Part shown: piece after piece, positions 1 to 9,467 of the stretch
Layout: each line of letters starts with the position of its first letter
How positions within the stretch are numbered: the first letter of the stretch is position 1
Assembly (NCBI GenBank): GCA_021796055.1
Contig: JAJYOS010000185.1
Span: 1 to 9,467 of the forward strand
DNA from: Bacteroidota bacterium
GTDB taxonomy: Bacteria; Bacteroidota; Kryptoniia; Kryptoniales; JAKASW01
Length of the DNA stretch: 9,467 nt
Direction: 5' to 3'
Translations under genes and position numbers: made by a program
The notes under the pieces: generated by a model
What the model was told of the DNA's origin: nothing
The model's database searches: none
The model's input: only the letters and a program-made list of their open reading frames with translations

Positions 1-1242
1 TAGCGCCTCAACATCGACGCCTGCCAGAATTTTCTTCGACAGGCCTGCCTCTATAATGGTTTTCGCGGGAACCGGAGTCGAAACCAGAAATTCGTTGAAG
101 AACGGCTGTGTGTACTTCACGCCGAAGCCGCGGAGTTTTCCGATCTTGTCGGCAAGATAGTGCGCCTTCGCACTCGATTGCTCGGCGACCTCTCGGATTC
201 CCTGCTTGCCCATAAGCGACATGTAAATCGTGGAAGCAAGCATCATGAGGCCTTCGTTGGTGCAGATGTTCGAGGTAGCCTTCTCGCGCCTGATCTGTTG
301 TTCACGCGTCTGGAGTGTCAGGACGAACCCGCGGGCACCTTCGGTGTCGACGGTCACTCCGGCGAGTCTTCCGGGCAGCCGGCGGATCAGCGCTTCCTTC
401 ACCGCAAATATTCCGAGGAACGGTCCGCCGAGGCTCTGTGAAATTCCGAGAGATTGTCCTTCTCCCACTACCACATCCGCTCCATATTCTCCGGGAGCCG
501 CGAGGAGTCCGAGCGAAATCGGCGACGCGTCCACAACGTAGAGAGCTCCTCCGGCATGAGCGACCTCGCCCAGCGCGAAGACATCGCTCAACGTTCCGAG
601 GAAAGACGGCTGCTGGACAAGCACTGCCGCGGTATTACCGTCGACAGCCTTCTTTACGGCAACGATGTCTGCGGCTCCGTCGCGCGGAGCAACTTCTACG
701 ATCTCGAATCCCTGGCCGTGAACGTACGTCCTGACAACCTGCAGATAAAAGGGGTGGATCGGATGCGCGGCGACGATTTTCTTCCGTCCCGTGTGGGCTA
801 CGGCCATAAGCGCAGCCTCAGCCAGCCCGCTGCCAGCATCGTATAATGAAGCGTTGGAAACGTCCATTCCGGTCAGCCGGCAAATCATCGTCTGGTATTC
901 GTAGATCGCCTGCAGCGTCCCCTGGCTCACCTCGGCCTGGTACGGTGTGTAAGCGGTGTAGAACTCAGACCTCCCGAGCAGCGCACCGACTGCCGACGGG
1001 ATGAAATGATCGTAAGCGCCTGCGCCGAGAAACGAAACAGAGTCCTGAGTGTTGATGTTCTTCCCGGCGAGTGAAGCCAGATGCTTCGCCACTTCAAGCT
1101 CACTCATGGCAGGAGGAATTTTCAGGTCGCCTTTCAGCCTGACTTCCTGCGGGATGTCCTTTATGAGCTCTTCAAAATCTTTCACGCCGATCGCGGCCAG
1201 CATGTCACGCCTGTCGTCGTCGGTATTCGGATAATAGGCCAC
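1..1242 (-). CDS. gcvPA: Glycine dehydrogenase (decarboxylating) subunit 1, GcvPA; 3' end cut by window edge
   Basis: This is the N-terminal half-subunit of the two-subunit P-protein of the glycine cleavage system. With GcvPB it decarboxylates glycine and passes the aminomethyl group to lipoylated GcvH in the cytoplasm. The minus-strand frame is open for 414 codons from a GTG start to the window edge. The family is usually about 440-450 residues, so roughly 30 C-terminal residues are missing. Family signatures include GEGQSLG (about residue 260) followed by QSLGGPFLGIF, and REKATSNICTNE (about 319-330), typical of P-proteins. The PLP lysine is expected in GcvPB, not here. I chose the GTG at 1240-1242 because GGAG lies 8 bases upstream and the protein then begins with AYYPNTDDDRRDML, a normal GcvPA N-terminus; the next in-frame ATG would remove that segment. 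It lies about 100 bases downstream of gcvH on the same strand. gcvPB probably follows beyond the edge. Confidence 0.95.
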   Translation of the reverse strand, partial: MAYYPNTDDDRRDMLAAIGVKDFEELIKDIPQEVRLKGDLKIPPAMSELEVAKHLASLAGKNINTQDSVSFLGAGAYDHFIPSAVGALLGRSEFYTAYTPYQAEVSQGTLQAIYEYQTMICRLTGMDVSNASLYDAGSGLAEAALMAVAHTGRKKIVAAHPIHPFYLQVVRTYVHGQGFEIVEVAPRDGAADIVAVKKAVDGNTAAVLVQQPSFLGTLSDVFALGEVAHAGGALYVVDASPISLGLLAAPGEYGADVVVGEGQSLGISQSLGGPFLGIFAVKEALIRRLPGRLAGVTVDTEGARGFVLTLQTREQQIRREKATSNICTNEGLMMLASTIYMSLMGKQGIREVAEQSSAKAHYLADKIGKLRGFGVKYTQPFFNEFLVSTPVPAKTIIEAGLSKKILAGVDVEAL

Positions 1243-1261
1243 TTCTGATTCTCCGTTTTAT

Positions 1262-1349
1262 GAGTAGATAGTAAGCAGAAGGTAGCAGGTAGTAAGCACA
1301 GGGCCCTTAGTTCCCTACCTACTATTCACCTACTACTACCTACTATTTC
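1262..1349. repeat. Intergenic GTAGTAGG-type repeat forming an imperfect inverted repeat
   Basis: The gap between gcvH and gcvPA is filled by two low-complexity arms. The left arm (about 1262-1304) reads as degenerate AGTAAGCA/GGTAGCAGGTAGT units. The right arm (about 1311-1349) is built of CTACCTACTA units, which are approximately the reverse complement of the left. A GGGCCC palindrome (1301-1306) sits between them. The right arm runs into the gcvH stop codon (TAG at 1343-1345). A transcript crossing it could fold into a long imperfect hairpin. No U-tract follows, so it is not an obvious terminator. It may be a dispersed genomic repeat. Confidence 0.6.
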
Positions 1350-1723
1350 CCTACCATCTCCTGATACTTCGCCGCGTCAAGAAGGCTGTTCAGCTCAGCG
1401 ACATCGGCGATCTTCAGCTTGACCATCCATCCGCCGCCGTAGGGCTCCTTGTTGACGACTTCAGGTGAGTCTTTGAGGGCTTCGTTGATCTCGATAATTT
1501 CTCCGCTCACAGGCGCGTAAAGATCGGAGACCGTCTTCACAGCTTCGATCGTTCCGAATTGTTTTCCCTGCTGAAGCTTCGTTCCGACCGCGGGAATCTC
1601 GACGAAGACGACATCGCCAAGCTCACCCTGCGCATACTCGGTAATGCCGACCACGCCCGTACTGCCCTCGACGCGTATCCATTCGTGATCTTTGGTGTAC
1701 TTCAGGTTTTTAGGAAATTCCAT
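1343..1723 (-). CDS. gcvH: Glycine cleavage system H protein (lipoyl carrier)
   Basis: GcvH is the small soluble shuttle of the glycine cleavage complex. Its lipoyl-lysine arm carries the aminomethyl group from the P-protein to the T-protein and is reoxidised by the L-protein. The 126 residues match the usual length of 125-130. The N-terminus (residues 5-17, ending HEWIR) and the lipoylation site, EAVKTVSDLYAP with the lysine at position 63, are canonical, as is the following PVSGEIIEIN turn. The ATG at 1721-1723 has a strong AAAGGAG ribosome-binding site about 6 bases upstream. The gene sits between accC (142-base gap) and gcvPA (100-base gap) on one strand. The lipoate attachment enzyme and gcvT are not in the window. 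Confidence 0.97.
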   Translation of the reverse strand: MEFPKNLKYTKDHEWIRVEGSTGVVGITEYAQGELGDVVFVEIPAVGTKLQQGKQFGTIEAVKTVSDLYAPVSGEIIEINEALKDSPEVVNKEPYGGGWMVKLKIADVAELNSLLDAAKYQEMVGK

Positions 1724-1865
1724 GCCATCTCCTTTAAATAAATAAAAACTCTGAATGCTAAATAATGTTCAAGACTCAAAATCCCAAATCAATAAATCCA
1801 TTCCCTCCAACTTTCATCACCGGGTTAAATCAGAATTTCGGATTTATAGTCCGGGGTTTTTTTCT
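1724..1865. other. AT-rich gap between accC and gcvH with repeat-like sequence
   Basis: This gap holds no convincing gene. It has short AAATC/GATTT-type units (for example 1786-1800) and the 12-mer AATTTCGGATTT at 1834-1845, which recurs exactly at 3218-3229 in the accB-accC gap. A weak CGGA/TCCG hairpin (about 1838-1855) is followed by a T-run on the plus strand, but no plus-strand gene ends here. Several TTGA-type hexamers occur on the minus strand upstream of gcvH, but none has a clear -10 partner at good spacing. Confidence 0.5.
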
Positions 1866-3206
1866 TCAGTCTGCGAAGTTGAAGGAATCCAGGAAGTGAG
1901 TATCGAACTCTCCTTTCCTGAACCGTTCGTCTTTCATCACCTTCAAGTGGAACGGGATCGTTGTCGCGACACCCTCCACCACAAATTCTTCGAGCGCCCT
2001 GTACATCCGGTCGATAGCCTCGTCCCGCGACGAACCGAATGTTATCAATTTTGCCAGAAGTGAATCGTAGTACGGCGGGACTTTGTATCCTACATACACG
2101 TGCGAGTCAGTCCTCACGCCGTAACCGCCCGGAACGTGGAAACCTGTGATTGTGCCGGGGTTGGGGCGGAAGTCTTTATAGGGGTCTTCGGCATTGATGC
2201 GGCATTCGATAGCGTGCCCGGTCTGCTTCAATTTTCTCCTGCTGACCTTCGAGCCGGCCGCAATTCCGATTTGCTCCTTTACGAGATCGAATCCGGTGAC
2301 CTGTTCTGTGACAGGATGCTCGACCTGGATCCGTGTGTTCATTTCCATGAAATAGAAGTTCTTAGACTTGTCGACGAGGAATTCGATGGTGCCGGCACCT
2401 TCGTACTTGACACTCTTCGCACCTTTCACTGCGGCCGCCCCCATCCGCTCGCGCAGTTCTGGATCGACCGCAGGAGAGGGGGACTCCTCGATCAGTTTCT
2501 GATGCCTTCTCTGTATGGAACACTCCCGCTCGCCGAGATGGATTACTTCGCCGTGCTGGTCGCCAAGCACCTGAATCTCGATATGGCGCGGCTGTTCCAC
2601 GTATTTTTCGATATACACGCCGGGATTCCCGAACGCCGCTTCCGCTTCGGTCCGCGCCATCTGGAACTGCCTGTCAAACTCGTCGGGGTTCCAGGCAAGC
2701 CTCATCCCTTTCCCGCCTCCGCCCGCAGTTGCCTTGACGATCACCGGGTAACCGATCGAGTCGGCTGCCTCTTTGGCGGCCTTCGGGTCGTCTATAACTC
2801 CGTCGCTGCCGGGGATGACCGGCACGCCGGCCTTCTGCATCGTTTCCTTCGCGGAAGCCTTGTCTCCCATCATGGTGATCATTTCAGGCCTGGGGCCGAT
2901 GAATTTTATTCCGCTGCTCTCGCATATTTCGGAGAACTTGGCGTTCTCGGAAAGAAAACCGTAGCCCGGATGGATGGCGTCGGCGTTCGTTATCTCCGCG
3001 GCAGCGATGATCCGCGGGATATTCAGGTAGCTTTCACGGCTAGGGGGCGGGCCGATGCAAACAGCCTCGTCCGCAAACCTGACGTGTAACGAATCATGAT
3101 CCGCCTCGGAATAGACCGCCACGGTCTTAACGCCAAGCTCCCTGCAGGTCCTGATGATCCGCAGTGCTATTTCGCCCCTGTTTGCAATCAGTATCTTATT
3201 GAACAA
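1866..3206 (-). CDS. accC: Biotin carboxylase subunit of acetyl-CoA carboxylase
   Basis: AccC carries out the ATP-dependent carboxylation of the biotin on AccB using bicarbonate, the first half-reaction of malonyl-CoA synthesis for fatty acids. The product is 446 residues, the normal length. The N-terminal domain begins [17 protein letters not shown]. The ATP-grasp glycine-rich loop AGGGGKGM lies at 161-168, and the catalytic segment [15 protein letters not shown] at 287-301. The segment around [14 protein letters not shown] (228-241) is also canonical. The start is TTG at 3204-3206, supported by the GAGGA ribosome-binding site 5 bases upstream and by the exact family N-terminus. It is 93 bases downstream of accB. 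The window has no accA or accD, which are often elsewhere. A 329-codon opposite-strand open frame over this gene is a shadow. Confidence 0.98.
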
Positions 3207-3210
3207 TAGA

Positions 3211-3285
3211 GTCCTCTAATTTCGGATTTCGAATTGCGTATTTCTAATCTCAAATCCGCAATCCGACATTCGCAATTCTAAATAT
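3211..3285. repeat. AT-rich intergenic repeat between accB and accC
   Basis: The 93-base accB-accC gap holds variations of CGGATTTCGAATTGCG. GAATTGCG (3231-3238) is inverted as CGCAATTC (3271-3278), and CGGATTT (3223-3229) is inverted as AAATCCG (3252-3258), so a transcript could form alternative hairpins. The 12-mer AATTTCGGATTT (3218-3229) is identical to one in the accC-gcvH gap, in the same orientation. It resembles the AT-rich TTCGAAATTCGGATT-type intergenic repeats seen in many environmental bacterial genomes. I see no coding capacity. Confidence 0.6.
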
Positions 3286-3299
3286 TCACGGATGATTGA

Positions 3300-3788
3300 T
3301 CAAGCCGGCTCTATCAGGAAAAGCGGCTGGTTGTACTCGACCGGTTGTCCGTTTTCGACAAGCGTCTGAACTATCTTGCCTGCGACATCCGACTCGATTT
3401 CGTTCATGAGCTTCATCGCTTCTATGATGCACAGGACGGTGCCTTCCTGTACGCTCGAGCCGATCTGGACGTATGGATCCGCATTCGGAGCCGGGGCCCT
3501 ATAAAATGTTCCGACTATCGGGGAACGAACTTCGTGATGCTTCTTACCCTCCGCCTTGGGCGCAGCGGCCGTTTCCGCCGTCGCGGCGGGGTCGACTTTC
3601 TGTTCGACAGCCGGTTGGGGTGAAAGCTGTGGTTGAGAAATATACTGAGGGATGAAAACCGGAGACGCAGAAGAATTATGGCGGGTCTTGCTCACCCGTA
3701 TCTTCGCCCCTTCTTCCTCAATCTCTATTTCGTCTACCCCGCTCTCGTCGACAAGCTTGACGAGTTTCTTGATGTAGTTAAGGTCCAT
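3300..3788 (-). CDS. accB: Biotin carboxyl carrier protein of acetyl-CoA carboxylase
   Basis: AccB carries the covalent biotin that is carboxylated by AccC and then donates CO2 to acetyl-CoA at the AccA/AccD site. The chosen ATG at 3786-3788 gives 162 residues. It follows GGAG 6 bases upstream and starts with [20 protein letters not shown], a typical AccB N-terminus. The open frame extends upstream to 3890, but that extension is hydrophobic, not family-like and overlaps a terminator-like structure. Residues about 41-85 form the Pro/Ala-rich mobile linker. The C-terminal biotinyl domain carries EAMKLMNEI with biotin on K126. The order efp-accB-accC is common in bacteria. Confidence 0.97.
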
Positions 3789-3851
3789 TTGGTCTCCGAT
3801 GATAAGGTGTCCAGAAACGATCCCGCTCGCGGGAATTCCCACGATAAACAG

Positions 3852-3895
3852 GAAAAGCCGCCACAGTCCGGCTCGCAGGCGGCAAACCACCGGAC
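3852..3895 (-). terminator. Terminator-like hairpin with an interleaved second stem between efp and accB
   Basis: Read on the minus strand after efp, GCCGCC (3883-3878) can pair with GGCGGC (3862-3857), and TTTT follows at once (3856-3853), as in a rho-independent terminator. A second perfect pair overlaps it: GTCCGG (3895-3890) with CCGGAC (3871-3866). The order is A1-B1-A2-B2, so the two stems either exclude one another, as in an antiterminator/terminator switch, or form a pseudoknot. The U-tract is short (TTTTCC) and the terminator loop is 15 bases, so strength is uncertain. It may thin transcription from efp into accB-accC. Confidence 0.5.
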
Positions 3896-3918
3896 CTCGA
3901 CGGGATTTCCCGGCTGGC

Positions 3919-4479
3919 CTACTTCACGCGCTCGACGTAGGCGCCGGTGCGCGTGTCTATTTTGAGAACTTCTCCCTCGTTCACGAAGAGAGGCACATTC
4001 ACTGTCGCGCCGGTTTCCATCCTGGCGGCCTTCATCACGTTGTTGACGCTGTCGCCTTTGATTCCAGGTTCGGTTTCCACGACCTTGAGAGTCACAAAAA
4101 TGGGAATCTCGACGCCTGTAATCTCCGTGCCGTTGAAGAAAATCTGTATGTTCACGTTCTCTTTGAGGAACTTGCTTCCTTCACCGACGACGTCTTCCGG
4201 AACGTGAATCTGGTCATATGTATCGTTGTCCATAAACACCAGCATGTCACCGTCGCGATAGAGATACTGATAAGTGCGCTGCTCGATCCTAACCACATCT
4301 ATATCCTGGCCCGCGCGGAACCTGTTCTCAATCACCTGTCCGGTCTTGAGGTTTCTCATCTTCGCGCGGACAAATGCCCGCCAGTTGCCGGGGTTCACGT
4401 GTTGAAACTCTACAATTGTCCACAGATCGTTGTTATAACGGATCGTTAGCCCTGGTCTGAATTCAGTGGTAGTAGCCAT
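3919..4479 (-). CDS. efp: Translation elongation factor P
   Basis: EF-P binds ribosomes stalled on polyproline stretches, between the P and E sites, and promotes peptide-bond formation. At 186 residues it has the usual length and three-domain layout: an N-terminal KOW-like domain (about 1-62), then two OB domains. The C-terminal signature [19 protein letters not shown] is canonical. The tip of the first domain reads [10 protein letters not shown] (residues 27-36). N32 occupies the position of the modified lysine (E. coli K34) or arginine (Pseudomonas R32), so the known EpmA and EarP modifications cannot occur at that site. The ATG at 4477-4479 has a GGGAG site just upstream. The gene leads the minus-strand block and has a good promoter at 4521-4549. 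Confidence 0.97.
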
Positions 4480-4760
4480 AATCTCCCATAAATCTTGCTG
4501 TTTCGTGAATTTTGCCTAAAAATATAGGTTTGGAGACCCCAAGAATCAAGGTTAGGCTTCCTGGATCGGACATGAGCGCGGCCTCAACCGGTCCCAAAAC
4601 CGACGAAACCTGACCGTAGCCTCGGCTCGGGTATGAATTCAGCTGCTCATACCGCCACGCTCTACCATCCCGTGCACTTTCTTTACGGAAGCGTGACGCC
4701 GGAATGACATCCCAATCGCGCCGACCGGGTAGAATATCAGCGACAAAGGACAGAAATGGA
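4480..4760. other. Divergent intergenic region between efp and the lipid-kinase gene
   Basis: This 281-base non-coding region serves both blocks. Besides the efp promoter it contains a perfect 7-bp inverted repeat, GGTATGA (4630-4636) and TCATACC (4647-4653), around a 10-base loop that includes CAGCTG. This could be an operator or a hairpin. A TAGAAT hexamer (4730-4735) could be the -10 of a plus-strand promoter for the lipid cluster, but the only -35-like match, ATGACA (4704-4709), is 20 bases away, so that call is weak. No RNA gene was recognised. Confidence 0.5.
4521..4549 (-). promoter_or_regulatory. Sigma70-like promoter for efp (and possibly the acc genes)
   Basis: On the minus strand a TTGATT -35 element (4549-4544) and a TATATT -10 element (4526-4521) are separated by exactly 17 bases. 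The predicted start of transcription, near 4514, leaves a leader of about 35 bases before the efp ATG. Fit to the sigma70 consensus is good, though some Bacteroidota use a different primary-sigma consensus. Confidence 0.55.
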
Positions 4761-5714
4761 ATGAACCCGCACGAGATAACGGCAATAATTAACCCTGTGT
4801 CCGCCAACGGCAAAACCCGTATTATTGCCGGAACCGTTATTGAGTCGCTCAGGCGGCATTTCGGCTCAAGCCTCACCGTCAGGATGACCTCGAGGAGAAA
4901 CGAAGCTGCCGATATTGCCCGGGAAGCCGCCAGCAACGGCAACGAAGCCGTCATTGCCGTCGGAGGGGACGGCACCATAAATGAAATTGTAAACGGGCTG
5001 TTGTCATCCGGGAATGACGGCAATTCCGCATGCGCGCTTGGAATAATCAGCAGCGGAACCGGCCGCGGACTGGCGCAAAGCCTGGGATTGCCGCCGACCA
5101 TAGAAGAACAGGCCAGGGTCATACTCTCCGGGAACACGGGTGTAATTGAAGTAGGAAAAATAAGATGGACGGAAAATGGCGGCAGCCAAAGACTGCGATA
5201 CTTTGTGAACGAATGCCAAGCCGGGATCGGCGGCCACGTCGTTAGAAGTATCGAAGACAGCGGCAAGAAGAGAAACGGCTTCATGGGCTTCGGTCTGACG
5301 ACGCTGAAACTGGCGCTCACATTGAAGAACTTCGATATCCGGGTTTCAATCGACGGAGACGGAATGTACGAAATGCCGATGTTCGGGGTAGTCGTTGCGA
5401 ATGGGACACACACGGGAGGCGGAATGAACCTCACGCCTAATGCGAAGTTCGACGACGGCAAGCTCGACGTGCTGATGATCTGCACGAAGAGTGTGATCAG
5501 CCGCCTCGCAAATCTCCCGAAGATTTATTCCGCGAACCATCTGAAATCGTCCCGGTTCATTTACGTGAAAGCGCGGTCGGTCAGGATTGACTCAAGTGAA
5601 CCGGTACTGCTCGAGGCGGACGGTGAGCTGCTCGGCACGCTCCCTGCCGAAATATCCGTCGTTCCCAATGCACTGCGAGTATACATTCCGACAAACGGGG
5701 GTCGACATGAATAA
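4761..5714 (+). CDS. YegS/LCB5-family lipid kinase (diacylglycerol/sphingosine-kinase-like)
   Basis: Members of this family phosphorylate a lipid hydroxyl (diacylglycerol, sphingoid base or ceramide) with ATP at the inner membrane face. The product is 317 residues, close to the usual 290-320. It shows IINPVSANGK (9-18), the nucleotide-binding GGDGTINEIVNGLL (68-81), SGTGRGLAQSLGLP (98-111), RYFVNECQAGIGG (146-158) and NGTHTGGGMNLTPNAKFDDG (214-233), and ends with a DGE element (288-290). The GTGRGLA segment replaces the more usual GTxND, so substrate should not be assumed. The ATG at 4761 is preferred: AAAGGA lies 10 bases upstream and the family fold begins at once. An in-frame ATG at 4704 would add 19 unconserved residues. 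The next gene overlaps it by 8 bases. Confidence 0.9.
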   Translation: MNPHEITAIINPVSANGKTRIIAGTVIESLRRHFGSSLTVRMTSRRNEAADIAREAASNGNEAVIAVGGDGTINEIVNGLLSSGNDGNSACALGIISSGTGRGLAQSLGLPPTIEEQARVILSGNTGVIEVGKIRWTENGGSQRLRYFVNECQAGIGGHVVRSIEDSGKKRNGFMGFGLTTLKLALTLKNFDIRVSIDGDGMYEMPMFGVVVANGTHTGGGMNLTPNAKFDDGKLDVLMICTKSVISRLANLPKIYSANHLKSSRFIYVKARSVRIDSSEPVLLEADGELLGTLPAEISVVPNALRVYIPTNGGRHE

Positions 5715-6468
5715 GAGCAAAGAGACTTTTCGGGACGCGGCGTTGCGCCTTGAGTTCGAGTACCGGATCTTCGTCTCATTCGGTATCGTCATCGCGGTTG
5801 CATTGATTGCTCTCGGGCCGTTCAATTATCTCCGCTCGCCGGTTGAAGGACTCCTCTCTCTTCTCGGAATTAGCAGCAGCTGGACGGAAAATCTGAAATA
5901 TTTCGCGCCGGCGATCTTCATGGTCGCGGCTAGCGCTCTCCGCATCTGGGCGGGGAGCACGTTAAGCTCGCATCGCATGATGTCGTTCCGCGTACAGACG
6001 GACACGCTTCTCACTGAGCCTCCATACACGCTTTGCAGGAACCCGATTTATCTCGCGGATTTCACCGCGTTCTGCGGATTCGCACTGATCCTTCCCGCGG
6101 TCGCAGTCTCGCTTCCCGTCTTACTTCTGCTTCACTACACACGACTCATCAGGTACGAAGAAGCGGAACTGCGCTGGAAGTTCGGAGCCGAGTACTCGAC
6201 ATACGAGAAACATTCGCCGCCATTCTTCCCGAATTTGAAAAGCATCCGGGCAACAATTCTCTCGGGCCGGGGAATGAGATTCAACGGTGACGGCTTTCGC
6301 CACAACGCGCTTTACCTGTTGTTCATCCCCGGCTTCATCGTTGCAGCTTTCACTCACAATTTCTACCATGCTCTCGCCATCGGTCTTCCGGCGGTTTTCG
6401 ATTGGGCAATAATCCATACGGTCATAGGCACCAGCGATCGCAGACCAACGACAAATTCCGGTGATTGA
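5707..6468 (+). CDS. Integral-membrane PEMT/ICMT-type methyltransferase
   Basis: The 253-residue protein has several hydrophobic segments: about 21-41, 64-84, a long one at 115-147 that may cross twice, and 201-240, probably two passes. The SAM-site motif PYTLCRNPIYL (106-116) and the downstream segment at 151-175 (EE...FGAEYSTY...PPFFP) match the phospholipid/isoprenylcysteine methyltransferase superfamily. That superfamily methylates lipid amines or prenyl-cysteine carboxylates from S-adenosylmethionine at the membrane. The substrate cannot be read from sequence. The hydrophobic tail after the catalytic segment is unusual, because that segment normally lies near the C-terminus. The ATG at 5707 overlaps the kinase stop by 8 bases, with a G-rich GGGGGT just upstream. 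Sitting next to a BtaA-like gene suggests a lipid head-group substrate. Confidence 0.85.
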   Translation: MNKSKETFRDAALRLEFEYRIFVSFGIVIAVALIALGPFNYLRSPVEGLLSLLGISSSWTENLKYFAPAIFMVAASALRIWAGSTLSSHRMMSFRVQTDTLLTEPPYTLCRNPIYLADFTAFCGFALILPAVAVSLPVLLLLHYTRLIRYEEAELRWKFGAEYSTYEKHSPPFFPNLKSIRATILSGRGMRFNGDGFRHNALYLLFIPGFIVAAFTHNFYHALAIGLPAVFDWAIIHTVIGTSDRRPTTNSGD

Positions 6469-6469
6469 G

Positions 6470-7621
6470 ATGAATCCTTTCAAACGACAAAGTGTGTTCG
6501 AAGATATTCTTTACGCGCAGTGCTGGGAAGATCCGTCGATGGATCGAGAGGCACTGGGAATCGCGGGCGACGACACGGTATTCTCGATTACATCGGGCGG
6601 ATGCAACGTTCTCGCTTTCCTGGCGGACTCTCCCCGCAAGGTCATCGCCCTCGACCTCAATCCTTATCAGAATTATCTCCTTGATTTGAAGATAAACTGT
6701 TTCCGCTGCCTCGAACATGACGAGATACTTGAACTGCTCGGAGTCTCTCCATCCGAGCGGCGCCACACGCTCTACATGAAAATAAGAAACGGGCTCGCGC
6801 CTGCAAGCAAGTCCTACTGGAACCGACAACGAGGCAAAATCGAGAAAGGGATCATCCACTCGGGCAGATTCGAAAAGTATATGCAAATGATAAGGGTTCT
6901 CCTCAAGCTGACGATCGGGAAGCGAGCGATCCGCGACATGTTCGAAGCGAAGGATTCTTCCGAACGCGAGTCCATCTTCGAATCGAAGTGGAACAATCTA
7001 CGGTGGCGGTTTCTCACAAAAGTAATTCTGAGCCGGGCCGTCATGAGTCTTCTCTTCACGAAGGCCTTCTTCGCGCAGCTTGGGGCGAATTTATCCTTCG
7101 GCGATCACTTCGCCGGGCGGGCACGAAAAGCGCTCATCTCTCTGAATCCACGCGAGAGCAGCTTCCTTACCTACATACTTCTCGGCAACTATCCGTTCGA
7201 AGAGGGTTTACCGCAGTATCTGAGAAAGCACAATTATGATCGGATCAGGAAAAACCTCGACCGCGTGGAGTTAGTGACAGGTTCATGCGGAGAATATTTC
7301 GCGAGCCTGCCGCCCGACAGCATATCGAAATTCAATTTCACGAACATTTTCGAATGGATGACAAAGGACGAGTTCGAATCGCTTCTCCGCGAGACGGTGC
7401 GGGTTGCCAAAAAAAACGCCGTCATGACTTACAGAAACCTCCTCGTCCACCGTGAACATCCGCGCTCACTCGACAATTCCATTAAATCCGATGAGACCCT
7501 GGCAATTGTTTTGCACGAATCGGACAAGTCGTTTATTTACAACAACTACGTCATCGAGTCGATCGAGAAAGAGAAACAGACATGGGATATCAGGTTATCG
7601 AAGCAGACGGCGGAAATCTGA
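6470..7621 (+). CDS. BtaA-like (DUF3419) S-adenosylmethionine 3-amino-3-carboxypropyltransferase
   Basis: BtaA transfers the 3-amino-3-carboxypropyl group of S-adenosylmethionine to the free hydroxyl of diacylglycerol, giving diacylglyceryl-homoserine, the precursor of the betaine lipid DGTS. The 383 residues fit the family length. The N-terminal YAQCWEDPSMDREAL (15-29) is a family hallmark. The Rossmann SAM site follows: ITSGGCNVLAFL (40-51) and ALDLNPYQNYLLDLK (60-74). The late FNFTNIFEWM (288-297) is also typical. The ATG at 6470 follows the previous stop by one base with GGTGAT upstream; a GTG at 6461 would add three residues but lacks a ribosome site. No BtaB-type N-methyltransferase is next to it. 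The acceptor lipid is inferred; a ceramide-like or other alcohol is possible. Confidence 0.85.
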   Translation: MNPFKRQSVFEDILYAQCWEDPSMDREALGIAGDDTVFSITSGGCNVLAFLADSPRKVIALDLNPYQNYLLDLKINCFRCLEHDEILELLGVSPSERRHTLYMKIRNGLAPASKSYWNRQRGKIEKGIIHSGRFEKYMQMIRVLLKLTIGKRAIRDMFEAKDSSERESIFESKWNNLRWRFLTKVILSRAVMSLLFTKAFFAQLGANLSFGDHFAGRARKALISLNPRESSFLTYILLGNYPFEEGLPQYLRKHNYDRIRKNLDRVELVTGSCGEYFASLPPDSISKFNFTNIFEWMTKDEFESLLRETVRVAKKNAVMTYRNLLVHREHPRSLDNSIKSDETLAIVLHESDKSFIYNNYVIESIEKEKQTWDIRLSKQTAEI

Positions 7622-8694
7622 AGCGGGCTTTTCTGAATTTGTCGGGCCGGATTTACGCCGGCGATCCGTACTACATCCCGCCGATCGGCTCGTATGTAAA
7701 AGACACTCTAGACGCCGACAAAAACCCGTACTTCAGAAATTCATCACTTCGGTTGTTTCTCTGTTTGAGAAACGGAATTGCCGTCGCGCGGACCGCGATC
7801 GTCATAAACTGCCTGTACCTGCAATCTGCAGGAGAGAAAATCGCTTTCTTCGGATTCTTCGAGGCCGAAAATGATCCGCAAGCTGTATCCGCATTGTTCC
7901 GACATGCCGGGCAATATTGCAAAGTCATGGGAGCGACCGTCCTGGAGGGACCGTACAACCCCAACCATTACTCCGATTTAGGGCTGCAGACAGAAGCATT
8001 TGACAAACCGCCGGCGTTTTTCCAGACGCACAACCCGCCTTATTACGAATCGCTGCTGGCGAGTGCGGGTTTCACGAGATCCTTTGAGATTCACACAAGA
8101 AAAAACACCGGCATCAAACAATTCGTCGAACGCAATTTCGGCGGGACTTTCTCATCGGCGTCCGAGTCCGGCTTCCGTGCCCGGCAACTGAACTTGAACA
8201 ATCTGGGCGAAGAGCTGGAAAGAGTGCGGGACGTTTACAACGACGCGTTCGCGTCCAACTGGCGGTTCCTGCCGGTGAGCGCAGAAGAATATGCTTTCTC
8301 CGCGAAATACATCAAGTACGTCACCTCCCCTGAGCTGAACATAATCGTCGAGAAAGGCGGAATTCCTCACGGTGTTCTGCAGTGCGTCTACGACATCAAC
8401 CCATTAATGATGTCACTGCGCGGGGTGCCGATGCCGTTGTTCTACTTGAATTTCATGAGAAAACGGAAAAAGAGCAGGAACCTAATCATCTACGCCGGGG
8501 GAGTCAGGAAGTCGGCGCGTCATTCGGAAGTGAGCAGGCTTCTCTTCGATGCGCTTTGCAGAATCTCGCTCGGCTTCGATTCACTTGAAACGACATGGAT
8601 GTATGACGATAACTCGCCTGCGGTCCGAATTGCGGAGGCGCTCGGGCTTATTCGTGACAGAACCTTCTGGATTCTCAGCAAGCGGCTCGAATAA
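7582..8694 (+). CDS. YghO-like GNAT-fold N-acyltransferase
   Basis: The 370-residue protein matches the family typified by E. coli YghO, a GNAT-fold group. Evidence is the N-terminal IYAGDPYYIPPIGSYVKDTL (23-42) and KNPYF (46-50), then FGFFEAEND (about 91-99) and the stretch from GPYNPNHYSDLGL through FDKPPAFFQ to NPPYYESLLASAGF (about 120-162). Its C-terminal half resembles an acyl-CoA/acyl-ACP N-acyltransferase fold. From memory, the bacterial ceramide synthase of Caulobacter belongs to a related GNAT group, so acylation of a lipid amine is plausible but unproven. The ATG at 7582 overlaps the BtaA stop by 40 bases. The overlapped codons supply the family's N-terminal strand, and no better later start exists, so I take the overlap as real and suggestive of translational coupling. 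Confidence 0.8.
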   Translation: MGYQVIEADGGNLKRAFLNLSGRIYAGDPYYIPPIGSYVKDTLDADKNPYFRNSSLRLFLCLRNGIAVARTAIVINCLYLQSAGEKIAFFGFFEAENDPQAVSALFRHAGQYCKVMGATVLEGPYNPNHYSDLGLQTEAFDKPPAFFQTHNPPYYESLLASAGFTRSFEIHTRKNTGIKQFVERNFGGTFSSASESGFRARQLNLNNLGEELERVRDVYNDAFASNWRFLPVSAEEYAFSAKYIKYVTSPELNIIVEKGGIPHGVLQCVYDINPLMMSLRGVPMPLFYLNFMRKRKKSRNLIIYAGGVRKSARHSEVSRLLFDALCRISLGFDSLETTWMYDDNSPAVRIAEALGLIRDRTFWILSKRLE

Positions 8695-8728
8695 GACAAT
8701 AAACATTTTACAATATTCCTGAAAATCT

Positions 8729-8759
8729 TTGACAGGATGGGTGCGGGTAATCCCAATAT
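8729..8759 (+). promoter_or_regulatory. Possible promoter for the decarboxylase gene
   Basis: A perfect TTGACA (8729-8734) is followed 19 bases later by CAATAT (8754-8759). The spacing is longer than ideal and the -10 is imperfect. Its place in the 94-base gap before the decarboxylase suggests that gene can be transcribed separately from the four-gene cluster. Confidence 0.35.
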
Positions 8760-8774
8760 TATGTCACCACATAA
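8759..8774. promoter_or_regulatory. Dyad TTATGT-CACC-ACATAA, possible operator
   Basis: A perfect 6-bp inverted repeat with a 4-base spacer overlaps the end of the putative -10 and lies just before the GAGGA ribosome site of the decarboxylase. This is where a repressor would sit. The dyad is short, so chance cannot be excluded. Confidence 0.35.
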
Positions 8775-8788
8775 CATGAGGAACCATC

Positions 8789-9467
8789 ATGCAACCGGAT
8801 CCGTCTGATTACGGCCTTACACTCGACAGGGATGAATGCCTCCTGATGGACGGCGTGAAGCTGACAGATGTGGCGAAAGAATTCGGCACGCCGGTGCACG
8901 TGGTGAACGGACAACGATTGGTGAGAGATGCGCAAAAGTTTGCCGACGAGGCAAAGAATTCTTATCCAGGACCCGTCTCTGTGCACTTTGCTTTCAAGTC
9001 CAATTCCGTGCCGGGGATAGTGGAGCTGATCCGTGGGGCGGGATTAAAGGCCGAGGTTATGAGCGAATATGAGTTGACACTCGCGCTCAGACTCGGTTAT
9101 GAGCCGAAAGAAATCATCGTCAACGGCCCGTGCAAAACTCGCGAGTTCCTGGCGCGATGTGTTCAATCCGCCGTCAGGTTCATCCTTGTCGACTCTGCAG
9201 AAGAGCTCATACGAATAGACGAAGTCAGCAGAGAGATCAGAAAGAGGACAAATATCCTTCTGCGCGTGAATCCCGGTTTCAGGCCTGGAAGAATAAATCG
9301 TGGCTCCATCGCGGCAAGCAGAAAAACCAGCCCGTTCGGCCTGGACCTTGTCGGCGGAGAAGTTGAAGAGGCATTGGACTTGGTAGCGGACTTCAGATAT
9401 GTCGACTTCCACGGCTTCCACATCCATATCGGGACAGGAATAAGGAGAAGCGGCGACCACGCGCGCG
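8789..9467 (+). CDS. Fold-III PLP-dependent decarboxylase (LysA/BtrK-like); 3' end cut by window edge
   Basis: This is the N-terminal 226 residues of an alanine-racemase-fold (group IV) decarboxylase. Relatives decarboxylate diaminopimelate, ornithine, arginine or carrier-bound glutamate (BtrK) using pyridoxal phosphate. The PLP lysine is K70 in VHFAFKSNS (65-73). The expected MSEYELTLAL (91-100), VNGPCKT (111-117), LLRVNPGF (157-164) and FHGFHIHIGTGI (207-218) segments are all present in order. Substrate-specifying residues lie in the missing C-terminal half, so LysA cannot be assigned. The ATG at 8789 has GAGGA 6 bases upstream. It follows the N-acyltransferase gene by 94 bases on the same strand. 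It may belong with the lipid cluster or start a new operon. Confidence 0.9.
   Translation, partial: MQPDPSDYGLTLDRDECLLMDGVKLTDVAKEFGTPVHVVNGQRLVRDAQKFADEAKNSYPGPVSVHFAFKSNSVPGIVELIRGAGLKAEVMSEYELTLALRLGYEPKEIIVNGPCKTREFLARCVQSAVRFILVDSAEELIRIDEVSREIRKRTNILLRVNPGFRPGRINRGSIAASRKTSPFGLDLVGGEVEEALDLVADFRYVDFHGFHIHIGTGIRRSGDHAR

Follow-up and report, generated by a model that had tools for sequence, protein, structure and literature searches.

From position 4761 to its end, the window (the whole stretch of 9,467 nucleotides analysed here) carries five genes on the plus strand, designated A to E:

4761..5714, plus strand: A, lipid kinase of the YegS/DAGK family, with DAGK_cat and YegS_C domains and an intact GGDGT motif
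5707..6468, plus strand: B, membrane methyltransferase of the PEMT/ICMT type, with an RNPIY motif
6461..7621, plus strand: C, DUF3419/BtaA-like SAM 3-amino-3-carboxypropyl transferase, with a DUF3419 (PF11899) domain
7582..8694, plus strand: D, tandem-GNAT acyltransferase-like protein, typed from a structure model, its start overlapping the end of C
8789..9467, plus strand: E, fold-III PLP decarboxylase, of which the first 226 residues are present because the window end cuts the gene

The original prediction had listed these five genes, and all of them proved to be real, correctly placed and correctly typed. The product of A matched DAGK_cat, YegS_C and the GGDGT motif, as a YegS/DAGK lipid kinase should; the motif is present at all ten loci described below. 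B scored 36.4 bits against PF04191, above the cut-off of 25, and C scored 240.7 bits against DUF3419 (cut-off 28.2) over residues 10–365, which is the whole protein. D matched no Pfam or NCBIfam family at E≤0.01, PF13444 (OlsB-type) included. Its structure model has a tandem GNAT fold, and the fold neighbours, with acetyl-, myristoyl- and aminoacyl-transferases among them, single out neither a donor nor an acceptor. Sequence searches of the PDB with C and D returned nothing usable.

These five genes open a compact eight-gene unit, A-B-C-D-E-F-P-T, which occurs in distantly related bacteria and whose gene set is well supported. A five-gene cluster had been proposed; it has eight genes in fact, with an aldolase-domain protein (F) and an exporter (P and T) beyond the window. 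Of the 391 class genomes searched with a profile of C, 24 gave matches, ten of them close (E≤7.3e-155) and 14 weaker. In all ten genomes with a close C, which represent seven families, the eight genes stand in this one order on one strand, and the co-occurrence sought by neighbourhood comparison in relatives is thus conserved. We refer to these ten genomes as type 1; types 1, 2 and 3 are labels coined here. Two of the ten loci have gaps: in G266, stretches of N break D and F, and P extends past a contig end; in G000, the window's own genome (93.84% complete), the unit is spread over three contigs. The first of these (C305) matches the window up to base 8514, inside D. The second (C327) starts at window base 8515, is 98.95% identical over 953 bases and supplies the remainder of D, E and F. 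The third (C204) overlaps the second by 499 bases (98.8%) and bears P, T and a 5'-nucleotidase-like gene. The contiguity of D and E is seen directly in the window.

The three genes beyond the window were typed in the same genomes. F has a class II aldolase domain and, at its N-terminus, about 180 additional residues; it scored 60.6 and 68.0 bits against PF00596 (cut-off 22.2), and a fold search matched the aldolase domain. All nine F proteins checked carry an HxH...NHG motif, which we take to be the metal ligands of a class II aldolase. In a phylum-wide draw, F was found in two of 395 genomes, both of this class. Homologues of F with 32–38% identity occur in six genomes of the group g6, where a homocysteine S-methyltransferase-like gene lies nearby in four of the five loci viewed (by family search at one of them; the fifth contig starts too late to tell, and G023 was left out). 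This gives a weak lead towards methionine metabolism or the handling of methylthioadenosine. P is a MacB_PCD/FtsX permease and T an ABC ATPase, which together constitute an ABC exporter of the MacB/DevCA type.

C is present in only two of the 13 genomes of the window's genus, and the unit is therefore patchy in distribution. In a further genome of this genus (G008), P and T adjoin an efp-like gene, at the place where G000 and G010 carry A–F; epimerase-like and other genes lie behind P and T there. The nearest cluster-bearing relative found is the MAG 'Candidatus Kryptoniota bacterium isolate Ww171', with a C that is 71% identical. Across the eight complete loci, the pairwise distances of the eight genes correlate with r of 0.84–0.97, as would be expected for a jointly inherited unit, although species descent alone would give the same. 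Judged by aligned spans, C and D share 10–40 nt in seven of the eight loci measured, while E and F overlap in four of them and lie within 60 nt or overlap in all eight; at L021 the matched frame of E is open, with a stop only where the aligned span ran on. Among the matches listed, a member of the fused B-C family described below is named from Acidobacteriota; relatives of D are named from Aminicenantes and Nitrospirota, and one of F from Acidobacteriota. Parts of the set thus appear to extend outside Bacteroidota, as judged by protein matches and not by gene order. A Spirochaetales record (L015) yielded a short C only, and A, B and D were not found in it. A related gene set was observed on a plasmid (unnamed3) of Roseinatronobacter sp. 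S2. Among the papers listed in the literature searches and judged by titles and abstract openings, a scope in which subscription journals and preprints mostly do not fall, none describes the gene set, and the earlier statement that no such pathway was known holds to that extent.

BtaA is the entry to DGTS, and in the DUF3419/BtaA family SAM is the aminocarboxypropyl donor. In the BtaA/BtaB reaction as given in PMC6302742, BtaA leaves an alpha-amino acid at the lipid end. We compared C with a single presumed BtaA, a Sinorhizobium protein (L062) that is unannotated in its record and was taken as BtaA on a 28.8% match to C and the class I methyltransferase gene behind it. This protein is 24–28% identical to type-1 C and, besides the DUF3419 domain, shares with 17 cluster C proteins 14 invariant columns, among them W22, E23, D24, G47, N49 and D65. 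In the tree, all three cluster types of C lie across a 99/99 branch from this one presumed BtaA, whose own long branch (2.72) was flagged by the tree program as a possible false join. Since C stands apart in this way, its acceptor may be something other than diacylglycerol, and the proposal that C acts on diacylglycerol is weakened to the degree that one long-branched reference allows. With the methyltransferase gene behind the presumed BtaA as query, BtaB was not found in 14 genomes; the best match reached 44 bits at 30% identity, and 13 of the 14 genomes gave just weak class I methyltransferase-like matches. Where the BtaA/BtaB system has BtaB, the cluster has a PEMT-type enzyme, often fused to C, and it adds a decarboxylase, a GNAT protein, a kinase, an aldolase-domain protein and an exporter.

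The fusion is seen in five of the ten type-1 genomes, where B and C form one open frame; the fused protein of L016 scored 21.6 bits against PF04191, below the cut-off of 25. The B part of a fused protein, used as query against proteins of at least 341 residues, gave 195 matches; all 120 of those listed contain PF11899, and 117 of the 120 are 601–643 residues long. By tying methylation to aminocarboxypropyl transfer, the fusion suggests that the product of C is itself methylated. Eukaryotic BTA1 likewise combines the transferase and an N-methyltransferase in one protein, but the methyltransferase of the cluster fusion is a PEMT/ICMT-type membrane part and is N-terminal. The fusion and the failure to find BtaB in the 14 genomes are among the points that support the original prediction.

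The genomes with a remoter C provide a second decarboxylase. Thirteen of the 14 were looked at (G313 was left out), and a PSD paralogue lies beside C in five, whereas eight have neither decarboxylase at C. Four of the five (G020, G128, G289 and G382) constitute type 2, with a run of genes on one strand for an NAD_binding_4 reductase, an A-like kinase, a UbiA-family protein, a PPDK_N/PEP-utilizer protein, a D-like protein, PSD and C; families were assigned by searches on the G020 and G128 genes and by tblastn for the others, and in G382, whose record holds some N, the PPDK_N/PEP-utilizer gene and C are split. In the fifth (G114), PSD and C lie at a contig end. The type-2 clusters of G289 and G382 run on into the same P-T exporter, which is 47–54% identical to that of type 1. 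Each type-1 genome has exactly one PSD, outside the cluster (10/10), whereas each type-2 genome tested has two, one of them directly beside C (4/4); a strong E match is absent from these four, and B has no match in the four type-2 loci. The cluster-type PSD was found in four of 313 class genomes and each time next to C, in a scan that had no row for G382 and in which the G114 gene is split over two contigs, with the neighbour visible for one piece. The LGxST motif is conserved in the four PSDs aligned. In none of the 14 genomes compared were E and the cluster-type PSD both found.

The remaining arrangements have no such enzyme at C. Type 3 (G059 and G085) consists of a PPDK-like gene, C, a 290-residue membrane-like protein, a D-like GNAT and a ligase-like gene, with no decarboxylase. 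In five genomes, all of one family, C lacks these partners, and in G068 it is accompanied only by a weak A-like match. Taking close and remoter C together, 15 of the 23 genomes examined have a decarboxylase with C and eight do not. These eight all fall among the 13 with a remoter C, so that DUF3419 does not in general go with decarboxylation.

PSD, a membrane enzyme, removes the carboxylate from a lipid head group of the alpha-amino acid kind. As a pyruvoyl enzyme it is unrelated to E, and it adjoins C where E is missing and is additional to the genome's usual PSD. The recruitment of two unrelated decarboxylases to C suggests that decarboxylation of the C product is a common step and favours a decarboxylated homoserine-ether lipid, and the action of PSD on an alpha-amino acid lipid end points to the same kind of substrate here. 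It might also be that the type-2 PSD merely supplies phosphatidylethanolamine. Of the predicted decarboxylated homoserine-type lipid, the pairing of C with a decarboxylase has stood (E in 10/10 type-1 genomes, PSD in 5/13 with a remoter C); the end product itself stays putative.

From the observed gene content and order, the fusion, the intact motifs, the separate LysA (see below) and the exporter linkage, we infer each chemical step and the product as follows. C would transfer the 3-amino-3-carboxypropyl group of SAM to a lipid hydroxyl, the presumed acceptor, giving a homoserine-ether head group and methylthioadenosine. E would remove the carboxylate to leave a 3-aminopropyl ether, and the amine would be modified by methylation (B) or acylation (D); it counts against this scheme that both enzymes would need the amine, which cannot be fully used by each. 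A would phosphorylate a lipid hydroxyl of the precursor or the product, F may carry out a further step, possibly on the methylthioadenosine by-product, and P and T would export the product from the inner membrane. An unusual lipid bearing an amine is the probable product and export substrate of the cluster. On comparative evidence, the central idea of the original prediction remains the best single explanation, and we tentatively regard the unit as an operon for modifying and exporting a lipid, with a BtaA-like enzyme at its centre. More tentatively still, the product may represent a new lipid class, a 3-aminopropyl ether derived from decarboxylated SAM-derived homoserine and bearing N-methyl or N-acyl groups; a PLP decarboxylase or, in some lineages, a PSD paralogue would act on the lipid head group, and the ABC system would export the product. 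If so, BtaA-like chemistry joined to a decarboxylase, a methyltransferase, a GNAT protein and an exporter would form a new branch of membrane-lipid chemistry and would provide lipid markers for uncultured relatives of Ignavibacteria and Kryptonia; with a PLP enzyme apparently exchanged for a pyruvoyl one beside C, the proposed reaction lends itself to direct testing. OlsB/OlsA-type aminolipid synthesis likewise uses a GNAT-related acyltransferase to make an amide bond to an amino group, but homoserine would here derive from SAM and not from a free amino acid, and D lacks PF13444. That domain is common to the OlsB/OlsA-type group, according to PMC11631085.

It is rather unlikely that B-C is instead an alternative betaine-lipid synthase, a non-orthologous counterpart of BTA1 in which B replaces BtaB and which yields DGTS or a partly methylated form, with D, E and F turning a free amino acid into some other part or molecule. 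The PEMT family methylates lipid amines, and such an enzyme would account for the B-C fusion, in the loci and in the database proteins alike, and for the failure to find BtaB. However, DGTS needs no decarboxylase, yet one adjoins C in both cluster types; B has no match in the four type-2 loci, and in all ten type-1 genomes B-C is accompanied by D, E and F.

The exporter bears on a further alternative, which we consider unlikely, namely that C modifies a hydroxyl or amine of a non-lipid specialised metabolite, with tailoring by E, D and B and secretion through the MacB-type exporter. Members of the exporter family were found in 18 of 391 class genomes; at four loci (L045–L048) they stand beside FkbH, carbamoyltransferase, methyltransferase and radical SAM genes (by family searches for L045 and by likeness for the other three), in clusters without an evident lipid character. 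Export alone is therefore no proof of a lipid product. The patchy occurrence of close C, in 10 of 391 class genomes and two of 13 in the genus, would also suit a specialised metabolite, as would a Rhizobium plasmid on which a DUF3419 gene stands in a row with KAS III, oxidoreductase and CoF-synthetase genes. Against it, the YegS-type kinase, the PEMT-type enzyme and, in type 2, PSD and the UbiA-family protein are membrane-lipid enzymes. One genome (L043, 72% complete) keeps the type-2 reductase, UbiA-family, PPDK_N/PEP-utilizer and D-like genes together with P and T, without A, PSD or C. A relative of D and the exporter can, on this comparison, serve another product, which weakens the earlier proposal of an acylation of the C product by D; that PSD and C are both missing there is in keeping with a link between those two.

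E resembles LysA in its fold-III family, its PLP-lysine and its EPGR and GPxC motifs. Beyond the window end, the E family has GPxCFxxD where LysA has GPxCE[ST]xD. The Cys is followed by Phe in all ten E proteins, whereas Glu occupies that site in two diaminopimelate decarboxylase structures and in the LysA of the window's own genome. A second LysA-like gene is present in all ten cluster genomes, with the canonical CE[ST] motif in nine; the second copy of the tenth (G105) has CTSLD and may not be LysA. E is therefore not the genome's LysA, and the concern that it might be the only one is removed by the canonical gene elsewhere in nine of ten genomes and by the Glu-to-Phe change in all ten. Against the LysA model TIGR01048 (cut-off 297.9 bits), two full-length E orthologues scored 273.2 and 285.6 bits, and the piece of E in the window, too short to judge, scored 131.4 bits. 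Among the 16 genomes searched, strong E matches occur only in the ten C-bearing clusters. That E is an ordinary lysine-, ornithine- or diaminopimelate-type decarboxylase next to unrelated lipid genes is very improbable, for the good if sub-threshold TIGR01048 scores and the non-canonical G105 copy, which would fit it, are set against the altered substrate site, the canonical LysA elsewhere, the confinement of strong E to C clusters and the close spacing of E and F in all eight loci measured. In the window's own genome, LysA sits between genes reading as lysC and asd, a neighbourhood outside which E lies.

The exporter genes P and T (MacB/FtsX-type ABC exporter) and the biosynthetic genes A–F, which run from the YegS/DAGK lipid kinase (A) to the class II aldolase-domain protein (F), are not always found together, and the relevant stretches in the window and in G008, a genome of the window's genus, are as follows.

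Window 1-4479, minus strand: efp-, accB-, accC-, gcvH- and gcvPA-like genes, their identity read from the sequences
G008 locus (L044) 3219-9868: P-T exporter beside an efp-like gene, with A–F absent

The flanking genes of the window point away from the cluster, which lies in the opposite orientation, and the cluster of G010, of the same genus, is flanked by matches to the same five genes. In G008 the exporter is flanked by efp/accB/accC-like genes, and epimerase/3-beta-HSD-like genes come after P-T, in place of A–F. This arrangement looks like a swap of the biosynthetic genes for others beside a retained exporter. Relatives of the exporter also lie in four further loci (L045, L046, L047 and L048), within clusters of FkbH-domain, carbamoyltransferase, methyltransferase, epimerase and radical SAM genes, with the families confirmed for L045. 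Near the Ignavibacteriota cluster (L016 3490-4890) there is a comparable radical SAM gene. Behind the exporter, a 5'-nucleotidase-like gene was located in four loci:

L014 (G010) 16831-18738: directly behind the exporter, with Por_Secre_tail
L035 1578-3482: directly behind the exporter
L042 2493-4442: directly behind the exporter
L027 261-2141: about 2.6 kb behind the exporter

The window was placed at C305:7519-16985 of its genome assembly, yet contig C305 has 16039 bases, and the last 953 bases of the window (8515-9467) match another contig, C327, at 98.95%. Because C305 is too short for the window's end and the match to C327 is 98.95%, the window and the assembly differ slightly.

In the Ignavibacteriota cluster, the gene set may be regulated, since by ORF reading the following apparently lies upstream:

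L016 5061-8232: histidine kinase and response regulator, directly upstream of A

Homologues of F in genome group g6 (L037-L041) have a class II aldolase-like gene as neighbour; four of the five loci also have a homocysteine S-methyltransferase/MTHFR-like gene there, the neighbouring families having been checked in L037.

The type-2 clusters, whose C, where present, is of the remoter kind, are L010, L026, L027, L035 and L043. They share an NAD_binding_4 reductase, UbiA, a PPDK_N/PEP-utilizer protein and GNAT, and all but L043 also have the kinase, phosphatidylserine decarboxylase (PSD) and DUF3419. A row of genes was also found on a plasmid:

L060 (NZ_CP121116.1, Roseinatronobacter sp. S2 plasmid unnamed3): UbiA, PEP/pyruvate-binding, DUF3419, 439-aa protein, 281-aa protein and AMP-binding gene

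The 281-aa protein is similar to D, the tandem-GNAT protein.
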